In this document: positions 1 to 64,000 of the stretch, one piece after another
Position numbering within the stretch: the stretch's first letter is position 1
How the letters are laid out: every line of letters begins with the position of its first letter
Assembly: GCA_963575745.1 (NCBI GenBank)
Contig: CAUYUJ010018725.1
Coordinates: forward strand, 26,001-90,000
Direction of reading: 5' to 3'
Length of the DNA stretch: 64,000 nucleotides
Source of the DNA: Prorocentrum cordatum
Taxonomy: Eukaryota; Sar; Dinophyceae; Prorocentrales; Prorocentraceae
Made by a program: the position numbers and the translations under genes
The notes under the pieces: model-generated
Database searches by the model: none
Told to the model about the DNA's origin: nothing
The model's input: the letters and a program-made list of their open reading frames with translations, nothing else

Positions 1-175
1 TCGGGTCACGGTGTTATGGACTAAGTCTCCCGCGTCCTCGGAAACCCAGGAGCGCTTCGGATCTTCTCGGGCAGAGCTGTTCCTGAACTTGTGTGTGTGT
101 GTGCTGATCTCTTTCCTGGTTGGGGCGGCCGCCAAGCGTGCCGTCCCAGAGGCCACTGCTCGGGCCATCCAGCAC
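1..175. other. Intergenic sequence, no gene seen
   Basis: GC-rich sequence with a short GT run near 99-112. No coding region is supported. It ends at the AGCAC that forms the left target duplication of the next element. Confidence 0.4.
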
Positions 176-333
176 GATGTGCCTGTTTTCCACCACCACC
201 ACCATAAGTTGGAGGGATTGGAGGAGGAGGAGGAGGAGGAGGAGGAGGAGGCGGGGGAGGAGGAGGAGGAGGACGAGGCGGACCCCCTCCCCCTCCAGCT
301 TGTGGTGGCGGTGGTGGAAAACAGGCCCATCAC
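176..333. mobile_element. Short TIR element, family S copy 1, with internal GGA tract
   Basis: The ends are inverted copies of each other over about 35 bp (CCTGTTTTCCACCACC on the left, its complement on the right, few mismatches). AGCAC flanks both sides (171-175 and 334-338), as expected for a 5-bp target-site duplication. The middle is a GGA microsatellite. A second copy lies at 23854-23983. It is non-autonomous: the open frames through it are poly-Glu or poly-Arg and are not genes. Confidence 0.75.
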
Positions 334-364
334 AGCACGCAGATGATCAAACCCACAGTGTGCT

Positions 365-3300
365 GTGTCGTCTTCCGGCGGTCCACACGGAGGCTGCTGC
401 TTCGCGTGCCGGGGCCGCCGCCACCTACGGGTGGGGGAGGCCGCCGCCCCGCCCTCGCTCTCTCTCTCTCCTCGCTCGCCACTCCTCCTCCTCCCTCCTC
501 CTCCTCCTCCTCCTCCTCCTCCTCCTCCTCCTCCTCCTCCTCCTCCTCGTTCCTCCTCCTCGAGCACGCTGAAGCAGCACAAATGGCAAGGTATTGTTTC
601 TCCAGCATACCCCACGACCTACGTGAAGAAGGCAGGTGGCATCGTTCTGGGTATCCGTCAGCATCATTGTTGGTCCTCTTATCGCCACTTGTCGGACGAC
701 CCTGACAACACGATCGGTTTAGTTGACGTCAACAGCAAGCAGAAGCTATCGGGGCCTTTGTCCTTCAAAGATGTGGTGGCGGTCGAGTGGAAGATCGCCA
801 GAGTCCCGCTGCTAGTAATTGGAGCTTATTTGACTGTCTCAGTGGGGTTGGAAGCACCCATCAATGTCTCAAAGCTTCTCACTATTTCGACGCTGTTGGA
901 CAATCATGCGGGGCCTTGGATCATCATGGGAGATTTCAACGCTACCCCCCTGGAGATGGCCTCATGGATCCGCAAGTGGAATGGGCATTTTTATCACCCA
1001 CCTGGCATCACCCACACGTCCACGAGGGGCAAGGGCCAGCGCATCATCGACTATGCTGTGGCTTCTCAGGACTTCTCTACACTTTTTCATGATGCGATCC
1101 AGTTGGATGCTGAGGGTGGTGACCACTACGGCATGATTTTGGAGCTGAATGTTTCTGCACAACAGTCTGCACGTCGAGTCTTGGACCTACCGAAGATGTT
1201 CCTACCACCGCTACCCACCAAGCTAAAAGGTGACCCCAACAGCAAACGGTCGAGAAAGAAATTGGAGGTGGAGCGACGACGGCAACAACGTGCTCTGGAA
1301 CACTCAGAGGATCTCGAGCAAGAACTTCCTGAACCCGAGTCTGAAGACGAGGAGATTTTGGCGCAACCTCAGCAGCCCAACTCGTGCACGAAATACCCAG
1401 AGGAGGCTCGCAAGTTTCTACATCGAGATTTTTTCGACTTCGACTCCGAGGCGCTTCAGCAGATGTGGCAGTCGCATATTTATGACCACAAGATTTCTGA
1501 GGTCAAGCCTGTAGTTCAGGACTGCCACCCAGCCAAGTATTTAGAGTGGAGAGTTGAAGATCTGAATAAGCTTTGGACCACCATCGACAACAACACTCTC
1601 CAGCACTGTGAGTGGACCTTACCGCCAGATTGGATACAAGACAGCCTCTCGTACAAGTATGACCCCGAGACCGCTATCGAGCTGGGATCAGACTACGGAA
1701 GATTTACGTCCATTTTTGAGAATTTTCTGTGTCGTGTTCTTGAGGTACCACCAGATCGAGCTTGGCATTACAAAGGTCGTGGAGTTGCGAGGGAATTCAA
1801 AACTCTGCCGATATCAGCACCCGCGCCAACAAGAGCGCATTCAGATACGTCAATCAAGTGGTGGCTGCAAGTTTCTGGTTGGATTCAGGAGCTTATTCGA
1901 GTCTCTAGTGGGACCCAGCACCACTTCGAGGAGTTCTCTACTGCAGCAGGTGGTGACTCCTCCCCTCCTCCCCCCGTTTTGCTCAGCCCAGTCTCGAAAA
2001 AACAAGTCAGGACAGCATCGAGAAAAGACTTCTTGGTGCACAGGTTGGCACAGGCTCCTGCTGACATGCCACTTTCAGGTTTCGGCCAGGTAATAGGCAG
2101 AGATCGGCAGGACTGGGCCAGTACACTTCTTAACATTCACAATATACCGAGAGAGGCTCTCATTACGATGGGAGCATCAGCGGATAAGATCGCAGCAGCC
2201 CTGGAGCGTAAGGCGGCCAAGGAGAGCTACAGCGCTTTTCAATCGTGGATTCGTGATTCTTTTGCTCAAGGCTGTGGGAAGTTACATAGGTACGTCAAGC
2301 CCAAGACGCGCGTCGAGACAGAGTACCGCGACTTGAAAGGAAGTTCCACGAGCCTCAAGGATATTTTGGTCCAGAAGAGTCAGCTATGGCAACGCAAGTG
2401 GGCTTCCAAAATTTTGTCAGTGCAAAGGTTGTTCCAACTCCTTCGTCGGGCTCATGCTAAGGCAGCAGCACAACCCTGGCCAGCCCTGGAGCCTGAGCAG
2501 ATCGCCATCACAGTCAAGCAGATCAACTCCAGCAAGGCCGCAGGCATCGAGCAACTGGGCGGTACCCTCAAGTATTTACCTCCAGCTGGCATTGCTCACT
2601 TGACGTGGTTTTTGAATGAATGCGAACGTCGAGGAGGCTGGCCTTGGCAGATTCAGACTGCTATTGTTGCTCTTTTGAGGAAAGGCGCTGACACTGATCG
2701 CTCAATTGGTCTTATCCCAGATTTGATACGCTTGTGGAGCTCAGCCAGACAGATTTTTCCTTCCGCATGGGTCGAGCAGATGGCTGGCCAGTGGGACAAT
2801 GCGATCAGAGGCTCTTCCTGCTTGCGTGTCGGACTTCTACGAGCTTTTTCTGACGAAGCCATCCGCATGGGGCCCAAGCACACCGTCTCGGCCAGTCTTT
2901 TGTGGGACATCGACAGTTTCTACGACTCGTTAGAGTACGAGCGCCTGTTTGAGCAGGGCTTGGCCCTGGATTTTCCGCCCTTGATGTTGCTGATGGAAGG
3001 GCTGGCTCATCTCATAGTTAGAGTTTTTCGTGAAGCAGGGTGCTTTTCACCGCCAGTCCAGGCCAGCAAGTCCATCATCGCAGGAGCTCGCCGAGGGGTC
3101 GATTTTGGAAGATTTTATCTCTACAGTATCCTTGAAGCTGTGCACAACAAATACTCACCGTCGGTCAGCACGTCGTCTTGGGTTGATGATATCACTCAGT
3201 ATGCGTATGGGTCCGTCAGGTTCCTCTCCCAGGCGCTCACCAAGGCTGGGGTTCTCTTGGGCAGGCTCTGCAACAAGGCGCACTTGAGTATCGCTAGCAA

Positions 3301-5560
3301 GAGCAGGATCATCGCGGGGGACCCTGATTTAGCAAAGGACATTGCGCGCCAGTTGGCACAGCACAACATTAAGATCACTGTGGCACAGAAAGCAGTCGAT
3401 TTAGGCACGGACAGAGGCACGAACATGCGAGCACGGCCTAAAGCAGCAGCACGTCGCAAAGCAGCTTGGAAGCAAGTAGGCCGAGCTCGAAAGCTTATTG
3501 GATCAGGCAGAACAGGCAGAGCAGCAGCACGGCGTGTGATACATCGAGGATGTTATGCAAAAGTTCAGTATGATGCAGCTGTGTACGGTATGAGCCCTTC
3601 AGCAGTGCAGGCTTGGCGCAGAGCTATAGGAGGCACTTTCACTCTGTCGGTCCGGGGCAGGTGCCTCGACACTCTTTTACAGCTGGAGCTTGGAGATCAA
3701 GATCCAGCAATCTCGCAGGTTTTTAAGATGCTCGACAGCTGGATGGCCATTCTTGCGTCAGGAGCTGAAGCACGAGCCTTTGCAGCACGAGATTGGTCGC
3801 AGCACGTGGCTAAGGCTAGAGAGATTCCTAAGCATCGATGGCGCAGAATCACAGGCCCCACTAGAGCTGTAGTAAATACCCTTCTGGACATCAACTGGGA
3901 CCCCATTGGACCTTGGCATTGGGTTTCTGATCTTGGGAACGTCTATCAGGCTACTCCAGAGGTTCTTGAAGCTGGTCCACTAGATCTAGATGATATCCGC
4001 CAAGACCTAGCCGATTCAGTTCGTCGGGTTCTTTGGAAGCGAGCAGCAAAACACTATGAGAGCGCTGATGTTGCTAACGGAGTAGACCTAACTGATGTAC
4101 GACAGCAGCTACGACGGGCTAGAGATAAAGACCAGCTCAAGTGGGCAGGAGCTTTAGTCAACGTTTGCTGTGGTGGTCAGTGGGCTAGGGAGAGAATTCA
4201 AAGCATCATCAACCCGCCTGACTTTTCTGTTCTTTGTGATCGCTGTGATGGTGGACGACCAGAGTCTACCTTCCACCGAATTTGGGAATGTCCCGCGAAC
4301 GACGCCTTGCCCTCGACCACCAGCATCGAGGCTTTTGTGCACCGTGCTCGCACCCAGGTGGATTCACAGCCGTCAGTGTGGCTACGAGGCCTCACTCCTT
4401 CGTCGTGGACACAAGTTTCGCAGCCGCCCGACGAGGCGGACATTTTTGTGCACAGCCACGGCTTCTTCCCCGACGGCGCAGACCTGATCGTCGGCGCAGG
4501 TGGTGCCTCAGGGGGTAAATATTCGGACCAGGCCAGATTCAGGAGAGTGTCTTGGGCTTATGTCGTCTTCGAGGAATTCGACCTAGCGAACCCAGCTCCA
4601 TCCTTTGCCTTGTCAAGGGTGTCCTCGGGAGCCACTTGGGGACCCCAGACCATCAATCATGGCGAGATGATAGCGCTCTTGAGGTTCCTGGAGGAGGCCC
4701 CTGTGGGCCGACCACTCGTCTTCGTCACGGACTCGTCGTATGTCCAGAAAAACGTCTGCAAGGTCCTCTTGGATTTCTTCCCTGCTGGATTTAGGAACGA
4801 GTGGCGTCGAATTCAGCGGCTTCTTCAAGAGAAGCCGACCACCATCATCAAGATCGAGTCGCACATGACTCCAGAGCAGGCAGCAGAGAAAAAGGAGCTC
4901 GTCTTTGCGTGGGTTGGCAACAAGGCAGCCGATGAGTTGGCTGAGAACACGGCCAAGAACATTCAGTTGCAGGCGGGGGAGGTGGAGGCGGTCCAGATTT
5001 CTGAGGCCTTGACGCGTGCTGTGAGAATTCGGGCTTGTGAAGTTTTCCTCTCGGGATTTTCGGAGGCCTCTGGAGACATTCCCCAGGCCCCTAGAGCTCG
5101 TAAGAAGGCCAAAGCCAAGCCGAAGCCAGCCGTCCCTCCTCCTCCTCCTCGAGCCTTCAACCCTCGCCCCAAGCTAGCCAAACAGCTTAGGGAGTCAGCG
5201 CATAATATGATTCCTGTAGGAGAGGGCCCCGGCTCGAGGCTCTTTTGCAATTCGTGTTGTTCGGTCATTTCTGTGAACTCGCACGGAAATATTCCGTCCC
5301 AGGAGTTTCTCGCCTCTCCGTGTGTTTCTGCGAAACCCCGTTCGGGTTTCGAGGGAGCGAAGTCTCTCCACAATGTGTACATTGGTGCCAGGTATGTTGA
5401 CCCGTCTCATGATATGGTCATGTCAGCCAAGGGTACCTACATATGCCTGACCTGCGGCTCCCACGCCATAAGAGCGGGTCAGAATCTCTTCAAAGAATGC
5501 AAGAAGGCCACGTCGTCTGGGTCGGCCTATCTTGCTAAATTCACAAGAGGGGAAGTCTAG
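365..5560 (+). CDS. LINE-like polyprotein: endonuclease, reverse transcriptase, RNase H, Cys-rich tail
   Basis: An open frame of 1731 codons. An endonuclease/exonuclease/phosphatase (EEP) domain is marked by GDFN (residues 189-192), IIDYAVAS (D229) and GDHYG (D253, H254). The reverse transcriptase shows a KAAG fingers motif, motif A LLWDIDSFYDSL (D848), a motif B-like GARRGVDFG and motif C WVDD (D941, D942). An RNase H domain follows, with E1434 (NHGEM), D1456 (VTDSS) and D1523 (NKAADELAENTA). The tail has two CxxC pairs (C1628/C1631, C1694/C1697), possibly a zinc knuckle. This order fits a non-LTR retrotransposon ORF2 that nicks DNA and copies its own RNA. Oddities: residues 1 to about 66 come from GC-rich and TCC-repeat DNA and are unlikely to be native; the N-terminal EEP strand with the catalytic Asn and Glu is missing, so the element is 5' truncated or uses an upstream exon; and the first RNase H Asp looks replaced (HSHG). 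The uninterrupted frame suggests a fairly recent copy. Confidence 0.88.
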   Translation: MSSSGGPHGGCCFACRGRRHLRVGEAAAPPSLSLSPRSPLLLLPPPPPPPPPPPPPPPPPPRSSSSSTLKQHKWQGIVSPAYPTTYVKKAGGIVLGIRQHHCWSSYRHLSDDPDNTIGLVDVNSKQKLSGPLSFKDVVAVEWKIARVPLLVIGAYLTVSVGLEAPINVSKLLTISTLLDNHAGPWIIMGDFNATPLEMASWIRKWNGHFYHPPGITHTSTRGKGQRIIDYAVASQDFSTLFHDAIQLDAEGGDHYGMILELNVSAQQSARRVLDLPKMFLPPLPTKLKGDPNSKRSRKKLEVERRRQQRALEHSEDLEQELPEPESEDEEILAQPQQPNSCTKYPEEARKFLHRDFFDFDSEALQQMWQSHIYDHKISEVKPVVQDCHPAKYLEWRVEDLNKLWTTIDNNTLQHCEWTLPPDWIQDSLSYKYDPETAIELGSDYGRFTSIFENFLCRVLEVPPDRAWHYKGRGVAREFKTLPISAPAPTRAHSDTSIKWWLQVSGWIQELIRVSSGTQHHFEEFSTAAGGDSSPPPPVLLSPVSKKQVRTASRKDFLVHRLAQAPADMPLSGFGQVIGRDRQDWASTLLNIHNIPREALITMGASADKIAAALERKAAKESYSAFQSWIRDSFAQGCGKLHRYVKPKTRVETEYRDLKGSSTSLKDILVQKSQLWQRKWASKILSVQRLFQLLRRAHAKAAAQPWPALEPEQIAITVKQINSSKAAGIEQLGGTLKYLPPAGIAHLTWFLNECERRGGWPWQIQTAIVALLRKGADTDRSIGLIPDLIRLWSSARQIFPSAWVEQMAGQWDNAIRGSSCLRVGLLRAFSDEAIRMGPKHTVSASLLWDIDSFYDSLEYERLFEQGLALDFPPLMLLMEGLAHLIVRVFREAGCFSPPVQASKSIIAGARRGVDFGRFYLYSILEAVHNKYSPSVSTSSWVDDITQYAYGSVRFLSQALTKAGVLLGRLCNKAHLSIASKSRIIAGDPDLAKDIARQLAQHNIKITVAQKAVDLGTDRGTNMRARPKAAARRKAAWKQVGRARKLIGSGRTGRAAARRVIHRGCYAKVQYDAAVYGMSPSAVQAWRRAIGGTFTLSVRGRCLDTLLQLELGDQDPAISQVFKMLDSWMAILASGAEARAFAARDWSQHVAKAREIPKHRWRRITGPTRAVVNTLLDINWDPIGPWHWVSDLGNVYQATPEVLEAGPLDLDDIRQDLADSVRRVLWKRAAKHYESADVANGVDLTDVRQQLRRARDKDQLKWAGALVNVCCGGQWARERIQSIINPPDFSVLCDRCDGGRPESTFHRIWECPANDALPSTTSIEAFVHRARTQVDSQPSVWLRGLTPSSWTQVSQPPDEADIFVHSHGFFPDGADLIVGAGGASGGKYSDQARFRRVSWAYVVFEEFDLANPAPSFALSRVSSGATWGPQTINHGEMIALLRFLEEAPVGRPLVFVTDSSYVQKNVCKVLLDFFPAGFRNEWRRIQRLLQEKPTTIIKIESHMTPEQAAEKKELVFAWVGNKAADELAENTAKNIQLQAGEVEAVQISEALTRAVRIRACEVFLSGFSEASGDIPQAPRARKKAKAKPKPAVPPPPPRAFNPRPKLAKQLRESAHNMIPVGEGPGSRLFCNSCCSVISVNSHGNIPSQEFLASPCVSAKPRSGFEGAKSLHNVYIGARYVDPSHDMVMSAKGTYICLTCGSHAIRAGQNLFKECKKATSSGSAYLAKFTRGEV
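479..567 (+). repeat. TCC microsatellite / polypyrimidine tract
   Basis: An almost pure TCC tract sits immediately upstream of the first recognisable LINE residues and ends in CTCGAG. It could act as a polypyrimidine tract for a 3' splice site feeding the retroelement frame. That role is inference; the repeat itself is seen directly. Confidence 0.8.
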
Positions 5561-5684
5561 CTTCCCTACCTGTCCGCCTCTCTTAATCCAAGGGCAGGCT
5601 ACCTCTCTTTTTAGACTGACCAACGGTCAACTGCGTGGTCCTCCTCCTCCTCCTCCTCCCCGTCCTCGTCAGCAACGACCACTC

Positions 5685-6066
5685 GGAGGAGGGGAAGTTC
5701 TGCAACCGTCGGACTTGTGAGCGCAAGCCTCCCATGGAAGGGGCCCGCTTGCGCTCTTGGCCAGACCCCTCGCTCTCTCTCCTCGCCCGCCGCTCGTCAG
5801 CAGCGATGGAGAGCCGCTGCGCACGACCCCTCGGAGGAGGGGAAGCTCTTCAACCGTCGGATTTGCGAGCGCAAGCTTCCCATGGAAGGAGCCCGCTTGC
5901 GCTCTTGGCCAGACCCTCGCTCTCTCTCCTCGCTCGCCACTCGTCAGCAGCGATCGAGAGCCGCTGCGCACGACCCCTCGGAGGAGGGGAAGTTCTGCAG
6001 CCGTCGGATTTGCGAGCTCAAGCCTCCCATGGAAGGAGCCCGCTTGCGCTCTTGGCCAGACCCCTG
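5685..6066 (+). repeat. Tandem repeat, about 148-bp unit, about 2.6 copies
   Basis: The string GGAGGAGGGGAAG recurs at 5685, 5833 and 5980, each followed by a near-identical block containing CCCGCTTGCGCTCTTGGCC. The 124 bp between the LINE stop and this array hold only a pyrimidine-rich tail and a TCC run. The unit contains no gene. Confidence 0.85.
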
Positions 6067-6973
6067 CTGTGGAGCGAGGATCCTGGCCCAGGACGAGCCC
6101 ATGAAGCACGTGTTCTACGCACATGTGCACAGTACGCACACGTTGTCTGTCCTTCGTGGCGTTTTGTTTTGTCAGCGGTGCGAGCGTTTCGGCACGTTGC
6201 ACGTGCGCGATTTCAGCGAGGAATGTCCGCCTCGCCCTAGCAAGGCGGGGGCGGAGGTGCTCAGTCGAATGTCGACGGAGCTCCCCCGAAAGTGCGGAGT
6301 CCCCTTCCCGCAGCTTTGAACTGGTTCACAGTGCCCTGGCTTGACAAGGTCTCCACAGTTCTCCGAAACCGAAATCCTACTCGGGCTCGTGCTCCTCGTT
6401 TTCTCCCTCCTCTGCCCTGTGCTTGCCTTCGTCCTGGTAGGCCTCCTGACCACCCTCGCCGTCCTTCACCGTCCGCGCTGTCCTCGCCACCCGCCCAGCG
6501 AGCCCCATGGACACGAACAGTGCGTTGCCTTCTTGTCTGGCCAGGCACGGCAATCGCAGGGGATGGGGCATCTGCTCCACAGACGAGGCGTTCCAGAAAG
6601 TCTGTTGCGCGCAGCCGGCGTCGGCCCCGCCGCCGAGCGCTGCCTTCGAGCACGCCGGCGCTTCTGGCGCAGTGAGGCGCCCGAGAAGGCAGGAGAGGGA
6701 GGAGGAGGAGGCGGAGGAGGAGTAAGAGGAGGAGGAGGATAAACAGGAACAGGAACAGGAGGAGGAGGAGGAGAAGGAGGAGATGAGGAGATGAGGCGTT
6801 CCAGAAAGGGCCTCGCCTTCGAGGATCGAAGGGTTTGGCACCTCTCTTCCCCGGCGGAGCGGGTGGCGGCAGCCCCGCGGAGGTAAGACGGGGGCCCGCT
6901 GCCGCGGGCGCACGCCGGCGGAATGGCGACGGAGGCAACCGGGAGTCGACGCCAGCGTTCCAAGAGATGGCAA
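6067..6973. other. Intergenic; GGA-rich tract flanked by a 16-bp direct repeat
   Basis: GAGGCGTTCCAGAAAG occurs at 6585-6600 and again at 6793-6808, bracketing 192 bp that end in a GGA/AGG tract. This could be a duplicated insertion site or a segmental duplication. No coding region is supported elsewhere in the interval. Confidence 0.45.
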
Positions 6974-7139
6974 GTGATCGTTCTCTTGTTCATTGGTTTG
7001 CCGATCGGCGCAGGCCCCCAAACTCCCCCGTGGGGCGCCCTGGTTGCGAACCGACGCAGTAAGCAGAGGTAAGGAGCGAGCTCTCCCCCGTCCCCCCTTT
7101 CCCGCCCCGTGTCGAAAGGCCGAATTAGAAAACGCTCAC
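6974..7139 (+). mobile_element. Dispersed TIR-like element, family G copy 1
   Basis: This shares its order of landmarks with 16733-16966 and 23595-23839: a GTGATC-type end, TTTGCCGATCGGCGC, a C-rich middle, CCGCCC..GTCGAAAGGCCGAAT and a terminal ACGCTCAC. The ends are roughly inverted copies. No clear target duplication was found. Confidence 0.55.
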
Positions 7140-7235
7140 CAACCTCTTTGGGTGCCCGGCTCCCAGAATCCGCCGTGTGGGTACACTGTGCAGCCAGCCA
7201 TCCGGGGGGCCGAGGCACACTCGGCCGGCCACTCC

Positions 7236-7472
7236 TCAAGCAGTTGGCGAAGCGTCCTGGCTCGCCTATAGCCTACCAAGCAATGTTCTAAGACCATTTT
7301 TTGTGGTTCCCACGAAAGGTTCTTAGAGCATGTCTGGCGGAGTCTGTCTTGTTTTATCACATCGGGCTCATGTTCTAAGAACATTGCTCTTGTTCTTCGA
7401 ACATTTTGGGGTTCTAAGAACACTTCGTGGTAGGGGACTGTAGGAATGCTGGGACGGTCGGTCCCTGCTCAA
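7236..7472 (+). mobile_element. Family A TIR element (introner family), copy 1
   Basis: The ends TCAAGCAG and CTGCTCAA are inverted, and inverted similarity extends about 55 bp inward through CTATAG/CTGTAG and TACCA..ATGTTC blocks. ACTCC is repeated exactly on both sides (7231-7235 and 7473-7477), a 5-bp target duplication. The interior has several GTTCTAAGAAC-like palindromes. Other copies lie at 26228-26461, 36998-38743 (interrupted) and 48921-49354 (reverse, interrupted). One of those copies coincides with an intron in a PPR gene. Confidence 0.82.
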
Positions 7473-7840
7473 ACTCCTGCGCGGACGGCTGCATCACCCG
7501 TGTGCTGCCTGCTGGACGTGCTGACCGCCCTGGCAGGCCCGTCGCCTGGCGTCGCGGCGGCATCCCGGGCGCGGGTGGTCAAGGCTGTACGCCGCCAGTG
7601 GTCCAGAAGTCGCCGGCGTCGAACGATCCGCGCCCTCAGAAGGGCGCGATCTTGGTAAGGTTGAGCGATTCCCGCGGCGCGCCTTCTCTTAAGATCGATC
7701 TTGTCAGCCTTCACGCAGGTGGTCACGGCACGAGCTTGCCGCAGGCCAGCCTCTGCCTCGTGGGCTGCTGCATGACTCGCACAGCTCCTGATTGGGGTGT
7801 TGCTGGTTACGTGGCGAGCCGTTGCAGATCAGAGTGATGG
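7473..7840. other. Intergenic, no recognised gene
   Basis: GC-rich DNA with short open frames on both strands, none with a recognisable domain. A short exon cannot be excluded. Confidence 0.3.
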
Positions 7841-8765
7841 GGTGGTGGCGGGGTGGGTCGCGGGTGCGGTTGGGTCGCGGGTGGGTCGCGGGCGGGTCGT
7901 TGGTGGGTCGCGAGGTGGGTCGTGGGGTGGCTCGTGGTTGGGTCGCGGGTGGGCTGCGGGCGCGGACGACGACAAGAAGCAGCATCAACAAAAACAATGA
8001 TAAGATTGGTCGCTCTTATCCACTCACGCGCCACTTCACTAGGAGGTGGATAGACCTCCTACCGTGACACGTCGATTAGCGAATTGGCCGTTTTCGGTTC
8101 GCGAGAGGGCGTCGCGGCCGTCATTTTTGTGGGTCCAGGTTCTCCGGTTTCGGTCTTAGGCCGTTTTCACTAAAGGGAGGTTTACTAAAGGGAGGTTTGT
8201 CCACCGCCGATTAACACGTGTAGCCCAATCGTTGGACTTTCCCATCTTAATCTTCGTTTTCGATTGCACCCCGTCGGGGGTATACTGCAGCACCCCGCAG
8301 TTGCGGATACGAGTGAGGGGGCGACGGGGTCGTCGGCAGCTGGCGTGGCCCGGGTTCTGCTAGTTTGTTGTTTGTTGTTTGTTGGCTGTTGGTAGAGGGT
8401 TGTTGGTGTTGTTGTGGTTGTTGATGTTGTTGATGTTGTTGTTGTTGTTGTTGTTGTTGTTGCTCGTGCGGTTGTGGTCGTGGTTGTTGTTGTTGCTCTT
8501 GTGGTTGTGGTTGTTGTTGCTGTGGTTGTGGTTGTTCTTGTTGCTGCTGTTGTTGTGTTTGTGGTTGTGGTTGTTGTTGTTGTTGTTGTTGGTGTTGTTG
8601 TTGTTGTGGCTGTTGCTGTTGCTGTTGTCGTCGTCGTCGTCGTCGTCACCCCCACCGCGATTCACCGGCGACCCAGACGCGACCCGCTCCGCGACCCACG
8701 CCGCGACCCACCCGCGACCCACCCGCGACCCACCCGCGACCCACCCCGCCCCCGTCCCCTCCCTC
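7841..8765. repeat. Inverted minisatellite pair around a TTG microsatellite
   Basis: About 7853-7965 is a GGGTCGCGGGT-type minisatellite followed by GACGACGACAAGAAGCAGC. About 8400-8650 is a TTG/TGG-rich tract ending in repeated GTC, followed at 8690-8755 by a CGACCCACC minisatellite. The two outer arrays are reverse complements in type, giving a loose large inverted arrangement. A family D element (8040-8210) sits between them. All long open frames here are Val/Leu, Asn or Thr runs from the repeat. Confidence 0.6.
8040..8210 (+). mobile_element. Family D TIR element, copy at 8 kb
   Basis: The left end TAGGAGGTGGATAGACCTCC and the right end GGAGGTTTGTCCACCGCCGA are inverted copies. The flanks are TTCAC and TTAAC, a 4-of-5 match to a 5-bp target duplication. 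The interior carries the family string ATTGGCCGTTTTCGGTTCGC and GCGTCGCGGCCGTCA, shared with the copies at 17746, 19270 and 33797. Confidence 0.75.
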
Positions 8766-9340
8766 TTACACGCAATTGCTGGGAGCTACGATTGGGAGCG
8801 TCCGCAGGGGTGTGGCGCGAGAAGGCGACCCTAGGAGAAACCAGGGGGCGTGTTCGATTGATTTTGTGTCCACGATATCGCTGTTCCAGCTGCGTCGCTG
8901 TCGGTTGTGCTCCGGGGGTTCGGTTCGGTCGGCTTCTAAAGGTTGTTGCCGCGCCGTTCTTTGCTTTTCTGGGCGGGGTTCGCGTTCTGCCGTTGTTTTC
9001 CACTTGTTGTTTGGTTGCGCTGTCGTTGTGGACGACGACCAATGGAGAGGAAACGTGTTGCCAAATGATTCCAAGATGTCTAAACCATGTTTTAAACATA
9101 CTTTACACATGTAACACAAACAGGTTCCAAACATGGTTCGAACATGTTTCAAACAGTTTAAACACTCTTACTTCAACGATCGGATTGTTAGGGTGTCCAT
9201 TGTCATTGCATCCACAACGCTGTCGGTTCGGTCGGCGATCGGTGTAGAGCACGCGTGACGGGGATCACGACTTCGAATTCGCGGGGGAAGGTGCCCCCAA
9301 ACTTCATCGGAGGGCAGACAGGCGCAGTAGCGATAGCATC
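8766..9340. other. Intergenic; AACATG-rich short repeats
   Basis: No gene is supported. Between about 9075 and 9165 the motif AAACATG recurs in both orientations (CCATGTTTTAAACAT, CCAAACATGG, GAACATGTTTC), giving an AT-rich island in GC-rich DNA. Confidence 0.4.
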
Positions 9341-9520
9341 CTCCTCCTCCTCCTCCTCGTCCTCCTCGTCCTCCTCCTCGACCTCCTCCTCCTCCTCCTC
9401 TTCCTCCTCCTCCACCTCCTCCTCCTCCTCCCTCTTGCCCCCATCCTCATCCTCCTCCTCCTCCTTCTCCTCCTCCTCCTCCTCCCCTTCCCCCTCCTCC
9501 TGCTCCTCCTCCGCCTCCCC
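9341..9520 (+). repeat. TCC microsatellite
   Basis: Near-pure TCC with occasional TCG, TTC and ACC interruptions. The poly-Ser and poly-Glu open frames on the two strands are products of the repeat. Confidence 0.85.
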
Positions 9521-9546
9521 GCCCTGCCTTCTCCTCATCGGCTGTC

Positions 9547-9735
9547 CCACAGTGGAGACCCGTGCCAAGAAGCACCCTGCTTGCCTCCAGGCTGCCCTGG
9601 GCTGCTCCGGGGCTTCGACGGCGTTGCCGCGGAGAGCGCGACGCCCCCCCACACACTGAAATCGATGGACCTCCTGGGGCCTCAGGGCTGGGTTTCTTGC
9701 GCGAGGCTTCCTGTGGACGGGCCTCCACTGCAATC
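9547..9735 (+). mobile_element. Family F TIR element, copy 1
   Basis: It begins CCACAGTGGAGACCC and ends GGGCCTCCACTG, approximately inverted. Inside it shares TGCCAAGAAGCACCCTGC and TTGCCTCCAGG with 17491-17660 and with the split copy at 40414-46200. It provides one of the empty-site comparisons used to define the large insertion in the 40-kb copy. Confidence 0.6.
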
Positions 9736-10245
9736 CTCCTCGAGGGCTCCTCGTCTCGCTCGTCCTCGCTTCCTATTTCCCCGGCCTCGGCTTGCCGCCT
9801 CTCCTCGGCCTGGCCCCTTCACGCCGCCTGCACTCTCGCCCTCTCGGCCTCCTGCTGCTCCCCCCCCCCCCTCGCGCCGACCCTCACCCCGCGATCGCGA
9901 CCTCTGGCCTGCGACCTCCCCGCTTCCCCGCCGCGCACCCCCTGATGTCCAGGAGGGGCATGGGGGCGGAGTCACCTTTCCTCCTCCTCCCTCCCTCCTC
10001 CTCCTCCTCCTTCTCCTCCACCTCCTCCTCCTCCTCCTCCTCCTCTCCTCCTCCTCCACCTCCTCCTCTCCTCCTCCTCCACTCCTCCTCTCTCCCTCCT
10101 CCTCCTCTCTTCCTCTCCTCCTCCTCCTCCTCGTCCTCGTCCTCCTCCGCCTCCTCCTCCTCTCCGCCTCCTCCTCCTCATCCTCCTCCTCCTCCTCCTC
10201 CTCCTCCTCCTCCTCCTCCTCCTCCCCCCCGAGATCCCATCTTCT
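9736..10245 (+). repeat. C-rich sequence passing into a long TCC tract
   Basis: The first half is GC-rich with no recognisable product. From about 9978 to 10230 the sequence is TCC repeat with minor interruptions. Open frames are poly-Ser, poly-Pro or poly-Glu/Arg and are not genes. Confidence 0.7.
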
Positions 10246-10440
10246 CCGGCGACGCATTTTGGTTCGCAGCATGACCCACCAGAGATTTTGACACACTCCA
10301 CGGGGCCAGTTTCTCCTGCCAGGTGTTTTTTCGAGGGCCTCCAGAGGCCGATGGCGTAGAACCGGCCGTGGAGATTTGTTGTTGGCGACGCGCCGATCTG
10401 AGAGCCCTCCTGATAGATCCGATGCCAAAATCGGCTCAAT

Positions 10441-10545
10441 ACGAAGTCCCCAGAAGTCCTGGCCTTTTTTTCCTCAGGGCTTGCGTTTCATTCCGAGTCG
10501 TTCTTTGTCGGTCTTGGGGCCCAGCGGGGGCCCCCGGAGACCCAA
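10441..10545 (-). repeat. Dispersed repeat, family U copy 1
   Basis: Similar to 48010-48112 in the same orientation and, inverted, to 49420-49525 and 49725-49830. Shared landmarks are a pair of C-rich blocks around TCCTGG, CATTC and GACGGTC/GTCGGTC, ending in GGGGCCC. No end structure was resolved. Confidence 0.45.
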
Positions 10546-10564
10546 TTCGACGAACCGAATTCCG

Positions 10565-10690
10565 CTTTGGTTGTTCCAATATTTTGCGGGCCTCAGATAT
10601 CGAATCGGATCGATCGCATCGATGTGGCCCCCCCCGGCGTTGCGCGCACCCGCGAGTTGCCGGCTGCCCCGCCTCCACGTCAAGGAGCTC
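10565..10690 (-). repeat. Dispersed repeat, family N copy 1 (reverse)
   Basis: The reverse complement matches 14310-14465: both contain CGCGGCGACGAG, GACGTGGAGGCGGGGC and an ATATCGAATCGG..GATCG block in the same order. The two copies are in opposite orientation about 3.7 kb apart. The shared part could derive from an old coding exon, but no function is recognised. Confidence 0.45.
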
Positions 10691-11070
10691 GTCGCCGCGC
10701 AAAGTTCAGTTTTGATTGTTTCAAGACGTTGGATGCTTGGGTCCACCCTCCTCCCCTCATCCCTCCCTGCCCCACCCCCCGTTGCGGTGAACTGCCTGCA
10801 CGAGCGCAGGGACAGGCTAGCCGGACGCCCGTGGCAGACTGCCGCGGCAATCAATCATTGCACCGCCCTTGCGGCGAAAAAGAGCCGCTGGCGAAGGCCA
10901 GGGACCCCCCCTTCTCGAGATGTTCGTCGACATGATGTTTCCGATCCAGGCGTTTTCTGAGGTTTCGGCTTTTTCTTCCGCGCCAGAGAATGGATCGGGA
11001 ACGGAAGAAACTACCTCCTGGACGCCGATGCCTCTCCCCGGGACCGTAACAAAGACTATTCAGGATCTTG
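10691..11070. other. Intergenic, no recognised gene
   Basis: Mixed-composition sequence without a supported reading frame or resolved repeat. Confidence 0.3.
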
Positions 11071-11195
11071 GCATCTCTCAGACGTGTGCATTTTTTCTCC
11101 GCGAGGACGATCGAGGAGCATCGTGGATCATCGAGCCGGAAAAAAACCCACGCACGGAACAAAACATGCACGTGGAATGACGTCCGAGCGATGGC
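11071..11195 (+). mobile_element. Family P short TIR element, copy 1
   Basis: The left end GCATCTCTCAGACGTGTGCA and the right end GACGTCCGAGCGATGGC are inverted copies with a few changes. Two more copies (24643-24768, 53224-53347) share GAGGA.CATCGAGGA and AAAAAC..ACGC interior blocks. The length is only about 125 bp and there is no coding capacity. Confidence 0.65.
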
Positions 11196-11397
11196 GAGGG
11201 ATGAAAGATAGGACCAGGGGAAGAGGTCGAGTCCCGTGCGGGCCCACGTCTTGAACAAAAATGCCGCGGCGGAGGAAATGGGAGGAGGACGAGAAAGGCA
11301 AAAATCTAATGCTATGAGTTCTGTTTCCGCGGCTTGCTTAAGAAAGGAGGATGGGGAGCTGAAGTGGGGAGTTGAGGAGAAGCACGATGACGCAAGA

Positions 11398-11427
11398 ACG
11401 CATCACCATCGTCATCATCAACGTCCG

Positions 11428-11475
<48 letters not shown>

Positions 11476-11627
11476 TATCATCATTATCATCATTATCATC
11501 ATCATCATCATCACCATCATCACCATCACCATCACCATCACCATCACCATCACCATCACCACCACCGTCATCATCGTCACAAGCATCACCACCATCATCA
11601 GCATCAGCATCAGCATCAGCATCATCG

Positions 11628-11658
<31 letters not shown>

Positions 11659-11708
11659 TGTCATCGTCATCATCGTCATCATCGTCATCATCGTCATCAT
11701 CATCATTT
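11398..11708 (+). repeat. CAT/CAC triplet microsatellite
   Basis: About 310 bp of CAT repeats with CAC and CGT interruptions. The poly-His (forward), poly-Ile (another frame) and poly-Asp or poly-Met (reverse) frames are repeat artefacts. Confidence 0.9.
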
Positions 11709-11754
11709 TCCCCTCGGTCGCCACGCCCGTTTCGGCACTCCTCACAAATTTCGT

Positions 11755-12560
11755 GTCCCCCTAGGGACACACCTCCATGTCGGCACACCCCTCACACGTT
11801 TGGTGGCCCCGTACGGAGCTCCATCGGAGGCCCCAGTGGCAGGGCTCGCATGCGGTACCCGCCTCCATGTCTACACACCCCTCACACGCTTGGTGGCCCC
11901 ATCCAGAGGCCCCAGTGGCAGGGCTCGCATGCGGTACCCACTTCCATGTCGGGGCACCGCTCACACACTTCGTGGCCCCATACAGAGTTCCACCGAAGTG
12001 CCAAGTGGTAAGGCTCACGCGCGGTAGCCGCCGCCACTTCGGCACGTTAGGGAGCCCCAGCGAAGGCCCCAGCGTCAGGGCTCGCATGAGGTACCCGCCT
12101 CCATTTCGGCACACTCCTCACACGCTTCGTGGCCCCATAGAAAGCCACCGGAGACCCCAGCGGCAGGGCTTGCACGCGATATCCATTTCAATGTCGGCAC
12201 ACCCCTCACACGCTTCGTGGCGCCATGCGGAGAACCATCGAAGGCCAAAGTGGCAGGGCTCGCCTGCGGTACCCGCCTCCATTTCCGGCACACCTTTCAG
12301 ACGTTTCGAGGCCCCCCATTGGAAGATCCACGAAACGCCCCAGTGGCAGGGCTCGCATGCGGTACGCTCCACATTTCGTGGCCCCATATGAAACTCCACA
12401 GAGCCCCGGCGTCAGGGCTCGCATGCGGCACGCGCCTCCATGTCGGCATGCCCCTCACACGTTGCTGCCTCTTAGGGAGCCCCACCGAAGGCGGCAGTGA
12501 CAGAGCTCGAATGCGGTACCCGCCTCCATGCCATAGTGGTCATCACAGGGCCTACCCAGC
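11755..12560 (+). repeat. Degenerate tandem array, units about 75-110 bp
   Basis: The block GGCAGGGCTCGCATGCGGTA followed by CCGCCTCCATGTCGGCAC and CCCTCACACG.TTGGTGGCCCC recurs about nine times with varying spacing (near 11840, 11918, 12082, 12160, 12256, 12344, 12412). Frames read through it on both strands, but the repeated unit shows no conserved frame, so it is treated as a minisatellite. Confidence 0.75.
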
Positions 12561-12870
12561 ACACATTTCTTGGTCCCCCATAGCAGGGAGGTCCACCTAA
12601 GTCCCCAGTGGCGAAGCGCGCGCCGACCGACGCGCAGATCAGCGGTAACGGGTTGCGTCCAGATGCGTCCCGTTACGGCCGACCTCTGCGAACCCATCAG
12701 CATTGGCGCTCCGTCTTCCCCACGCACACCCCAGTCATTTTACCAGCCGCTTCATTCAGTGTCCACCTGTCCTGCGGTACTCGCAGTTGCGTCTCGTTGG
12801 TTCTTTGACCAAGCTAGTTTGACCAGGGCTCGCGGCCAATTGGCAGGCTTAAGAGCACCGCCATGTGCAC
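12561..12870. other. Intergenic, no recognised gene
   Basis: Unremarkable sequence between two tandem arrays. It contains CGCAGATCAGCGGTAACGGG and a reverse-oriented partner nearby (CCCGTTACGGCCGACCTCTGCG), an imperfect hairpin at about 12632-12690. Confidence 0.35.
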
Positions 12871-12875
12871 CGTGG

Positions 12876-12907
12876 TGTGTGTTTGTGTGTGTGTTTGTGT
12901 GTGTGTG

Positions 12908-12939
<32 letters not shown>

Positions 12940-13021
12940 CGTGCGTGTGTGTGTGTGTGTGTGTGCGTGTGTGTGTGCGTGTGTGTGTGTGTGTGTGTGC
13001 GTGTGTGTGTGTGTGTGTGCG

Positions 13022-13053
<32 letters not shown>

Positions 13054-13080
13054 CGTTTGTGCGTGATTGTGTGCGTGCGT
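12876..13080 (+). repeat. GT dinucleotide microsatellite
   Basis: About 200 bp of (GT)n with scattered GC steps, an alternating purine-pyrimidine tract able in principle to form Z-DNA. The Cys-Val and Thr-His frames are artefacts. Confidence 0.9.
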
Positions 13081-13089
13081 AATTCCTCA

Positions 13090-13370
13090 AAGGGCCATGG
13101 CCGCGTGACGGGGGTGAGAGCATGGCGGGGTCGTGCATGCCGCAGTGCATGCTTTTGCCGGGGGGCCGTGGCTGTGCGACAGGGGCGAGGGCACGGCCAC
13201 GTGCACCGCAGCGTGCTTCTCGCAAGGGGGTCGTGGCCGTGCGACAGGGGCGAGGGCACAGCCACGTGCACGGCAGCGGGGTTTTCACAGAGGGCCGTGG
13301 CCGTGTGGCAGGGGGGAGGGCACAGCAATGTGCACCGCAGAGCGTGGTCCATGCGCACCGCAGTGTATTT
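13090..13370 (+). repeat. Tandem repeat, about 66-bp unit, about 4 copies
   Basis: GGCCGTGGCCGTGCGACAGG followed by GGCGAGGGCAC.GCCACGTGCACCGCAGCG recurs near 13095, 13161, 13226 and 13293. Copies are diverged. Confidence 0.7.
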
Positions 13371-14084
13371 TCGTCAGGGGTCGTGGTCGTCTCCAACAAC
13401 AATCCGCGTCGCGCAACCACGTTTCATCAACGCACCCAGGGACGGTGCAAGAGCTTTCGGCACCCGCACTCTGAGATCTGGCCCCACCAGTTGCCCGAGC
13501 ATATCCATATCCGCCTCCTGCCAATGCCTCGAAGATCGACCCCCCAGGTGGTGGTTCTCTCGATTTGCACCCTTCCCCACAATCTTCCACATCCTCCTCA
13601 TGAGCTCCCCGTCTCACGTGCCGTCGCCTACTACTTCCCTGCATGCTTGATATGTTTAGCTTTAGCCGCGATACATCGCATGAGTCACACCTCCACCAGG
13701 TGCTCGTCCATCAAAAGGGGCGGATCCGCGAAGGGGGGAGGACAACAGTTGCAGCTTTCGTGCCGCGCATCGTTGGGGCCTTTCGGGAAACGCCCGACTC
13801 CTTCCTCATCGGGTGCCTATCCTAGGATGTTCGGTTCAGCACCCGTGGTCGAGATACTGGCCTATCCCTGCCGAGTCCAGTTTATTTGGTTTCATCCAGA
13901 TGTGTTCGGCTTACTCCTTGGCTCAATCTGGAACAATCTGGTTGTATAGCCCTCTCGATCGGGCTTCACGGCCATTCCCCGTTCCCACGAAGACCTCTCA
14001 GGATTTGCCGCTTCCCTACCCCTCCCATCGTCCCCCTCCCCGCGCACCTCCCCCTCTTCCTGCAGTGTGCCCGAACCTCCACCT
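13371..14084. other. Intergenic, no recognised gene
   Basis: Open frames of up to about 275 codons start upstream in the microsatellite and run into this stretch, but none shows a recognisable domain. No resolved repeat either. Confidence 0.3.
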
Positions 14085-14275
14085 CCACGGCGTCGCCACC
14101 GTCGTCGTTGGCGTCGGCGGCGTCGTCAGCTCCGGACACGTCGCCTGCCCCGTCGCCGCCATCGCCGCCGCCGTCGGCGTCAGCGTCGCCGACGGCGTCG
14201 GCGGCGGCGTCGCCGGCGTCGCCGTCGGCGTCGTCGGTGTCGTCGGCGTCGGCGCCGTCGCCGCCCGCGCCGTGC
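14085..14275 (+). repeat. GTCGGC / GCCGTC hexamer-type repeat
   Basis: About 190 bp built from GTC, GGC and GCC triplets. Frames read as Val-Gly-Ala, Ser-Ala-Pro or Arg runs. No gene is inferred. Confidence 0.7.
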
Positions 14276-14309
14276 TGTTGGCCCTGGCGTCGCTGCCCGG
14301 GGGCTCTCG

Positions 14310-14465
14310 CGGGAGGTGCTCGAGCTCCACGCCCGCGGCGACGAGGTCTCGCACTACCGGGACGTGGAGGCGGGGCGCCTGGCGGCGCGCGCCCGCCGCT
14401 GGAGGGCCCAGTTCGATCCGATCGGCCCGATTCGATATCCGAGGCCCCCTAGAGCATTGAGAACA
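14310..14465 (+). repeat. Dispersed repeat, family N copy 2, coding-like
   Basis: In one forward frame this reads as a balanced peptide (VLELHARGDEVSHYRDVEAG) unlike the repeat frames around it, and the reverse complement of 10565-10690 conserves much of it. It may be a fossil exon shared by two sites. The function is unknown. Confidence 0.4.
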
Positions 14466-14499
14466 GCAATGAGATAGTACATTGCTAACGTATTCGCTC

Positions 14500-14690
14500 C
14501 ATGTGGATTGAGAGTGTACCGGTGAACAGTGCCCAGTAGCGCTCAATGGCGCCAACCGGCGCCCAATAGAGCCCAGTAGCTCCCAATAGCGTTCAAGCAG
14601 CGACCACTAGCTCCCAACAGCGCCACCCGAGGGAGATGCATTGTGTCTGCTTTGCGCGCGATTGGACGCGCTATTGGGCGCCATCAGATT
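14500..14690 (+). repeat. Dispersed repeat, family H copy 1
   Basis: Runs of the short motif (A/C)ATAGCGCCCAGTAG and variants, then GAGGGAGATGCAT and TGCGCGCGATTGG. The same order is found at 50045-50215. Confidence 0.65.
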
Positions 14691-14866
14691 TCATCCCTTC
14701 AAAAAGCAAGGCAGAGCTTGATTCGCCAGTTTCGTCCTCAAGGTGGCGTCGAGGGAGCTCCCAGCAGTGCCACCCAAGAAAAGAGCCAGTAAGGCTTCAA
14801 AGGGCTGCTTTCCACTGTGATGGCTTTTCATCCCGAGATGTTTTTTGACGATCCCAAGACCAGAGA

Positions 14867-15055
14867 GGGCACTCCAGATTTCGTAATAAAAGGAAAGGGG
14901 TCTGGACCCTCCAAGACAAGCCATTTCAGACCTCCCCCGTGGGAGAACCCTCCAAAACACCGTCCCCAGACCCCCCAGGCCCTCCAAGATAGCCTGGAAG
15001 AGACCCCCCCCCGAAATGAGACCCCCCTCCCTTTATTACGAAATCTGGGGCACCC
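14867..15055. mobile_element. Foldback TIR element Z
   Basis: The two ends are inverted copies for about 35 bp: CAGATTTCGTAATAAAAGG on the left and CCTTTATTACGAAATCTG on the right, each followed inward by a G-rich or C-rich block ending in GGGGTC/GACCCC. Flanks AGAGA and AGAAT are only weakly similar, so no target duplication is claimed. No coding capacity. No second copy was noticed. Confidence 0.6.
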
Positions 15056-15689
15056 AGAATATCTGGCGACGGAGCCACGCGTGTCGCGGATTCGTGCTGA
15101 AGGATTCGGCGCTATGTTCGAGCATTATTGGGCCGTCCTGTGGCAGCCTCGGGATCAAGCGGAAGTCCCCATGATCCCGAGATGCCCGTTGAATTATTCA
15201 AATGCCCCACGCGTCGTTGCGAGAGGGGGCTCCAGGGCCACCCAAGCTGGCGGATTTCGATGTTCGTTTGGTTGGGCACCAGGCTTATAGATTGCAGCCT
15301 GCTGCTGGCACGAAGATGCATGCAGAGAGCCAGACAAGGTTCACATCAACTACTAACACACTCGGAGAGAATTGATCTTGCCATCCGTTGGGCTATGGCA
15401 CTTCTCACCTCAGCTGCAGCTTCTGATAGGCATTGTGATGTTTGTGTCCCAACTGTGGGCAGTGTCTATGTGCTCTCTTTGTGGTGCGTTGCGAACATCC
15501 ACTGGTGACAGAGTATCAGACAACCAGGTGGGAAGAAAACGGTGGCTCGTGGAGTACGATCTCAGATCTTGGGGCTCACCAGCCAGGAATACCCGAATTC
15601 TAGACGCTTCGCGTATCCCCACCAGCCCGTCCAGAAACGGCGCCCAGGCGAGTAGAGGGTCGTCCTGAGGTGCTTTTCGGCGTATTGGG
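15056..15689. other. Intergenic, no recognised gene
   Basis: Mixed composition with short open frames only. No domain or resolved repeat was found. Confidence 0.3.
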
Positions 15690-15950
15690 TGCCTCGGGGG
15701 GGCCTCTGTGGGCCGTTCGGGATCCTCTTTGGGGCCTCCTGGGGGCCTCTTGGGGCCTCTTGGGGCCATCTTGGGGCCTCTTGGGGCCTCTGGGGGGTCT
15801 CTTGGGGCCTCTTGGGGGTCTCTGGGGGGCCTCCTGGGGGCCTCTTGGGGGGCCTTCTGGGGCCATCTTGGGGCCATCCTGCGGCCTCTTGGGGCATCCT
15901 GGGGGCCTCTTGCGGCCATCGTGGAGGAAATCCATCAAAGAAGAGGGGAG
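15690..15950 (+). repeat. CTCTTGGGGC minisatellite
   Basis: About 20 variants of (T)CTTGGGG(C)CTC with a period of about 10-21 bp. Similar decayed arrays occur at about 22885-23325, 37790-38110, 52890-52990 and 63190-63440, so this is a dispersed minisatellite type in this genome. Confidence 0.75.
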
Positions 15951-16732
15951 CTTTAATTAGCCCTGCCCCCTCAGAAGGCCAACATGGGGCCAAAACCATA
16001 GTAAAATCAATGATTTTGACTTCCTCGCCGAGGCCGTTTTGGACGCTCTGACCGCTCCCCGCCCCTCCTGTCCAGGTCAGTGGGGAGGGGGTAGGGGGAG
16101 GGGTAAACCCCTCCCCGAAGGGGAAGAGGGAGGGGTGGAAGAGGAAACGCCCTAAACCACCGACGCCCAGAGGGCTGGTGGGATTTTATGCCTCTGGCGA
16201 AGTTCCGGCAGACATAAGTGTCGAGAACACTTCCCAGCGATGTGATCCGACACACCAGGTGGAGATGCTCTCACGCCTGCAAGACCGCCCCGTGTGCGCT
16301 GGTGCGCTGCTTTTGGCCCTGGGGAGCCGCACTGCGCCGCGACAGTATGGGTTCATTGCTCGGATGGGGGTGGCCCGCGAGAGGGCGAGGTTGGCCGCTA
16401 CGCAAAGGGCGCGCATTTGGTCTCCATTGAGTCAGAGTGTGTCTGCAAGTAGCGTGGACGGAGAATAATGTTCCGAGCCCCTACAGGCAAACTGTTCAGG
16501 GAATCAACTCGTCCGCCATCGGGCACGCCTGTCCCGTGGCGACTGGAGAGGTTACACCCCCACGTGCCGCCGTCGGGGTATGAGCCCCCCAAGCCGCCCT
16601 GAGACAGGCGTCCCCGATGCCTCGGGGGTGGACAGGGACCCTCCTGCTTAACAGAGCACCCGCTGATGCAAACGACGCAGGACCAGACCCCGTGGGCGCA
16701 GGCCTGCCCGGATTGCGGCCACAACGCGCTCG
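15951..16732. other. Intergenic with G/C-rich hairpin-prone block
   Basis: About 16080-16140 alternates GGGGAGGGG and CCCCTCCCC and can fold back. The rest has no recognised gene. Confidence 0.35.
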
Positions 16733-16966
16733 GCGATCGTCTTCTCACTCCCTGTTTTGCCCATCGGCGCGGGCCCTCTCGCCCCCCCTCCCCATCCCAT
16801 GGAGTAATTCTTGGCTGCTTGTGGCGCCTGTTTCAATCAAGCGGCGTCTCCCCCACAGGACGCACTGCTGCCAACAGTCGCTTACAGCAGAGGTCCGGAT
16901 CCAGACCCCCCCCTCCCCCCGCCCCGTTCCGCCCAATGTCGAAGCGCCGAATAAGAAAGCGCTCAC
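16733..16966 (+). mobile_element. Family G TIR-like element, copy 2
   Basis: It shares with 23595-23839 the blocks TGTTTTGCC.ATCGGCGCGGG, CATGGAGTA, TCTTGGCTGCTT, GCACTGCTGC..ACAGTCGC and CCGAAT(A)AGAAA.CGCTCAC. The outer ends (GCGATCGTCTTCTC / GAAAGCGCTCAC) are roughly inverted. Confidence 0.6.
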
Positions 16967-17490
16967 TCGAGAAAACCGAGCAAGGGCAACTCGCGAATCA
17001 ATTTGGCAGGGTGGGGTGCGATACTGCACCCCGTCCGCTCAAGGATGTACCCGTTCCCCCTTGCATGCCCGGAGTGTTTCTCGGCCGGCGCACTGGCAGG
17101 AAGAGGGGGAAGCTGGCGCAGCCGACCTCCGGAGGCACTGGTGAACGCTATCCGGGCGAACGGCGGGCAGGCCCTGATGGTCACCGTGCCAGACGACGTG
17201 GCGCGCCGGATCCCTGCCGTCAGCCGGCGGCGAGAGAGGGGGGGAAGTGAGAAGGCGCGGGCCTCCTCAGAAGGTTCGGGCGTCCCTGGGCGCCCTCCCC
17301 GACGACGCAAGGAACTTCTCGGAAGGCGCGAGGGCTTCTGAGAAGTCCCGCCGCTTTCTGAGAAGGCCTTCTCCTTCTCACTTCCCTCCCTCGCTCGCCG
17401 CCGAGGGAGGACAGGCTGGGCATTGCGTAGTGGGTGGGGGGGGCAGAACATGGGGGGCGAAGAAAGGTGTATCTTTTGTGCATTGAAGCC
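16967..17490. other. Intergenic, no recognised gene
   Basis: GC-rich sequence with AAGGC/GAAGT-type short repeats near 17250-17370 (GAGAAGGC, TCTGAGAAG). No gene is supported. Confidence 0.3.
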
Positions 17491-17660
17491 CTACAGTGGA
17501 AGCCCATGCCAAGAAACACCCTGCTTGCCTCCAGGGAGCCCTGGGTTTTCTTGGGTTCCGATGCTTTTGCTTTGAAAGGCGTGACGCTCCCACACCCAAG
17601 AATGAATGACCGTCCTGGGGTCTCAGGCTTGGGTCCCTTGGTCGAGCTCCTGCTGCAAAC
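17491..17660 (+). mobile_element. Family F TIR element, copy 2 (uninterrupted)
   Basis: It begins CTACAGTGGAAGCCCATGCC. It runs unbroken through CTGCTTGCCTCCAGGGAGCC and CTGGGTTTTCTTGG, exactly where the 40-kb copy is split by a large insertion. The right end is decayed. Confidence 0.65.
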
Positions 17661-17745
17661 GGGTCCCCAGGGGCCCAACAAGTTGACGTTTCTCTATCCC
17701 CCTCCCGTTGATGGCCGCCCCCAATTAAGCAACGCCCAGACAGAG

Positions 17746-17902
17746 TCGGGGGTGGACAGAACCCCCAACAGTGAATTGTCCGTTTTCGGTTCTCGGGAGG
17801 GCGCCGTGTCCGTTATTTTCCAGGCTTGCGCCCGCCAGGTTTGGGCCTCAGGTCGTTTTCACTAAACCACGTTTTGCCAAAGGGGGGTCTGTCCATCCCC
17901 GA
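17746..17902 (+). mobile_element. Family D TIR element, diverged copy with intact TSD
   Basis: Left end TCGGGGGTGGACAGA and right end TCTGTCCATCCCCGA are inverted. CAGAG flanks both sides exactly (17741-17745 and 17903-17907). The interior keeps CCGTTTTCGGTT, GGGCC and CGTTTTCACTAA from the family but is otherwise diverged. Confidence 0.75.
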
Positions 17903-18161
17903 CAGAGGAGGAACTGGGAGGTGGCGAAGGAGGACGGGAGAGAGAGAGGGGAAAGACGGGTGCCACCTTCGCAGCAGATGCAGCGGACGCACGGAGGTAC
18001 AGTGGGCACGTCAGACAGGAAAGCACGGTCCGCCGGCAGGTGCCCCCCACACGGAAGTGTTCTCTTATCCCCCGACGGTCCCTGGGGCTTCCAGGAGCTC
18101 CAGGGCACTTCGACACCTGCAAAGGTGGACGAAGAGTGCGCCCAAAGATTTCTCACATCAG
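17903..18161. other. Intergenic, no recognised gene
   Basis: No supported coding region or repeat. Confidence 0.3.
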
Positions 18162-18312
18162 TCTATATATATATATATGAATATATATTGATATATCGAT
18201 ATGTCTATAGATAAATATATATAGATATGTCTATATATTGATGTCTATATATTGATATATAGATATGTCTATATAAATATATATGTCTATAGATATAGAT
18301 ATAGACATATAT
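18162..18312. repeat. ATATAT/GATATA AT-rich microsatellite
   Basis: About 150 bp of TA-rich repeat (TATATA, GATATGTCTATA units), a sharp AT island in GC-rich DNA. Confidence 0.85.
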
Positions 18313-18745
18313 TCTCGTACGGCCCCGACGGAGCGAAGGCCCCAGCTCCCGGCGTGCCCACTCCCTTCTGGGAGGGGCGCCGAGGAGCACAGGGCGGGGC
18401 GTGCCCCCCCCTCCCCGAGGGAGCGGCGCCCGAGGGATCGGGCGACGAGGCGGTGCAGGTAGGCGCACTTCGAGAGCGTCTCGTTTCAGATTCCAAAGTT
18501 TGCCGTTCTCCCCCCCAGCAAGAATCGGGTGCTGCTGGGAGTGCCGCTGGCCCAGGGTGCCCCCAGCTTGTCGCTCCATTTTGGAGCCCCGGGGGCCCTC
18601 TGGGCTTCGTGAAGGGTGCCCAGGGAGGCCAGCTGGGCCACCCCGAGAATCCCGGGGGGGACCTTGGGCTAGGGGCACTTGTAGCATCACCCCGAAGCTT
18701 CCCAACTGATGAGCAACAAAAGCAGTGTTTGGCAAACTCACTTCG
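18313..18745. other. Intergenic, no recognised gene
   Basis: GC-rich, several open frames but none with a recognisable domain. Confidence 0.3.
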
Positions 18746-18747
18746 GG

Positions 18748-18904
18748 CGAAGAGAACTGTGCACGTGCACCGATCTTGGCCTGGCCCATCCTTGACCCAG
18801 GATCGGTGCATATGCCTCCCTGGCCAAGACAGGAGGGCCTATGCACCCATCCTGGGCTCAGGATGGGCCTGGCCAGAATCGGTGTACGTGCATAGTTCTT
18901 CTTC
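18748..18904. mobile_element. Long near-perfect palindrome (foldback element V)
   Basis: The left arm (ACTGTGCACGTGCACCGAT, then GGCC.GGCCCATCCT, then CCAGGAT) is repeated in reverse complement on the right (ATCGGTGTACGTGCATAGT). The symmetry continues toward the centre through GGTGCATATGC / CCTATGCACC. The arms are about 70 bp with few mismatches, so the whole element can form one hairpin. Multiple GTGCAC/TGCGCA-like sub-palindromes lie inside. No second copy was noticed. Confidence 0.7.
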
Positions 18905-19082
18905 CTCCTGTCACTTGCGTGGCATCCGCCTCGCCCCCACCCCTCCCCAACCCCACCGCCCCTTCGCCGCCTGCTCAAGCAGCGCCCGGCCGCCCGGGGG
19001 TGCGCCGCGGAGCCCCCGCGCGCGTGGAGAGGCCGGAGGTTCTCCCCGGCCTCGCCGCGCCAGCTTCTAGATATAAAATCCG

Positions 19083-19267
19083 TCGACTAGACGTAAGGGT
19101 GACCTTTCGCCGGAGTGACCTTTGGTGCGGGTACAGCTGGGCCCTCTTATGGCTGAAAACGAAGCGGTAGCAGCGGCTTGCGCGCCCAGGTTGGGTCTCC
19201 TCGCGGCCCCCCAACAGCCGCGCACCAAAGGTCACTCTTACCCAGGGTCGCTCTTGCGTGTAGCCGA
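19083..19267 (+). mobile_element. Family E TIR element, copy 1
   Basis: The ends read TCGACTAGACGTAAGGGTG and, inverted, TCGGCTACACGCAAGAGCG. A 17-bp inner part, GAGTGACCTTTGGTGCG, is a perfect inverted repeat. The flanks ATCCG and ATTCG differ at one base. A better preserved copy is at 20059-20254. Confidence 0.75.
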
Positions 19268-19269
19268 AT

Positions 19270-19439
19270 TCGGAGGTGGACAGACCTCCTGCCTTGACAC
19301 GTCGATTCAGGAATTGGCCGTTTGCGGTTCGCGAGAGGGCGTCGCGGCCGTCACTTTGCGGGTCCAGGTCCGTCGGTTTCGGTCCCGGGCCGTTTTCACG
19401 AAGGGGAGGTTTACTAAAGGGAGGCTTGTCCACCGCCGA
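19270..19439 (+). mobile_element. Family D TIR element, copy adjoining E1
   Basis: It has the D ends TCGGAGGTGGACAGACCTCC and GAGGCTTGTCCACCGCCGA. Family blocks GACACGTCGATT and GGCCGTTTTCACGAA are present. It abuts the right end of the family E element, which obscures any target duplication. Confidence 0.7.
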
Positions 19440-19534
19440 AAAAATGGGCTCTCAGGAGCGTCAAGAGAAGAAACAGCTGCACGAACAAGGTCGGGAGCGT
19501 CTGCCCAGCTTGTCGCGCAGTGAAGGATACGTTG

Positions 19535-19728
19535 GGGTGCAACTCCTGGGAGGTCAAATTCTGATTTTGCACTGGTCCGAAGTCCAGCTTAATCCCGCTG
19601 AATCCCGCTGAATCCCGTTTAATCTGGCTTCATCCCGTTTAATCCGAGGCCCACTCCGGCGTAGTAGTTCCCAAATGGGGCTTAATCCTTCTGAATCTTT
19701 CCGACGAACACCTCCCATTAGTTGCCTC
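19535..19728 (+). mobile_element. Family M TIR element, copy 1
   Basis: Left end GTGCAACTCCTGGGAGGT and right end CACCTCCCATTAGTTGCCTC are inverted copies. The interior has repeated AATCCCG(C/T)T(G/T)AATC units. Copies lie at 26800-26994 and 34155-34596. Confidence 0.65.
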
Positions 19729-19778
19729 CTAAGATACGGTGCATTCGCCGGTACCCTCCCCTCGCTTGCGCCTGCTTG

Positions 19779-19905
19779 GGCTTCCTGCGGATCTTCGCCG
19801 CCACGGCTGGATCCGCCTCCCAAATTCTGGTCAGAACGCACCCCGGGAGAGGTCTGGGGCGCAGCGGTATCGGTGCCGCTTGGTTTCCCCAGGCGTGCCG
19901 CCCGT
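19779..19905 (+). repeat. Dispersed repeat, family T copy 1
   Basis: Landmarks CGCCGCCACGGCTGGAT, TGGTCAGAACGCACCC, GGGAGAGGTC and GCGGTATCGGTGCCG recur at about 40060-40140, 49850-49990 and 50250-50370. Confidence 0.6.
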
Positions 19906-20058
19906 CTTGGTCCACGCCGCTTCGGCGCAACCTCGCTAGGCATGTCCCAGACCCTGGGCATCGCCGTCGCGAGCTGCAAAGCAACAGCTCATGACCGTAA
20001 ACGTTCGGAGGCCGTGTTTTTTTCAGTTCCGTGTGCAGCTCCGTCTGCGTTCCTCTTA

Positions 20059-20254
20059 TCGACTAGACGTAATAGTGACCTTTCGCCGGAGTGATCTTTG
20101 GTGCGGGCCCAATGGGGTCCCCCGATCGCCGAACGCGAGGCGGCAGTGGCGTCTTGCGCGTCTTGCGCACTTGTGTTTGGCCCCCCCCCGCGGACCCCAA
20201 AACGCCGCGCACCAAAGGTCACTCTTACCCAGGGTCACTCTTGCGCGCTGTCGA
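20059..20254 (+). mobile_element. Family E TIR element, copy 2 with exact TSD
   Basis: It begins TCGACTAGACGTAATAGTG and ends CACTCTTGCGCGCTGTCGA. Inverted similarity runs for about 50 bp. TCTTA is repeated exactly on both sides (20054-20058 and 20255-20259). Confidence 0.82.
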
Positions 20255-20759
20255 TCTTAAGATTTCCTACTCCACTCCCATCGCCATCGCGCATCGTCCT
20301 CCTCCGCCCCGTGCTCCTCCTCCCCCCCTCCGCTCTATGACTCTGTGTTCAGTGCGAGCAATCTCCCCCAGGTCTCGCGGCGAAAGAGACTGTGCTGTTA
20401 TAGTTTGATCTGCTCGAGTCCGACCTGCCACGTATCGAGGCTCTGGGAGAGAGAGCCCGTCGAGACGGGTCGGACGAGGACTTCGACCCCGAGTCCGACG
20501 GAGGCGAGTCCTTCTAACGAGGCACTGCGTCGGGCGCGAGCCACAGCAACCAGCAGTTCAAGATTGATCACTCCCATCTGCTTGCGGGTCGACCAACATG
20601 GATTCCCCACACCCTCGGTGCCCGCCCTCTTTGTCTTTGATCGTGAACCCTTTGCGGAGATGTCCTTCTTTCTTGCCACGTGTACTTTGGTGCAGCACCT
20701 GACCAGGAATAACAGACATATTGGACAAGGGAGAAAACGAGGCCATTGTCTTACTCGCC
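20255..20759. other. Intergenic, no recognised gene
   Basis: Balanced base composition with short frames on both strands. The longest, within 20345-20935 on the plus strand, has no recognisable domain and runs into repeat sequence. A gene cannot be excluded, but none is supported. Confidence 0.3.
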
Positions 20760-20990
20760 TCAGCACCGAGCACATTCGTTTCAAAAAGTTGCTGGAGCTT
20801 CACAGATGGAGGGCGGGTCCATCTCAAATCGTGGTTTATTGTCGCAGCGCTGCGCAAACTTGTTCTCAACCGTTGGAGTGTGCAAGAGCTTCGCCGATGG
20901 AGGGCGGGCCTTTCCGAACGAGCTTCTCGCCATAGCCCCGAGCACAGTCTCACTGACGGCTTGCAAGAGCTTCCCGCATGCAGGGCGGGT
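20760..20990 (-). repeat. Family J array, reverse orientation
   Basis: GCTTC(A/G)C.GATGGAGGGCGGG recurs about three times (near 20796, 20890, 20968), the reverse complement of the 83-bp repeat unit at 29345-29750. Confidence 0.55.
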
Positions 20991-21039
20991 TCTTGTCAAC
21001 ATTGCCACTTCACTTGAACAATGAATGGTGGCAATCCTT

Positions 21040-21965
21040 TGTTCCATTCGTACTACGGAGTCTCGTGCTGTTGGTATTTGTGTTGCGCACGCAGGAGCGA
21101 GCGAACGCGCGCGCACGCGCGCACACGCGCGCGCAGTGTGGAACAGGCGCAGAGTCACAGTGCAGTATTCCACGTTGTGACCCCGGAATACGAGTGAACC
21201 GATTAGTTTTTATCATTCGGCGTTCGAAATCAAGAGGGTCTTTCCTTTTTCGTGCGTTTCTTTTGCGCACGCGGGAGCCGGCCACGCACGCGTACGCGCG
21301 CGCGGACAATGAGTACAGTTCGCAGTGCCCCAGTACAGTATTGCACGTTGGGGCCTTCAGAATACAAGTGAACCAATCGGGTGCCACCCGTCAATTCTCG
21401 AAGTTCAGACTTTTGTTATGTATTAGTTTGTGCATTGCGCACGCGGGAGCGAGCGCACGGTCGCGAACGCGCGCGCGGGCAACGAGGAGCACGTGCAATG
21501 CCACAAAACATGATTATCCGTTTGGATTCTCCAGAATGACGTTATTGGCGTTCACCATTCCGTCTTCGAGGTTGAAGTGGCGAAGTGGCCATTCTTGATG
21601 TTTGGTCTATTGCGCTTGCGGCAGCGCGCGTACGCGAGCGAACGCGCGCGGGCATACGCACGCGGGCAATGAGGAAACTACGCAGTGCCACAGTTCCACG
21701 TTGAGGCCGTCAGACTACGAGCGAAACGAATTGTCTTCGCCACTCAGTTGTCGTATTTATGGCGGCGTTTCCATATTCGTCTCTGTATGTCGCAGGCGAG
21801 AGTGCGCGTACGCGCGCGCACACGCAACGCGCATAACGCGCAGTGTCACAATCCATTCTTCTGAGTTGGGGTTTTCAGAGAACGGGTGAACGCACTGTTC
21901 ACACTTGTGTTTTCTTAGGTATGATGGAAGCTCCTTGTCACACTTTGTATTGCGCACGCGGAAGT
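21040..21965 (+). repeat. Satellite-like tandem array, about 175-bp unit, 5-6 copies
   Basis: TTGCGCACGCGGGAGCGAGC followed by alternating GCGCGC, then CAGTGCCACAGT..CACGTTG, then AGAATACGAGTGAACCG recurs about every 175 bp (near 21087, 21266, 21437, 21607, 21789, 21950). Each unit pairs a Z-DNA-prone (GC)n core with AT-richer sequence. Reading frames shift between units, so it is not coding. Confidence 0.8.
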
Positions 21966-22330
21966 CCCTCTCCTTGACCTTGTCCTTTCGTTGTTCCTCT
22001 CCTTCGCCGCTTCTCCTTCCCCTCTTACAGTTATCTGGGGAATCGGGTAGTCCAGCGAAGGGGCGTGTGTGTCGCTAGTTTTGGGAATCGGAGGAGGAGG
22101 AGGAGGCAGGAGGAGGAGGAGGAGGAGGAGGAGGAGGCAGGAGGCAGGAGGCAGGAGGGAGGAGGGTGGAGGGAGGGAGGTGGGAGGATGGACGAGTAGG
22201 AGGAGGACCGTATTGCGCTGAGGATTCCAGAATGATCCCGTGAGCATTCCTGCAAATTCCTGCAGATTCCCGAGGTCTCCACTGCAAGTTTCTGCAGGGT
22301 TCAGGAAGGACTCTTGAGAGTGCCCGAACC
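21966..22330. repeat. GGA purine tract and ATTCCTGCA short repeats
   Basis: About 22085-22200 is GGA/GGCAGGA repeat. About 22225-22330 carries ATTCCTGCA-type repeats resembling the larger array at 53400-53930. No gene. Confidence 0.6.
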
Positions 22331-22884
22331 TACGTGGTAGGATCCGGGACGGTTTTGTGTACACTCCCTCCCTCCAGAGTTGTAAGCAGCCAGTTTGCGT
22401 GACAGTTGTTTTTAGCAAACACGTTGCATCCTTTCCCGACTCGTTCTCCTCCTTCCTTCTCCTCCTCCTCCTCCTCCTCCTCCTCCTTCTCCGCTTCGTC
22501 GGTTATTTTCAATACAAACGGATGGCAGAGGCCTCGAGATTGCCCATTTCAACGCGGCTGTCTTTTCTCCCCTCTCCTCCCTCTCCTCGTCTTGTCGCTA
22601 TTGCATTGGCAAGTACTTCTTGGGCCACCGTTCTTTGCATGAGTTTGCCTATTGCAGGTCGGCTTGCGCGGTGCTCCGGTCTGTCCAGCGACATGTTGAT
22701 TCGCAGCGTGGTTGTAGCAACAATTCTAGGTTATACATGCGGGGGAAGCATTTCCAGCTTCTTCTTGCAATTTCTCCAGCGTGCCAGCGCAGCATTCTGG
22801 GGGGCAATCATTCGAGAGAAGGCAAGGTGGTCTGCCGGGGACATATCGCGACAGATTGCTCGAATGTTTGGTTCGTGCTCCCAT
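22331..22884. other. Intergenic with a short TCC tract
   Basis: About 22445-22490 is TCC repeat. A plus-strand frame of 197 codons starting at 22357 runs through this area but partly encodes the TCC repeat as poly-Leu; no domain is recognised. Confidence 0.35.
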
Positions 22885-23325
22885 TGTTGGGCCCTTCTTG
22901 GAGCCTTCTTGGAGCCCGCTTGGGCAGTCTTGGGCGCCTCTCGGGGGTAGTCTTGGAGCCTGGCCGGGTCGTCGTGGAACTCTCTTGGGGACCTCTGGAT
23001 CCGTCTCGGGGCAGTCTTGGGGGCATCTTGGACCGCCTTGGAGCGTCGGCGGCTCGAAGAGGCGGGAACCCACTGGTGGCCTCTTGGGTCTTGGGACGTC
23101 AGGAAGCTCGAAAAGGCGAGAACCCGAACACCATTGAAACACCTAAGGGAAATGAACGGTTCTCGCCTCTCGCGGCCCTCTTGGAACAGTTCTTGGGGCT
23201 CTCGAGGGACGCCTCAAATGCATCGCTGGCCGTCATGAAGCCATCTTGGGTCGTCTGGAGGACAGAGCGGCCGTCTTGGATGGAGCGATCTTGGGCCGTC
23301 TTGGAGGCATCTCGGCCCCTTAGGA
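22885..23325 (+). repeat. Degenerate CTTGGG(A/G)CC minisatellite
   Basis: Repeated (C/T)CTTGG(A/G/C)GCC words with a period near 10-21 bp, the same type as 15690-15950. A direct repeat (CTCGAA(G/A)AGGCG(G/A)GAACCC) sits at about 23053 and 23108. Confidence 0.6.
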
Positions 23326-23594
23326 GTGCGAATCTGTCGTGTTTTGCACGGGAGGGATGAGGGAGGAGGGACGGAGGGTGGAGGGAGGAGGGAGAAGGGA
23401 GGAGGGAGGAGGGAGGGAGGTGGGAGGATGGAGGAGGGAGGAGGGCGGAGAAATTGGCCTTGTGAAGAAGAGGGGGTGCAGGCGCCTGGGCGCGTCTCGA
23501 AGGGGGAAGGGGGCCTCGGAGCATGTCGGACGCCCTCGCGGACAGCACTCGGCATGCCGGCACGCGCTGAAACTGTCAGGGTCGGGGCACGGTG
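23326..23594. repeat. GGAGGGA purine tract and flanking unique sequence
   Basis: About 23350-23450 is built from GGAGGGA units. The rest is unique GC-rich DNA without a gene. Confidence 0.6.
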
Positions 23595-23839
23595 GTGATC
23601 ATTTTCTTATGCCTTGTTTTGCCGATCGGCGCGGGCCCTCGATGCCCCTTCCCCCCCCCCCCCCCCTCATGGAGTAGATCTTGGCTGCTTTGGGGCGTCT
23701 GCTTTGAGCAGGTGGGGCCCCCCCCCCCCCTGATAGAAGCACTGCTGCAGACAGTCGCATTTAGCAGGGGTCTGGAGCCAGACCCCCCCCCTCCCCCCCT
23801 TTCCGCCCAAAGTCCACATGCCGAATCAGAAACGCTCAC
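23595..23839 (+). mobile_element. Family G TIR-like element, copy 3
   Basis: The fullest G copy: GTGATCATTTTCTTATGCC at the left, ATCAGAAACGCTCAC at the right (approximately inverted), with TTTGCCGATCGGCGCGGGCC, GGAGTAGATCTTGGCTGCTT and a run of C in between. Confidence 0.65.
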
Positions 23840-23853
23840 ATGGCAGATGTTAG

Positions 23854-23983
23854 TGATGAGCCTGTTTTCCACCACCACCACCACCACCACCATAAGTTGG
23901 AGGGCGGAAGGAGGAGGAGGAGGAGGAGGAGGAGGAGGAGGAGGAGGTGGTGGTGGTGGTGGTGGTGGAAAACAAGCCCACCG
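23854..23983. mobile_element. Family S TIR element, copy 2 with exact TSD
   Basis: Left end TGATGAGCCTGTTTTCCACC, right end GGTGGAAAACAAGCCCACCG, with GGA and GGT tracts between. GTTAG flanks both sides exactly (23849-23853 and 23984-23988). It lies only 14 bp from the family G element. Confidence 0.8.
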
Positions 23984-24642
23984 GTTAGCTCGCCTGCGCG
24001 GTCGGTGCGGCCTCGGCGCAAACTGCGCTGGGCCCCCCCTCTCCGCGCCCTGGACCGTGGCCGCGGTGCGCCAGGGCAGGGAGGCAGCAGGTCCAGAAGG
24101 GGCTGAGCACCCCAAGACGAGGGCCTCATGGCATCATCGCTGCAGTGTCCTCGAGTTTTCCAGCACCCTTTTGGCCTTGAGCCAGGATCGGGGGCCCAGA
24201 GGTTGACACCAACACCGGTATCGGCGGTGTGCCTCCACCGAGGGAAGGTCGTCCTGATCTCGGCGACGGTGGTAATGTTCGGGCTCCCCAGGTGGCCGAA
24301 AGATGACCACCACCGAAGTCTGGGATCATCTTACTCCCGTGGAGGCCACCCCTGCTGTTGGTGCCCCGTGCCCATTGCGGGCAAGATTTGTATCCATATC
24401 CAGTGCGACTTCGATTTTTTGGAAGGGGCGCCACAAGGCCGAGGTGCACTGGACATGGGTAAAAGTCGAGCCTCTAGGGGGCAGATTTATCCATATCCAG
24501 TGCTCCTCGGGTTTCTGGCGAAGGGAGCCCGAAACTCCATACTGCAGTTGATATGGACAGAAGTACTGCTCGCACCCATCTCCAAGCTCCCAACAAGTGC
24601 AGCAAGCTTTGACGGCACTGCCTCCGCCGCTCCCCCCCCTCG
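23984..24642. other. Intergenic with short inverted/direct repeats
   Basis: ATCCATATCCAGTGC occurs at about 24391 and 24489, with an inverted GCACTGGACATGG between them near 24447. Open frames of up to 190 codons show no recognised domain. Confidence 0.35.
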
Positions 24643-24768
24643 GCATCGCTCGGACGTGTGCATCTTTCCTTCGGCGAGGACCATCGAGGAACAGCCATGA
24701 TCATTTCGCGAAGAAAAACCACGCGCGAAACCGAAAAAAGCACAGGAAAGGGACGTCCGAGCGATGGC
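24643..24768 (+). mobile_element. Family P short TIR element, copy 2
   Basis: Left end GCATCGCTCGGACGTGTGCA and right end GGGACGTCCGAGCGATGGC; CATCGCTCGGACGT is a perfect 14-bp inverted repeat. The interior matches 11071-11195 and 53224-53347. Confidence 0.75.
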
Positions 24769-25390
24769 CAGCCCCGCCTCGTCGCCGCCCCCGCCCGTCG
24801 CTCCCCCCCCCCCGCTTCGTCGCCGCCCCCGCTCCAATCCCCTGCCCTCGCCGCGGCGGCGCGCACCCGTGCGGCCCCGGGGCGCACCTGCGCGCGGAGC
24901 TCCTGGCGGCTTGGCGGGGGGCGGGGGGGGGGCCCGAGGCCACGCCATTGCCGGCCTGTGCTCGCGGGGCGCGCGCCCCAGAGAGAGCAAGCCTCATCCC
25001 TCCCTCCCCTCCCCTCCCCTCCCTCGCCTTGCTCGCCTCCCTCCCCTCCCCTCTCTCCCAATCCTTCCTCTCTCTCCCTCCTCGCCACGGCTCCTCCTCC
25101 GCCTCGTCGTGCTCGTCCTCCTGCGCCCGCTTTCCCGGGGTCCTCCTGCCGTGCCCCCCTGATCCCGTTTCCTCGTCCCCAGCACCTTCTTCCGCCCTCC
25201 TCGTTCCACAAGTTCCCTATCTCGTCACCCGTGTATCCCCTCCCCATCGCCCCTCATTATCTCTCCTTTGCCCCCTCTGCCCCCCCTCCTCCTCCTCCTC
25301 CTCCTCCTCCTCCTCCTCCTCCTCCTCCTCCTCCCTCCTCCCTCCTCCTCCTCCTCCTCCTCCTCCTCCTCCTCCTCCTCCCCATCTGTT
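24769..25390 (+). repeat. C-rich sequence grading into TCC microsatellite
   Basis: CCCCTCCCCTCC and TCC units dominate from about 25000, and about 25283-25383 is nearly pure TCC. Pro/Ser/Leu-rich frames are repeat products. Confidence 0.75.
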
Positions 25391-26227
25391 CCATCGTCCC
25401 TTCCCGTCATCGACCTTATGGCCAGAGAGGGCCAAACGGCCCTCGAGCGAACAACCGATCCCTCATTCTCCACATCCCCCACCCCGATTTCCCCTCGCCG
25501 AGGCGTAGCCGTCGTTGCCGCCTTCGTCCGTCGTCGCTGTCGCCCCAATCCCTCCCCTGCCCACTCACGCCGCCGAGATGCGCTCGATCCGGACGCGTCG
25601 GCCTCCCGCTCCGCCGCGCTCCGCTGCAGCCGCCCCCGCTCTGCGCCCCCCCCGCCCCCGTGCAGGCCGGCTCGGACATCAGGTCCCGGAAGCAGACGAG
25701 GGGAAAGAATCGGAAGCACAGCTACTACTACTACTCGATGCTGGAGGACGCGTCTCCAGAAGAGGCAGAGTTGCCGATGCAGCCACCCTTCCCGCGTCGT
25801 CACGCCCTGCCGAGGAAGAGACAGCCGCAACCGCTGGGAATCGCCCCTGGCGCCTCCCCACAAGGCCGACCCCGACCCCACAAACGGTGCTGACCTGCGC
25901 GCGGCACTCGAAAACGGGCTCCGCGCGCGGGGGTCATCACCGCTGCGGTGTCGGGGCGGGCCAGCCAGGAGCGATTCCTTCAGCCCAGCGGTTGTGGTCG
26001 TCTCTCCCTCGCCCCTGGCTCACCGCTGAAGTCGTTGCACGGCATCGCATCCTCCTCAGAAAGGCGCCCCTCGGGAGGTCCAGGGAGCAGCGACATCGGC
26101 ACCTTGCTGCTCCCCCCAGCCGTGCGGGCTGGGGGCGATGGGCCCTGGGGGAGCCGGGTGCCCGAGGTCTCTTGCAGTTTTAGGCCTCGCCCGGTACTCG
26201 TCGAGGGCCCCAGGATTTCAGGAATTG
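25391..26227. other. Intergenic, no recognised gene
   Basis: GC-rich sequence with long overlapping frames on both strands (typical of high GC) and no recognisable domain. A real exon cannot be excluded but is not supported. Confidence 0.3.
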
Positions 26228-26461
26228 TGAAGCAGTGGCAAAGCGTCCTGGCTCGCCTATAGCCATACCAAACAATGTTCTAAGAACTTTTTGTGGTTTC
26301 CACGACATGTTCTTGGAACATTTCTGGTCGAGATTGTCTTGCTTTATCACATCGGCTTTATGTTCTAAGAACATTGTTATTGTTCTAAGAACATTTTGGG
26401 GTTCAAAGAACATTTCGTGGTATGACTATAGAAATGCGGGGACGATCGGTCCCTGCTCAAA
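26228..26461 (+). mobile_element. Family A TIR element (introner family), copy 2
   Basis: The best preserved complete copy. Left TGAAGCAGTGGCAAAGCGTCC, right GATCGGTCCCTGCTCAAA. CTATAG sits symmetrically at 26257 and 26426, and CATACCA..ATGTTC is mirrored. Inverted similarity is about 55 bp. The flanks AATTG and ATTTG differ at one base. Internal GTTCTAAGAAC motifs repeat four times. Confidence 0.8.
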
Positions 26462-26510
26462 ATTTGCACAGGAAAAACGGTTGATCATCGAGGAAAGCTC
26501 CAGGCCCGTT

Positions 26511-26660
26511 TCCATCAGGGCCCCGTCGTGCAAATAGGGTGAGGGGGGCAAGGGAACGTGCGCAGGTGGTGCCAGGGATCACGTCCCATCAGGGCCCGGT
26601 CGTGCCAACAGGGTGAGGGGGGCAGGGGAATCGTGCGGAGGTGGTGCCAGGGAGCACGTC
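26511..26660 (+). repeat. Tandem duplication, about 76-bp unit, 2 copies
   Basis: GTCGTGC(A/C)AA(T/C)AGGGTGAGG and GGTGGTGCCAGGGA(T/G)CACGTCC occur twice in the same order about 76 bp apart. Confidence 0.7.
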
Positions 26661-26799
26661 CCTCACGCTCTTGGCTGCATTCGGTCGCCTCTGGTCTCGC
26701 TGCCGGCCCCTTCGTCTTTCCAGCGGCGCTGTCACCCTGGACGGCCTCGGTGCACCCCCCGCCTGTCGGGGAGGAGGGAGGGCCGACCAGGACGGTTCG

Positions 26800-26994
26800 G
26801 ATGCAACTCCTGGGAGGTTGATTTCTGCTTTTGCCCTGGTCCGAGATCCGGCTTCATCCCGCTCAATCTGGTTTCATCCCGCTTGATCCGGCTCAATCCC
26901 GTTTGGTTTGCGCCCTAAGTTGACGCAGCAGCCCCAACGGGGCGTAATCCGCTCTGAACCCTTCCGGCGAAGACCTCCCAGTAATTGGTTGCCT
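26800..26994 (+). mobile_element. Family M TIR element, copy 2
   Basis: Left GATGCAACTCCTGGGAGGT, right ACCTCCCAGTAATTGGTTGC, approximately inverted. The interior has the same CATCCCG/AATCCCG repeats as 19535-19728. Confidence 0.65.
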
Positions 26995-27709
26995 CCTCTG
27001 CCTCGTCGGAGGGAGGGGGGGAGAGGGGGAGGGGTGAGGGGGAGTGCTCCCCCTCCCCCGTCGGAGGAGGAGGGGGGAGGCAGGCGGGGGGAGGAGGGGG
27101 AGGAGGGCGGGGGGAGGAGGGAGGGGGAGGCAGGGGGAGGCAGGGGGAGGGAGGAAGCGAGGGCGAGGAGGGGGAGGGAGAGCCGACCAGGACGGAGGCG
27201 CCCTCCGAGCGCGCTCCGCGTGCCAGCTCGGGGGGGGCCCGCCCGCCCGCGGCGGCGCTGCGCGGCCGCGCGCGTGTGCCGCGAGGTGCTCCCTCTGCGC
27301 GCCCCGGGGGCGGAGCGGCCGCCCGCTCTCCTGCGGGCCGCCCCTCCCCGAGGCCGAGGGGGGGCCAGCTGTGCAGCACCTGCTCCGCCTCCTCCTCCTC
27401 CTCCTCCTCCTCCTCCTCCTCCTCCTCCTCGTCCTCCTCCTCCTTCTCCCCCTCCTCCTTCTGCTCCCCCTCCTCCCCCCCCCTCCTCCTCCTCCTCCTC
27501 CTGCTCCTCCTCCTCCTCCTCCTCCTCCTCCTCCTCCTCCTCCTCCTCCGCCTACGCCTCCAAGGAGTGAGGGAGGCAAGAGTGAGGGAGGGAAAGGGCA
27601 AGGAGGGAAGGAGTGAGGGAGGCAAGAGGGAAGGAGGGAGGGAAAGGGCGCACGCCGACTGGGGGCGCACAAATTCTTTTCCTCCTCCCTCTGCAAGTGG
27701 ATCCCGGCA
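26995..27709. repeat. GGGGGA-rich tract, GC-rich core and TCC microsatellite
   Basis: 27000-27180 is GGGGAGG repeat, 27190-27380 is unique very GC-rich DNA, and 27390-27550 is TCC repeat followed by AAGGGAGGGAAAGGGC units. The several 200-280-codon frames are Gly, Pro, Ser or Glu rich and reflect the repeats. Confidence 0.65.
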
Positions 27710-27874
27710 TCGGGGGTGCATACCATGGCGGGGGCCATGATAGCTTCCCAGATCTCATGGCGTACTTCCTTATTTCAAGACGTCCCCGCCTCCCCCCCCC
27801 AGTGCCGCGCGCATGCCGCCGGCCATGATTTGCGCCTCCCCCTCTTGGACGGCCTCCCTCTTGGACGCCCGCGA
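27710..27874 (-). mobile_element. Family B TIR-like element, copy 1
   Basis: It shares with the insertion at 48976-49169 the blocks CATGGCG.GGGCCATGATA, CCCAGATCTCA.GGCG, CTT.TTATTTC..GACGTCCC and GCCGG(C/T)CATGATTTGC. No clear target duplication at this copy. Confidence 0.6.
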
Positions 27875-28278
27875 GCGTACGCGGGTCGTATGCAGTCGAG
27901 GCGCTGAACGAAGGAGCAGTTCGGGTTCAGACGGGGCTCGCTGTTCCTTGGGCCCTTCCATGGTTGTGCCCCCAGCGCTCCTCGTGTACCCAGGGCGCCG
28001 CTCTTGGGGCCACAACGGGGCTTCGTTCCTCAGTCAGCGATCCGCATCGCAGTGGCCCGACTGCGCCCGATCCTGTTCCCAGGATGTGCCTGGTACCGGC
28101 CCAGACCCCCGACGTCATGAGTTTCGGCCAGGGCCCCCAGAGACCGAAACTATCTGGGGCCGCACTGACCTGGGTCAGCACAAACCCGGGCCGACCAGGG
28201 CCCTGTGGCCAAGCCTGGGCCTGGCTAACCGCCTGTTGTCCCCCAAACCCGGGTCGGTGGAGAACGTGCGGTGTGGGA
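27875..28278. other. Intergenic, no recognised gene
   Basis: Unique GC-rich sequence. No domain or resolved repeat. Confidence 0.3.
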
Positions 28279-29098
28279 GAAGAGATAGGATGGGGCCAGG
28301 AGGAGGAGGAGGAGGAGAAGGGAGAGGAGGAGGAAGAGGAGGAGGAGGAGGAGGAGCAGGAGGAGGAGAATGACGCGGAAGAGGCGGAAGAGGAGGAGGA
28401 GGAGGAGGAGAGGAGAGAGGAGGAGAAGGGGAGGAGGAGGACGGAAGAGGCGGAGGAGGAAGAGGAGGCGGGAGGAGAGGAGAGGAGGAAGGAGAGGAGG
28501 AGGGAGGAGGGAGGAGGCAGGAGTGAGAGGAGGGGGAGGAGTAGGAGAGAAGGGGAGGGGGAGGGGGAGGAGGAAGGAGGAGAGAAGGAGGAGGAGGAGG
28601 AGGAGGAGAGGAGGAGAGTGGAGAAGGAGGAGAAGGGGGGGGGGGGGATGAGGAGGGGAGGAGGGAAGGAGGAGGAGGAGGAGGGAGGGAAGGAGAGGAG
28701 GAGGTGGAGGAGAGGGGAGGGGAGGAGGAGGGAGGAGGAGGAAGGAGGAGAGGAGGAAGAGGAGAGAGGAGGGAGGAGGAGGATGGAGGAAGAGGGCGGA
28801 AAAGAGAAGGAAAGGAGGAATTGGGAGGAGGATTGGGGAGGAAGATTGAGGAGGATTGGCGAGGAGGAGGAGGAGGAGGAGGAGGAGGAGGAGGAGGAGG
28901 AGGAGGAGCGTGGTGAGGTAGAAGAGATAGGATGGGGCCAGGAGGAGGCGGAAGCGGAGTCGGAGGCGGAGGAGGAGGAGAAGGAGGAGGAAGCGGAGGA
29001 GGAGGAGGAGACGGAGGAGGAGGACGAGGAGGAGGAAGAGGAGGAGGAGGGGGAGAATGAGGAGGAGGAGGGAGAGGGGCAGGAAGAGGAGGAGGACC
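28279..29098 (+). repeat. 820-bp polypurine (GGA/GAG) tract
   Basis: An almost uninterrupted purine strand. It starts with AGAAGAGATAGGATGGGGCC, and the same 20-mer recurs near 28920 followed again by GGA repeat, so the tract has two tandem parts of about 640 and 180 bp. Poly-Glu, poly-Gly and antisense Ser/Pro frames are artefacts. Long mirror-symmetric purine runs can form triplex DNA (inference). Confidence 0.85.
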
Positions 29099-29344
29099 AA
29101 TGTAAACCCACGTGTCATGAACGATGTTGGAATCAACCCTCCCTCCAAGCTTCCTCTTCATAGGCCCCAGTACCAGTGCTGGGTTCATTTCCACTGGGGT
29201 AACTGCCTCGTTGAAAGATAACCGTCTGAAGAGCCAGAAGCATGCCAAAAAATGTTGCTTGGGTTTCCAGCGCCACGGATGAACCTGACGGTTGCGCCCT
29301 GACGATCATGAATTGTGGCAAAAGCAATGACACGACTGCATTTT
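29099..29344. other. Intergenic, no recognised gene
   Basis: Unique sequence without a supported gene. Confidence 0.3.
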
Positions 29345-29750
29345 TGTTAAACGAGTGTGCGCGGTGCGAAGGCAAGAGCCACATTTTCAAACAGGAGCCG
29401 CCCTCATCCGTGAAACATTTCTGAAGTTGCAAACGGATGTGCGCGGCGCTGAAGCGAGAGCCACATGTCGGAAACGGGTGGCCTTCAATCGGTGAAACCC
29501 TTGCAATACGTTGAAACGAATGTGCGCGGCGCGAAGGCGAGAGCCACAGTTTGAAAACGACCCGCCCTCAATCCGCGAAATCCTTCCACGATTCACAGAC
29601 GAATACGCGCGGCGCTACGGGGAGAGCCACCTCTCGAGGACGGGTGGCCCCCCAGTCCGTGGAGCCCCTTGCAGGTTTACCACAGACGTGCGCGGCGCCA
29701 CGGCGAGAGCCCACGGTTTGAGAACGGCCTGCCCTCCACCCGTGAAGCTG
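29345..29750 (+). repeat. Tandem array, about 83-bp unit, 5 copies (family J)
   Basis: ACG.(A/G)TGTGCGCGGCGC followed by GAAGGCGAGAGCCACA, a TTGAAAACG block and GCCCTCAATCCGTGAAA recurs near 29357, 29438, 29521, 29606 and 29687. The same unit in reverse orientation is seen at 20760-20990. Confidence 0.8.
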
Positions 29751-29936
29751 CTGCTGTGTGTGGTTTTCTGTGCCAGGGCCCTGCGTGGGCGAGGAGGGTG
29801 TCGGGGTGCCACGCCCAGCCCGCCCCAAGAGAAAAAACACAGCCTCAGGGTGCGAGCGGAGCGTGTTTTTTTACTTATACGGGGAAGGCATGGGGGAGGA
29901 GGAGGATGGGGATCAGGAAGAGGAAACATACGAGTA
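29751..29936. other. Unique spacer
   Basis: No gene or repeat recognised. Confidence 0.3.
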
Positions 29937-29938
29937 TG

Positions 29939-29974
<36 letters not shown>

Positions 29975-30476
29975 CTGATGCTGATGCTGATGGTGATCCT
30001 GGTTGTGATGACGATGACGATGACGATCCTGATGAGGGTGCTGACGATGATGCTGCTGATTATGCTTTTAGTCATGCTGATGATAATGACGATGCTGATG
30101 GGAACGACAATGCTGATACTAATGGAGATGATGATGCTGATGACGATGATGATGATGCTGGTGCGTATGATGCTGATGATGATGTTGCTGATAACGATGA
30201 CGGTGATGAGTATGATGATCATAATGGTGATGATTATGAGAATGACGATTATGATGATGTTGGCGGTTATGATGATGAGGTTGCTGATGACGATGATGCG
30301 GATGCTGATTATCATGAGCATGATGGTGGTGATGACGAAGATTATGTTGATGTTGAGAATGCTGATAATGATCATGGTGATTAGCATGACGATTATGGTG
30401 GTGATGATGATGATGATGCTAAGCATGCTGATTATGCTGAGAACGATGAGCATGATGCAGTTGAGTATGATGATGA

Positions 30477-30561
<85 letters not shown>

Positions 30562-30600
30562 GGTGGTGCTGATGGTGGTTGTGATGGTGATGGTGATCAT
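29937..30600 (+). repeat. GAT/GAC/GCT triplet microsatellite
   Basis: About 660 bp of GAT repeat with frequent GAC, GCT and AAT substitutions. The forward frame reads poly-Asp for over 150 codons, another reads poly-Met, and the reverse reads poly-Ile. Because every frame is open for the same trivial reason, no gene is called. Confidence 0.85.
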
Positions 30601-30909
30601 AAAGCGGAGGAGGAGGAAGAGGAGGAGGAGGAGGAGGAGGAGGCGAAGGAGGAAGAGGAGCCCGCTCCTGGTGCACAGCGCACAGCTGGCGCCCCTCCCC
30701 AGAAGCGGGCCGCGCTGCACGCGCGCGCGCGCGGGTGTCGCGCGCAAGGGGCGCCGCCCCGGCTGCGGCCGCGGGCATGGCCGCGGCAGCGGGCGGGGCC
30801 CGCTGCGCACGCGGGAGGCGGGCGCGGTCTGGTGGGCCCAGCGTTTGGCGCCATTCGAAGAAGAAAAGACACGCTATAAACAGAACCTGTTTGGCGCTCC
30901 GCGCCAACA
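30601..30909. other. GGA run and GC-rich spacer
   Basis: A short GGA run (30605-30660) and alternating GCGCGC sequence near 30720-30745. No gene. Confidence 0.35.
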
Positions 30910-31016
30910 GCCTTGGGCCCCACCGGCGGCGCTTCCGGCGCCGCCCCTGGCGCGCTCCGCGCGCCAAGGAGGGGGGTCCAGCGCGGATCGGAGAAGTCCG
31001 CGCGGAGCTCCAAAAG
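30910..31016 (+). repeat. Dispersed repeat, family R copy 1
   Basis: GGGGGGTCCAGCGCGGATC, GAGAA.TCCGCGCGGA and the CGGCGC..CCGGCGCCG block match the reverse complement of 47691-47779. Confidence 0.55.
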
Positions 31017-31569
31017 TTCATGTCCATTGGTTTTTTTGTTCTTCGAATTGCACTCCCAAGAGAGGGTTTTTGTTTACCCTCTTGGCCATCACGCGCGTCA
31101 TGCCCCCTCCCCTCCCCCCCCCCTCTTCCCCCCCTCCCCCCCCCCCCCACATAACGCTCCGCTCCCTCCCTCGGTGCGTCCCCACTGCCGCAGTGCGTCC
31201 GGCACCACAGTCTGGGGAGGGGGCGCTACTTTTTGCCCCATCCCGTCCTGCCCCCCACCCCTCCCCCCACCCCAAAACGCCCGTTATGGCCGCGAGTGGA
31301 AAAATGCGCTCCAATTTCCGTAACGAAATACTTCTCCCGACCCCTGTCCGTGGGAAGAGTCTCGCAGGTCGCGCACCGTCTCTGTTGGACTCGCACGTGC
31401 GCCTCTGGCTCGAACGCTGGCGCACCTCGTTGGGGGAGGCTTCAACTCGCCAAACTAATTGTTTGTTCGGGGCTGGGGCTCGTCATTCTGGGGTGCGCGG
31501 AGCAGAGGCGACTGCGCCCGAACGCACTTGCGGGCATGGCGGGCGACGTGGAACGAGTTCGGGGACAAC
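31017..31569. other. Intergenic with C-rich runs
   Basis: About 31090-31155 and 31245-31275 are C-rich. No gene is supported. Confidence 0.3.
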
Positions 31570-31572
31570 TAC

Positions 31573-31614
<42 letters not shown>

Positions 31615-31841
31615 CTCAATGGAAACAATCATACAAGCACAGACTGTGAAACACACAATGTGTCTTTTCCACTGTGTGTGTGTGTTCTTTGTGTGTGTGT
31701 GGGTGTGTTTTGTGTGTGCGTTTTGTTTACACGGTTGTTTCCATTGTTTTTCCCCGCGAGAGGCTTGTTGGGTGCGCGCCAGGGCGCGACGTTTCTCGAC
31801 GCGCAGGCGTTCACAGGCTCGTGGGGGCCACGGGTGTAATG
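31570..31841. repeat. CA and GT microsatellites in close inverted arrangement
   Basis: (CA)n at 31573-31616 is followed by GTGTGT runs at about 31674-31720, so the two can pair. The remaining sequence is unique. Confidence 0.6.
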
Positions 31842-32033
31842 TTAAGTCGGGCATGTTCCTCTAAAAATCTTACAAGGGGATCATGGTGTGTCTTCTCTTT
31901 GTTTTCGCATGTTTTGTTGTTTCGATTTTTTAAGTATAAAAGGCGAGACATCATGTTTGACTGTTTCACTAGTTGGGGGTCTTTTGTTTGTTCTCGTCCC
32001 AAATCCGCCCGTAGGAGGACACGCCCGACCTAA
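31842..32033 (+). mobile_element. Family C TIR element, short copy 1
   Basis: Left end TTAAGTCGGGCATGTTCCTC; right end, read inverted, TTAGGTCGGGCGTGTCCTCC. Flanks GTGTAATG and CTTTAATG match at 6 of 8 positions, consistent with a decayed 8-bp target duplication as found exactly at the large copy (37035-38537). No coding capacity. Confidence 0.7.
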
Positions 32034-32040
32034 CTTTAAT

Positions 32041-32094
32041 GGTTTAGGGATAACTTTGGTAGTTCCCTTGCATCTGACAAGTTATCCCTAAACC
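32041..32094. repeat. Perfect 16-bp hairpin
   Basis: GGTTTAGGGATAACTT at 32041 and its exact reverse complement ending at 32094 are separated by 22 bases. It directly follows the family C element. Its function is unknown. Confidence 0.7.
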
Positions 32095-32574
32095 GTTGGT
32101 GTCCCATCCGCTCGGGGGGGGAGTTCAGTCAATTTGGGAGGTCCCCATCTCGGTGGCTTTCCCCTGAGAGGTTGCTGTGCGGGCTGATTTCTTCCCGTCG
32201 GATTAGCTTGATCTGTGCGGTGACCGTAAACAATTTAGGCGGACGAGCTCTTTGGCCCCAGTTGTCTGTCAGCTGATTGCAACGCGCGCGCGCCAAGAAG
32301 CGATCTCGCATTGCCAGGCTTGACCGCAATGTTGATGGAGCGGCTTCGCCATCGTAGTAGGGAACGACCTTGTCCGCGGTGGGCGACAAACAACTCTGGG
32401 CAGGGGTAGGGGTGATAGTCTGTTGTTCACCATGCTCAAGGGGAGATGGGATGGAGGGGGAACGGCTTCGGATAAGCACCCCTGCTTCGATGTAAGGCTG
32501 GCGCCTAGTTTATCGATGTAAGGCCGGTGTTTTCTAAGAAGCAGCCTCCTTCTGAGAAGCCTTCTTCCCTCCCC

Positions 32575-33396
32575 TCACCCCCTCGTGCGAGTCACCAATG
32601 CACTCGTTGCGTGATATCCGACCCGGAACCAAACCTCCAGGCCGGTGTTTGAGGTCGCCGTGGTGATCGCAGCGACCGCAAATTGGGGCAAGGTCTTCGT
32701 CAAGGAGTGGCACGCCCCTTCACAGCTCCCCCCCACCCGCAGAGCGATGTAGACGTGGTTCGTATTTAGCATATAGCGACATCGACAGAGAGTTGGCAAT
32801 GCATGTCCAACATGGGCAGCCATGTTTAACGTCGTTTCCTGGAGGTTTTCGGAGAGGTTTCCTGATATCTTCGCCCGTCTTGGCGATCTCGGCGTCGCAG
32901 GTTGTTCGCTGTGGACGATGTCGCCCTGGGACCATATATGGCTCCTGTCGTGATTTGTACGCGGGTTCTTCAAGATCTTCGGCACGGTGTCTGGACCTCT
33001 CGTCCGTGCCGAGGAGGTTATCTTGCCTCTGAGCGCGTTTCGGCAGCCGCGCCTCGCCCCCAGAGCGTCCCGGGTGTGTGCTGGAACCGTCTCGGCTAGC
33101 GCAGGCTGGCGCCCGCTGGGGCCGTGTGTTGAACACCAAGCAGTGTTGTCTGTCTGTGGAGCGAAGCGCCGACTTCTGCCCCCCCTCTTGCTGAAGGACC
33201 CCGCCTGCGGGAGGTGATATTCGGGTAGATCCCGCCGTGTACACTCATGCTCCGAGCCCCCGGCAGCCACACCATTCTGGTCTGCTGCCAGGCCCAGGGC
33301 CGCAATCCTTGACATTCTTGACACTGCCGCTGCGCGCTGCCGCTCTTGGAAAATGGTCTTTCGGTGCGCCCTGGGGTGGACGCCTCTTTTGGCCAC
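32575..33396 (-). CDS. Possible hypothetical protein (weak)
   Basis: A 273-codon frame with balanced amino-acid composition in a stretch free of resolved repeats, unlike the repeat-driven frames around it. No domain, signal peptide or membrane segment is recognised. In DNA this GC-rich, long frames arise by chance, so this is a marker for transcript evidence rather than a call of function. Confidence 0.15.
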   Translation of the reverse strand: MAKRGVHPRAHRKTIFQERQRAAAVSRMSRIAALGLAADQNGVAAGGSEHECTRRDLPEYHLPQAGSFSKRGGRSRRFAPQTDNTAWCSTHGPSGRQPALAETVPAHTRDALGARRGCRNALRGKITSSARTRGPDTVPKILKNPRTNHDRSHIWSQGDIVHSEQPATPRSPRRAKISGNLSENLQETTLNMAAHVGHALPTLCRCRYMLNTNHVYIALRVGGSCEGACHSLTKTLPQFAVAAITTATSNTGLEVWFRVGYHATSALVTRTRG

Positions 33397-33404
33397 CCGC
33401 TTTA

Positions 33405-33597
33405 ATGGAGGATGACGATTAATAAATGACCGGGGGTCGTGTTCACGCGGCTGCGCCCGGGATGACGATTAGAAAGACCCGGCCGCGGGCTGGAGAACTA
33501 TGTTTTAAATCGTTCTCCTCCAGTCAGAAAATTGTGCAGAACTAGCAGGAAACTATTTTTTTAATCGTTCCCCCCCATTTGTTTTATTAATCGTCAT
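33405..33597. mobile_element. TIR element W with 9-bp direct repeats
   Basis: Ends: ATGACGATTAATAA near the left and its exact complement TTATTAATCGTCAT at the right. CCCGCTTTA occurs exactly at 33396-33404 and 33598-33606, a 9-bp flanking duplication (a length known, for example, from Mutator-like elements). A third internal GATGACGATTA sits near 33460. About 190 bp, non-coding. Confidence 0.75.
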
Positions 33598-33636
33598 CCC
33601 GCTTTACGTGCTCTGCGTTGTCCTCCTCCTCTCCCT

Positions 33637-34153
33637 GGCGCAGGAGTAACCTGTGGTGCGGGCCCACCGGTGCCCGCCGGTCGAGACTCCGACGTGGAGT
33701 CCGATCTCTTGCAGGGGGGCTTGCTGGCCTGCCGAGTTCGGCCGATTCGACCTCTCCCGACTCGGCTGCCGATTTACCTTCGATCCGACTCATGTCTTGG
33801 AGGTGGACAGACCTCCCACCTTGACACGTCGATTAAGGAATTGGCCGTTTTCGGTTCGCGAGATGGCGTCGCGGCCGTCATTTTTGCGGGTCCAGGTCCG
33901 TCGGTTTCTGTCCCAGGCCGTTTTCACTAAGGGAAGGTTTGTTAAAGGGAGGTTTGTCCACCGCCGAATGTCGACTTCCGATCCGACTTGTCGAATCGAT
34001 TCTGGGCTCTCCTGCCTGTGGTGCGGACACACCGGGGCCCACCAGTCGACGAGTACACTGTGGGCAGCAGCGGCTGCCCCGCGCGTGTCCAGACCCGCCA
34101 TGCCTCCCCTGGAGCGGGGCACCACAGGTCACTCTTGCCCAGGGTCGCTGCTT
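33637..34153 (+). mobile_element. Family E element, copy 3, interrupted by family D
   Basis: Left GCAGGAGTAACCTGTGGTGC and right GCACCACAGGTCACTCTTGC form the E-type inverted ends. A family D element is nested at 33797-33967. A second left-end-like block (GCCTGTGGTGCGGACACACC) near 34014 suggests an internal duplication. Confidence 0.6.
33797..33967 (+). mobile_element. Family D TIR element with exact TSD, nested in family E
   Basis: Left TTGGAGGTGGACAGACCTCC, right GGAGGTTTGTCCACCGCCGA. ATGTC flanks both sides exactly (33792-33796 and 33968-33972). The interior is very close to the copies at 8040 and 19270. Confidence 0.85.
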
Positions 34154-34154
34154 T

Positions 34155-34596
34155 GAGGATGCAACTCCGAGGAGGTTAATCCTGAGGCCGCTCTGATAGA
34201 TCTGCAGTTCGACAGTAGGCCGTTATCTGGCGTAATCTTTCCATTCGTTCAGAGTATTCCAGCTTAGTCTGCCCGTCACCTTGAGTTGGACCTGTGCTTG
34301 ATCTGGTCTACTCTGGTTGAAATGGTCGCTTACTCTTTCTTGCGGAGACCTCCCAGAAGTTGCCTCTGAACTCAGCAAAGTCTGCTCGTCATCTTGGGCT
34401 GAACCTGTGCTTGCTCTGGTCCACTCCGGTTGACGTGCCACTTACTCGTTCTTGCGGAGATCTCCCAGAAGTTGCCTCCTATTCAGATGCGGCTCAGTCT
34501 ACACGTTATCTTGTGTTGGACCTGTGCTTGATCTGGTCCATTCTCGTTGAATGGCCCCTGACTCGGTCTTGCGGAGACCTCCCAGAAGTTATTTCC
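34155..34596 (+). mobile_element. Family M element, copy 3, with tandemly amplified right end
   Basis: The left end GAGGATGCAACTCCGAGGAG pairs with GACCTCCCAGAAGTTGCCTC, which appears near 34357, 34459 and (variant) 34576. The right-hand part, a unit of about 119 bp (TTGGACCTGTGCTTGATCTGGTC ... GCGGAGACCTCCCAGAAGTT), is present three times. Confidence 0.65.
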
Positions 34597-34597
34597 T

Positions 34598-34693
34598 ACC
34601 TATACGACCGCCCTGCGGGCGAGAAGGAGGTTGGGGGGGGATTGAGATCAAATGCCCACCCTGACTGACCTCCAGCCTGTCACCTTGATATCA
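34598..34693 (+). repeat. Dispersed short repeat, family K copy 1
   Basis: ACCTATACGACC.CCC followed by GGG(C/T)GA.AAGGAGGTT and a G run. The same order occurs at 50948-50997. Confidence 0.5.
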
Positions 34694-35519
34694 TCTCTCT
34701 GTTTCTCTCTGTCTCTCTCTCTCTCTCACTCTCTGTGTCTCTCTCTCTCTCTATCGCCCTCTCTCTCTCTGTCTCTCTCCCTCTCTATCAGGGTCTCCCA
34801 CCACCGCAATGATGACCGCGATGGCGATGAGATCCCACTATCTACCTATCCGTCGACCGGCCTATCGGTGAATCTCACTGTCGACCTCAAAAGCAACATG
34901 AGAAAGCCCGCCGCAGGCGCCGAACAACGATCTGTTGTCGGGCAACCACAGGACAACCATCGGCGCAACCACCAGACAACCATCAGGACAATCACAAGAC
35001 AACCACGAGACAACCATCGCATACTAGGTAATCTCTGTCTCTCTCTCTCTCTCTCTCCCTCTCTCGCTCTCTCCCTCGCTCTCTCTTCTCTCTCTCTATA
35101 TATATGTATATATCAGTCTCCCCCTCCACCACAATGATAGCAGTGACGATGGGTGATGGGTGCGGCGGTGCTGACAGCAGCGATGGCGGTGGCAACTATG
35201 ATTCATACTTTTTTTTCGCGCCCCACTTGAGTCACCACGGCGGCGGGGAGAGCGACAGACCGCCCCTCAGCGTGTTCGGTGTGTCTCTGTAGTCATCAGC
35301 GACTCCCCCCCCCCCCACAGCGACAGCGACTGCGTGTCGCTGTGGTCAACATCGAGCCGGCAGCGACTGGCTCCGAGAGCAGCGGGCTGGCAGCGCCTGG
35401 CCCTCGCGCGCCCATAGGCGAGCCGACTCGTCCAGGAATGCCGCCACCCGCACCCTCTTCGGCCGCCCCCCCCCCCCCCCCCAGCGAATTCAGCCCCCCC
35501 CCCCCAGCAGCCAAGTATT
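34694..35519. repeat. TC microsatellites and unique spacer
   Basis: (TC)n tracts at about 34694-34790 and 35036-35098, a short GACAACCA(T/C) repeat at about 34940-35010, and C runs near 35310 and 35470. No gene is supported. Confidence 0.6.
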
Positions 35520-36005
35520 GGCCCGCCGCAGGCGCATAAACAAATGAAGTGATGGATTGGGTTGGATGGATTGGATTGTGTGGGGTATAATAAGAAGGGA
35601 CAAGGTGCGTATGATAAGATAGTATGGATGGGATTGGACAAGATGGATTGGATAAGAGAAGCTGTATTGGATAAGAAAGCCCGCCGCAGGGGCCGACGAA
35701 AATGAATTGATGGATTGGGTTGGGTGGGTTGGATTGGATGGGATACGATGGATTGGATAAGATAAGATGGGTTGGATTGGAAGGAATGTATTGGATATGA
35801 TAAGATGGATTGGATTGGCCCGCCGCAGGCGCATAAACATATGAAGTGATGGATTGGGTTGGGTGGATTGGATTGGGTGGGACACGATAAGATGGGGCAA
35901 GATGGGTTGGATAAGATGTGATGTCTTGGATTGGACAAGATGGATCGGATAAGATAAGCTGGAGGTGATAAGAAAACCCGCCGCACGCGCCTAAAGAAAT
36001 GAATT
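35520..36005 (+). repeat. Higher-order tandem array, about 150-bp unit
   Basis: Each unit starts (G/A)CCCGCCGCAGGCGC.TAAA, continues GATGGATTGGGTTGG and ends in a GGATTGGATAAGAT microsatellite. Units start near 35520, 35681, 35818 and 35975. A single header also occurs near 34908. Confidence 0.75.
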
Positions 36006-36240
36006 ATGAAATTAACGACATGCGTTCGCGCTGGGACGCCCGGGACACCGGGGACACCCGGGACACGACCCGGCCCAACTGAGACACCTCCCGGCCACCG
36101 GCGCACGGGACACCGATTTCCGCTCCTACTGACACCCGGGACACCTGGGACACCGCCCGGCCCAACTGGGACACCTTCTGGCTACCGGCGGACGGGAGGC
36201 GGACTTTCGTTCCCACTTCGGCCAAGATACAGGAGGATCA
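36006..36240. repeat. GGGACACC minisatellite
   Basis: Repeats of GGGACACC(C/G)GGGACAC with ACCGGCG, the same word set seen at 52230-52350. Confidence 0.6.
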
Positions 36241-36350
36241 CGCGCAGCTTCGCCTCGCCCGCACGAGCGACACGAACACGAAACCGAAACCGATTTCCAG
36301 GTGAGGGGTCTCCGTTTCACTGCGATCTCACCCCCCAACCTCCGATTTCT
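36241..36350 (+). repeat. Dispersed repeat, family L copy 1
   Basis: CAGCTTCGCCTCGCCCGCACG, ACCGATTTCC(A/T)GG and TCTCCGTT(T/C)CACT are shared with 52407-52520. Both copies follow GGGACACC repeats. Confidence 0.6.
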
Positions 36351-36563
36351 TATCTCGCGCGTGTACGGCAGCTTCGTGTCGTATCGACCGGCGGTGACCC
36401 CGCCAGCGGCGTTCAACGTTGAACGCCGCGGGCGACCAAGAATCGTTCGATGTGGAAAGACTTGGACATTTCGGAAACGGCCGATTGTTCAAGGAAGGTT
36501 GAACGGTCCCCGCGGCGTCGGAAACCAACGCCGAAGTCGGCACGACGCGAACCTGATGTAGCC

Positions 36564-36660
36564 TTAAGTCGGGCCTGTCCCTCCACAGGAGGACTATTCA
36601 AAAATACCCTAAACATGCGCAGGGGACGATCTTTTTGTTATTATTTGTTGATCATTCGTT
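36564..36660 (+). mobile_element. Family C left end, solo
   Basis: TTAAGTCGGGCCTGTCCCTCC followed by GGGGACGATCTT resembles the left end of the 1.5-kb C element at 37035. No matching right end was found, so it is a fragment or extends in an unrecognised form. Confidence 0.5.
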
Positions 36661-36684
36661 GACCATTTCGATGTTTCATTGTAT

Positions 36685-36807
36685 TTCGACGTGGCCGAGC
36701 GGCGCGGGCAGGCGCGGCGCCAGATGGAGGAGGCGGCGAGGCGCTGCACGGCGGCCATCCGCGAGAGCGGCCGGGCGCGGCTGTGGTGGCGGGCGCTGGA
36801 GGTGCTG
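36685..36807 (+). CDS. PPR protein, first visible exon (5' partial)
   Basis: The frame reads a PPR helix-turn-helix pattern (CTAAIRESGRARLWWRALEVL). No start codon belonging to this frame is seen (nearest upstream ATG is in another frame), so the gene begins further upstream in an exon not recognised. After residue L at 36805-36807 the frame enters a GGA repeat and loses PPR spacing; a GC..AG intron (36808-36905) would restore it. Base use is strongly G/C at third positions, as in the following exons. Confidence 0.55.
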
Positions 36808-36905
36808 GCTGCAGCGGCGGCGAGGAGGAGGAGGGGGAGGAGGAGGAGGGAAGAGGAGGAGGAGGAGGAGGAGGAGGAGGATGAGGGAGGAGGGAGGAGG
36901 AGGAG
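36808..36905 (+). other. Putative 98-bp GC-AG intron made largely of GGA repeat
   Basis: Removing GCTGCAGC...GGAG joins codon CTG to GAT in frame and gives exactly 24 residues between the conserved Trp of one PPR and the conserved Asn of the next, the same as in the next repeat pair. Dinoflagellates are known to use GC donors. The alternative is a repeat expansion that has shifted the frame and made a pseudogene. Confidence 0.4.
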
Positions 36906-36994
36906 GATGCTGCGGCGTGCGGCAGGCTGCGGGCAGCGACGATACCGCACAACGCGGCCATCACGGCCTGCGCCGCTGCCCTGCAGACCGACAG
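36906..36994 (+). CDS. PPR protein, second visible exon
   Basis: It reads ATIPHNAAITACAAALQTD and ends in the split codon AG|G. Continuing into 38746 gives a PPR of exactly 35 residues. It ends at GACAG|GTC, where the AGGTC target duplication of the inserted element supplies the GT donor. Confidence 0.65.
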
Positions 36995-36997
36995 GTC

Positions 36998-37184
36998 TCA
37001 AGCAGTGGCGAGGCGTTCCAGCTTGCCTATAGGCTCAAGTCGGGCATGTCCCTTGACAAAAGGGATATTCGGACACAGTCAGAAGATAGTCGGGGGACGA
37101 TCTTCCTCTAGCGTTGGAGCATGTTTACATTTTGCTTGACTACTGTGCTGGCCTCTGGCCATTGCCGCCGATCTGGGGCGCTCC

Positions 37185-37235
<51 letters not shown>

Positions 37236-37702
37236 GGAGGAGGAGGAGGAGGAGGAGGAGGAGGAGGAGGCTAAGGAGGAGGAGGGGGAGGAGGAGGATG
37301 AGGATGAGGATGTGGATGAGGATGAGGATGAGGATGATGATCATGATGACGAGGATGGTCATGATAATGAGCATGCTGCTGATGATGATTGTGATGATGA
37401 TGATGATTATGATGCTGCTGATGATAATGACGATGATGATAGTGATGCTTATGGTGGTGGTGATGATGGCGAGGCTGATGATGCTGATGCTGCCGAAATG
37501 ATGCTGCTGATGAAGATGATGATGCTGCTGATGATGATGCTGCTGATGATGATGAGGATGAGGATGATGATGGTGATGATGATGATGATGATGATGCTGA
37601 TGCTGATGCTGATGCTGATAATGATGATGCTGATGATGATGCTCGTGGTGGTGGTGGTGATGATGATGATGCTGATGATGATGATGATGATGATAATGAT
37701 GG

Positions 37703-37764
<62 letters not shown>

Positions 37765-38743
37765 CTGTTTTCATGGTAATTGCCATGGGACCATCTTGGG
37801 CATCTTGGACCGATCGTTCGGTGATTCGGTGCTTCCGTGGGCCGTCTTGAGGGCCTCTCGGGGCCCTGTTGGCCCGTCTAGGGTTTCTGTTGGGCTCGAA
37901 AAAGTAATGCGGGAACATTATGGGGGCCCCAGAGGGCGCGCAGGGGGCCTCAAGAGATTAGAGAGCTTGGGGTCCAGGCCCATTAAGACTCCTCAGGCTT
38001 GAGGACTGAGGCTCAGGGGACCGTGCAGGCGACCTGGGGGAAGCCTCTTGGGGGTCGTTTTGGGGCATCTTGGGGCCTCCTTCGGGCCTCTTGGGGTCCT
38101 TCGGGGGCCTCCGGGGAGCCTGTGGGACCCCCGCCCCCGAGCACTGCAGGCGTCGGTGATGGCGTCCGACCCCCCCTGGAGGAGGAGGAGGAGGAGGAGG
38201 AGGAGGAGGAGGAGGAGGAGGAGGAGAAGGAGGAGGTGGAGGTGGAGAAGGAGGAGGAGGCTCGCGCCCCCGGAGAGATCTCCCGGGCCTCCACCCCCTT
38301 CCAGAGCCTCCTTTAGGGGCTTCTCGGGGGCCTGTGGGCCCCCAGCCCCCGAGCACTACATGCGTCGGGAAGGGCGTCCTCCCCCCCCGCCCCTGTCAGA
38401 GCGAAGCTTTGAGCGAGCTCAAGGCCACGCTCTCAGAAACTCGCACGACGGTATTGTTGAGCACTTGTTGCATGACTATTGACATTTAAGGAAAGAATCT
38501 GCCAACATCCGCCTGTAGGGAGACACGCCCGACCGAACTATAGGCCCACCAAAGAAGGTTCTACGAACCTTTTTTGTGGTCTGCACGAAAGATTACGGTA
38601 ATATTTCTGGCTGGGACTCTTGTTTGAACACGACGGTTTCTATTCTAAGAATATGGATTTCGTTAGTCGAATTGTTTTCGGTTCTAAGAGCATTCCGTGG
38701 TAGCCCCATAGGAATGCTGGAACGGCCGGTCCCTGCTCACAAA
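36998..38743 (+). mobile_element. Family A introner, copy 3, split by family C
   Basis: Left piece 36998-37034 (TCAAGCAGTGGCGAGGCGTTCC ... CTATAGGC). Right piece 38538-38743 (CTATAGGCCCACCAAAG ... GGTCCCTGCTCACAAA). AGGTC flanks both ends exactly. Together the two pieces match the complete copies at 7236 and 26228. Confidence 0.82.
37035..38537 (+). mobile_element. Family C TIR element, 1.5 kb, inserted in the introner
   Basis: The left end TCAAGTCGGGCATGTCCCTT and the inverted right end TTCGGTCGGGCGTGTCTCCC are TIRs. CTATAGGC is duplicated exactly at 37027-37034 and 38538-38545, an 8-bp target duplication as in hAT-type elements. The body is GAT repeat (37185-37765), a TTGGGGCC minisatellite, GGA repeat (38180-38255) and unique sequence; no transposase is seen, so it is non-autonomous. 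Confidence 0.82.
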
Positions 38744-38745
38744 AG

Positions 38746-39904
38746 GTCGGTGCGCGTGCTCGGCAACATGCGCCGAGACGCGGTGCGTCCCGACGCCATA
38801 TCCTACAACGCCACGCTGAGCGCGCTGGAGCGGGGTCGCGGGTGGCAGCAAGCCGTGGAACTCCTTCGCTCGATGCAGGAGGAGGGCCTCGTGCCCAACA
38901 ACACCACCTGCAACACGGTGATCAGCGCCTGCGCGAGGGCGGCAGGGCACGGGCACGCGCTGGGCCTCCTCGCGGGCATGCCGCTCAGGCGCCTCGCGCC
39001 AGACATCGTGAGCTACAATTCCGCATTGGGCAGCTGCGCGGCTGGGGCGCGCTGGGAGGCCGCCCTGGCGCTGACAGCGCGGCTCACCGTGAGCAGCCTC
39101 CGCGCCGACGTCGTGACTTACACCTGCCTGATGGGCGCCCTGGAGCGGGGCTTCCAGTGGGTCCGCGCCCTCCGGCTGCTGCCCATCCTGGCCTCGCGTG
39201 GGGTGCGGCTGGACGCGGCCGCGCGTGGCGCGGCCATCAGCGCGTGCGCCCGGGGCCAAAGGTGGCAGCTCGCGCTGGCGCTCGTGGCTCGCGGTGGTGC
39301 CTCGAGCGGCAGGCCGAGCCTGGTGGCGCACAACGCCGCCATGGCCGCCTGCGAGCAGTCCGGCTGGGCGCTGGCGCTGCTGCTGCTGGGCTCGCTGCGC
39401 GCGGGGGCCACGCCGCCCAGCAGGGCGAGCTACGGCGCCGCGGTGAGCGCGTGCGCCAAGGGGCTCCGCTGGGACCTCGCCGGCCGCCTCCTGAGCGACA
39501 TGGCTCACAGCGTCGGCGCCACCGCCGCGGCCTACAGCGCCGCGCTGGGCCTCTGCGCAAGGGGGCGCCGCTGGGCGTGGGCGCTGCACCTCATGGCGCG
39601 GCAGAGGGCGGAGCGGGTCGCCCCCGACGTCGCCTCGTGGCGCTCGGCCCTGGCCGCCGGCGAGGGGCGCGCGGGCCGCGAGGAGCTCCGCCTGCTGCGC
39701 GCGCTCGCCCGCGCCAGCGCCTCGCCGGCGGAGGCCGCGGGCGACCGGGCCGCGGCCGTCGAGGAGCTCCGGCAGCACCGCGCCCGTGGCGGTGGCGGCG
39801 GTGGCGCCGCCGAGGCCTCGCTGGTCGCACGCTGGTGCGGCAGCCTGCACGAGGGCGGCCGGGCCGACCCGTCCGAGGTCCAGAGGAGGAGGAGGAGGTG
39901 CTGA
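38746..39904 (+). CDS. Pentatricopeptide repeat (PPR) protein, main exon
   Basis: From 38746 to the TGA at 39902 the frame encodes about nine to ten tandem 35-residue PPR motifs, recognisable by N-A-x-x-S-A-C-A-K/R-G and a W..AL.LL helix (for example DAISYNATLSALERGRGW and DVVTYTCLMGALERGFQW). The last repeats are weaker, and the C-terminus is Gly/Ala/Arg rich and ends in RRRRRC. PPR proteins bind single-stranded RNA, one base per repeat, usually in mitochondria or plastids, for editing, splicing or stability. The targeting peptide would be in the missing 5' part. The frame is also open upstream to 38576, but those codons lie inside the introner and are not native. Third positions are almost all G or C. 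No C-terminal DYW or E domain is seen. Confidence 0.85.
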
Positions 39905-40413
39905 GACCGCCCGCCGCTCATCCTGGAGAGACTTCTCAATGGTTTTCCAAGAGTGTTTGAAGGATTTGGGAGGCACCGCCTCTCCGGGCTTCCCATTGCC
40001 CAAGACGGCCCAAGAGGGCTCCAATACGGCCCAAGAGGACCCCCAGGGAAGCTCCAGAGGCTCCCGAGCCACGGTTCACTGTCTGTCGCAATCCAAGTCA
40101 GAACGCACCCAAGGGCGAGGTCGAGAGAGCAGCGGTGGCAGTACGGCGGGGACGTGTGCTGAGGAATGTGCCCCAGAGGCTTCAGACCATGGAGCATTCC
40201 TTGTCTGATGTGGGCGGTGGTGATATCCATGGCCAATCCACGACTGGAGTTCCACCAGCTCGCAGACTCTGGATTCCTTACCCAGTGGTTCCTTCTCCAA
40301 TGCCCTCGCCGTACCTTTCGTGGTGCCCCCCCCCCCCCCCGAGGTGGCGCTGCTCGGGCCGCTCGCGGCGCGGGACGGCCTGCCCCCGTGGCGCGGGGCT
40401 CGCAGGAGCCGAA
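39905..40413. other. Downstream of the PPR gene; contains family T fragment
   Basis: About 40060-40140 carries AAGTCAGAACGCACCCAAGGGCG and AGCAGCGGTGGCAGTACGG, a weak family T match. No further gene. Confidence 0.4.
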
Positions 40414-40490
40414 GCACAGCGGGGGCCCATGCCAACAAGCACCCTGCCTGCCTCCAGGGTGCCAAACCCTCCGAAGGGCTTAGGCGACCC

Positions 40491-40907
40491 GTCCTCCTCC
40501 TCCTCCTCCTCCCCTCCTCCTCCTCCTCCTCCTCCTCCTCCTCCTCCCCTCCTCCCTCCTCCTTCCCCTCTTCCTCCTCCTCCTTCCTCCTCTTCTCCCT
40601 CTCCTCTCCTCCTCTCCTCCTCCTCTCCTCCTCCTCCTCCTCCTCCTCCTCCTCCTCCTCCTCCTCCCTCCCTCCTCCTCCACCCTCCTCCTCCTCCTCC
40701 TCCTCCTCCTCCTCCTCCTCCTCCTCCTCCCTCTCCTCCTTCCCCTCCCCCTCTTCCCCACCCTCCTCCCTCCTCCTCCCTCCTCCTCCTCCTCCTCCTT
40801 CCATCCCTCCTCTTCCCCTCCTCCTCCTCCTCCTCCTCTTCCTCCTCCTCCTCCCTTCTCCTCCTCCTCCTCCTCGTCTTTCTCCTCTTCCTCCTCCTTC
40901 TCCTCCT
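40491..40907 (+). repeat. TCC microsatellite upstream of the spliced leader
   Basis: Over 400 bp of TCC/TTCC. It directly precedes the DinoSL copy and would make a strong polypyrimidine tract for trans-splicing at the AG inside the leader (TCCGTAG|CC). Open frames are poly-Ser/Pro or antisense poly-Glu/Arg. Confidence 0.85.
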
Positions 40908-40944
40908 TCCGTAGCCATTTTGGCTCAAGCCATTTTGGCTCAAG
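40908..40944 (+). other. DinoSL sequence plus truncated second DinoSL (tandem relics)
   Basis: 40908-40929 matches the 22-nt dinoflagellate spliced leader without mismatch (TCCGTAGCC...GGCTCAAG). 40930-40944 is CCATTTTGGCTCAAG, a leader cut exactly after its internal AG. TCCGTAG follows again at 40945-40951, possibly part of a third. No GT donor follows, so this is not an SL RNA gene. It is the known signature of mRNA that was trans-spliced, reverse-transcribed into the genome, transcribed and trans-spliced again. Confidence 0.93.
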
Positions 40945-41122
40945 TCCGTAGCGGGAGGCTCAGCGACTTGAGGGTGGCAAGGGGGAGGTGCGCCCCCACC
41001 TGCGATCCCTGGGCCTTCGTCCAGGTTTTTTTCACACACGGCCTCACGGCCACTCCGCGAGTGTACCTGGTGCCTCACTGGCACAACATCTTCCCGTTCT
41101 GGGTGAGCTCCTGGAGGAGCCC

Positions 41123-42274
41123 ATGGGCAAGGATGCCGCCAAAGGCTACCTTTCTTGCTCAAGCTGCTGTTACCGCTGGAACTGGAAGTCGCGTGACTGT
41201 TGCTTCTCCTGTGGCAATGCGTTGGTCCCCTCGTCGCCGATGCCGTGGCGCCAGGCCAAAGGAGTTTGGTCGCCTGGCGATGATGGTGGTGGCCAACAAG
41301 GGCCCGCGCACCCGCCAGGGACCTGGGCACCCAGCCGCCTGGAGGCACCGAAGGTTTCGACGCCACCGCAGCGAGGGGCGGCCCCGCAACCGACAGTGGC
41401 GGAGATCCTCAAGCAGCTCCAGCAGCATGTCAAGGCGGACGCATGTGCGCAGGAGCTGCAGGCCTTGGTCAGGGTTGTGGCGCCGCCCGCGCCTGCGCAG
41501 CCAGCCCGCGAGCCGCTGTTGGAGGAGACCATCAGTGCGAAGGGAGTGGCGTGCAGGAGGGCGGAGAAGGCCCTGGAGCATGCGGTCCGCCAGGAGGATG
41601 AGGCGCGGCGCTGGCTGGCGGAGTGCAGCCAGAAGACCCAGGAGGCGGCAGTTTGGGCGGTGCAGGCCAAGACTGCCTGGCAAGAGGGGCTCAAGGTCGA
41701 GCTGCAGAAGGCCCGTGGCTCGACGCCTGGTGCGGGGCCTCCGCCAGATGCGGTGCATATGCCGACTGGCTCCCAGATCAACCTGTCGCAGTTGCTGGGG
41801 GAGGAGAGTGGCTTCGAAGGCGTGGAGATCGTGGACGGCGAGGCTCTCGACCTCAGCGAGCTCGAGATTGAAGACGAGGACAAGCAGCGGTGGCTTGCCC
41901 TCAAAAGCAACATGGCGGCGGAGATCCAGAAGGCAATTGTTGCTGCCATCGGGCCCAGCGCTGACAACATTCAGCGGCTCAGAGCTGAAGCCAGAGACAT
42001 GCGGAAACGCTTGTCGGCCAAGCGTGCCCGCCAGTCCGGCCGTGGCGATGGCACCAGTGCCGCCGCCGCCGCCCAGCCTGGGACGCCACCCGCATCGGCG
42101 CCTGGGGCTCCTCCTGCGGCTGGTGCTGCCGTGTCTGGTGCTGAGTTTGCAGTGCCTGAGTCGGCGGCCACGACACCCTCGGGGGGAGCCGACACTCCCA
42201 GCACCCAGGAGCTGCAAGCTGCTGTCGAAGCGGCAAGAGCCAAGCTGGCCGAGGGCAGTGGGTCGGGCCTCTAG
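41123..42274 (+). CDS. ORF1 of DinoSL-headed element: zinc finger plus coiled-coil protein
   Basis: The start chosen is the first ATG after the spliced leader; there is no other ATG in the 178-nt leader region. The 383-residue product has an N-terminal C-x2-C-x4-N-x6-C-x2-C finger (C12, C15, C27, C30), close to the RanBP2-type zinc ribbon, which in known proteins binds RNA or ubiquitin. A long helical, charged middle (about residues 90-330) looks coiled-coil, and the C-terminal quarter is Ala/Pro/Gly/Thr rich. This layout (nucleic-acid-binding motif plus coiled coil, ahead of an endonuclease ORF) resembles LINE ORF1 chaperones. It could instead be a host protein captured as a retrocopy. It ends at TAG 42272. 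Confidence 0.6.
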   Translation: MGKDAAKGYLSCSSCCYRWNWKSRDCCFSCGNALVPSSPMPWRQAKGVWSPGDDGGGQQGPAHPPGTWAPSRLEAPKVSTPPQRGAAPQPTVAEILKQLQQHVKADACAQELQALVRVVAPPAPAQPAREPLLEETISAKGVACRRAEKALEHAVRQEDEARRWLAECSQKTQEAAVWAVQAKTAWQEGLKVELQKARGSTPGAGPPPDAVHMPTGSQINLSQLLGEESGFEGVEIVDGEALDLSELEIEDEDKQRWLALKSNMAAEIQKAIVAAIGPSADNIQRLRAEARDMRKRLSAKRARQSGRGDGTSAAAAAQPGTPPASAPGAPPAAGAAVSGAEFAVPESAATTPSGGADTPSTQELQAAVEAARAKLAEGSGSGL

Positions 42275-42289
42275 GGCTCAGCAGCTGTC

Positions 42290-43260
42290 AGGCAGGTGGC
42301 GCGCGGTTTTTTTCGGGGCTGGCGGCCCCTGGGGAGCCCGTGGAAAGGCTGGTAAATTATTTGGTCGATTGGGGCTGCAGACGTGCAGGTGGTCGAAGCC
42401 CCAAGGTGGAGCGGCCTTGCCCCCTCACCGCATGCGAGGCGGTGGCGCGCTGGTTTTTCGGGGCTGGCGGTCCTTGGGGAGCCCATGGAAGGGCAGACCC
42501 TAAAGGCAGGCAGCGGGTCCTTGATCGATGCCGCAGACGTGCGGGTGGTCGATGCCTTCGATCGGATCCAGCCTCCACCTTGGGCTGCAGACGTGCAGGT
42601 GGTCGAAGCCCCAAGGTGGAGCGGCCTTGCCCCCTCGCCGCATGCGAGGCGGTGGCGCGCTGGTTTTTCGGGGCTGGCGGTCCTTGGGGAGCCCATGGAA
42701 GGGCAGACCCTAAAGGCAGGCAGCGGGTCCTTGATCGATGCCGCAGACGTGCGGGTGGTCGATGCCTTCGATCGGATCCAGCCTCCACCTTGGGCTGCAG
42801 ACGCGCAGGTGGTCGATGCCCCAAGTTGGAGCGGCCTAGCCCCCACGCTGCATACGAGGCGGTGGCGCGCTGGTTATTCGGGGCTGGCGGTCCCTGGGGA
42901 GCCCGTGGAAGGGCAGACCCTAAAGGCAGGCAGCGGGTCTTGGATTGGAGCCGCAGACGAGTGGGTGGCCGATGCCTTCGATCAGACTCAGCCGCCACCC
43001 TGGGCTGCTGACGTGCAGGCGGTCGATGCCCCAGCGTGGGGCGGCCTTGCCCCCTCGCAGCAGCGGAGGCGGCGGCGCGCAGGAGGTTCGGGGCTGGTGG
43101 CCCCTGGGGAGCCCGCTGGAGGGCAGACCCTAAAGGACGGCAGCGGGTCTTGGATCGATGCCGCAGACGTGCGGGTGGCCGAAGCTTTCGATCAGACCCA
43201 GCCTCCTTCCTGGGCTGCAGACGCGCAGATGGTTGATGCCCCAGGTCGGAGAGGCCCTCC
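42290..43260 (+). repeat. In-frame 210-bp tandem repeat, about 4.4 copies
   Basis: GGGGCTGGCGG recurs at 42316, 42461, 42671, 42881 and (variant) 43091. The last four are spaced exactly 210 bp; the first has lost 65 bp. Copies 2 and 3 are nearly identical over the unit. 210 is a multiple of three, so the array encodes 70-residue repeats within ORF2. Confidence 0.88.
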
Positions 43261-45682
43261 ACCCACATCTCGGAGATTGGATTTCCAGCTGGTCAACTAC
43301 AACAGCAGTTCGTGGTCGACCGCTCAGAATCACATGGGAAGGGCCTCGAACGAGAAAGATTGTGTGCTCGATGCCTTATTAAATCAAGAACATAGGCTGG
43401 AACTGGAACAGTTAAAAGCGGCTCGCAGTCGGGGCCACACGGCTGGATACATGTCATGGTTCGCGGAAGCGGCGCGAACGGGAGCGGGGCGCCGAGAGAC
43501 GTCTGGAAGGACGGCCCTCGCAGGTAAGGTTCATTTTGGCAGCAACGGGCATGGGCAGAGCAGCTACTCTGAGAGGCTCTGCATTGTCAAGGTCATGTTG
43601 CACCATTCCTTCCCGTCCATTTTTGTTTCAGTGCACGGCCACACCGCGCTTGGGCGCTCAGGCGCCAACCTTGCGTTTGTAGAGGAGCTTAGGGAAGCGG
43701 TGGCCTTGGTGGGCTGCCCGTTTGTTCTAGGAGCAGACTGGAACATCGATGCGGAGCAGCTGACTACATCCCAATGGGCAGTTCTCCTGGGGGCGACAGT
43801 GGTCAGGCCCCCAGGAGAGTCGAGCCGCAGTAACGGGTGCGACTTTTTTGAGGTCGGCCGCGGTCTCGAATTTCATGGTAGAGAGTGCATTGAGCAGCCT
43901 AACGCGCCAGTTGGGCCTCATTCTGCTGTTGTGCTTCAATTCAAGCAGGTGGCCGGGCAGGCCAATGCTTGGCCGCGAGCGGCGCCTCGTAGTTTCCCGT
44001 TGCCCAAGGATGAAGAGGAGAAGGCCCGCATGCAGTGGGGCCCCAGCCAGCAGTCGCCCCTATTTGACTGGGCTTCGCTCTCGCCCCAACCAGCGATGGA
44101 GCAGGTGTTCGGCGCTGCCGAGTTGACCCGCGGTCGCCCCCATGAGCTTGATGACAAGCAGTTTTGCGGCGGAGCCAAGGGCTGCCAAATTCAGGCAGGG
44201 CCGATAGAAGCAGCGTGGGGTCGGGAGCTGCACAGGCGTTCCCTTCCTGGGACCCAACGCTGGTTGTCTTTGAGGCGTTTGACCTTAGTGGATCTGAAGG
44301 CGGCGACAGACGGCAGACGGCGGCGCCTGCTTGACTCGGCCAGGCCGCTGCAGGACCTGCTGGTGGAGGTTGAGGAACCTCGGCTCGCGGGACTGACGGT
44401 GGCTGAACTTTTTCAAGGCCTAGGGGGTCCCAGTAGCGTAGGCTTTGTGAATCCCTTTCAGTGTGCAGTGGACAGTAGAGTGCAGCAGGAGGCGGCGGAA
44501 GGCCGAAAGAGATGGACAACGTGGGCTCGGTCGGCGGTCGGGCGTCGAGGTCGGGGGGCTCACAAATGCTCGAAAGGCCCCGCTCAGCCTCCTTTGCAAG
44601 TCCTTGAGGACGAGGATCTCACTGTGCCAGTAAGAGGTCCCAGGCCGCTTGTCGGGCAGGCGGGACTCGTTCGCACTTTGCGTGATTGGGAGCTCAAGGT
44701 TGAAGGACAAGCGGCGCCTCTTTGGAAAGAAACGTTCCATGAAGGAGCGCCCGATCTGGTAAGTTTCTGTAAGGTGGCGGCCCACACGGCGGTGACTGTG
44801 ATGCGCGAAGGGCGTATCAGGCACTGTGAGTGGGAGGGCAGTGCCGAAGCCGATCGACTTTCGGATTTAAGTGCTGAGCCATGCGGTTGCCCGTCCAATG
44901 TTGTCATGATGTCCAAAGGCATGCTCCAGGTCGCACGCCTTTTCCTGCAGTCCATGTGCAGGGCTGAAGCCCCATGTGTGCAGGAAGGCAGGTTGGGCAA
45001 TGTCGGAGTCCAGGGGCTCACAGAGATCTCCCTGGAAGGGAGATCCGACTTTGAGGAGGCTCTTGAGGCGGTGTGGTGGCGGGGGGTGGGTGGTGCTGAT
45101 TGTGCTGCTGCTCCTGCTCCTCCTCCCGACGCTCCTCAACTGTCCTCGAGACCTCCATCAGAGCCCTTGGCGCCCGTGCTGCTGGCGATGGCAGAGGGTG
45201 CCCGTCAGGCCCCTGCTTTCATCGGAGGGCTTGGTTTGCTGCAGCTAGCGGATGAGGATAAACAGCCTCCCATTCTTTTTGGTTCGACCTACGGAGAGTA
45301 TGCCACGGTGTCTGCGGGATCCAGAGGCCTGCGTCAGGGCTGTGGAGGGTCCCAGCAGACCTTGGCTGACCTAGGCAGGAAGAGCTCTTGGGCAGTCAGC
45401 AAGGACAAGCACCCCAGCAGGTCTCTCAAACTGGGCTCCTGGCTTTCTCCTGGGGCTTGGGCGCGAGAGCTGGTGGGGGGGGTCTCGGAGCCCAAGAAGG
45501 CCCAGATGGGAGATGTTGGGGTGGCCAGAGCCACTTCGGACCATCATGCACGTGCAGGTTTGTGCCTGGCCGATGTCCTGCAAGCGTTCGGGCCTAATGA
45601 GTTCGAAGCCGCTGAGTTGGGACTGAGGCGATGTAAACGAGGCCCAGACAATGATCTGGAGGAGGAAGAACTGGGCGGTTAG
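42485..45682 (+). CDS. ORF2 of DinoSL-headed element: 70-residue repeats plus EEP endonuclease, no RT
   Basis: In the same frame as ORF1, separated by TAG 42272 and TAA 42353; the frame is open from 42356 and the first ATG is 42485 (about 1065 residues). The N-terminal quarter is a run of 70-residue repeats. Then comes an endonuclease/exonuclease/phosphatase-like domain: LLNQEHRL, GADWN (D418, N420), GCDFF (D453) and PHSA (H479, with Pro where the usual Asp precedes His). The remaining 580 residues show no reverse transcriptase motif, no YVDD-like box and no RNase H. So the unit looks like a LINE-derived or LINE-parasitic transcript carrying only the nicking domain. The product may also be translated by stop readthrough or frameshift from ORF1. 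Confidence 0.6.
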   Translation: MEGQTLKAGSGSLIDAADVRVVDAFDRIQPPPWAADVQVVEAPRWSGLAPSPHARRWRAGFSGLAVLGEPMEGQTLKAGSGSLIDAADVRVVDAFDRIQPPPWAADAQVVDAPSWSGLAPTLHTRRWRAGYSGLAVPGEPVEGQTLKAGSGSWIGAADEWVADAFDQTQPPPWAADVQAVDAPAWGGLAPSQQRRRRRAGGSGLVAPGEPAGGQTLKDGSGSWIDAADVRVAEAFDQTQPPSWAADAQMVDAPGRRGPPPTSRRLDFQLVNYNSSSWSTAQNHMGRASNEKDCVLDALLNQEHRLELEQLKAARSRGHTAGYMSWFAEAARTGAGRRETSGRTALAGKVHFGSNGHGQSSYSERLCIVKVMLHHSFPSIFVSVHGHTALGRSGANLAFVEELREAVALVGCPFVLGADWNIDAEQLTTSQWAVLLGATVVRPPGESSRSNGCDFFEVGRGLEFHGRECIEQPNAPVGPHSAVVLQFKQVAGQANAWPRAAPRSFPLPKDEEEKARMQWGPSQQSPLFDWASLSPQPAMEQVFGAAELTRGRPHELDDKQFCGGAKGCQIQAGPIEAAWGRELHRRSLPGTQRWLSLRRLTLVDLKAATDGRRRRLLDSARPLQDLLVEVEEPRLAGLTVAELFQGLGGPSSVGFVNPFQCAVDSRVQQEAAEGRKRWTTWARSAVGRRGRGAHKCSKGPAQPPLQVLEDEDLTVPVRGPRPLVGQAGLVRTLRDWELKVEGQAAPLWKETFHEGAPDLVSFCKVAAHTAVTVMREGRIRHCEWEGSAEADRLSDLSAEPCGCPSNVVMMSKGMLQVARLFLQSMCRAEAPCVQEGRLGNVGVQGLTEISLEGRSDFEEALEAVWWRGVGGADCAAAPAPPPDAPQLSSRPPSEPLAPVLLAMAEGARQAPAFIGGLGLLQLADEDKQPPILFGSTYGEYATVSAGSRGLRQGCGGSQQTLADLGRKSSWAVSKDKHPSRSLKLGSWLSPGAWARELVGGVSEPKKAQMGDVGVARATSDHHARAGLCLADVLQAFGPNEFEAAELGLRRCKRGPDNDLEEEELGG

Positions 45683-45709
45683 ATACCCAGGGGGGGCCCT
45701 GTCGCTGGC

Positions 45710-45740
45710 CCCTGGCAGGTCATGGGCCTTCCTGCCAGGG
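45710..45740 (+). other. Perfect 10-bp stem-loop just after ORF2
   Basis: CCCTGGCAGG, an 11-base loop, then CCTGCCAGGG. It lies 27 bp after the ORF2 stop. LINE 3' ends often carry a hairpin recognised by their RT; a role as such a 3' signal is inference. Confidence 0.55.
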
Positions 45741-45828
45741 TGACAAAAAGTTCCCCCCTGATGGGCCCCCCTGGGTTCTTTGGACCGTCGGACTTCCTCC
45801 CCCCCCTTTCCCCTCAGTGGCGTGCGAT

Positions 45829-46028
45829 CCTCCTTCTCCTCCTCCTCTTTCTCCCTCTCTTCCTCCTCCTCCTCCTCCTCCTCCTCCTCCTCCTCCTCCT
45901 CCTCCTCCTCCCTCTCCTCCTCCCCCTCCCCCTCTTCCACCTCCTCCTCCGCCTCCCTCCTCCTCCTCCTCCTCCTCCTGCTCCTCCCTCCTCCTCCTCC
46001 TCCTCCTCCTCCTCCTCCTCCTCCTCCT
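45829..46028 (+). repeat. TCC microsatellite downstream of the retroposed unit
   Basis: About 200 bp of TCC, the right-hand counterpart of the 40491-40907 tract in the same orientation. Confidence 0.85.
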
Positions 46029-46200
46029 GGGGTCGCTTACGGCCCCGGGGGAAACCGTGCAGGGTGCCCTGGGTTTCTTGGTTTTCGATGGTTTTGCTGT
46101 GTAAGGCGTGACGTTCCCGCACCAAAAAGCGAGGGACGCCCTTGGGTCTCAGGGTTGGGTTTCTTGTGGAAGGCTTCTTGTGGTCGGGCCCCCACTGTAG

Positions 46201-46787
46201 ACAATCTGCCACCACTTGCGAATCCTACCACTACGGGTCCGTTCGACGCTGGGAAGGTTCACTTGGCTCTGCAGACATCCTGAATTTCCCAGCCCCAGCC
46301 GGTTTTTCAAAAAGCTGGCCTGCAGGGCTTAGTGGGCTTTGGAAACGACAGGGCCGTTTTTGTTACTGGTTCCGTTTTGCCGTTTTTGTTTCTGGTTTCG
46401 ACGCCGTTTGTTTGCTTGTTCGGTCGCCGTTTGTTTACCGATCCCAGTTCCAGGTCCAATCCCTGAGCCTTTCTTTGTATGTTGCCGGTCGCCTTTTTAT
46501 TCCCCCGCTACTCATTTTAAAGATATGTTTTTTTTTTGAAGCGGTGAAGACACTGCCTTGCCGTTTTTGGGGCCCACTAATAGATGCAGGGAGGGATTAG
46601 GGTTCGCACGTGGTTGCTTACAAGAGACGCCAGTCATTTTTTGAAGGGCCGCGCAACTTGCTCGGATCGGCGCCAGGGGCCCCCCTCTTCATCATTAGCG
46701 CGCTGTGCTCCGAGACCTCTGCCAGCTTTGCTGCCGTGGATCTGGCTGGTGTTGCCACTGCTTCTCGTGCGGAACGTGCTTTCACAC
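46201..46787. other. Intergenic, no recognised gene
   Basis: Moderate-GC sequence with CCGTTTTTGTT-type short repeats near 46350-46440. No supported gene. Confidence 0.3.
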
Positions 46788-46905
46788 GGCGGCGGCATTG
46801 GATAAGGAACGTCTTCCTGGGGCCCAGACCTTGGCGCATCCCTTCTTGTTTCAAGGCGAGGTGGGTGGCCCACGTTTGGCCGCCCTTCCGTCGTGAGACC
46901 CTGGA
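46788..46905 (+). repeat. Coding-like dispersed repeat, family Q copy 1
   Basis: One frame reads LDKERLPGAQTLAHPFLFQG; the copy at 47888-48003 reads FDKERLPWAQTLAHSFLLHG at the same relative frame. The two are about 75-80% identical in DNA. Origin is unknown; it could be an old exon or a retroelement fragment. Confidence 0.5.
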
Positions 46906-47690
46906 CTCCTCATCCAAGGCATATCCTTGAATGTCCAAGACCTCCGCCGCATTTGGGGTCGACGTCGGGGCGATTTCGCAGCACCCCGCGGCTGCGGGTA
47001 AGTGTAAGTGGGCGGGTCGCGGGCCGTATCGCGAGCGAGTCGTGGGTTGGTCGCGGCATGGGGCGCGGGGTGGGCCACCGCACGGGGCGCCGTGTGGGGG
47101 ACGACGACCACGACAACGCAGCAAGCCACCGACAGGCAGACGCTGGCGCCGGGCCACGGGACGTTCCACCCCGCCAGGGGCTCGTCGTTTCGACCCCTCC
47201 GGTTCCATGCGACCTCGGATTCCGCTTCGATTCCACGGCGGGCTCCGATGTGGCATCTGATTTCTCACTGGATGCTGCTGGCCTGCCGATGTGCGCCGAT
47301 GCGACTCTCCACGGCCTGTGGAGGCACCCCCCTGTGTTGGTGTTGGTGCCCGTTCCCAGGCCTCCAACCTCACCCTGCAGGAGGTTATCGTTGCTATCTT
47401 TGTTGTCGTCAGTTCCCCAATCAGTGCTTGCACTGAAGGGGTCCAAACGGAGATTGAAAGATGTGGCGAAAGTGTCCCGCCGATTCCGGTGGCCGGTTGG
47501 GTTCCCGGGTTCCCGGTTCCCGGTTCCCCGGTTCTTGGTTATTGGTTCCGGGCCTATTTCGGGAGAGTTCCAGGTTCCGGGGTTCCTGGTCGACCTCCTA
47601 ATCAAACCATCCGTTGATTAGTGTTTTATCTCTGATCTACGTATCGTTGCCCTTATGAGGGTAACGCACCGTGACATAGACATAACAATT
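46906..47690. other. Intergenic; GGGTCGCGGG and GGTTCCCGG short repeats
   Basis: 46980-47115 resembles the left minisatellite at 7850-7965 and the GCAGCACCCCGC block at 8289. 47500-47585 is a GGTTCC(C)GG minisatellite. No gene is supported. Confidence 0.4.
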
Positions 47691-47779
47691 CGGAGGTCCG
47701 CGCGGATTTCTCGGATCCGCGCTGGACCCCCCTTGGCGGCGCCTCCGGCGCCGATCCGATATATCCGCGCGGACCTCCG
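47691..47779 (-). mobile_element. Perfect 16-bp TIR hairpin element, family R copy 2
   Basis: CGGAGGTCCGCGCGGA at 47691 and its exact complement ending at 47779 bracket 57 bp that contain the palindrome GGCGCCTCCGGCGCC. The reverse complement matches 30910-31016. Confidence 0.7.
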
Positions 47780-47887
47780 TTTTTTTGTTTCTGTCGCCAG
47801 CCGTTCCCCTAGTTGTCGTTATCATTATCGTTGATATCGTTATCACTGTAATCGTTGTTACTATCACCGTTGTTACCGTTATCGTTG
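47780..47887. repeat. GTTATC short repeats
   Basis: Runs of GTTATCATTATCGTT and GTTACCGTTATC, an AT-richer microsatellite. Confidence 0.6.
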
Positions 47888-48003
47888 GTACGGCGGCGGT
47901 ATTCGATAAGGAACGTCTTCCTTGGGCCCAGACCCTGGCGCATTCCTTCTTGTTGCACGGCGCGGTGAGCGGTCCACGTTTGGCCCAGACCTCCGACGTC
48001 GTG
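47888..48003 (+). repeat. Coding-like dispersed repeat, family Q copy 2
   Basis: GATAAGGAACGTCTTCCT, GGGCCCAGACC and CATTCCTTCTTGTTGCACGG parallel 46788-46905, with conserved peptide frame. Confidence 0.5.
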
Positions 48004-48009
48004 ATTTTT

Positions 48010-48112
48010 TCAAGACGGGGTCCCCGGAAGTCTCGACCCATTCCCCAGGACCGGTTTTTCATTCTGCATCGTTTTTTGACGGTCCCGGGGCCCGGCGAGG
48101 GCCCCTATCAAG
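48010..48112 (-). repeat. Dispersed repeat, family U copy 2
   Basis: CCCCAGGACCGG, CATTCTGCATCGTTTTTTGACG and GTCCCGGGGCCC follow the family U order (see 10441, 49420, 49725). Confidence 0.5.
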
Positions 48113-48920
48113 GCCGAATATTGCGAAAGGCGGGTCCGTCTTGATTTGTTCAATGCGTCGCATCTCTGAGCCCATCTCGCCATCGCTGCCGCCCTGCAGG
48201 AGTCGGAAGCCGGGCAAGGGCTGCTAAATCCGTGGCTGCTAAAATCGACCTCCGGGAAGTTGGCTCCGTCCTTCCGGGAAGAAGCCCGCTGACCGTTTCG
48301 CGTGCCGCGCCTCACCCCGGGAATTTGTTTTTTCTCTTCCGGGAGGGCCGTTTTCGCAGCCACGGCTTTAGCTGCCCTTGCCCAGCTTCCGAAGGAGGCC
48401 GCCCGCCTGGGCCGCGCGGGCGCAGAAGGAGGAGGAGGAGGAGGAGGATAAAGGGGCCCCAGGACACACAAATAAATACACACAAATAAAAAGATTCCCC
48501 ATATTTTCCTATATTTTCTGGGTTTTTGTCTCCCCGCCCAACTCCCATATTTTCCCATATTTTCTGGGGAATCGACGATTAATTGTGTCTGTGTGTTTTT
48601 TCCTCTCCTGAGAGGAGGAGGAGGAGGAGGAGGAGGAGGAGGGAGTGAGGAGGAGGAGGAGGAGGAAGAGGAGGGAGTGAGGAGGGAGGAGGAGGAGGGA
48701 GTGAGGAGGGATTTCAGCTGCCCTCGCCCCGCTTCCGCAGGAGGCCGCCCGCCTGGGCCGCGCGGGCGCGGGCGCGGGCGCGGCGCCGCCTCGCCGCGCC
48801 GAGCCTCGCCCCGGCCGCCGCGCGGGGCGCGGCCTCCGCGGGCTGCCTCGCCGCCTGGGCGTCGCACTCGCTGCGGGCCGGGCGCCTCCAGGCCTTGGCG
48901 GGCCGCCGCTCGCCCGGGGA
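48113..48920. other. Intergenic with GGA tracts
   Basis: GGA repeats at 48425-48450 and 48612-48710, and a direct repeat of CCATATTTTCC(T/C)ATATTTTCTGGG at about 48498 and 48545. The block TTTCAGCTGCCCTCGCCC.GCTTCCG.AGGAGGCCGCCCGCC occurs near 48367 and 48713. No gene is supported. Confidence 0.4.
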
Positions 48921-49354
48921 GGGAGCGGGGAGCGACCGTCCCGGCATTCCTATAGTCATACCACGAAATTTTCTTTCGGGGGCGGACAAGAGGGGGATGA
49001 TGACTAGGGGGGGGGGATATCATGGCGTGGGCCATGATATCTCCCCAGATCTCAGGGCGCCTCTTCTTATTTCTTTACGTCCCTGGCCCCCCCGCTGGAC
49101 GGCGCACATGTTGCCGGTCATGATTTGCCCCCCCCCCCCCCTGGACACCCTCTTCTTGGCCGCTCCCGATTCTTAGAACCCAAAAATGTTCTGAGGACAA
49201 AAACAAGGTTTCTTAGAGCATAAGCCCGATGTGTTAAAAACAATACAGACTCCGCCAGAAATGTTCTGAGAACATTTCGTGGAAGCCACGAGCGGTTCTT
49301 AGAACATTGTTTGGTAGGGCTACAGGCGAGCCTGGACGCTTCGTCACTGCTTGA
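48921..49354 (-). mobile_element. Family A introner-type element, copy 4, split by family B
   Basis: The reverse complement of the other A copies: GACCGTCCCGGCATTCCTATAGTCATACCACGAAA on the left side and GAACATTGTTTGGTAGGG, GGCGAGCCTGGACGCTTCG, CACTGCTTGA on the right. Flanks GGGGA and GAGGA differ at one base. It is interrupted at 48976-49169. Confidence 0.75.
48976..49169 (+). mobile_element. Family B TIR element inserted in family A, exact 5-bp TSD
   Basis: The ends TCGGGGGCGGACAAGAGGGG and, inverted, TCGGGAGCGGCCAAGAAGAG match at most positions. TTCTT is present on both sides (48971-48975 and 49170-49174) but once in uninterrupted A copies. The interior matches 27710-27874, including CATGGCGTGGGCCATGATAT. 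Confidence 0.85.
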
Positions 49355-49419
49355 GAGGAGGAACGAGCCCGAGCCCCTCGAGTAGTGAGAAAATCTGGAC
49401 GTGAGGTGTTTCGCCATGT

Positions 49420-49525
49420 TCGGTCTTTTTGGGGGCCCTTACGGGGCCATGGGGCCGTCACAAACAGGACTCGGGAGGAAAGACTGGTCCTGGGGAGTGG
49501 GTCGAGACCTCGGGGGCTGGGCGCT
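49420..49525 (+). repeat. Dispersed repeat, family U copy 3
   Basis: GGGGCC.TGGGGCCGTCACAAA, GACTCGGGA and CTGGTCCTGGGGA then GGTCGAGACCTCGGGGG; parallel to 49725-49830. Confidence 0.5.
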
Positions 49526-49554
49526 TCCAGGTCGGGCTGGCCACTCGCTAGAGG

Positions 49555-49665
49555 AGGATCGAGAATCGAGGATCGAGGGTCGAGGATCGAGGCTCGAGGC
49601 TCGAGGGTCGAGGGTCGAGGATCGAGGATCGAGGGTCGAGGATCGAGGATCGAGGATCTCAGAGG
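49555..49665 (+). repeat. CGAGGATCGAGGGT minisatellite, 7-bp unit
   Basis: About 14 units of CGAGGAT, CGAGGGT or CGAGGCT. Confidence 0.85.
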
Positions 49666-49724
49666 GGAGGAAAAGGTGGCCATACCCCAGACCCCATCGC
49701 GATGTGAACCAAAATCACGGCGGG

Positions 49725-49830
49725 AGGGCCTCGGGGGGCCCTTCCCGGGCCTCGGGACCGTCAAAAGACGACTCAGAATGAAGAACCCGTCCTGGGGAAG
49801 GGGTCCAGACCTCTGGGGGTCGACATTGTG
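49725..49830 (+). repeat. Dispersed repeat, family U copy 4
   Basis: GGCCTCGGGACCGTCAAAAG, GACTCAGAATGAAGAACC and GTCCTGGGGAAGGGGTCCAG; same order as copy 3, about 300 bp away in direct orientation. Confidence 0.55.
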
Positions 49831-49849
49831 GAAAAATCACGACGTCGGG

Positions 49850-50371
49850 GGTCGGGGACCGCTACCTTTCCCTCGTGGTCCCTTTGTTGGGCCTCCTGGG
49901 AGGCCCTCGTCGCCACCGCTGGATTCGCTTCGAAATCCTGGTCACAACGCACCCAGGGAGAGGTCCAGGGAGTAGCGGTATCGGTGCCGTTGTTTTCTCC
50001 CCACTTCGGATAGTTGAGCACGGAAGCGTTCGTTCGTCTTGGATTGAGTGTACGTCGGCGAATAGAGCCCAATGGCGCCAGATAGCGCCCAACAGCGCCC
50101 AGTAGCGCCGAATGGCGCTCACAGGGCGCCCAATAGCGAGTATCGGTGCCCAGCAGCGCCGTGTGAGGGAGATGCATCATGTCGGCTTTGCGCGCGATTG
50201 GGCGCCGCTGTGATGGCCAAAGGCTTCCGCGGTTTGTTTTCTAACAGCCGACCGCTGGGCGACCTCAGATACCGATCGCGCTGCTCGTCCTGGCAGGCCC
50301 TCGCCGCCACGGCTTGATTCTTCTCGCGAGGCTGGTCAGAACGCACCCTGGGAGAGGTCGAGTTGTGGCAC
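49850..50371 (+). repeat. Block of family T (two copies) and family H
   Basis: T copies: 49850-49990 (GGTCACAACGCACCCAGGGAG, AGTAGCGGTATCGGTGCCG) and 50250-50370 (CGCCGCCACGGCTTGAT, GGTCAGAACGCACCCTGGGAG). Between them 50045-50215 is a family H copy (CAATGGCGCC, ATAGCGCCCAACAGCGCC, GAGGGAGATGCATCATGT, TTGCGCGCGATTGGGCGCC). No gene is supported. Confidence 0.6.
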
Positions 50372-50947
50372 TTGTGACTACTTTTTGCCCCCCAGTGCCC
50401 CGCCGTGACTGGTGGCGGCAAAATCTCGGCCCTTAGCTTTTTGTGTGTGTGTGGTGGGGGGGGGGCCTCGGCTTCAGCACCCCTCCCGAGAGATCGTCGG
50501 CTCGAAGGGTTCCCTCAGGGAGGTGCGGAACACGGCTGCCGCAGTCGCGGCCGCGCGGCAGGTGGCCAGCGACATGCAGGTGATCCACACGGCCGTGTGA
50601 GCTCGAGGGTGGCGCAGACGCGGGAGGCCTGCCCGGTCGTGGAGGTGGCGCGCGCGCAGTGGCTGCAAAAGTTTGGACAAGCTGTTCAGTGCAAGCTCAC
50701 CCGTTGTACGCGCTGAACAGTCTGAACACCAGCTTCGAGCATCCTTGCCGCTTCAGCGAGCTGGGCACACGCTAACGCAGCCGTGTGGACCAGTTGCAGG
50801 TTCGACACAAGCTAGACACCAAACTAACCACCGAAGGGCCCTCTCTGCCTCTTTGCTGTGTTGCGGGAAGCGCGGAACCATTCTCACCGTGATGTGGAGG
50901 GAAATTTGGCGGGGCAGAAGCGCTCGGGATAGTCGAACATATTCATC
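50372..50947. other. Intergenic, no recognised gene
   Basis: Mixed composition. Short open frames without recognised domains. Confidence 0.3.
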
Positions 50948-50997
50948 TTTGATACCTATACGACCACCCGTCGGGTGATAAGGAGGTTCGGGGGGGG
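50948..50997 (+). repeat. Family K short repeat, copy 2
   Basis: ACCTATACGACCACCCGTCGG, GTGATAAGGAGGTTCGG and a G run, as at 34598. Confidence 0.5.
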
Positions 50998-50999
50998 GA

Positions 51000-51255
51000 G
51001 GAACCATCGTGTCACTCGATCGGTCTCACTATCGATCTCACTATCGGTCTCACTATCGGCCTCGCACGATCGATCTCATTCGATCGATCTCACAATCGAT
51101 CTCACTCGATCTATTTCATTCGATCGATCTCACAATCGATCCGACTACCGGTCACACAATCGATATCAGGATCCATCTCATTATCGATATCACAACCGAT
51201 CTCACATTCGGTCTCACTAACGATCTCACTACCGATATTCCAAACGATCGTTCGA
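51000..51255 (+). repeat. TCACTATCGATC minisatellite
   Basis: Repeats of TCTCAC(T/A)(A/C)TCGATC with a period of 10-12 bp. Confidence 0.8.
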
Positions 51256-51317
51256 TCAACGTCATCATCAGCATCTTCAACATCAGCGCCATCAACGTGA
51301 TCAACAACAACATCATC

Positions 51318-51349
<32 letters not shown>

Positions 51350-52161
51350 CATCATCATCGGGACACCATCATCATCACCTCATCACCTCATCACCATCAT
51401 CATCAGCATCATCATCATCACCATCAACATCATCATCGGGACATCAGCATCGTCACCATCATCATCATCATGAACATCATTATCATTGGGACACCATCAT
51501 CATTATCGGAACACCACCCTCATCATCATCATCGTCTTATCATCGTGAGCAGCCTTATCAACTTAATCATTATCGGGGCACCATCATCATCAGCAACATC
51601 ATCATCCTTGGGACACCATCACCATCGTCACCATCATCATCATCATCATCATCACCATTGTCATCATCACCATCATTGCGGCACCATCAACATCATCAAC
51701 ATCAGCATCATCATCATCGCCATCATCGGGCCACCATCATGAAAATCATCAGCATCACCTCATCATCATCCTCATCATCAGCATCATCATCATCGGGACA
51801 CCATTATCGTCATCATCATCGTCACCATCATCATCATCATCGACACCATCATCATCGCCATCATCATCGACCGCACCATCATCAGCGTCATCATCAGCAT
51901 TATCGGGACTCCATCCTCATCAACTTCTTCATCATCATCCCCACCTCATCGTCATTTCATCATCATCAACAACATCAGGATTATCAGCATCAACATCATC
52001 GTCGGGGCACCATCATCATCAGCAACATTAGCATCATCAATATCATCATCGGGGCACCATCGTCACCACCATCACCATCATCCTCAACACCATCGTCAAC
52101 ATCATCATCATCATCGGGACACCATCATCATCACCACCATCATCATCATCAACGTCATCGA

Positions 52162-52235
<74 letters not shown>
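51256..52235 (+). repeat. CAT microsatellite with GGGACACCATCATCATC higher-order units
   Basis: Nearly 1 kb of CAT/CAC triplets. Every 40-120 bp it is interrupted by CGGGACACCATCATCAT or CGGGGCACCATC. His, Ile, Ser and Asp/Met frames are artefacts. Confidence 0.88.
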
Positions 52236-52237
<2 letters not shown>

Positions 52238-52520
52238 GGGACACCGACGGGACACCGCGGGCCACCGGCCCCCAGAAAAGAATCATTTGGTCTGGCCGCG
52301 CCTCAGCAGGAGGCGGGACACCGGCGGGACACCGCGGGCCACCGGCCCCCGGAAAGGAGTCATTTGGTCCGGCCGCGCCTCAGCTGAAAGGAATCATTTT
52401 GCCCGCCCACGCAGCTTCGCCTCGCCCGCACGCACGGCACGCACGAAGACGAAACCTGAACCGATTTCCTGGTAGGGGGGCTCTCCGTTCCACTTCGATC
52501 TCACCCCCTCACCTCCGATG
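52236..52520 (+). repeat. GGGACACCG repeat passing into family L copy 2
   Basis: GGGACACCGCGGGCCACCGG occurs at about 52247 and 52328, then CAGCTTCGCCTCGCCCGCACG, CCGATTTCCTGG and CTCTCCGTTCCACTTCGATC match 36241-36350. Confidence 0.65.
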
Positions 52521-53223
52521 ACCAGGAGCGCGAAGCGGTTTTGGTTTTCCAAGGATTCCAGAAGGCGGTGTCGCGTGAGACATTCCTCAACAACAGTGGC
52601 AGTGATTTGAAGGAGTTGTCGTTGAAAGCTTGCCCCTTTCGCTGCAAGGGGTGTGCAAAATAATCAGCTGCCCGCGGCAAGTCCCCCCACCATGCCAGCC
52701 CAGCATTCAGTGTGGCGGCCGTGCGAGGGGGCAAGGGAGCTCGTCACGTGTGACACCTCGCGTCTCCAGGCTTGCGGAGCCGCGATCGTGAGGAGAAGGA
52801 GGACGAGCAGGAGGGGGAACAGGACAGGGAAGAGGAAAACCGTCACGCTTGACACCTTGCGTCTTCATCACTGTCTGAGCAGCTCTCGTGGAACTTGGTT
52901 GGGCCGTCTTGCGCTGTCTTGACCTCCTTTGAGGCAGTCTTTGGGGTCCCGTGGGGCCCTTTTGGGCCGTATTTGGAGAAAGGTTCAGATCCCAGCGGGG
53001 TTCAGATCCAAACAGGATGGTCCAGATCCCAACGGGTCTAAACACCAGAACGGGTCAGATCCCAACGAAGGCCACTTGAGTTTCCAAGCGCTGCATGGGC
53101 GCCCTGGCTTCGTGGAAGATTCCTTTGGGCTCGTCTCGGGCTTGCTGTCTGGCGGATTCCCCAGAGTTTCCTGCATGATTTTCCAATAATCTCCGAAGAT
53201 TTCCGAGAAGGCCCAAATCCTTA
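52521..53223. other. Intergenic, no recognised gene
   Basis: Contains a short TTGGGCCGTCTTGCG-type repeat (52890-52990) and repeated (A/G)(G/C)ATCCCAACGGGTC/GTTCAGATCC words (52985-53070). No gene is supported. Confidence 0.35.
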
Positions 53224-53347
53224 GCGTCGCTCGGACGTGTGCATCTTTTCCCGGCGAAGTCCCTCGAGGAGCATATTGGATCAGGTCTCGAAAGAATACA
53301 CGCACGAAGCCGAAACATGCACGTGGAATGGAGGCCCGAACGATAGC
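53224..53347 (+). mobile_element. Family P short TIR element, copy 3
   Basis: Left GCGTCGCTCGGACGTGTGCA, right GGAGGCCCGAACGATAGC (decayed inverted end). It shares CGGCGA.GTCC.TCGAGGAGCAT and ACATGCACGTGGAATG with 11071-11195. Confidence 0.65.
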
Positions 53348-53935
53348 AAGCAAAGGATTCCTGACGCATTCCTGAAGTACTGCTGATGAGTCCCTGAAGG
53401 ATGCCATGAGGTTCCTTAGGATCCTTGAGGATTCGCGAGGTTTCCCAGGAATCCTGAAGGATTTCCCCGGATGGATTCGTGAAGATTCCTAGAGGGTCCC
53501 TGAAAGGGGTCCCAATCAGTTCTGCAGGGCTCCCGCGGATTGGATTCCTGCGGATTCCTGAAGAGTTCCTGAAGGAGTTCTGCCCTGAGGGGTTCCTGAA
53601 GGGTTCCCGGGGATTCTTGAGATTTCCTCCGGGTCCTGAGTGATGCCTGCAGGATTCTTAGGATCACTGAGAATTCCTGCGGGATTCCTTCAGATTCCTA
53701 GGTGATTCCTGAAGATTTCGTCTGGCCCCCGAGGATTCCTGAGGATTTCTGGGGGGTCCTTCTGGTTTCCTGAGGATCCAGGAATGATTCTTGATGGATT
53801 CCTGAGGGGCTTGGGCTCTTTCCGAAGGGTTCTTGAACGGTTCAAGGAGAGGCTTCCTGAGCATGTCTGGCGGATGCCTGGATACTCATGAGGGGTTCTG
53901 AGGGTTCCTGAGGGGTCCCTGCGAATTCCAGGGGT
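53348..53935 (+). repeat. Degenerate GGATTCCTGAAG minisatellite
   Basis: Dozens of variants of (G/T)GATTCCTGA(A/G)G with a period of about 12-40 bp over almost 600 bp. Reverse frames read Pro-Gln-Glu-Ser runs and are not genes. Confidence 0.75.
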
Positions 53936-54250
53936 TGCCTGCGGTGTTTCCAGTATACGCGCTGAGTGTTTGTAGGCCGTCCAACGCTACATTGGAAACG
54001 CGTGCGGATTCCATTGCTGTTGTTTTTGTTGTGCGTCGCGTGTACGTTTCGCATGCGTGTTGTTTACGTGTTGTATGTGCTTATATATATATATATGTAT
54101 ATCCGTAAGGGCTTCGCCCCCTGCCGCCGGCCCCCTCTCTCGGAGAATGGGCCATGGAAGAGCTAAGTCATGAGGCCTTGGCGCTGTCGTGAAGCAGTAT
54201 CGAAACTTCATGCGAAGCCGATTCGCAATCAGCAAAACCAACTGATCACA
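53936..54250. other. Unique spacer with a short TA run
   Basis: TATATATATATATGTATAT at about 54082-54100. No gene. Confidence 0.35.
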
Positions 54251-54374
54251 AGAGGGGTTACCACACCTGGCGATTGGTAAGACGTGTATGGTTTACGGGC
54301 TTGGTTACCACACCTTGCGATTAAAGGGCCGAGGGAGTTCTCGCAGTTTGGGTTACCACGCCTTGCGATGGATG
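54251..54374 (+). repeat. Three spaced copies of GGTTACCACACCTTGCGAT
   Basis: Near-identical 19-mers start at about 54257, 54303 and 54352, spaced 46-49 bp, leading into the 73-bp satellite. Confidence 0.75.
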
Positions 54375-54967
54375 TGCGTGAAGGGTGGCACCGAATTTCA
54401 GAAATGTGGCAAATCCCCTGTGTTTTTGGACCCTGACCCCGCGGATCTGCGTGAGGGGTGGCACCGAATTTCAGAAATGTGGCAAATCCCATGTGTTTTT
54501 GGACCCTGACCCCGCGGATCTGCGTGAGGGGTGGCACCGAATTTCAGAAATGTGGCAAATCCCATGTGTTTTTGGACCCTGACCCCGCGGATCTGCGTGA
54601 GGGGTGGCACCGAATTTCAGAAATGTGGCAAATCCCCTGTGTTTTTGGACCCTGACCCCGCGGATCTGCGTGAGGGGTGGCACCGAATTTCAGAAATGTG
54701 GCAAATCCCCTGTGTTTTTGGACCCTGACCCCGCGGATCTGCGTGAGGGGTGGCACCGAATTTCAGAAATGTGGCAAATCCCATGTGTTTTTGGACCCTG
54801 ACCCCGCGGATCTGCGTGAGGGGTGGCACCGAATTTCAGAAATGTGGCAAATCCCATGTGTTTTTGGACCCTGACCCCGCGGATCTGCGTAGGGGTGGCA
54901 CCGAATTTCAGAAATGTGGCAAACCCCTTGTGTTGTTGGACCCTGACCCCGCGGATCTGCGTGAGGG
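54375..54967 (+). repeat. 73-bp satellite, 8 copies plus partial
   Basis: The unit runs GTGAGGGGTGGCACCGAATT, TCAGAAATGTGGCAAATCCC, (C/A)TGTGTTTTTGGACCCTGAC, CCCGCGGATCTGC. The copies are nearly identical; variation is mostly one C/A site, and the last full copy has a 1-bp deletion and several changes. 73 is not a multiple of three, so overlapping frames in all phases are open by chance of the sequence. Confidence 0.95.
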
Positions 54968-55327
54968 GTGTCGATTTCGAGCCCCCCCCAGCAAGTCAGA
55001 CAATGCGCCCAGGGGGTGCTAAAAATCTGGTTTGGGCCTCCCCCCCCCTCGCGCGGTCAATCAACGAGTTACAGTAACCAGCAATAAGTCAACTAGTTAC
55101 AGTAACCAGCAAGAGGCAGAACTGCAACGCTGGAAACTACAAGCTACAACTGGTATAGGAAACTGCGAACCTCGCTCCTACAGCCTGGTGGCCCCACAAG
55201 GGGGCCGGCGGAGATACATACATAGATACATATATATATATATATATATATATAAGCACCTCTTGGCTCTGGCGATTGCGGCGGGGCTGGTGGAGGCACC
55301 AGGTGGGCGCCAAATGTCCGCCACACG
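54968..55327. repeat. Direct repeat and TA microsatellite before the second LINE
   Basis: AGTTACAGTAACCAGCAA occurs twice (about 55070 and 55096). TA repeat at about 55225-55252. Otherwise unique. Confidence 0.6.
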
Positions 55328-57703
55328 ATGAGGGCACCGCCGCGGCCGTGCTCCCGAGGGAGCCGTGGCATGATGGCCGCTCGAGTGTCCTTCCTTTCGC
55401 TCGCGGTCTTCAACCCATTCAGTCTCGTGGGCACTCGCGGCGAGGAGGTCAGCGCACAGCTCAAGCAAGTGCACATCGTCGCATGCCCTGGCACAAAGAT
55501 CCCGAAACATCCTCACAGTGCTCATCACACTCAGAACTACGATCACCACATGGCCATTCACTTCGGCTACGGCAGGCCCAGCATGCACATCAACAACTCA
55601 GCGGGCTGCGCGATTCTCCTGAACTCGAGGTTCAAGACCAGACACGTCAAGGACATCACATGCCCCCCCCAGGAACTACTTGGACGTGGGGGCGCCATCA
55701 CTCTCGAGCAGGGCGCGACCAAGCTCAAGATCATCGTAGCATACTCACCACCTGCCCCATGGGATAAGAAGAAGGTCCCGCAGTGGAGGGCCACAATGAC
55801 GAAGCTAGCAGCATGGGTACACACAGAGCTGCTGTCCACACCATCGAGATTCACCCCGATCGTCATGATGGACCTGAACGATAGATTCGCCACGGGACCC
55901 GACGGCGACGAGACGGTCGGCTCCTTCCCTACTGGTCGCGAAGGAGAAGCGGGCAAACTATATCATATGAACATGCTCAACAATTACATGGCGGTGGCGA
56001 ACACTTATTATCAGACGGGCCCCACATACGTGGGCAGATTCCCCTCGGTCACGGAGTACATTTTCATGCCCACTGGCCTGATCTCACGAATTCAGAGCTG
56101 CCGAGTTTGGAACCATTCTGCCTATGCTCTTCAGATTTCAAGAAAGTTCAAGGATCACAAGCCCCTCGTCATCAAGATCAAGGCACCCCCATCATGCCAT
56201 ACGGAGGGCACGGCGATCCAGCATTTCGACCGAGACGCACTGGCACTGGATCTGAAGGAAGGCAATAGACGTGAAGAGTTTCTCAGAAGCCTCGAGGACC
56301 AGCTGACGACCCACGCGGAGTTGCTCGACACCTACCTGGACTACGAAGACGGCACATATCACTGGGGACTCACCATGCAGTGCTTTCGTGACGCGGCCTT
56401 GGAACATTTCTCATTGCAAGTACGACGGCCACAATGGTATAAGGAGACTCGCGCCGAAAAACTCACTAAGCTAAAACAACGAGCCGACCTTCGTATTCAG
56501 CGGTCTCAGATGGAAGATGCCAATTCATTGGAAGAGGAGATCGAAAACTTGGACACACACATCCGCGACCTCAGCAAGAAACTTACTCGACACATCAAGG
56601 ACACCAATCACAAGTACACAGAGATTCAGTGTGAAGACTTATGGCAGGCATGGCGTGATCGACGGCTCGCAGAATGTCATCGAGTCACCAAAGGCATGCT
56701 ACGACACCGACTACGAGCACGACGGCGATTCTATGGCATATTACCGAGCAGCAGACCGAGCACCTACCAGTGGCAACAGTTCTTGGAACGACCAGGTGCT
56801 GAAGGAGGCTTACTCGCAGTACCAGCACCAGTTCACGTACCGACACGTGCCGAACTCCTACCAGCGCCGTCTAATATAGGATGCAGGCCAAATGCCAGCT
56901 CGATTGCCCTCGGGGATCTAGGTTCCGTGCCGCCTCGTCGCCTCTCTCATGTGCTGGATGCCTCGGATCCCCAGGTCCAGGTCCCGCCAGGCCAGGAGGC
57001 CCACTCACGGAGGCGCCGCGACCCTCTTGGGACCACGCCCGCCTTGGGTCCACCACGGCACTACAATCAAGGCATGGATGAAGCAGAGGCCTCGTTCGAT
57101 GATATGATGAACCAAGACGAGCCCGACATGCCTTTCGAAATGGGCCCACCTATGCCTATGCCGAGCACACCACCTCCTACGGCACCGAGTGCAGCTACTT
57201 CGGCTTCGAATATCACGCCCGCGCCCAGATCGGCAAACCGGGGCCTCCAGCTCAACTTCATCACCGAGGCCGTCGACGAGCTGGCAGCAGTCACGAAACT
57301 CTTGGGCAAGGCAAAAAGACGGAAATATGCGCCTCCTTTCGCGGTCCCAGCAGAAGTATTACTCATGGTACTCCAACCTGAAGTACTACGACGACCAGGG
57401 CGAGCTCGAGGGGGGATCGGTGCTTCCAACGCGCCCGTCGCAGATGAAGACCCCTCTCGGCGAAAGCTCCAGCTGTCTCAACAGTATCGACTCGGGCAAT
57501 CGCGCCTACTCGCAGCTTTGGCCCACGTACGACAACATGACCGTGTACCGATGCAGGCTAACACTTCACACAGCCTTCAGTTAGACAAAGGCAAGATGCT
57601 CCCTGGGCCAAGCGGACTTCGACTCATACATTGCTTCGACGTCTTCTGGAGATGTTTTTTTCAGATATCTACGCGAACGAGGCTTCCCTTCTCCACCACC
57701 TGA
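55328..57703 (+). CDS. LINE ORF2-like protein, N-terminal EEP endonuclease part
   Basis: Start at ATG 55328; a second plausible start is the Met pair 14-15 codons on, just before the conserved strand VSFLSLAVFNPFSL (N29). Then GCAILLN, MMDLND (D182, N184), VTEYIF (an Asp-Tyr equivalent) and DHKPLVI (about residues 276-282) mark an endonuclease/exonuclease/phosphatase domain. The residue at the usual catalytic Glu position seems replaced (ACPGTKIP). A charged helical linker follows to about residue 500. After about 56870 the frame turns Pro/Ala rich and is probably no longer the native frame; neighbouring frames look as coding-like there, so introns or frameshifts are likely. Confidence 0.65.
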   Translation: MRAPPRPCSRGSRGMMAARVSFLSLAVFNPFSLVGTRGEEVSAQLKQVHIVACPGTKIPKHPHSAHHTQNYDHHMAIHFGYGRPSMHINNSAGCAILLNSRFKTRHVKDITCPPQELLGRGGAITLEQGATKLKIIVAYSPPAPWDKKKVPQWRATMTKLAAWVHTELLSTPSRFTPIVMMDLNDRFATGPDGDETVGSFPTGREGEAGKLYHMNMLNNYMAVANTYYQTGPTYVGRFPSVTEYIFMPTGLISRIQSCRVWNHSAYALQISRKFKDHKPLVIKIKAPPSCHTEGTAIQHFDRDALALDLKEGNRREEFLRSLEDQLTTHAELLDTYLDYEDGTYHWGLTMQCFRDAALEHFSLQVRRPQWYKETRAEKLTKLKQRADLRIQRSQMEDANSLEEEIENLDTHIRDLSKKLTRHIKDTNHKYTEIQCEDLWQAWRDRRLAECHRVTKGMLRHRLRARRRFYGILPSSRPSTYQWQQFLERPGAEGGLLAVPAPVHVPTRAELLPAPSNIGCRPNASSIALGDLGSVPPRRLSHVLDASDPQVQVPPGQEAHSRRRRDPLGTTPALGPPRHYNQGMDEAEASFDDMMNQDEPDMPFEMGPPMPMPSTPPPTAPSAATSASNITPAPRSANRGLQLNFITEAVDELAAVTKLLGKAKRRKYAPPFAVPAEVLLMVLQPEVLRRPGRARGGIGASNAPVADEDPSRRKLQLSQQYRLGQSRLLAALAHVRQHDRVPMQANTSHSLQLDKGKMLPGPSGLRLIHCFDVFWRCFFQISTRTRLPFSTT

Positions 57704-57746
57704 CTACGCCTATGGAGGTATTGCACACCGACGGCGAGAATATGGC

Positions 57747-58742
57747 ATGATCGTGACTCGAGTGATGGCTAGCAAGTTGCGCAAAGCAAAAGTTGCCTTC
57801 GCAGTTCGCTCTCACGATGGACGGAATGCCTTCGGGTGTACACAGCATGCCGCGATCGCAGAACACGTTCTTCCTGCATTCCGAGCAGGCGATCGGCAAC
57901 TCGTGCAGCAGCGCAGGAGCGAGTCCCAGACCATCGTCGACGCGAGCGACGGCGCGCTCCTGATGCGCAACAGGGAAGGAGGACTGATGGGATGCTCTAA
58001 CGAACCCGACGCCTTCATGAAGGTGCACAACGCGAAGCTGGAGGAATGGCGTGAATATACCAAGGCCACGATTTCCAACCTGATGTTACAATCATGCGCA
58101 CCAAAGTGGGACCCAGACGGACCAGTGCAGGATGCGTCTCGGCAGGTGTTCGTGGACGACATTTTGAAGTTTCACATCGCCATCAGGATCGGCACCAAGA
58201 AGCAGGCCATGGACGCACAGGGCAACCTTCACGACGCGACCACCACTGTGAACGACGCGCTGGCCATGATTATCGCGCGCGACCTGGACTCACTACGGCG
58301 ACATCTTCGGACGGGCGGATTTGGACTGAATGAATCTAAGGAGGAAATCGTTCACAGCATCCCCTCTAAGTTACAACACCGAGCATTCTTCGACGACAAC
58401 CGAATCAACTGCCGCAAGCTCACCGCCATGAAGCACGTGGGAGGCATGTTTGATGGAAAGGACACCTTCGGCGCAGAAAGAGATGCACGCCTACGAGCTG
58501 CTAATTCTGGATGGAGTCAGTATCATCACTTCTGGTTCAGTCGTGCTCCGAGACGACTAAAAAGATGGTTTTTTTCAGGCAGTGGTCTACGAGGCAGCGA
58601 TCAGTGGCGCCGGGGCTTACTACTTGCACACGACCGACTACAAAAAACTGGACACTACCCTGGGCAAGAAACTTCGTGCCATGCTGAAGGGCAAAGGCTG
58701 TATCCGCACCCGGGACCGCTACAAGTCGATATCGGCAGCTGA
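57747..58742 (+). CDS. LINE reverse transcriptase fragment
   Basis: The frame is open from 57585 (after a TAG) and the first ATG is 57747. Motif A-like SHDGRNAF (D24), motif B GLMGCSNEPDAF (79-90) and motif C VFVDDIL (D137, D138) are clear. RT motifs before A are poorly represented, so the fingers may be deleted or lie in another frame. At 58566-58572 a run of seven T shifts the frame; with six T it would continue into the next entry. Confidence 0.7.
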   Translation: MIVTRVMASKLRKAKVAFAVRSHDGRNAFGCTQHAAIAEHVLPAFRAGDRQLVQQRRSESQTIVDASDGALLMRNREGGLMGCSNEPDAFMKVHNAKLEEWREYTKATISNLMLQSCAPKWDPDGPVQDASRQVFVDDILKFHIAIRIGTKKQAMDAQGNLHDATTTVNDALAMIIARDLDSLRRHLRTGGFGLNESKEEIVHSIPSKLQHRAFFDDNRINCRKLTAMKHVGGMFDGKDTFGAERDARLRAANSGWSQYHHFWFSRAPRRLKRWFFSGSGLRGSDQWRRGLLLAHDRLQKTGHYPGQETSCHAEGQRLYPHPGPLQVDIGS

Positions 58743-60969
58743 GGTCTGGCGACGATGGGAGATTGCACCGAGTTCAATCGAGCTGAAAGTGCGACGTCTC
58801 AAACTTCTTCAGGGCGCCGCAGCACACCCCGACGACTCCAAACAGATGGTCTCGGTCCTGTTCGGTGAACTCCAGATTGAGCATCACCTACGTGAACTCG
58901 AATTGCCAGTGGCACCACGCACGTTAGACGATGACGGCTACATCAACCCCGACGCGCACCTCATCGCTCGACAGTTTTCCACGGATATACAGGACATGCT
59001 GGTCCTGGACATCGCCGAGCCTCTGGAATACCTGGACTGGCGAGGCAACATGGTGGAGTTGTTTACAGAGCCCGACGTAGCAGAAGCTTTCTGTGGCGTC
59101 GACGTGAGCATGATGAGGGCAGCTTACCTTCGGCGCGCCTTTGCGCCTCCTGGAGCTCTTGCAGAGCCCCCCTCAGAAGTGGCCCCGTCTGACGAGGCCG
59201 AACTGTTCATCTGCACGCTGAAAACGTCCGAGGGTATCGCATGCATGTCCAAGTGGATGAGCGCACGAGCACTATATGCACACCAGCGGGGACTCGCACC
59301 AGGGGGAGAACATGGTATGTGCTGCTTATTATCACAGCTCACGATCACGAACGAGTGCATCATATGCGGTACTACATTCCCTACACGTGTGGGAGCACAA
59401 CATCATATCACAGCCGCATGGAAATCGCACATATGTCGCACGGATCAGACATGGGCACCATATCCTATCACGTCCCCGAAGACACTAACATGCCCAGTAT
59501 GCTACCAGTCCTTCGAAGATTACAGCACGATGCGCGCACACCTCCGTAGCCATCTACCTCAGGGAGCACTGGGGACCCATACGCTCTCACTGCCACAGCC
59601 TACGCCAACGCCTACACCAGCACCGCAGCCAGACATCGACGATGGCACCAGGCACGGCGAGCGTCCCGACACCAGCTCGAGCGGGTTGGCGTGCCCCCAT
59701 GGAGTCCTCAGCAGCGTCTGGGAATGGTGGAGCGCGCGGAAGGCCAGAACGCTCACGGAGCCAGCCACGCAAGGGTCAGGACGGAGCAATGGACGAGGAC
59801 CCGAAGTTCGACCCCAGGAAGGTGACCCTCGCTCGAGTTCGGCGCCGCCGAGGAGCAGGCTTCAAGCCGAAGCAGGCGCCGACGATGTCCCAGGAGATGA
59901 AAGACCTGCTGCTCATCATCCTCCGTGCGACGCACCAGGACACGAAGCAGGTTCGCGAGCTCAAGGGCTGCATCGTCACGACAGTGAAAGTGGAAGACAA
60001 GGATCCCTTGGTCGAGGCCATCGAGTTGGAGAACCGCAACTACGCACGCATGATCCGCCAAGAAGGCGGCAATCACGGAAAGGGCCCCCCTGCCCCAGGC
60101 GCAGCTATGGCGATGATCGAGACTCTCGCCAGCCTGGACATCGGTGCGAAGTGCAAGGAGGAGCTCACTACGGCGTTCCAGCAGATCAGCGAGCTCGATG
60201 CTTTCCAGGCCCAGGACATGTTCCCGATCTGCAGGGTCGAGAAAGCGTACAAGAGCGGCTCGGCGAAGGTCATGTTCACTTGCCGCGACCCCAGCATCCG
60301 CCAGAAGATCATGGCCGCTCTCAACAATGCGAACAAGCCAGCCTGTCTCGGACCAGCCCCAGCGGGCTTCGTGGAGGACGAGCTGGCGCTCTACATGGAT
60401 GCGATGATGAACGACGAGGCGTGAGGACTACCAGTATGACAAACGACCCTGATCTGGAAATCGACGGCTACTCAATACGGCGCCTCAAAGCGACTTCCTC
60501 CCATGAAGAAGTGCTCCCCCGACTGCCGTTTGTGAGTGCCTCTTCAGACGCTATGGTTCGATTTGCTCTCAGTGGGAATTCCCAAGCTGGTGCATGCAGT
60601 GGCTTGGACACTAGGATTGCACGACCGCCGACCTGTGCACCACCACCTCCCACGGCACAGAGTGCAGCTACTTCGACTTCTGAGGCTGACGCCACCCGCT
60701 CCAGCTCCGCACCTCCTGCTCGAGATAGGCTCGAGAGGAAAAGGCCAGCTGTTCTAGATGATCGGGGTCCCAGGTCTCGGACTCCCACGAGTAGACCCCC
60801 TACTCCTGCGCCCGCTCGTACTTCCTCTGCTCGTGCCCCCATGCCGCCCTCTCACCCCTCTCGCTCCCCCCCCCCAGAAGCGCGCACCAACCTACTCACC
60901 GCTAGGGGAGGGGGGCGAAGCCGAGGGCCCCAGGGGAAAGCTCGGGGTCGGGGTCGCCACCCTCGGTGA
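58582..60969 (+). CDS. LINE RT thumb/connection plus two C2H2 fingers, then frame overlap
   Basis: The first part (AGAYYLHTTDYKKLDTTLG, then a basic KLRAMLKGKGC segment and a Trp-containing helix) is the usual region following a LINE RT. Two zinc fingers follow: C259-x2-C262 ... HH-x7-H, atypical, and C304-x2-C307-x12-H320-x3-H324, classical. From about residue 350 to 610 this frame becomes compositionally biased while another frame (59642-60424) looks coding, so the real product probably ends or shifts near 59640. The last part of this frame is described separately (60436-60969). Confidence 0.55.
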   Translation: MVYEAAISGAGAYYLHTTDYKKLDTTLGKKLRAMLKGKGCIRTRDRYKSISAAEVWRRWEIAPSSIELKVRRLKLLQGAAAHPDDSKQMVSVLFGELQIEHHLRELELPVAPRTLDDDGYINPDAHLIARQFSTDIQDMLVLDIAEPLEYLDWRGNMVELFTEPDVAEAFCGVDVSMMRAAYLRRAFAPPGALAEPPSEVAPSDEAELFICTLKTSEGIACMSKWMSARALYAHQRGLAPGGEHGMCCLLSQLTITNECIICGTTFPTRVGAQHHITAAWKSHICRTDQTWAPYPITSPKTLTCPVCYQSFEDYSTMRAHLRSHLPQGALGTHTLSLPQPTPTPTPAPQPDIDDGTRHGERPDTSSSGLACPHGVLSSVWEWWSARKARTLTEPATQGSGRSNGRGPEVRPQEGDPRSSSAPPRSRLQAEAGADDVPGDERPAAHHPPCDAPGHEAGSRAQGLHRHDSESGRQGSLGRGHRVGEPQLRTHDPPRRRQSRKGPPCPRRSYGDDRDSRQPGHRCEVQGGAHYGVPADQRARCFPGPGHVPDLQGRESVQERLGEGHVHLPRPQHPPEDHGRSQQCEQASLSRTSPSGLRGGRAGALHGCDDERRGVRTTSMTNDPDLEIDGYSIRRLKATSSHEEVLPRLPFVSASSDAMVRFALSGNSQAGACSGLDTRIARPPTCAPPPPTAQSAATSTSEADATRSSSAPPARDRLERKRPAVLDDRGPRSRTPTSRPPTPAPARTSSARAPMPPSHPSRSPPPEARTNLLTARGGGRSRGPQGKARGRGRHPR
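59642..60424 (+). CDS. Unrecognised 260-residue protein overlapping the LINE frame
   Basis: ATG at 59642, TGA at 60422. The composition is balanced, with hydrophobic-charged helices (KDLLLIILRATHQDTKQ, VEAIELENRNYARMI) and an N-terminal Arg/Pro/Ser-rich basic tail. It overlaps the +1-shifted frame of 58582-60969 for its whole length, and the peptide quality favours this frame. It may be a third retroelement ORF or ORF1 of an adjoining element. No named domain was recognised. Confidence 0.5.
   Translation: MAPGTASVPTPARAGWRAPMESSAASGNGGARGRPERSRSQPRKGQDGAMDEDPKFDPRKVTLARVRRRRGAGFKPKQAPTMSQEMKDLLLIILRATHQDTKQVRELKGCIVTTVKVEDKDPLVEAIELENRNYARMIRQEGGNHGKGPPAPGAAMAMIETLASLDIGAKCKEELTTAFQQISELDAFQAQDMFPICRVEKAYKSGSAKVMFTCRDPSIRQKIMAALNNANKPACLGPAPAGFVEDELALYMDAMMNDEA
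60436..60969 (+). CDS. Short unrecognised ORF after the 260-residue protein
   Basis: ATG 11 bp after the previous stop, 177 residues. The first 60 or so are balanced (DPDLEIDGYSIRRLKATSSH), the rest Pro/Ser/Arg rich. PPPTAQSAATSTSE closely resembles PPPTAPSAATSASN at about 57173-57215, so the two stretches share ancestry. Confidence 0.35.
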   Translation: MTNDPDLEIDGYSIRRLKATSSHEEVLPRLPFVSASSDAMVRFALSGNSQAGACSGLDTRIARPPTCAPPPPTAQSAATSTSEADATRSSSAPPARDRLERKRPAVLDDRGPRSRTPTSRPPTPAPARTSSARAPMPPSHPSRSPPPEARTNLLTARGGGRSRGPQGKARGRGRHPR

Positions 60970-61129
60970 GCTGGTCTGTGTGTGCGCCGCTTCCGTGCCG
61001 CACTGCTCACAGTCATGAGCTGCGCGGTGCCTAAATGAGACGCCAAAGTGGCGAGCACCGTCTAGGGTCTCAGCGTATTTTTAACTAATACCTGATGTTT
61101 GGACCTTTGGACATTTTGGTGAGTGAGTG
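60970..61129. other. Unique spacer
   Basis: No gene or repeat recognised. Confidence 0.3.
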
Positions 61130-61235
61130 AGTGATATATATATATATGTATATATATACATATATACATATATATATACATATATATACATATATATATG
61201 TGTGTGTGTGCGCGTGTGTGTGTGTATGTGTGCGC
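61130..61235. repeat. TATATACA and GTGTGT microsatellites
   Basis: (TATATACA)n followed by (GT)n with GC steps. Confidence 0.85.
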
Positions 61236-62360
61236 CCCTTGCTTCTACATGATATACATACTTGTGCACACGTTTTGATTGCGGTTTGTTTGTGGTTCGC
61301 GCACGTTCGGCTTATTTTGTGTATAAGGTTTGCGCAAGTTCTGTTTGTGGTTTCTGCACGTGTCGCATTCTTCGTGTATACGGTTTGTGCACGCCTTGTG
61401 GGCGATTCGTACACATTGCGTATACGGTTCTTTCACGCTTCGCGCTTTTCTTGTCTGCGTTGCCCATACGGTTTGTCAGGTTGTCGTGTACATGTTGTAC
61501 ACGTTTTACATACGTCTCGCGCGCGTGATGCGTTGGTTTCGTGTTGCCTACGTTTCATGCAGACGGTGTCGATGTATGCTGTCTACGTTTGCCTTACGTG
61601 GCGGGCGCTGTCTGTAAATGCGATTTTTTACGTGTGGACTACGTTCCATAACCGTTGGACTACGTTCCATAACCGTTGCGTGTATGTTGCGTGAGCATGT
61701 TGTAAACGATGCGTACATGTTTTGTGCACCGTACATACGGACATGGTGTGCATGCGTGGTTTATGAGATTTGTTCACGGTCCGTGGATGTTAGCGCAAAG
61801 GTGTCTTGCACGTGTCGCGTGCAGCCGTCTCGTATGCGTTTCGCATCAGTTGGGTATACGGTTTGCTTTCGTTTCCCTGGCTTTCGGTCTGCAGCCTCAT
61901 ATACGCTGCATGTGCGTTCCGTGTACGTCGCGTACATAAGTTTCGCGTATGTTTCATATCAATTGCAGGATTGTGCCGTATGTGTTTAAGATGTTGACCC
62001 ATACGTATCGTGTACGATCTATGCGCTTCATAGACGTTCCATACGTACGTACCATGTACTGTATGCGCGTTTCATATGCCATTCGCATGCATTGTCGATG
62101 TGTTTTGTCAACGCTTAAAATACGCCCCATGTAGGTTTCATGTGCGTCCCATATACTTCCAACTAAACCTTGTATCCGTGTTGCACATACGTTTCAATTG
62201 CGTCTCATACACATGCCATGCACGTGTCAACTACGTTTCGCCTACTTGTCGCCTTCTTGTGCGCCTCGTGTCTGTTCCATATGCGCTCTTCATAAGTTCC
62301 GGATGCGTTTCCCATACGTTCTTATTTCTTCAATTACCTTACGAGTACGATTAGTATATA
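61236..62360 (+). repeat. 1.1-kb degenerate array of TACG(T/G)TT..GTGCACG-type words
   Basis: Words such as CGTATACGGTTTG, GTGCACGT, CATACG and GTACATGTTGT recur every 12-30 bp throughout. Reverse and forward frames show Cys/Val/Arg/Tyr-rich pseudo-peptides with no domain. Confidence 0.65.
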
Positions 62361-62920
62361 TTCGTACACGATGCCTTCTTGGAGCGCCTTGAGCCTATGG
62401 TGGGCCGTCTAGGAGCACTTGGATCTAGCGTACCGTAGGCAAGTAGAGTGATGTACATTCTAGCGGCGCGCTGTGACAAACGAGTTTTTTATTGTTAGAG
62501 GATACACTTTTACGTTGCATCGTTAAGGTGATCACGCACTTCCATCTTTCATCCAGGTTGTTTTTATTCTGGCCGTTGGGATTTGCACCGTTTTGATTGT
62601 CTTTGGTTTTCTTACCCGTTGGGATCTGAGACGTCTTGTTGAGATCTGAGCCGTCCCGTCGGGATCTGGCCCCGTCGTGCCGTACTTTAGGTGGCAAATG
62701 ATGGGAGCTTTCTTCTTCACCCAATGGTGTCTTGCTTCCTGCTTCGTGATCGTTTAGTGTGTACTCGTGTTGTTTAGTGTTACGGAGCGTTGCTCGTGCA
62801 CGCCGGTCGGTGCGCGCGCGCGCGGCATCGCAGTTGTGCGAGCAATGCCAGATTCCTAAGATCGGCCGCAACCTTTTTCAAATTTCCTTTCTTCCTGTCC
62901 CTTCGTGCAGGCGAACTAGA
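62361..62920. other. Intergenic, no recognised gene
   Basis: Includes repeated CGTTGGGATCTG(A/G)(G/C)(A/C)CG words near 62570-62670, similar in kind to 52985-53070 reversed. No supported gene. Confidence 0.35.
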
Positions 62921-63140
62921 TTGCATTAAATTGTACTAAACGCAACTAAATTGTACTAGATTGCATTAGTGTGGGGCGCACTAAACGCCACTAACTTGCA
63001 CTCAATTGCACTAGATTGCACTAGATTGCACTAAGCGCCACGAAATTACACTAGACGGCATTAAATTGTACTAAATTGCGCTAGCGTCTCCCGCCGCGCC
63101 ACACTACACGCCACTAAATTACGCTAACTTGCACTGGTGC
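62921..63140 (+). repeat. ACTAAATTGC minisatellite, 10-12-bp unit
   Basis: About 18 variants of (C/T)ACTA(A/G)ATTGCA, an AT-rich array. Confidence 0.85.
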
Positions 63141-63440
63141 GGGGCGCAGGCGACGCTAAGTTCGACAAACGAAGCTCCCATCATATGCCACCTAACGTGC
63201 TGGGGCCGTCTTGGAGCTCTTTTGGGTCGTCTTGGGGCCCACTTGGCCGTGTGGTTGCTGTCTGGGGGTCGTCCTGGTGCCGTCTTGGGCAGTCGAAGGG
63301 CCTTCTCAGGCCGTCAGGCCCTCTTGTGCCGTCTTGGGGCCGTCTTGGATGCCTCTTGGGCCCTCGCGGGCTCCTCTTGTATTGCGCGGGGGCCTCTTGC
63401 ACCCTTCTGCGCACCACTTGGCATTCTAACACGCCCAGAT
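63141..63440 (+). repeat. GCCGTCTTGGG minisatellite
   Basis: Repeated (G/C)(C/T)CGTCTTGGGGC and CCTCTTGG words, the same type as 15690-15950 and 22885-23325. Confidence 0.65.
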
Positions 63441-64000
63441 CGTCCAGGCACGGCGGCTGATGTCCCAAGCATGCTTTAAGATGATTCGAAGATTGCTCAG
63501 ACATGCGCCAGGAAGCTTCCAAGATTGCTCAGACATCCTGTACTGGTTTCCACGAGACACGAATAGAGGGGGATAAAGGATCAGCGAGAAGGAGAAGGAG
63601 AAAAAGGAGGAGTAAAGGTGGGGCGGCGGGTTTCTGGGAGTAAGTTGAGGTGGGGAGGATCGCGACGAGGTGTGCAAGAATGAGCGTCGGAGAAGAGGAT
63701 TGACTGGCAGACGCGAGGGGTAGTAGTGATAACGATCGACGAGGAGAAGGAGAAGAAGGACGAACTGCACTGAGGAGGGTGAGGAGAAGAGGCGCGTGGA
63801 GGAGGAGGGAGAGGTTTAATCAAAGGGAGAGAAAGGGGAGGCGACAGCCCCAGAACGTTCGAGAGGCCCCAAAACTGTCCGAGAGGGACACTAGCCCCAG
63901 ACGGCTCCAGAGGGCACCGAACTTGTCCGGAAGGCCCCGCTGTTGCTCACCAGGTGCTGCGAGGCTAGAGGAGGCGCGCGGGAGACCTCAAGAGAGGCCC
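63441..64000. other. Intergenic with GAGAAGGA purine stretches
   Basis: AGATTGCTCAGACAT occurs twice (63491 and 63522), followed by GAGAAGGAGAA-type sequence and, from about 63840, repeated (C)GTCCGAGAGG/CCCCAGA words. No supported gene. Confidence 0.4.

Follow-up and report, generated by a model that had tools for sequence, protein, structure and literature searches.

DinoSL-headed, LINE-derived elements in the genome of Prorocentrum cordatum and their probable copying from trans-spliced mRNA

Introduction

What does it mean when a dinoflagellate spliced leader (DinoSL), repeated in tandem, stands in genomic DNA at the head of a unit that resembles a LINE rather than a host gene? Such a tandem lies in the 64,000-nucleotide stretch of the Prorocentrum cordatum assembly analyzed here (the window), and a preliminary description proposed that the unit behind it moves as trans-spliced mRNA and gains one leader with each cycle. 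Recycling of mRNA through DinoSL relic retrogenes was reportedly described by Slamovits and Keeling in 2008. Counts of dinoflagellate retrogenes depend on DinoSL relics upstream of genes; if LINEs carry the leader as well, a part of these relics may mark the heads of LINEs, and LINE machinery would be directly implicated in the copying of trans-spliced mRNA.

For genes in general, the available sections of four papers (PMC6050394, PMC12014239, PMC3229502, PMC7245778) describe relics without the first seven nucleotides, relics in tandem, and the practice of counting rounds of retroposition by them. As far as those sections go, the retroelement behind dinoflagellate retrogenes is treated as open, and a 2018 review within this group leans to LTR elements. 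LINEs and relic leaders are linked near endogenous RNA-virus genes in the accessible part of another study (PMC10235124). The listings and excerpts of the open-licence PMC literature contained no mention of dinoflagellate LINEs whose 5′ end is DinoSL.

Results

The full 22-nt leader (TCCGTAGCCATTTTGGCTCAAG) matches exactly at 40908..40929 on the forward strand, at what is probably the 5′ end of an inserted cDNA. It is followed directly by an exact 15-nt relic of an older leader cut at its internal AG (CCATTTTGGCTCAAG; 40930..40944, forward strand; TRF period 15) and then by TCCGTAG, which ends at 40951. The 21-nt leader core has one exact match in the window and a second, with 3 mismatches, over the relic, while 0 of 100 dinucleotide shuffles of the window hold this core at 3 mismatches or fewer. 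An SL RNA gene was considered and rejected as the identity of the tandem: the bases after the two copies are CC and TC, and neither copy is therefore followed by the GT donor of such a gene. The arrangement is exactly as the preliminary description gave it, and its reading of the tandem as the mark of two rounds of trans-splicing and retroposition agrees with the published relic signature. From a full leader plus one relic in genomic DNA we infer two insertions, and the element appears to have copied itself back as a leader-bearing message at least twice. Transcripts of this copy, if spliced at the internal AG, would bear two relics behind a new leader; according to the accessible text of PMC12014239, 5% of retrogenes belong to this class. 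Outside the tandem, the closest resemblance to the leader (TCCGTAGCCATCTACCTCAGGG, 59543-59564) lies within a C2H2 zinc-finger ORF and is probably due to chance.

Two open reading frames follow the leaders on the forward strand. ORF1 (383 aa, 41123..42274) begins at the first ATG downstream of the leaders, at 41123, and has zinc-finger spacing of the type CxxC-x11-CxxC (C-x2-C-x11-C-x2-C, CSSCCYRWNWKSRDCCFSC) close to its start; its open frame of 440 codons is attained in 0 of 300 shuffles. A competing frame (40224-42503) is also open across ORF1, and ORF1 is favored because of its GC content by codon position (0.70, 0.57, and 0.75). ORF2 is an open frame of 1108 aa (42356..45682) whose start is possibly the ATG at 43229. 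It shares one frame with ORF1, with stops between them at 42272-42274 and 42353-42355. Between ORF1 and the endonuclease region described below, TRF identified a 210-bp tandem array of 4.2 copies (42372..43256, forward strand), in which the first two units are 99.5% identical and third-codon-position bias is absent (variable columns 9/18/19). The ORF2 stretch from 43256 to 45682 holds 809 open codons, against a maximum of 429 in 300 shuffles.

The profile-matched part of a LINE-type (APE-like) endonuclease domain lies in ORF2 at 43619..44008 on the forward strand. The profile was built from three other LINE proteins, namely P0003 (the LINE at 347-5557 of the window), P0004 (P. cordatum), and P0005, the latter two being the relatives returned when the RT-bearing LINE of the window served as query. 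Searched against the 1336 open segments of the window with hmmsearch, it matches ORF2 at E 7.1e-12, and the next-best segment, P0003 itself set aside, has E 0.67. BLASTP of the ORF2 endonuclease gives 2e-8 to P0005 and 1e-4 to P0004, and motifs of the catalytic type QEH, ADWN, and H occur in that order by eye. No reverse transcriptase (RT) match was found in the unit by RT profile or tblastn, and the sole RT of the window lies in 347-5557.

Other comparisons of the two ORFs returned little. The best BLASTP E-values of ORF1 in a test for kinship with LINE ORF1 proteins were 0.010 and 0.007; ORF2 and its endonuclease part, used as protein queries, found no relatives; Pfam gave nothing over its cut-offs for ORF1 or ORF2; and a search of viral contigs for ORF1, ORF2, and the other LINE of the window found no relatives. 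Aligned as single sequences with hhalign, the two endonucleases scored no better than shuffles (12.4 versus a mean of 14.2 for 100 of them), two structure predictions were not usable at a mean pLDDT of only 34.5 and 30.8, and no second copy of ORF1/ORF2 was found within the window. The endonuclease match together with the lack of an RT match thus makes the unit LINE-derived, without a recognizable RT, and judging from its sequence this copy looks non-autonomous. Of the LINE-like two-ORF unit that had been proposed, the endonuclease and the zinc-finger spacing stand, but since no RT was found the copy is not an ordinary LINE, and its own mobility cannot be shown.

The unit is enclosed by microsatellites. 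On the forward strand, TRF reports a (TCC)n tract of 137 copies directly adjoining the leader (40492..40907), the probable 5′-side insertion target, and a second (TCC)n tract at 45828..46028, the probable 3′-side target; from these two tracts, the 3′ end of the unit lies near 45828 and its length is near 4.9 kb. The downstream tract is visible by TRF and by a pyrimidine scan, and it fails the strict downstream-tract test described below because its end is irregular. There is no poly(A) at the 3′ end of the unit: between 45601 and 46100 no A-run exceeds 5, and AAAAA occurs only once. The 19-mer before the leader recurs in an unrelated TCC tract at 9456, and a target-site duplication is thus indistinguishable from the microsatellite background. 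Elsewhere in the window, the second LINE (347-5557; EN, RT, and RNase H in a 1737-aa frame) has no leader. Its EN is truncated immediately behind a (TCC)n tract at 475-562, and it looks like a 5′-truncated insertion into the same kind of repeat.

The assembly from which the window was taken (4,128,499,153 bases, 4.13 Gb) contains the exact leader core 14,218 times (7201 + 7017), and the reversed control pattern gave 0 matches in the same whole-genome search. The first 48 leader sites in list order, out of 100 listed among the 14,218, were sampled with content ignored; 8 were taken with flanks of up to 3 kb, 20 with 8.5 kb (the long loci), and 20 with 1 kb. These first-listed sites are possibly not representative of all 14,218, and the demand for an exact match favors young copies.

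LINE endonuclease or RT matches lie on the sense strand in 15 of the 20 long loci and on the antisense strand in none. With the first profiles, which were built without these loci, EN and/or RT is found downstream on the sense strand in 8 of 20 and on the antisense strand in 0 of 20 (P 0.003). Pfam, applied to the sense strand only, adds six (L014, L016, L020, L022, L032, and L033), with L020 and L032 under its cut-offs. The second profiles were built from L014, L015, L016, L020, L022, L024, and L033, and their matches in these seven loci are therefore circular; without them the tally is the eight loci of the first profiles and the six by Pfam. L019 is the sole locus that rests on the second profiles alone, and it was not used in building them. 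No LINE match was found in the remaining five (L017, L021, L025, L030, and L031), from each of which Pfam covered a single ORF; L030 holds an ORF with a sub-threshold YL1 match. When the window is divided into 8-kb tiles, profile matches occur in 2 of 16, both in LINEs already known, one being the window unit, and the difference from 8 of 20 leader loci is not significant (Fisher P 0.13).

The open frame that holds the endonuclease starts no more than 101 nt from the leader in seven loci (L016, L018, L020, L023, L024, L029, and L033). In L024 the leader runs straight into the ATG of an ORF that is still open where the fetched piece ends, after at least 2635 residues, and that matches EN, RT, and RNase H. 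In L028 the endonuclease match of the first profile lies behind a TCC tract at 3.84 kb and may come from a neighboring element; a second-profile RT match lies nearer the leader, in a frame opening 1.34 kb from it. An ATG follows the leader or relic at once or within a few bases in ten sites (L006, L010, L012, L014, L022, L028, L032, L034, L038, and L047). All ten have TCC polarity and, L012 apart, they fall into two groups by their first bases; in several, a hydrophobic segment is visible by eye close to the N-terminus.

Among the 48 leader loci, the closest endonucleases to that of ORF2 are those of L024 (E 2.5e-15) and then L026 (4.5e-10), and the later, C-terminal part of ORF2 has its sole match in L026 (7.9e-10, 32% of 145 aa). 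L026 has a leader in (TCC)n, an ORF1 with a CxC/CxxC finger-like pattern, and an endonuclease, and no RT match by the profiles used. This relative bears on the suggestion that TCCGTAG is a third leader trace. Alone the motif says little, as it occurs 6 times in the window versus 3.9 expected and its anchored similarity to the SL is equalled at 233 of about 128,000 positions, the SL's own neighborhood included. By eye, however, the sequence directly 3′ of the L026 leader (TCCGTAGCGG..GCTCAG..ACTTG) runs as it does after the window's relic (TCCGTAGCGGGAGGCTCAGCGACTTG.., 40945..40974, forward strand), and the trace gains weight because L026, with its ORF2-related endonuclease, shares this pattern. 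From the likeness of the two sequences, TCCGTAG, where the unit's own 5′ UTR starts, is probably the shared 5′ end of the family of the window unit and L026, and possibly a decayed first leader, older and once full.

Adjoining microsatellites are common among the sampled leaders. A triplet tract adjoins the leader directly upstream in 35 of 48 sites (TCC 23, GGA 11, TCA 1), against a background of 100 among 7361 other 40-nt windows of the long loci (1.4%). The other 13 have no adjoining TCC/GGA/TCA tract; in five of them (L016, L036, L040, L044, and L045) CA/TA-type repeats end at the leader by eye. In the 14 long loci with adjoining TCC or GGA, which include L021 and L025, both without a LINE match, the first TCC/GGA tract beyond 3.5 kb downstream has the same polarity in 10 and the opposite polarity in 1, and is missing in 3. 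L018 and L020 have a further same-polarity tract closer than 3.5 kb, and a looser purine/pyrimidine scan also finds same-polarity tracts in L021, L023, and L033, for which the strict test gave none, none, and opposite, respectively. Sites alike in their first post-leader bases often share a target (groups of six TCC, three TCC, two GGA, and three CA/TA-type); the exceptions are one mixed group of three and one pair of GGA with another sequence. Within the long loci the link between microsatellite and LINE is weak (13/15 versus 2/5, P 0.07, tallied by hand).

The number of leaders per site does not follow the proposed scheme. A 15-nt relic follows the leader exactly in 5 of the 48 sites and within three edits in 4, and is found at neither level in 39. 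By eye, more decayed leaders may be present in four of the 39 (L011, L023, L026, and L035), so single leaders are somewhat fewer than this count. LINE matches occur in 5 (L014, L019, L027, L055, and L056) of the 9 relic sites, all nine of which were examined with long flanks, and in L055 the leader and an exact relic are followed by CCGTTCTGGCCCAGG, which resembles an older decayed relic. Leader-headed LINEs thus mostly lack a clear relic, and the claim that a leader is gained with each cycle, making the stack a generation count, is not supported. Two accounts would fit: with the terminal CAAG as acceptor the old leader would be replaced, or else most copies would stem from few masters.

Discussion

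The leader-relic pattern is already known from dinoflagellate mRNA recycling; the LINE setting is new. We consider it likely, though well short of certain, that in this genome LINE mRNA bearing the leader is the template, and that the window unit arose as one of these copies. To the same degree, the unit from 40908 to about 45828 is probably a full-length insertion into (TCC)n of the trans-spliced mRNA of a LINE-derived element. Under this scheme a LINE copy would be transcribed, and its pre-mRNA would receive DinoSL by trans-splicing. The whole mRNA would then be copied at a nicked microsatellite, in a presumably target-primed step, by the RT of the element or of a relative, and the leader would become the 5′ end of the new copy. 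The inserted leader would in turn supply the splice acceptor for the following round. With the AG at nucleotide 7 as acceptor a 15-nt relic would remain, as in the window, whereas with the terminal CAAG the leader would be replaced and the stack would stay at one. RT-less cousins, such as the window unit, may be carried in trans by the LINE machinery. The proposal that the element moves as trans-spliced mRNA gains from the LINE domains 3′ of the leader in most long loci, but the window copy, having no RT, does not demonstrate self-movement.

Ordinary mRNA recycling could account for the same tandem if abundant trans-spliced mRNAs are retroposed in trans, a LINE-derived passenger among them by chance, and LINEs normally move otherwise. 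Such recycling is known for host genes at large in the available sections of the retrogene papers (PMC6050394, PMC12014239, PMC3229502, PMC7245778). The window copy without an RT match would suit it, as would the 5 of 20 leader loci without a LINE match and the sub-threshold YL1 ORF of L030. A chance passenger accords poorly, however, with sense-strand LINE matches in 15 of 20 leader loci and with endonuclease frames that begin within 101 nt of the leader in seven of them (L016, L018, L020, L023, L024, L029, and L033), and we regard this account as unlikely. Another rival reading is that only one retroposition took place and the relic is a 15-bp duplication by replication slippage within a single leader. 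Perfect short tandem duplications do occur elsewhere in the window (48464, period 14; 61635, period 21). Against slippage, the duplication boundary coincides with the relic boundary given in the accessible text of PMC12014239, where the first 7 nt are lost, and the identical exact relic is present in 5 of 48 sampled sites, which makes slippage very unlikely.

The setting of the leader can likewise be read without retroposition into a target. The (TCC)n tract might be only a polypyrimidine tract for trans-splicing, selected at a functional gene and saying nothing of insertion, and TCC directly upstream of CCGTAG would indeed make a good acceptor, as 23 of 48 sites are built. In 11 of 48, however, the tract on the leader strand is the purine repeat (GGA)n, which points to an insertion target rather than to a polypyrimidine tract alone, and in 10 of 14 loci the first tract met downstream has the same polarity; this explanation is highly improbable. 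LINEs of the CRE/NeSL type insert inside the SL exon, and the SL gene resumes on the far side of the element. The window unit was rejected as such an insertion, having a microsatellite on its 5′ side, (TCC)n on its 3′ side, and a complete leader at one end only. More generally, a LINE that targets SL exons (CRE/SLACS or NeSL type) would take its leader from the target and not from mRNA, and LINEs directed at SL exons are reported in the available text of PMC4640811. Here the complete leader stands between microsatellite and element, no GT donor follows it in the window, and GT follows the leader in just 2 of 48 sites (L029 and L033), both LINE-bearing; an origin of the leader from the target is barely conceivable.

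The reading may extend to whole families of dinoflagellate LINEs, and we put the chances of this at about even. These families would have no 5′ end of their own; a host-supplied, self-renewing 22-nt leader would mark every full-length insertion and bring the next acceptor. Each family would favor its own microsatellites, RT-less cousins would be carried along thanks to the shared 5′ end, and stacks would form only when the internal AG is used. If the leader does head LINEs, it would be an exact label of full-length LINE insertions, and the choice of acceptor, to replace or to stack, would be legible in the DNA.

The unit can be compared with several known systems. It shares with DinoSL relic retrogenes, as presented in the accessible literature, a genomic DinoSL plus a 15-nt truncated relic and two rounds of trans-splicing and reintegration; it differs in that its cargo is LINE-derived and not a host gene, in its microsatellite insertion, and in that LINEs are the main bearers of exact leaders in the sampled loci. 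Dinoflagellate APE-type LINEs (P0004 and window 347-5557) have a homologous endonuclease, and P0004, like the window unit, has by eye a cysteine-rich and then a helical-looking region before EN; in contrast, the window unit has no RT match, and the LINE at 347-5557 lacks a leader and the first part of EN. Insertion into simple repeats is also described for microsatellite-targeting non-LTR elements such as the (TG)n-specific Togen, although the lineages covered in the available text have a restriction-like endonuclease (PMC4640811), whereas the elements here combine an APE-like endonuclease, mainly TCC/GGA repeats, and a spliced-leader 5′ end. Transposon RNAs in Hydra likewise use host SL trans-splicing, but the leaders are reported there, in the sections available, on transcripts and not fixed as genomic 5′ ends of LINE copies (PMC12220107). 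The trypanosomatid L1Tc/ingi elements are LINEs in a host that trans-splices its mRNA, and they differ in that an internal promoter (Pr77) gives unspliced transcripts, according to the accessible part of PMC8190864.

DinoSL sequences were also observed in contigs from other sources. An SL RNA-like gene lies inside rDNA on JAKUNN010000063.1 (4334-4354, minus strand), where DinoSL followed by GT is located in the 28S-18S spacer of a eukaryotic rDNA repeat; the contig is filed under a Dehalococcoidia MAG, which is thus contaminated. On CAJXDJ010000191.1 (1-60), (TCA)n and then an exact DinoSL stand at one end of a MAG contig that looks bacterial elsewhere; a chimeric join may be the cause. The IMG/VR contig IMGVR_UViG_3300045993_001077 is AT-rich, with flanks of 14-19% GC and a gene with a GT41 glycosyltransferase match, and carries two exact DinoSL cores (1800-2913, minus strand). 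One of these cores opens an island of 49% GC that includes a 254-aa ORF and looks like a DinoSL-tagged host cDNA taken up by viral DNA.
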